Below are positions 1 to 11,285 of a DNA stretch of 11,285 nt, one piece after another. Source of the stretch: Defluviitaleaceae bacterium (GTDB taxonomy: Bacteria > Bacillota_A > Clostridia > Lachnospirales > WQUN01); assembly GCA_009779525.1 (NCBI GenBank), contig WREB01000015.1, positions 1-11,285 on the forward strand, written 5' to 3'. The notes below the pieces were generated by a model, which did not search any database, was not told the DNA's origin, and saw only the letters and a program-made list of their open reading frames with translations. Each line of letters starts with the position of its first letter. Position 1 is the first letter of the stretch. Made by a program: the position numbers and the translations under genes.

Positions 1-52
1 CTCGTTCAAGCCGGAAACATACGGATGAGTCGATTGTTTTCCGCGCGCGCAT

Positions 53-86
53 CGCGCCTCGGGCGCGACCGCGCCTTAGGCGCGAC
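53..86. repeat. Tandem pair of 17-bp GC-rich near-palindromes
   Basis: Two adjacent units start at 54 and 71 with a 17-bp period, and 14 of their 16 compared bases are identical. Each unit is itself a near-palindrome of the form GCGCC-TNN-GGCGC followed by GAC. They lie just upstream of the tRNA promoter. On RNA they would form stacked GC hairpins, but no T run follows, so they do not look like an intrinsic terminator. They may belong to a dispersed palindromic repeat family or act as a protein-binding site; the window cannot decide this. Confidence 0.5.
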
Positions 87-102
87 AACTCCTCGGGTTT
101 AA

Positions 103-132
103 TTGACATTTTAGGCGCCCGTGTGTTAAAAA
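103..132 (+). promoter_or_regulatory. Sigma-A-type promoter of tRNA-Lys
   Basis: A perfect TTGACA -35 box lies at 103-108. After 17-18 bases comes a weak A/T-rich -10 (TTAAAA or TAAAAA, 126-132) preceded by TG at 124-125, which could act as an extended -10. Transcription would begin a few bases before the mature tRNA end at 142, leaving almost no leader. Confidence 0.6.
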
Positions 133-141
133 TATTCCCGC

Positions 142-214
142 GCATCTTTAGCTCAGTTGGTAGAGCACGTGACTCTTAATCATGGGGTCCAGGGTTCGAG
201 CCCCTGAAGATGCA
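142..214 (+). tRNA. tRNA-Lys (anticodon CUU)
   Basis: The cloverleaf can be drawn completely by eye. The acceptor stem pairs GCATCTT (142-148) with AAGATGC (207-213) without mismatch and has discriminator A at 214. The D arm is GCTC/GAGC (151-166). The anticodon stem is 168-172 with 180-184, including one G-T pair. The loop CTCTTAA places anticodon CTT at 175-177, decoding the lysine codon AAG. The TPsiC arm is CAGGG/CCCTG with a TTCGAGC loop. The 3' CCA is not encoded and would be added enzymatically. The gene is a single transcription unit with its own promoter and terminator. Confidence 0.97.
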
Positions 215-218
215 GACG

Positions 219-254
219 AAAAGCCGCCCGCTTCGTTTAAAGCGGGCGGCTTTT
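219..254 (+). terminator. Intrinsic terminator after tRNA-Lys
   Basis: A perfect 15-bp stem pairs AAAAGCCGCCCGCTT (219-233) with 240-254 around a six-base loop and ends in a T-rich tract. It lies 5 bases after the tRNA. The A run on the 5' side gives a U run on the opposite strand too, so it can also stop transcripts of the minus-strand lipoprotein gene arriving from the right. The 99 bases between this hairpin and that gene's stop codon show nothing else. Confidence 0.92.
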
Positions 255-353
255 ATTTTACGGTTTCGTTTTAAGCGTTTAAGTCGATTTGCCGTTTATC
301 GGCGGACATATTCAAAATGCCGTGTCTTTTTATAACAAACGCAACGCCGGCAA

Positions 354-1571
354 TTAAAACGGCAGCTTGATAAACGTAATTTCCGCTATCGCGAACTCTT
401 CGCCGTCGATCGACTCGACGCACAGCGCGGCCGATTTCAAGGTCCCGCTCCAACTGATGTCGAGGAGCCCGCCGTAATCCTTAAAATACATCTCGAAGTT
501 GTGGTAGATGAAGTCGTGCATGAAAAACGGGTGCGATATCTTGTGGAAGCCGTCGTCGTCCTCGATGAAGACGTAAATCTCGGCCTCCCGCGTGAGCCAC
601 GGGTCGTCCTCCCCGCCCGTCCGCGGGAACGTGACCCTGGTGGTCGCGTAGTATTCGCCGGGCCCGTAGGCGTTCAAGCCTTCGGTCACGTCGTACCTTA
701 TGCTTCCTTGCACAAGGAAGCTCGGCTGCTTCTTCGCCATGAAGCCTTCCTTGAAAAATAATTCTTCGCAAGGCTCGAAGCCTTCTTCTTCGAAGTCGGC
801 GAGTTTCTTCCATAAAATAAAATCGTCCGCCGTGATGTCGAGTTTGTACATTTTTAAATCGTCGATCCAGCAGTTGCCGCCGAGGTAGAAATTGCTGCTT
901 GTCATCGTCCCGAGGTATTCGAATCTTATCAAGTCCATGACGCGCGTGTACCTGTCGTTGTAATACGGCGTCACGCTTCCGACGTACCAGTAGCCGCCGG
1001 CGCCCGTGTTGGCCCAAATCGTGTGGCCCGCGACGTATTTTGCGTCGGGCAGGGTCGGGTAGACCGGCCAGTCTTCTTTTTCCGCGCTCTTTATCATGTA
1101 CTCGAGCCAGTAGAAGCCGACGCCGCCGCCTTCCTTGACCAAATCCTCGATTGATACCGCCAAATATTCGCTCGTGTACAGGCTCGCGGGCGGTGTGTAG
1201 TACTCTTCCGTGTCCATCCTGACCACGATCGATTCCATCGCCTCGAAGTCGTCCGCCTCTTCCGCCTCAAGCAACCGCTTCTGCGCGAACGGAAGGAACG
1301 AATCGTCGTCCATCGTCGAAAAGACTTTTAAGAACAGATTGTCGGGCAGCTCCCTTATTTCCGCCGCGATGTCGTCGAACTCGGGCGAATCGGCGGTTAT
1401 ATCGTCAGATTCGTCGGGCTTCGTTTCATCGGCGGGCTGCTCCGACGCCTGAGTGGGCGCGGGAGTGTTTGCCGCGGCGGGTTCGTTTTTATCGCTCGCG
1501 CAGCCGGCTTGCGCCGCGAACATGATCACCGCGCATAAAACAAGCAGATTATGCGGCAGCATTTTTAACAT
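354..1571 (-). CDS. Secreted lipoprotein of unknown function
   Basis: This 405-residue protein starts with a lipoprotein signal peptide: a short basic start (MLKM), a hydrophobic segment and a lipobox-like AQAGC with Cys24 as the expected acylated residue. An acidic Ala/Pro/Thr-rich linker follows, then a region rich in Asp/Glu and aromatic residues. The C-terminal part (about 170-405) has alternating hydrophobic/aromatic stretches such as GGYWYVGS and NCWIDDLKMYKL, which suggest a beta-sandwich. I recognise no named family. The start at 1571 is preferred over an in-frame ATG at 1589 because a GGGGG ribosome binding site (1579-1583) sits 7 bases upstream of it. The protein is probably anchored on the outer face of the membrane. 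The gene is monocistronic and divergent from the nucleotidyltransferase gene. The lipoprotein call is firm; the function is not known. Confidence 0.85.
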   Translation of the reverse strand: MLKMLPHNLLVLCAVIMFAAQAGCASDKNEPAAANTPAPTQASEQPADETKPDESDDITADSPEFDDIAAEIRELPDNLFLKVFSTMDDDSFLPFAQKRLLEAEEADDFEAMESIVVRMDTEEYYTPPASLYTSEYLAVSIEDLVKEGGGVGFYWLEYMIKSAEKEDWPVYPTLPDAKYVAGHTIWANTGAGGYWYVGSVTPYYNDRYTRVMDLIRFEYLGTMTSSNFYLGGNCWIDDLKMYKLDITADDFILWKKLADFEEEGFEPCEELFFKEGFMAKKQPSFLVQGSIRYDVTEGLNAYGPGEYYATTRVTFPRTGGEDDPWLTREAEIYVFIEDDDGFHKISHPFFMHDFIYHNFEMYFKDYGGLLDISWSGTLKSAALCVESIDGEEFAIAEITFIKLPF

Positions 1572-1622
1572 CAAATAACCCCCAGTCATGTTAGAAAAAC
1601 TTGCGCCATCCGATCTATGGAA

Positions 1623-1651
1623 ATGACGCGGCCATGTTTCTATTGTAGAAT
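1623..1651 (+). promoter_or_regulatory. Plus-strand promoter of the nucleotidyltransferase-regulator cluster
   Basis: ATGACG (1623-1628, four of six consensus bases) and TAGAAT (1646-1651, five of six) are separated by 17 bases. The -10 box overlaps the minus-strand -10 of the lipoprotein promoter, so the two polymerases would compete for the same DNA. Transcription would begin near 1658, leaving about 117 bases of leader before the chosen start at 1775. Confidence 0.45.
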
Positions 1652-1670
1652 ACGCGTACCGTTTTGTCCA
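1642..1670 (-). promoter_or_regulatory. Promoter of the minus-strand lipoprotein gene
   Basis: Read on the minus strand, TGGACA (1665-1670) and TACAAT (1642-1647) are each one base from consensus and are separated by exactly 17 bases. Transcription would start near 1635, giving a leader of about 60 bases. The -35 box lies inside a short inverted repeat TTGTC-N5-GACAA (1664-1678), a possible operator. Confidence 0.6.
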
Positions 1671-1774
1671 ATCGACAACCGTTTTTAAGCGGAATAATTG
1701 GCAGTGAACATGATCCGGCGTTCTTACGTAATGTTAAAACGCCGGCCGACGAAAAATGCTTGGTTGGTGATTGC

Positions 1775-2461
1775 ATGATGAAATGCTTCTGCCGCGAAAC
1801 CGAAAGCGAGTTTGTATACAACGTCTGGGGCGCCGAAGGCAAGATAGCGGATAAACTTCGCGCCGACATGTTTTGGGAGCAAACAGGCGAAGGCAGATTC
1901 GTCAAGTCTTACCCGACCAAAACGGGGTTGGACGACGCCTGGCATCTGGACGCCGCGTACAAGGAAACGATTTCAAGAAACTTCGCCGCAAACGGAAAAG
2001 CGTGGATCGAGGGGCGGTTCGATTTTGAACGGGTATTCATGTTCCTTGCGCGAAAGCTGACGGATTGCGGGATCGAATGGCACATAATCGGCAGCGCAAG
2101 CGAAAGGCTGGCGGGCGCGCCAATCGAACCGCGCGACATAGACATTTGCGTTGAAACGAGAGATTTTTACAAAGCCAAGGAATTGTTTCGGGAATATACG
2201 ATCGAGCCCTTCGTCGACAATAAGGGAAGCTGGCTCGTCCGTTATTTCGGCAAATTGTGCGTCGACGGGGCTTCGGTCGACGTCGCCGCGGACGAAAAGA
2301 TGAACGTAAAAAACCTACCGTACCCGCTTGCGGATATTTCATGGAACGGATTTACCCTACGCGCCGAGCCGCTCGCGAAGCGCTGCGAAACCGAAACTCG
2401 GCGCGGAAGAATCGACAGAATTTCGGCGATTGAAAAACTCATGGAAAGCTCGCCGAAATGA
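1775..2461 (+). CDS. Nucleotidyltransferase-fold protein
   Basis: The protein has 228 residues from the chosen start. The core matches the polymerase-beta-type nucleotidyltransferase signature: a helix, then IIGSASERL (Gly106, Ser107), then PRDIDI with Asp121 and Asp123 as probable metal ligands. A third candidate carboxylate is Asp169 in the strand SVDVAAD. This arrangement occurs in small nucleotidyltransferases, including antibiotic adenylyltransferases and uncharacterised proteins; the substrate cannot be read from sequence. The frame stays open back to a TTG at 1664, but the extra codons have distinctly A/T-rich third positions. GGTGAT (1766-1771) precedes ATG 1775, with ATG 1778 as the alternative. 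The gene ends 27 bases before the AraC-type regulator gene and probably shares its transcript. The roughly 70 residues before the core are not recognised. Confidence 0.75.
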   Translation: MMKCFCRETESEFVYNVWGAEGKIADKLRADMFWEQTGEGRFVKSYPTKTGLDDAWHLDAAYKETISRNFAANGKAWIEGRFDFERVFMFLARKLTDCGIEWHIIGSASERLAGAPIEPRDIDICVETRDFYKAKELFREYTIEPFVDNKGSWLVRYFGKLCVDGASVDVAADEKMNVKNLPYPLADISWNGFTLRAEPLAKRCETETRRGRIDRISAIEKLMESSPK

Positions 2462-2488
2462 ATCCCCATAGGCGCGGGGCAATCCGAA

Positions 2489-3772
2489 ATGATAAATCAT
2501 GAGATAAATATTTTTAACTCGGGGGATTGCGTCTGGCGCCTGCTTCGCTTCATCGAAGCCGAGCTTTACGGCGAAATCGACGCGCAAAAGCTCGCCCGCT
2601 TCGGGTTCGTCTCGACCGCCCGGCTATACAGGGATTTTTACAGCGCGACGGGCCATTCGGTCAAGGAATACGTGCGTAAGCGCAGGCTTTCGAACGCCCT
2701 TGCGTTGGTTAAGAGTTCGTCGCTTAAGTTTACTGAAATCGCGGCGAATTGCGGCTATTCGTCGCAGCAGTCGCTTAACAGGACGGTCAAGAAAGCGATA
2801 GGGACGACGCCCTCGGCGTACAAGGCGACGGACGCTTTCTATTACTTCCCTCCTTACGAAGGCGGGCCGGCGCATACCGTCGCCGTCGCAAACGAGACCA
2901 TTCCGGCCGCGTCTAAATTCGTTTACCTTCATCCGAAGTTAAGCGGTATCGAGAACGCGGCGCTCGCGGTGCTTTCCGAAGCGGCCCCGGAATACACGGA
3001 CAGGGTTTTCGGACGAAACGCGGGACAATCCGGGAACAGGTTCGCATACGAACTTTATTTGACGGACGAATGCCAAGATTTTAACGCGCTTTCGCGTTGC
3101 GGCTTAAGCTACGCGGGCGAGACGCCTCGCCGCGCGGGCCTGTTCGCTTCGATAGCCGTCGCGAACGACGCGGAAAAAATAAGCGGCGCGTGGGATTATC
3201 TGTACTCCGTCTGGCTTAGCCGAAGCATGTTCGAATATACGGGCGAACCTTACTTCGAGGAATTTTTGCGCAGGGCCAATAAAGTAAAAAAGCTGCGGCT
3301 TTTCCTGCCAATTTTAAAACGCGGGGGAACCCCGGCGATTCGGCTGATAAAAAACCCGTCGATGCGTTTCGCGGTGTCGTCGGCGGCGGGGCCCGGCGCC
3401 GAAAAAAAAGCGTCGCGTATGATCGTTAATTTTCTCGCCGCGTATTATCCCGAAATCGTCAAAACTTCGAGGGAGTATTACGTGAGCAGGGAAGCGGATT
3501 CGTTCGTCTGCGGGATCCGCGCCGATTCGGCATTAGACATTCCCGGCGCCGCGGAAGCCTTGCAAATCGCGACGGAAGGTGAATACTATCTCCGTTCGGA
3601 CAGCGAAACGCCGGCCGACTACGGAACGGCGCTTGCCAAACTTTTAACGTTCGCGTCAGAAAACGGTTTTCGCGCCGACGCCAAGGGCGCCTTCGCCATC
3701 TACGACGCCGGCGAAAGCTACGACGACCCGAAGATGGCGATGTACGTCCCCGTTAGAATCGATAAGAAATGA
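2489..3772 (+). CDS. AraC-family regulator with two GyrI-like effector domains
   Basis: This 427-residue protein carries an N-terminal AraC-type DNA-binding domain (about 10-110) with two helix-turn-helix units. The second contains the family hallmark IAANCGYSSQQSLNRTVKK followed by IGTTPSAYK. Two GyrI/Rob-like ligand-binding units then follow. The first (about 135-285) ends in WDYLYSVWL and LRLFLPIL, and the second (about 300-425) ends in AFAIYDAGESY and AMYVPVRI; both endings are typical closing segments of that fold. Most relatives have one such domain, so the tandem pair is unusual. GyrI-like domains generally bind small amphipathic or cationic molecules, and the protein probably controls its own cluster. 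The start has only a weak G-rich site upstream (GGGG, 2476-2479). A terminator-like hairpin separates it from the 806-residue gene. Confidence 0.88.
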   Translation: MINHEINIFNSGDCVWRLLRFIEAELYGEIDAQKLARFGFVSTARLYRDFYSATGHSVKEYVRKRRLSNALALVKSSSLKFTEIAANCGYSSQQSLNRTVKKAIGTTPSAYKATDAFYYFPPYEGGPAHTVAVANETIPAASKFVYLHPKLSGIENAALAVLSEAAPEYTDRVFGRNAGQSGNRFAYELYLTDECQDFNALSRCGLSYAGETPRRAGLFASIAVANDAEKISGAWDYLYSVWLSRSMFEYTGEPYFEEFLRRANKVKKLRLFLPILKRGGTPAIRLIKNPSMRFAVSSAAGPGAEKKASRMIVNFLAAYYPEIVKTSREYYVSREADSFVCGIRADSALDIPGAAEALQIATEGEYYLRSDSETPADYGTALAKLLTFASENGFRADAKGAFAIYDAGESYDDPKMAMYVPVRIDKK

Positions 3773-3773
3773 T

Positions 3774-3794
3774 AAGCCTTCGGGCCTTTTTTTT
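3774..3794 (+). terminator. Short UUCG-loop hairpin with T tract
   Basis: Immediately after the regulator's stop, GCC-TTCG-GGC (3776-3785) forms a small stem with the very stable UUCG tetraloop, followed by eight T residues (3787-3794). The stem is only 3 bp, extendable by A-T pairs with a bulge, so it may act as a partial terminator or attenuator between the regulator and the next gene rather than as a full stop. Confidence 0.5.
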
Positions 3795-3828
3795 ATTATG
3801 ATGGCGGCAAACCGAAAGGATGTGCGAT

Positions 3829-6249
3829 ATGGACGAACCGATTTGCGGCGCGTTACAAAAGCCGGAAAGCTACGAACCTAAAAAACCGGAGATAATAGGC
3901 ATGGCGAAGGAATCCGCGAAAAATATACGCGGGCTTTTTCCTCCGGACGAATTTTTAATAAAGCCTAAACATAAGATCGCCGGGTTTAGCGGCGACGGCT
4001 GGCCGTTTAGCAACGTCGAGCCGGCCGTGTACGGCGCCCTCGGCCTGCTTTACGGAAGGACGGCCTTGCGCGGCGCGGACGGCGCGCTTGTAAACGGGGA
4101 CATGGAGTATTCGATCCAAAACGTGTTAACCGGGCACGCGTTCGGCTTGTTCTACTGCCTTCCCGACGACGGCGCAAGCCTCGCGGCGTACGGCCTGTCT
4201 TGCTGTTTGATCGGAACCGAAGGGTTATGCACCGGCGAAATTATTAATAAGATAACCGAATCCGTCGCGCAAGGCTGCGCGGTCCATATAGACGAAGGCT
4301 GCGGCAAATACGATTATCTGGTCTGGGGCTACCGGCCCGGTCGTTCTAATTGCGAACTCCGTCCGAATTTAGAACTGCTCGGCCATGCAACCGGTGAGGG
4401 CGGGAACGTCCTGCTCGGCCACACCTTCGAGCACGGAAACGATACGCTCAACTGCTCGTGTGATTTCGAAAACCCAAGCGAAATCACGCGGCCAAGTGAA
4501 ATCTTCGCCGACTCGCGGTTGTTTAGGCCAAACGGCGAACGGCCCGGCGGCGTTTTCATAATAAGCCCCGACGGTCCGCGCTTAAACCGCGAGTTTCTTT
4601 ATCAAAAGGCGCTGGCCGAAGGTTTTCGTATGATGACGCAAACCGCGCCGCCAGTATGCATGGATATGGAGCGGGTGCATTTCGGCTACGGCCAGGCGGT
4701 CTACGACGAATGGGAGAGGCAGATCGAGCGGGCGCAGGCGGAAAATTACGAAAACTATTTTTACGTGTCGCCGATCTTTCCGCACTTCATCGCACTGTAC
4801 GAAAACCGGCTGCATCTGCACAAGTTTTTGAAGATGCTAGCGGAAAGAACCCGCGATAAAAATTTGGCCGAAGCCGCCGAAACGTGCGGGTTGTTAAGGG
4901 AAACGGCGCAAGGAGCCGCCGTCGCGACGATGGAAGGCGACTACAACCCGTTAAGGAGCGCCGCGAACTACGAAAAGCGCGCGTTTTTGCTTGAATCCTT
5001 GCAAAAATGCCGCGGGCTGGAGCTTAAAACGGCGGAGCAAATCGGCGAATACCTGCGCTGTGCCGAGGGTTATTCGCCTAAAAAGCCGGAAATAGTGGCG
5101 CTGGCTAAAAACGCCCAAAACAAATTCGACTACCCCGAATCGTTCGTCCTGCCTTCCGGCTGCGCCGAAATACCGGAAGGGGTCAGGCACGCGGGGCCCG
5201 CGTACGTCGGCTTCGCGAACGAGTTCGCGTATTTCATGGATTATACGAACCAGGGCTACGGCTTCGTTTATCACGGGGATTGGCGCAAATCGAAGGACTA
5301 CGCGTTGTTTGACGCGCTCACCGGGTACGCGGCGCGGCCCGCCGCGCACATAAAGCCCACTGATGCGGAGCTTTTAACGGCGTACGGGGCCGCCGGGTTT
5401 TATCCCGAAATTTTTTCCGCGGACCCCGATTGTGAAAATTACCTGTGCGAGGCCGATATGGCCGACGCCATCAAGTACGCGCTCTGCGCGCTGAAGCAGC
5501 CGGCGATACTTCCGCAAGCCGAGCTGTTTTGCGGCTCGATCGTTGTCGGGTATAAAAATTACGGCAGGACGCTCATTTTTTATTCGCTGTATCCGTACTT
5601 CATGCGCATGGAAGACAATACGGAGCCGCGCGTCGAGGAAGTTTCCGGCTGGTACCATGGCAAGGCAAAACTCATGATCGTGGGCGAAAGGGCGAACAGC
5701 GTTTCGGAGCTTGATATCAGCAAAGCGGCGCTTCGCAAATTACACGAAAGTTTTAGCTACGGATTGCATGGCGGCGGTAAGCGCCACTACGACGAATGGA
5801 TTAATTTCCTTAGGTTAAGCAAAAACGGGATGATCGGCGAAGTGTTGAAGAAACGCTTTATTCCTGGGGGAAGCGTCGGGCGCTTAACCGAAGCCGAGGC
5901 GAACGAACGCGATATATGGGACGTCATTTGCATGGCGCAGGACACGGTTTGGTGCGAGATCGCCGAGGCCAGGTTTTATATCGCGCGGCTCATGTACCAA
6001 ATAAAAGAGCTGTTCCCCGATTGCGCCGAAGATTTGCAAACGATCGGCGACCATTTTTGCCATGCGAGCGATATCATGGGCAACGAGCGGACGGGCTACG
6101 GCAGCGAAATCGGCGACCCGTGCGACCGCGAAATCTTTTCCAAAAATGATGTTCGCGAAAGGATGGCCGGACGCGTCGCGGATCTAATGGCCGCCGACGA
6201 AAAGGGGCTCGGCTTGATCGAGGGGCTGCTTAAAAGGATGAATCTGTGA
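3829..6249 (+). CDS. Internally duplicated BtrH/C39-peptidase-like protein
   Basis: The protein has 806 residues and no signal peptide or membrane segment. It is made of two related halves. YEPKKPEIIGMAK (from residue 15) recurs as YSPKKPEIVALAK (from residue 415). LTGHAFG...AAYG is matched by LTGYAAR...TAYG, and YDEWERQI by YDEWINFL. This order, a Gly/aromatic-rich papain-like core followed by a YDEW helical region, recalls proteins with a BtrH N-terminal (C39-like) domain. The usual N-terminal catalytic Cys is not apparent at the equivalent place in either half, so hydrolase activity is doubtful. Start 3829 is chosen over ATG 3820 because AAAGGA (3815-3820) overlaps the earlier ATG and sits 8 bases before the later one. 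It lies 56 bases after the regulator gene. The family call is tentative; the duplication is direct observation. Confidence 0.7.
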   Translation: MDEPICGALQKPESYEPKKPEIIGMAKESAKNIRGLFPPDEFLIKPKHKIAGFSGDGWPFSNVEPAVYGALGLLYGRTALRGADGALVNGDMEYSIQNVLTGHAFGLFYCLPDDGASLAAYGLSCCLIGTEGLCTGEIINKITESVAQGCAVHIDEGCGKYDYLVWGYRPGRSNCELRPNLELLGHATGEGGNVLLGHTFEHGNDTLNCSCDFENPSEITRPSEIFADSRLFRPNGERPGGVFIISPDGPRLNREFLYQKALAEGFRMMTQTAPPVCMDMERVHFGYGQAVYDEWERQIERAQAENYENYFYVSPIFPHFIALYENRLHLHKFLKMLAERTRDKNLAEAAETCGLLRETAQGAAVATMEGDYNPLRSAANYEKRAFLLESLQKCRGLELKTAEQIGEYLRCAEGYSPKKPEIVALAKNAQNKFDYPESFVLPSGCAEIPEGVRHAGPAYVGFANEFAYFMDYTNQGYGFVYHGDWRKSKDYALFDALTGYAARPAAHIKPTDAELLTAYGAAGFYPEIFSADPDCENYLCEADMADAIKYALCALKQPAILPQAELFCGSIVVGYKNYGRTLIFYSLYPYFMRMEDNTEPRVEEVSGWYHGKAKLMIVGERANSVSELDISKAALRKLHESFSYGLHGGGKRHYDEWINFLRLSKNGMIGEVLKKRFIPGGSVGRLTEAEANERDIWDVICMAQDTVWCEIAEARFYIARLMYQIKELFPDCAEDLQTIGDHFCHASDIMGNERTGYGSEIGDPCDREIFSKNDVRERMAGRVADLMAADEKGLGLIEGLLKRMNL

Positions 6250-6412
6250 TTTTTTTTGATCAATCGCCGTTTATAGCAAATACCGTGCCAATTAAATTTC
6301 GCGTAAATTAATTAGGTGTAATGAAAAAACGCAAAAAATTGATTTTCTAAGCTCTATTGCATGACGCTGGCTTCGCCGATTACGGTTCTCGCGGCGTGAT
6401 AAATTATTTGCC
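6250..6412. other. A/T-rich gap between convergent genes
   Basis: Eight T residues (6250-6257) follow the 806-residue gene's stop directly and run into the palindrome TTGATCAA (6256-6263), but there is no GC stem before them. A 5-bp inverted repeat CGCCG/CGGCG (6374-6378, 6392-6396) lacks a U run on either strand. I see no gene, tRNA or convincing terminator here. Confidence 0.5.
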
Positions 6413-7117
6413 TCAACCCGCGACGACTTCGATCGCGTTTACCCAGATCGCGTTGTTTTTCTTGTGGATGAAATCGATCGCGATCTTCCCGTCCTCATCG
6501 GCGGTCGCCGGCAGCTCCATGATGTAGACAAGGTACATCTCGTTGACGAAATCGAGCAGGTCGTAGCCTTCCAAAATCATTTCGCCGTTGATCGTAAGGT
6601 CGATAATCGGCTTTACCGAGTCGGGGTTCTTGGGGTTGAAATGCAGGCGGATCACGTAGTCGCGGCCCGGCTCGAGTTCGTCGAAACGGTAGCCGAAAAA
6701 CCCCGCCCCGACCCATCTGCTCGAGTTGTAGCAAAAAATCGGCGCCGGGTCCTTCAAGCCTTCCGGGAAAATTACCAGTTCGCCAAACTCCTCCTCGTTC
6801 GTGAATCCGGTCGAATCTGAAGTAGTGCTGCCTGACCAATACTTATAATCCTTAACGAAGCTCCCGACGTCCGTCAGCCCGCCGCAGTTTATCTGATATA
6901 CGGGCGTGCCCGCCGCGACCGTTTCCGGTTCGGGTTCGGGCGTCGGTTCCGGCGTCGGCGACGGCGTGGGAGCTGGCGTGGGCGACGGCGTGGATTCCGG
7001 CGTCGCGGCCTGCGGCGCCTCGGGCGTCGTAATCGGCGCGGCGTCCCCGCTTCCGCAGGAAACTAATAACGCCAGGGCAATCAGGCAGGCGAAGCACGCG
7101 GTCGAATAATTTTTCAT
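6413..7117 (-). CDS. Malectin-like domain lipoprotein
   Basis: The protein has 234 residues. A signal peptide (1-20) ends in the lipobox LVSC with Cys21 as the lipidated residue. A Pro/Thr/Glu spacer (about 28-65, repeating TP-x-P) would hold the domain away from the membrane. Residues 73-232 resemble a malectin-like carbohydrate-binding domain: YQINCGG opening, KDYKYWSG, GFFGYRF, the LEPGRDYVIRLHF strand, a DLTINGE turn and the closing AIWVNAIEV. Related domains bind glucose-type oligosaccharides, so polysaccharide binding at the cell surface is a reasonable guess. No catalytic domain is attached. Start 7117 is chosen because GGAGG (7128-7132) lies 10 bases upstream of it; the earlier in-frame ATG at 7126 is too close. 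The gene is divergent from the Rsm22-like gene and convergent with the 806-residue gene. Confidence 0.82.
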   Translation of the reverse strand: MKNYSTACFACLIALALLVSCGSGDAAPITTPEAPQAATPESTPSPTPAPTPSPTPEPTPEPEPETVAAGTPVYQINCGGLTDVGSFVKDYKYWSGSTTSDSTGFTNEEEFGELVIFPEGLKDPAPIFCYNSSRWVGAGFFGYRFDELEPGRDYVIRLHFNPKNPDSVKPIIDLTINGEMILEGYDLLDFVNEMYLVYIMELPATADEDGKIAIDFIHKKNNAIWVNAIEVVAG

Positions 7118-7160
7118 TTTTATCATCCCTCCGATTTTAAAAGCGCGTATCATTTTGTGT

Positions 7161-7185
7161 CGCGCCGCCGCGGTATGGCGGCGCG
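7161..7185 (-). promoter_or_regulatory. Perfect GC hairpin in the malectin-lipoprotein leader
   Basis: CGCGCCGCC (7161-7169) pairs perfectly with GGCGGCGCG (7177-7185) around a seven-base loop. On the minus strand it lies 43 bases before the ATG, close to a transcription start expected from the A/T-rich -10 candidate at 7191-7199. It could be a 5' mRNA stabiliser or an upstream barrier between the divergent genes. No U tract follows on either strand, so it is not a terminator. Confidence 0.5.
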
Positions 7186-7216
7186 CCCGCTTATAATAAC
7201 ATTTGACCGGCCCTTT

Positions 7217-7250
7217 TTGCTAATTTGCGCCGTTTATATATAATTTGCGC
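7217..7250 (+). promoter_or_regulatory. Promoter for leaderless Rsm22-like mRNA, with 10-bp direct repeats
   Basis: A perfect TATAAT (7239-7244) with TTGCTA (7217-7222) 16 bases upstream would start transcription at about the A of ATG 7251. TAATTTGCGC occurs twice, at 7221-7230 and 7241-7250, exactly 20 bp apart, so both copies face the same side of the helix. No Shine-Dalgarno sequence precedes the ATG. Confidence 0.6.
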
Positions 7251-8237
7251 ATGGACGGTTTCGAAGCGATTCGGCGTTTCGCGGACGAACGGTTGGACGA
7301 CGCCGAAAAAAAAGAGGCGGTTGATTTGTCGCGCCGCCTGAGCGCGCGCTACAGGGAGCGCGACAAATCCGCGGTAGCAATTGGCTCGCGCCAGGAAGCG
7401 GCGGCTTACCTTATATCGCGGATGCCCGCGACGTACGCGGCGGCGCGCGACGCTTTCGGTTTTGTCCGCGACTCGATGGGAGAACCCGGAGCTGGCAATA
7501 TAAAGTCGATGCTCGACGCCGGCGCCGGTTTGGGCGCGGCGTCTCTCGCGGCATGCGAATCTTTCGGAATAAACGAATTAAAATGCGTCGAACGGCAGAC
7601 CCATATGCGTTCGCTGGGCGAAAAATTTATGCGCTATGCTTCCGGCGAATCGTTAAACATCGAATGGGCCGACGCGGACGTCGCCTCGGTACCGTTTACG
7701 AAATCATTCGATTTGGCGGCGGTTTCATATCTCATAAACGAATTGGAAGAAGGCGTTTTATCAAAAACGCTGAAGTCTCTTTGGGAAATCACGGAATCAA
7801 TTTTGGTTATAATCGAGCCGGGCACCCCCGAATGCTTCCGCAGGCTTCTTTTCGCGCGCGACATGCTCCTTGGCGCGGGAGCGATCATGCTCGCCCCGTG
7901 CCCGAACGGAAATAAATGTCCGCTTCCGGACGACGACTGGTGCGGCTTCCATGTCAGGCTTCCGCGCGGAAGGCTGCACAAAAAGGCGAAGGGGGGCGAG
8001 GCGCCTTTCGAGGACGAAAAATACTGCTACGCGGCGTTCTCGAAAACACGGCACATAAGCAAGGGCGCCCGCATAATCAGGCGCCCCGAATTGATGAAGG
8101 GCCACGCGCGGCTCAGGCTCTGCGGCGGGGACGGTATACAAACGGTCACGGTCTCAAAATCGGACGGAGACGCATACGCCGCCGCCCGCAGGGCGCGCTG
8201 CGGGGAAATCTTCTATAAAATAAATAAAAAGGTTTAA
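7251..8237 (+). CDS. Rsm22-family SAM-dependent methyltransferase-like protein
   Basis: This 328-residue protein matches the small-subunit ribosome assembly factor family Rsm22 (METTL17 in animals). SAM-binding motif I is LDAGAGLG (88-95). It is followed by a post-I acidic strand ending CVE, SFDLAAVSYLINEL, and a VIIEPGTPE strand. The cysteine cluster C217-x5-C223-x7-C231, in the context CPxxxxCPxxxxxWC, plus Cys259 in KYCY, corresponds to the cysteines that hold a [4Fe-4S] cluster in characterised relatives. The protein probably binds the small ribosomal subunit during assembly; whether it methylates RNA is uncertain for this family. ATG 7251 is chosen because the -10 box leaves no room for a leader; a TTG at 7245 is in frame but too close to the -10 to be transcribed. 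It is a single gene divergent from the malectin-like lipoprotein. Confidence 0.85.
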   Translation: MDGFEAIRRFADERLDDAEKKEAVDLSRRLSARYRERDKSAVAIGSRQEAAAYLISRMPATYAAARDAFGFVRDSMGEPGAGNIKSMLDAGAGLGAASLAACESFGINELKCVERQTHMRSLGEKFMRYASGESLNIEWADADVASVPFTKSFDLAAVSYLINELEEGVLSKTLKSLWEITESILVIIEPGTPECFRRLLFARDMLLGAGAIMLAPCPNGNKCPLPDDDWCGFHVRLPRGRLHKKAKGGEAPFEDEKYCYAAFSKTRHISKGARIIRRPELMKGHARLRLCGGDGIQTVTVSKSDGDAYAAARRARCGEIFYKINKKV

Positions 8238-8318
8238 TTCATATGAACTGTTTTTAACAAGAATGCAAACAGGGCCCGCAATGACGGTTTTTGGTTAGTT
8301 GCGCGTCTTTAATTCCGG

Positions 8319-8332
8319 AGTAAATATTTACT
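8319..8332. repeat. Perfect 14-bp palindrome
   Basis: AGTAAATATTTACT reads identically on both strands. It sits in the 106-base gap between the convergent Rsm22-like and acetyltransferase genes, 11 bases from the latter's stop codon. It may be a regulator-binding site or a shared 3' hairpin. The rest of the gap shows no clear terminator. Confidence 0.45.
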
Positions 8333-8343
8333 GTAAAATAAAA

Positions 8344-8880
8344 TTATCTAACGTTATAAATTCCCTTCCATTCATCCCTGAGCATCCCGTACTCGTATGT
8401 GTCGACCCAGACGGGCGCGCCTTCTGCGTCGTTTTTGAATGCCGTGTTTTTTATCAGGTGGCCCTCCCTGCGGAAACCCAGGCGCTCGAGCAGCCTCCAC
8501 GAGGGTTCGTTCCGGGGGTCGCAGAACGCGACGATCCTGCGCGCGCCCCGTTTCAAAAAAAAATCGTCGAGCAGGGCCCCGGCCGCTTCGGTAGCGTAGC
8601 CCATGCCGCGGAAATTTTCGTTAAACACGTAGCCTAGCGCGTACGCGCAATAATTTTGCTCGCGCAGGCAGACGTTTCCGATAAGCTTCCCGGTTTCCTT
8701 CAGGCAAACCGCGAAGAAACTTTCGTCGCCCGACCTTCGGATCGCCTCCGCCCTGCTTTGCTCCGGTTCGTAAACGCCGTGCGGCTCGAAACGCGCGACC
8801 GATTCTTGCGAGAGGTATTCGTGCAGGCCGCGCCAGTCAAAAGGCTCGAATTTCCTAATCACAAGACGCCGCGTCTCCAT
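8344..8880 (-). CDS. RimJ/RimL-like GNAT N-acetyltransferase
   Basis: This 178-residue GNAT-fold protein is of standard length. It opens with the typical TRRLVIRKF strand. The core strand FFAVCLKETGKLIGNV is followed by GYVFNENFRGMGYATEAA, which contains the acetyl-CoA pyrophosphate-binding motif R91-x-x-G94-x-A96. The later CDPRNEPSWRLLERLGFRREG is the usual motif B region of the RimJ/RimL branch. It would transfer acetyl from acetyl-CoA to an amine; the acceptor (protein N-terminus, drug or metabolite) cannot be predicted. The ATG lies 13 bases after the P-loop gene's stop with no clear ribosome binding site, so translation is probably coupled to that gene. The protein is presumably cytoplasmic. 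Confidence 0.9.
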   Translation of the reverse strand: METRRLVIRKFEPFDWRGLHEYLSQESVARFEPHGVYEPEQSRAEAIRRSGDESFFAVCLKETGKLIGNVCLREQNYCAYALGYVFNENFRGMGYATEAAGALLDDFFLKRGARRIVAFCDPRNEPSWRLLERLGFRREGHLIKNTAFKNDAEGAPVWVDTYEYGMLRDEWKGIYNVR

Positions 8881-8893
8881 TTGGCGGGGCGTT

Positions 8894-9307
8894 TTATATG
8901 AGTATCGCCTTTATTTCGTCCGGAAGCGTCTCCGCCTTGAAGTTGGCGCAGACGACGAACTCGACGTCGTTTGACGCGGCGATTATGTTAAGGCGGCTAA
9001 TCAGCTTCACCAAATTTTCGTCGTCGATCGTTTCTATGATGTTGGTCAGGCCGTCGATGAAAATGTGCTTAATGTCGCTGTCCATGGACAAAATGCCAAG
9101 GACGAAGCCGATGAGTTCTTTATATGTGGAAAGGCGCTTCTTGCCGGTTTCGACGAAGCGTATTACGTGGTTTAGGTCGAATATGTGGCGCTTGTCGTCG
9201 TCGATGAATACAAGCCGCCCGTCGGTCGTTTTCGCGCAGGCGTTGGCCATGTCGATGATCCGTTTCGTCTTGCCCTCGCCCTTGCCCCCAGCGATAAACT
9301 TAACCAA
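8894..9307 (-). CDS. Small P-loop ATPase, conserved in Clostridia, function unknown
   Basis: This 137-residue protein consists of little more than a nucleotide-binding core. Walker A is GGKGEGKT (7-14), and a Walker B-like strand HIFIDG ends at Asp85. Between them is a conserved-looking IDDDKRHIFDLNH segment (35-47). I recognise it as the type of short clostridial protein sometimes labelled PilT-like, but it lacks the size and domains of a pilus retraction motor, so that label should not be used. The start is TTG at 9307, set by a perfect GGAGG (9316-9320) 8 bases upstream; the open frame further upstream contains the promoter and no other good site. It is the first gene of an operon with the acetyltransferase and is divergent from purE. 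Confidence 0.85.
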   Translation of the reverse strand: MVKFIAGGKGEGKTKRIIDMANACAKTTDGRLVFIDDDKRHIFDLNHVIRFVETGKKRLSTYKELIGFVLGILSMDSDIKHIFIDGLTNIIETIDDENLVKLISRLNIIAASNDVEFVVCANFKAETLPDEIKAILI

Positions 9308-9341
9308 ATAAACCGCCTCCGATTTATGTTTTTGCGCGCAG

Positions 9342-9350
9342 ATTATACCA
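9342..9350 (-). promoter_or_regulatory. Extended -10 promoter of the P-loop ATPase operon
   Basis: On the minus strand TGGTATAAT is a perfect extended -10 (TG-N-TATAAT). The -35 region 17 bases upstream is poor, which an extended -10 tolerates. The expected start near 9335 leaves about 27 bases of leader containing the GGAGG site. Confidence 0.65.
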
Positions 9351-9353
9351 TAT

Positions 9354-9415
9354 CCCCGGGAACGGGGCACCGGTATGTACTAACAAATATTATTTTGGTA
9401 TCATGCTCCCCGTTC
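9354..9415. promoter_or_regulatory. Paired GAACGGGG boxes and competing hairpins between divergent promoters
   Basis: GAACGGGG (9360-9367) has an exact inverted copy CCCCGTTC at 9408-9415. The first copy can instead close a local hairpin CCCCG-GGAA-CGGGG (9354-9367). The left box overlaps the -35 zone of the P-loop promoter, and the right box overlaps the expected purE transcription start. The right box also reads CGAAC on the minus strand in an A/T flank, resembling half of the PurR box known in Bacillus (core CCGAAC), but the box spacing differs from that operator. Confidence 0.45.
9396..9404 (+). promoter_or_regulatory. Extended -10 promoter of purE-purF
   Basis: TGGTATCAT (TG-N-TATCAT) is one base from a perfect extended -10, the same design as the divergent minus-strand promoter. 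The -35 candidate TGTACT (9376-9381) is weak. The start would be near 9411, giving a leader of about 27 bases that contains AGGAGG (9427-9432) 5 bases before the purE ATG. Confidence 0.55.
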
Positions 9416-9437
9416 GTATATGTCGAAGGAGGCTTCA

Positions 9438-9959
9438 ATGCAAAAAAGCGTTGCGATACTTATGGGCAGCGATTCGGACTGGCAGCTGTTGCAAAAGGCG
9501 GCGGATTTGCTCGCCGAGTTCGGAGTCGGGTTTGACGCGCGCGTGATGAGCGCGCACAGGACCCCCGAAGCGGTCAGGGAATACGTGAGCGTGACTGCCG
9601 AAAAACTCGGCGTCAAGGTGTTCATCGGGGCGGCCGGCCTTGCCGCGCACCTTCCCGGAGTGATCGCCTCGCTCACGACGCGGCCCGTGATCGGAATCCC
9701 AGTCAAGTCCGGCGCGCTAAGCGGCTTCGACGCGCTGCTTTCGATCGCGCAGATGCCTCCCGGCGTCGCGGTCGCCTCCGTCGGAATCGACGGGGCGGTA
9801 AACGCCGCGCTTTTCGCTATTCAAATACTCGCCTCTTCTTCCGAAGAGCTTACTAAAAAACTATCGGAGTACCGTAAAAAAATGGTCGAGGGAATCACTA
9901 ATAAAGACGAGGCGCTCCAATTAAGCCTTGCGGCGGACCGGGGCGTTAAAGTTGGCTGA
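9438..9959 (+). CDS. purE: N5-carboxyaminoimidazole ribonucleotide mutase
   Basis: This 173-residue protein, the usual length for class I PurE, carries all the hallmarks: MGSDSDW (9-15) for the ribonucleotide phosphate, SAHRTPE with the catalytic His40, GLAAHLPGV, and the segment LLSIAQMPPGVAVASV followed by GAVNAALFAIQIL. It converts N5-CAIR to CAIR in cytoplasmic de novo purine synthesis and normally works with PurK, whose gene is not in this window. ATG 9438 is chosen over an in-frame ATG at 9420 because AGGAGG lies 5 bases upstream of it and inside the longer version. It is the first gene of a purine operon; its stop overlaps the purF start by 8 bases. Confidence 0.96.
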   Translation: MQKSVAILMGSDSDWQLLQKAADLLAEFGVGFDARVMSAHRTPEAVREYVSVTAEKLGVKVFIGAAGLAAHLPGVIASLTTRPVIGIPVKSGALSGFDALLSIAQMPPGVAVASVGIDGAVNAALFAIQILASSSEELTKKLSEYRKKMVEGITNKDEALQLSLAADRGVKVG

Positions 9960-11285
9960 CAACCGCGAGGCAAGCGGCATCGTAGCGGTCGCTGCCGATA
10001 AAAAAAACGGGGGCGGCCTGATATACAAGCTTTACACGGGCTTGATGAGCATACAGCACCGCGGCCAGGAAAGCGCGGGCATCGCCGTCGCCAAGGACGG
10101 CTCCATCCAATGCTACAGGAACAAGGGCCTCGTTTCCGAGGTTTTCGACGGGCAGATCCTTTCGCTTCTTTCGGGCGAGATGTACCTCGGGCACGTCAAG
10201 AACGACGGCGAGCCCGAAAAATACGGCGCAAGCTCCCAGCCGGCGGTGATAAACTACAAGCACGGCTTCCTCGCGACGGCGTTCAGCGGCGCGCTCGTCA
10301 ACGCCAACGCGCTTCGCGCCGAAATGGAGGACGGCGGGGCGGTCTTTACTTCGCTAAGCGATTGGGAGCTGGTCGCGACGCTTGCGGCAAAAACCGACAA
10401 CGGCGACATCGCCTTGGCGGCGCAAAAAATAGCCGGGATGCTTAGGGGCGGCTACGCGTGCGTGCTGATGACCGCGGACACGATGGTCGGAATCCGCGAC
10501 CCGTACGGCATAAGGCCGCTTTGCGTTGGGACGCTCGAGGGTAGCTACGCCTTTTCGTCCGAAAGCAACGCCTTCGACATGATGGGCGGAAAATTTGTCA
10601 GGGACGTTTTGCCCGGCGAAATCGTCGTGCTAAAAAACGGCGGGATCACATCCCTTCGGATAGAAAACCACGCGCAAATCTCGCTCTTCGCCGACAGCAG
10701 GCAGCCGATCGGCCAGGCGAGCTGCATATTCGAGTACATTTACTACGCCAACCCGGATTCGACGATAGACGGCAAGAACGTGTGCCAATGCCGCGAACGC
10801 GCCGGCTACATTTTAGCGAAGGAGAGCCCGGCGGACGCGGACATCGTCGTAGGCGTCCCGGATTCGGGAACTCCCGCGGCGCTCGGTTTTTCCAACGGAA
10901 GCGGGATTCCGTTCGCGATCGGCCTGATAAAAAACAGGTACATTGGCAGGACCTTCATCCAGCCGACGCAGACGCAGCGCGAGATGAGCGTCAGGATCAA
11001 GCTTAACCCGATACGGCCGGTGCTCGAGGGCAAACGCATCGTGCTTGTCGAAGACAGCATCGTGCGCGGGACGACGATGCGCTACCTAATATCGGCGATA
11101 CGCGATGCCGGCGCCGCGGAGGTCCACCTTCGCATATGCTCGCCGCCAGTTTTAGATAGGTGTTATTTCGGAGTCGCGCAGCCCGACCGGAACGACATGA
11201 TCGCAAACAACATGCCGACCGGCGAGGTTTGCAAGTCGCTCGGCGCCGACAGCCTTTCGTACATAAGCCTCGAGGGCGTCTTAAA
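9952..11285 (+). CDS. purF: Amidophosphoribosyltransferase homologue lacking the glutaminase Cys (partial, runs off the end)
   Basis: The 444 visible codons cover nearly all of a PurF-type protein; the C-terminus lies outside the window. The canonical enzyme makes 5-phosphoribosylamine from PRPP and glutamine. The phosphoribosyltransferase half looks intact: VVGVPDSGTPAA, GLIKNRYIGRTFIQP, and the PRPP loop VEDSIVRGTT (366-375). Cys258 and Cys404 match two [4Fe-4S] ligands of Bacillus PurF (same 146-residue spacing); the other two would lie beyond the end. The N-terminal glutaminase half keeps the fold (SIQHRGQESAGIA, GLVSEVF, Asp137) but reads ASGIVAV where ECGVFGI is expected. Ser8 therefore replaces the nucleophilic Cys, Lys83 the glutamine-binding Arg73, and Ser112 the oxyanion Asn101 (E. 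coli numbering). The start is TTG 9952, with GGGG 8 bases upstream. It may use free ammonia or a partner subunit. Confidence 0.88.
   Translation, partial: MADNREASGIVAVAADKKNGGGLIYKLYTGLMSIQHRGQESAGIAVAKDGSIQCYRNKGLVSEVFDGQILSLLSGEMYLGHVKNDGEPEKYGASSQPAVINYKHGFLATAFSGALVNANALRAEMEDGGAVFTSLSDWELVATLAAKTDNGDIALAAQKIAGMLRGGYACVLMTADTMVGIRDPYGIRPLCVGTLEGSYAFSSESNAFDMMGGKFVRDVLPGEIVVLKNGGITSLRIENHAQISLFADSRQPIGQASCIFEYIYYANPDSTIDGKNVCQCRERAGYILAKESPADADIVVGVPDSGTPAALGFSNGSGIPFAIGLIKNRYIGRTFIQPTQTQREMSVRIKLNPIRPVLEGKRIVLVEDSIVRGTTMRYLISAIRDAGAAEVHLRICSPPVLDRCYFGVAQPDRNDMIANNMPTGEVCKSLGADSLSYISLEGVL

Follow-up and report, generated by a model that had tools for sequence, protein, structure and literature searches.

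A clostridial PurF homologue with a replaced glutaminase site and an intact PRPP site is probably an ammonia-dependent aminotransferase

The entry of nitrogen into nucleotides is regarded as almost universally the work of glutamine amidotransferases. In the excerpted text of PMC3261824, replacement of Cys1 of E. coli PurF by Ser or Ala is described as abolishing the use of glutamine, while ammonia still serves as a substrate, and ammonia use is proposed for the crenarchaeal homologues termed PurF′. An extract on the yeast enzyme (PPAT) likewise states that phosphoribosylamine is also made from ambient NH3 (PMC12017579). The window analysed here, an 11,285-nucleotide stretch from a Defluviitaleaceae bacterium, ends within a purF gene that has Ser at the Cys1 position. 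We consider it likely that this is a working gene, not a pseudogene, for an ammonia-dependent PRPP aminotransferase, and that the ability to recognise glutamine has decayed stepwise in the clade to which it belongs.

Despite its incomplete C-terminus, the product scored 401.6 bits against the NCBIfam equivalog model TIGR01134 (cut-off 350), and the solved structures nearest to it in sequence are those of B. subtilis PurF (1gph and 1ao0). The purE stop and the purF start share 8 bases (Table 1). At locus L001 the order, read by eye, is purE, purF, purM, purN, one other gene and purH. Elsewhere in the window, positions 3820-6249 encode an 809-aa protein with no Pfam or NCBIfam match. Residues of the window PurF are numbered from the TTG at 9952, which is assumed to be the start codon. 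The reading frame is open from an in-frame stop at 9922-9924 through the window end, and the in-frame residues between that stop and the TTG (ALRRTGALK) contain no Cys. A missed upstream start supplying the nucleophile, one of the escapes that the first-pass annotation had left for a normal enzyme, was thereby ruled out.

Table 1 Features of the purE-purF region in the window (positions of the whole stretch)
Feature	Positions	Strand	Description
purE	9420..9959	+	TIGR01162, 193.8 bits; directly 5′ of purF
purF	9952..11283	+	Open to window end; 444 codons; lacks the C-terminal part, to which the last two cluster cysteines belong
Ser8 (AGC)	9973..9975	+	Aligns with the Cys1 nucleophile column
GHVKNDG	10189..10209	+	Glutamine-binding loop; Arg73 to Lys (Lys83), Tyr74 to Asn (Asn84)
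FSGA replacing HNGN	10282..10293	+	His100 to Phe, Asn101 to Ser (Ser112), Asn103 to Ala; Gly102 kept
Asp (residue 137)	10360..10362	+	Asp127 position, kept
KNRYIGRTFIQPTQ	10930..10971	+	Flexible loop, intact
VLVEDSIVRGTT	11041..11076	+	PRPP-binding motif, intact

Site numbers and residue roles (Cys1, Arg73, Tyr74, His100, the oxyanion residue Asn101, and Asn103) are those of E. coli PurF, which we take to apply here. In the alignment the Arg26, Gly102 and Asp127 columns are unchanged, and where a PurF amidotransferase carries an N-terminal Cys and glutamine-binding residues, the window protein carries Ser8, Lys83, Asn84 and Ser112. Judged by sequence, it is a PurF homologue but no glutamine amidotransferase. 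The proposal that a PurF homologue combines a changed glutaminase site with an intact PRPP site was thus borne out by the alignment, the motifs and the TIGR01134 score. In known PurF enzymes the flexible loop shuts over PRPP and makes up the channel through which ammonia passes. A structure model of the window PurF, built with 27 aligned homologues as input, had a mean pLDDT of 81.9 and a pTM of 0.83, with pLDDT below 50 in three stretches (residues 1-5, 240-253 and 326-336). Its best structural match was 1ao0 (TM 0.83), and both domains appear folded in the model. Two cluster cysteines are visible, at residues 258 and 404.

In order to place the gene, a tree was built from 92 PurF sequences selected from 177 aligned, with P0123 and P0140 outside it. 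The window PurF groups with 48 others (SH-aLRT 99.9, bootstrap 100); the 49 clade rows differ as extracted, and some of them represent the same protein begun at another start (for example P0014 and P0015 at the G051 locus). Arg73 is replaced in all 49 rows (43 Lys, 2 Met, 2 Ser, 1 Thr, 1 Asn) and Phe100 is present in all 49, whereas Cys1 is retained in 47. Changes that are rare inside the clade are Cys1 to Ser (1/49), Tyr74 to Asn (2/49) and Asn101 to Ser (3/49). The first-pass annotation had counted three independent altered positions; the alterations are real, but their independence does not hold, as loss of Arg73 and His100 to Phe are common to the whole clade. Ser at the Cys1 position, whose conservation in a clade had been suggested for checking, is found in the window gene alone among the 49 rows. 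Two separate Cys losses are seen on the tree, in the window gene (Ser) and in P0041 (Gly).

Among the other 43 tree rows, Arg73 is present in 38 and Leu in 5. Arg73 occurs with Ile100 and Ala103 in P0119, the sister row, and with Phe100 in P0123. These two rows suggest an order of loss that probably began with His100 and Asn103, went on to Arg73 and ended, in two separate branches, with Cys1. Because Cys1 is kept in 47 of the 49 clade rows, glutamine use through Lys73 may persist there. A second PurF group, found at five loci (L047, L048, L050, L053 and L054, in G025, G030, G029, G024 and G032, respectively), keeps Cys and has Leu in place of Arg73, with Val, Asn or Ile in place of Asp127; glutamine binding may be altered in this group too. 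The genomes of these five PurFs have a full-length PyrG (four genomes) or a fragment of it (one), so loss of Arg73 does not by itself imply the wider syndrome described below.

Loss of the nucleophile was rare among homologues. Two homology searches, from which the best 120 of 7999 and the best 120 of 8000 scored sequences were taken, gave 174 distinct PurFs including that of the window, and Cys1 was present in 171 of these. Ser in the window gene and Gly in P0041 and P0140 were the exceptions. P0041 is the PurF of genome G040, identical letter for letter, and has Asn at position 74. P0140 lies on a single 1862-base contig and is not of the clade type, having Asp in place of Asn101 with Arg73 and His100 kept.

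Branch lengths of the two halves were compared on the fixed tree. The ratio of the glutaminase (GATase) half to the PRPP transferase (PRTase) half was 1.62 in the clade and 1.20 elsewhere, a difference reached by 1 of 5000 branch shuffles, with shuffling ignoring the dependence between branches. Binned by length, the clade and other ratios were 1.72 and 0.99 for branches under 0.15, 1.43 and 1.37 (hardly different) for branches of 0.15-0.3, and 1.64 and 1.11 for branches of 0.3-0.6. The clade stem reverses the trend, with a ratio of 0.55. The result fits relaxed constraint on the glutaminase half of the clade, with little effect in the middle bin.

Five genomes with a clade PurF were found (G001, G040, G002, G051 and G219), all of them relatives of the window organism and none its own genome. 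The nearest relative is G001, whose PurF is 68% identical to that of the window. Of 300 genomes drawn from the family of G002, 186 gave a PurF match and loci were taken from 30 of these, so further clade members are possible. Each of the five genomes gave a single purF match, as judged by the TIGR01134 cut-off (G001, G002), by protein search (G040) or at E ≤ 1e-80 (G051, G219); a second, weak TIGR01134 match in G001 is an AsnB-like gene. In the comparison genome G003 a divergent PurF-like gene (L016, contig C4:1786-2817; 179.7 bits, under the cut-off) adjoins a normal purF.

Other glutaminases were then counted in the same genomes, which are not known to be complete, so each absence is weak alone and weaker than it would be in closed genomes. 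PyrG was found in none of the five clade-PurF genomes, compared with 4/4 comparison genomes (G003 partly) and 14/14 controls. In the family of G001, 32 of 38 genomes gave a PyrG match (31 above the cut-off), those without being G001, G040 and four others. The contrast between 0/5 and 34/38 others (36 family members, G238 and G003) gave a Fisher p of 1.3e-4, and that within the family of G001 alone (0/2 vs 32/36) a p of 0.02, neither value allowing for relatedness or completeness. Full-length GlmS was likewise found in none of the five, compared with three of four comparison genomes, G003 having part only. GlmS-like proteins of about 350-370 aa that consist of SIS domains only were present in G002, G040 and G051; the G002 match has two internal stops, and the G040 protein matched GlmS and the deaminase GlmD weakly, always below the cut-off. 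From their sequences, these proteins may or may not form glucosamine-6-phosphate from ammonia.

In G002, G051 and G219 the guaA reading frames are of about 330 residues and align with the 512-position model solely from position 195 or 198 to position 512, a GuaA that, by this match, is without its glutaminase domain. A clear GuaA was not found in G001 and G040, which gave matches of 20-24 bits only; the comparison genome G013 is likewise without a clear GuaA (25.8 bits), and full GuaA is present in G238, G003 and G023. Class I amidotransferases (PF00117) numbered one in G001 (HisH, with its Cys kept), zero in G002 and G040, and two each in G051 and G219, compared with 3 to 7 in seven comparison genomes, unsorted by function. 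The matches of G051 and G219, read by eye as PuuD-like hydrolases, were not counted as biosynthetic amidotransferases, which leaves HisH of G001 as the sole biosynthetic class I glutaminase seen besides the domain of PurL itself. They form tandem pairs (L155:3411-5984 and L156:5413-7817) with hydrophobic N-terminal stretches; within each pair, one protein bears a zinc-ribbon-like N terminus and has Asn in the place of its partner's glutaminase Cys (all by eye).

The glutaminase site of PurL is intact in G001. In G040, G002, G051 and G219, the Cys of the GICNGFQ motif is Gly (read from the alignment) and the HGE motif likewise no longer has its His at the aligned place, so that G040 has lost the Cys from both PurF and PurL. 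In the best 120 of 3990 homologues of the G040 PurL domain, many of them from Clostridium perfringens, this Cys was present in 118; the two Gly exceptions were P0192, whose domain is otherwise fairly typical, and P0175, which has the same sequence as G040 across the region searched. The AsnB-like protein of G001 matched the asparagine synthase model from position 61 only, and its N-terminal stretch has no Cys. Glutamine synthetase was found in four of the five genomes and not in G040, so most of them still make glutamine. Some glutaminases may also be left in the window organism, since G001 has Cys in both PurF and HisH and its PurL is intact.

Of the three explanations offered by the first-pass annotation, an ammonia-dependent enzyme fits the sequences best. 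That part of the decay runs through the whole clade, and is accompanied by the absence of other glutaminases, could not be seen from the window alone. A paralogue beside a normal PurF was also offered, and the window gene could accordingly be a decaying or regulatory, non-catalytic copy in a genome that has a normal purF at another site. There are models for such an arrangement in the Crenarchaea, where PurF′ without Cys stands beside PurF, and in Methanocorpusculum labreanum, where a Ser variant stands beside a normal one (as far as described in the extract of PMC3261824), but the single purF match in 5/5 related genomes, the purE-purF overlap and the fully kept PRPP motifs speak against an extra copy, which we consider unlikely as far as these relatives can show. 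The third option was ammonia from a separate glutaminase, which would dock with the window PurF. Separate subunits of this kind exist, PurQ for small PurL being an example (PMC3261824, in extract), and HisH is present in G001. However, class I amidotransferases are nearly absent from the relatives, with nothing in G002 and G040 and only PuuD-like matches in G051 and G219, and Pfam identified no glutaminase gene beside the window purF (4 of the 10 scanned proteins having no Pfam match); we hold a docking partner to be decidedly improbable.

In some Ntn hydrolases Ser serves as the nucleophile, so Ser8 might act in this manner as an N-terminal nucleophile with glutamine still used. This is a very remote prospect, since Arg73, Tyr74 and Asn101 are changed as well, the G040 relative has Gly at the same place, and the Cys1 to Ser form of E. 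coli PurF is described as having no detectable glutamine activity (PMC3261824, in extract). An error of sequencing or assembly in the Cys codon would need only one base (AGC for TGC) on a single contig of unknown depth, but the same protein also departs from Tyr74 and Asn101, and in G040 the Cys1 and 74 positions read Gly and Asn; we give this explanation almost no weight. Ammonia-dependent synthesis accounts most simply for a retained PRPP half, the overlap of purE with purF and a lone purF in every relative examined.

In an ammonia-dependent window PurF, the N-terminal Ntn domain would retain its fold and have lost glutamine hydrolysis, and the C-terminal domain would form phosphoribosylamine from PRPP and free NH3 entering from solution. 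Recognition of glutamine would have decayed stepwise across the clade, with ammonia as the presumed donor, much as vertebrate CPS1 went over from glutamine to ammonia. Genomes of the same clade appear to have lost or inactivated PyrG, GlmS, PurL, GuaA and in one case AsnB functions, and the window's own genome may share such losses. More tentatively, as a serious possibility that stops short of a belief, we suggest that a Clostridia lineage, at least one member of which comes from a termite gut, has replaced glutamine by free ammonia in making nucleotides, amino sugars and asparagine, through serial loss or inactivation of glutaminase sites in PurF, PurL, GuaA, PyrG, GlmS and AsnB, with the synthase halves of the purine enzymes kept and the window PurF at a late stage.

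A plausible driver would be an ammonia-rich habitat, for example the hindgut of termites that feed on soil. In one such termite, Cubitermes, ammonia of up to 130 mM is reported from the posterior hindgut (extract of PMC7886697, citing Ji and Brune). G002 is isolate Lab288P3bin200, and Lab288 is listed as Labiotermes labralis, with a soil diet (PMC7024585, in extract). We infer the termite link of the clade from this, the host of G002 being different from the termite whose ammonia was measured. If the proposal is true, a lineage at successive stages of losing its glutaminase halves would show the order of decay and what keeps an inactive domain, and an enzyme change would be tied to a measurable habitat variable, ammonia. 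Insensitivity to glutamine-analogue inhibitors would also be expected.

Judged from titles and the starts of abstracts, no precedent for genome-wide glutaminase loss was found in the literature, nor, on the same basis, any description of a bacterial purF of this kind that is present in single copy while several other glutaminases are absent. The window PurF resembles the B. subtilis (1gph, 1ao0) and E. coli (1ecf) enzymes in fold, domain order, PRPP motifs, cluster cysteines (258 and 404) and, in its gene, the purE neighbour. It differs from them in the residues at Cys1, Arg73, Tyr74, His100, Asn101 and Asn103. Crenarchaeal PurF′ and Mlab_0150 are, in the extract of PMC3261824, without Cys1 like the window PurF, with Ser in Mlab_0150; they sit beside a normal PurF, whereas relatives of the window gene have one copy and are missing other glutaminases too. 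Vertebrate CPS1, as excerpted from PMC4655335, likewise retains an inactive glutaminase domain, with Ser for Cys in the human enzyme, and uses ammonia only, although it is a class I amidotransferase that catalyses another reaction in another domain of life. In frog CPS1 the triad is kept and glutamine is described in the same extract as unusable, and the Cys-bearing members of the PurF clade may resemble it.
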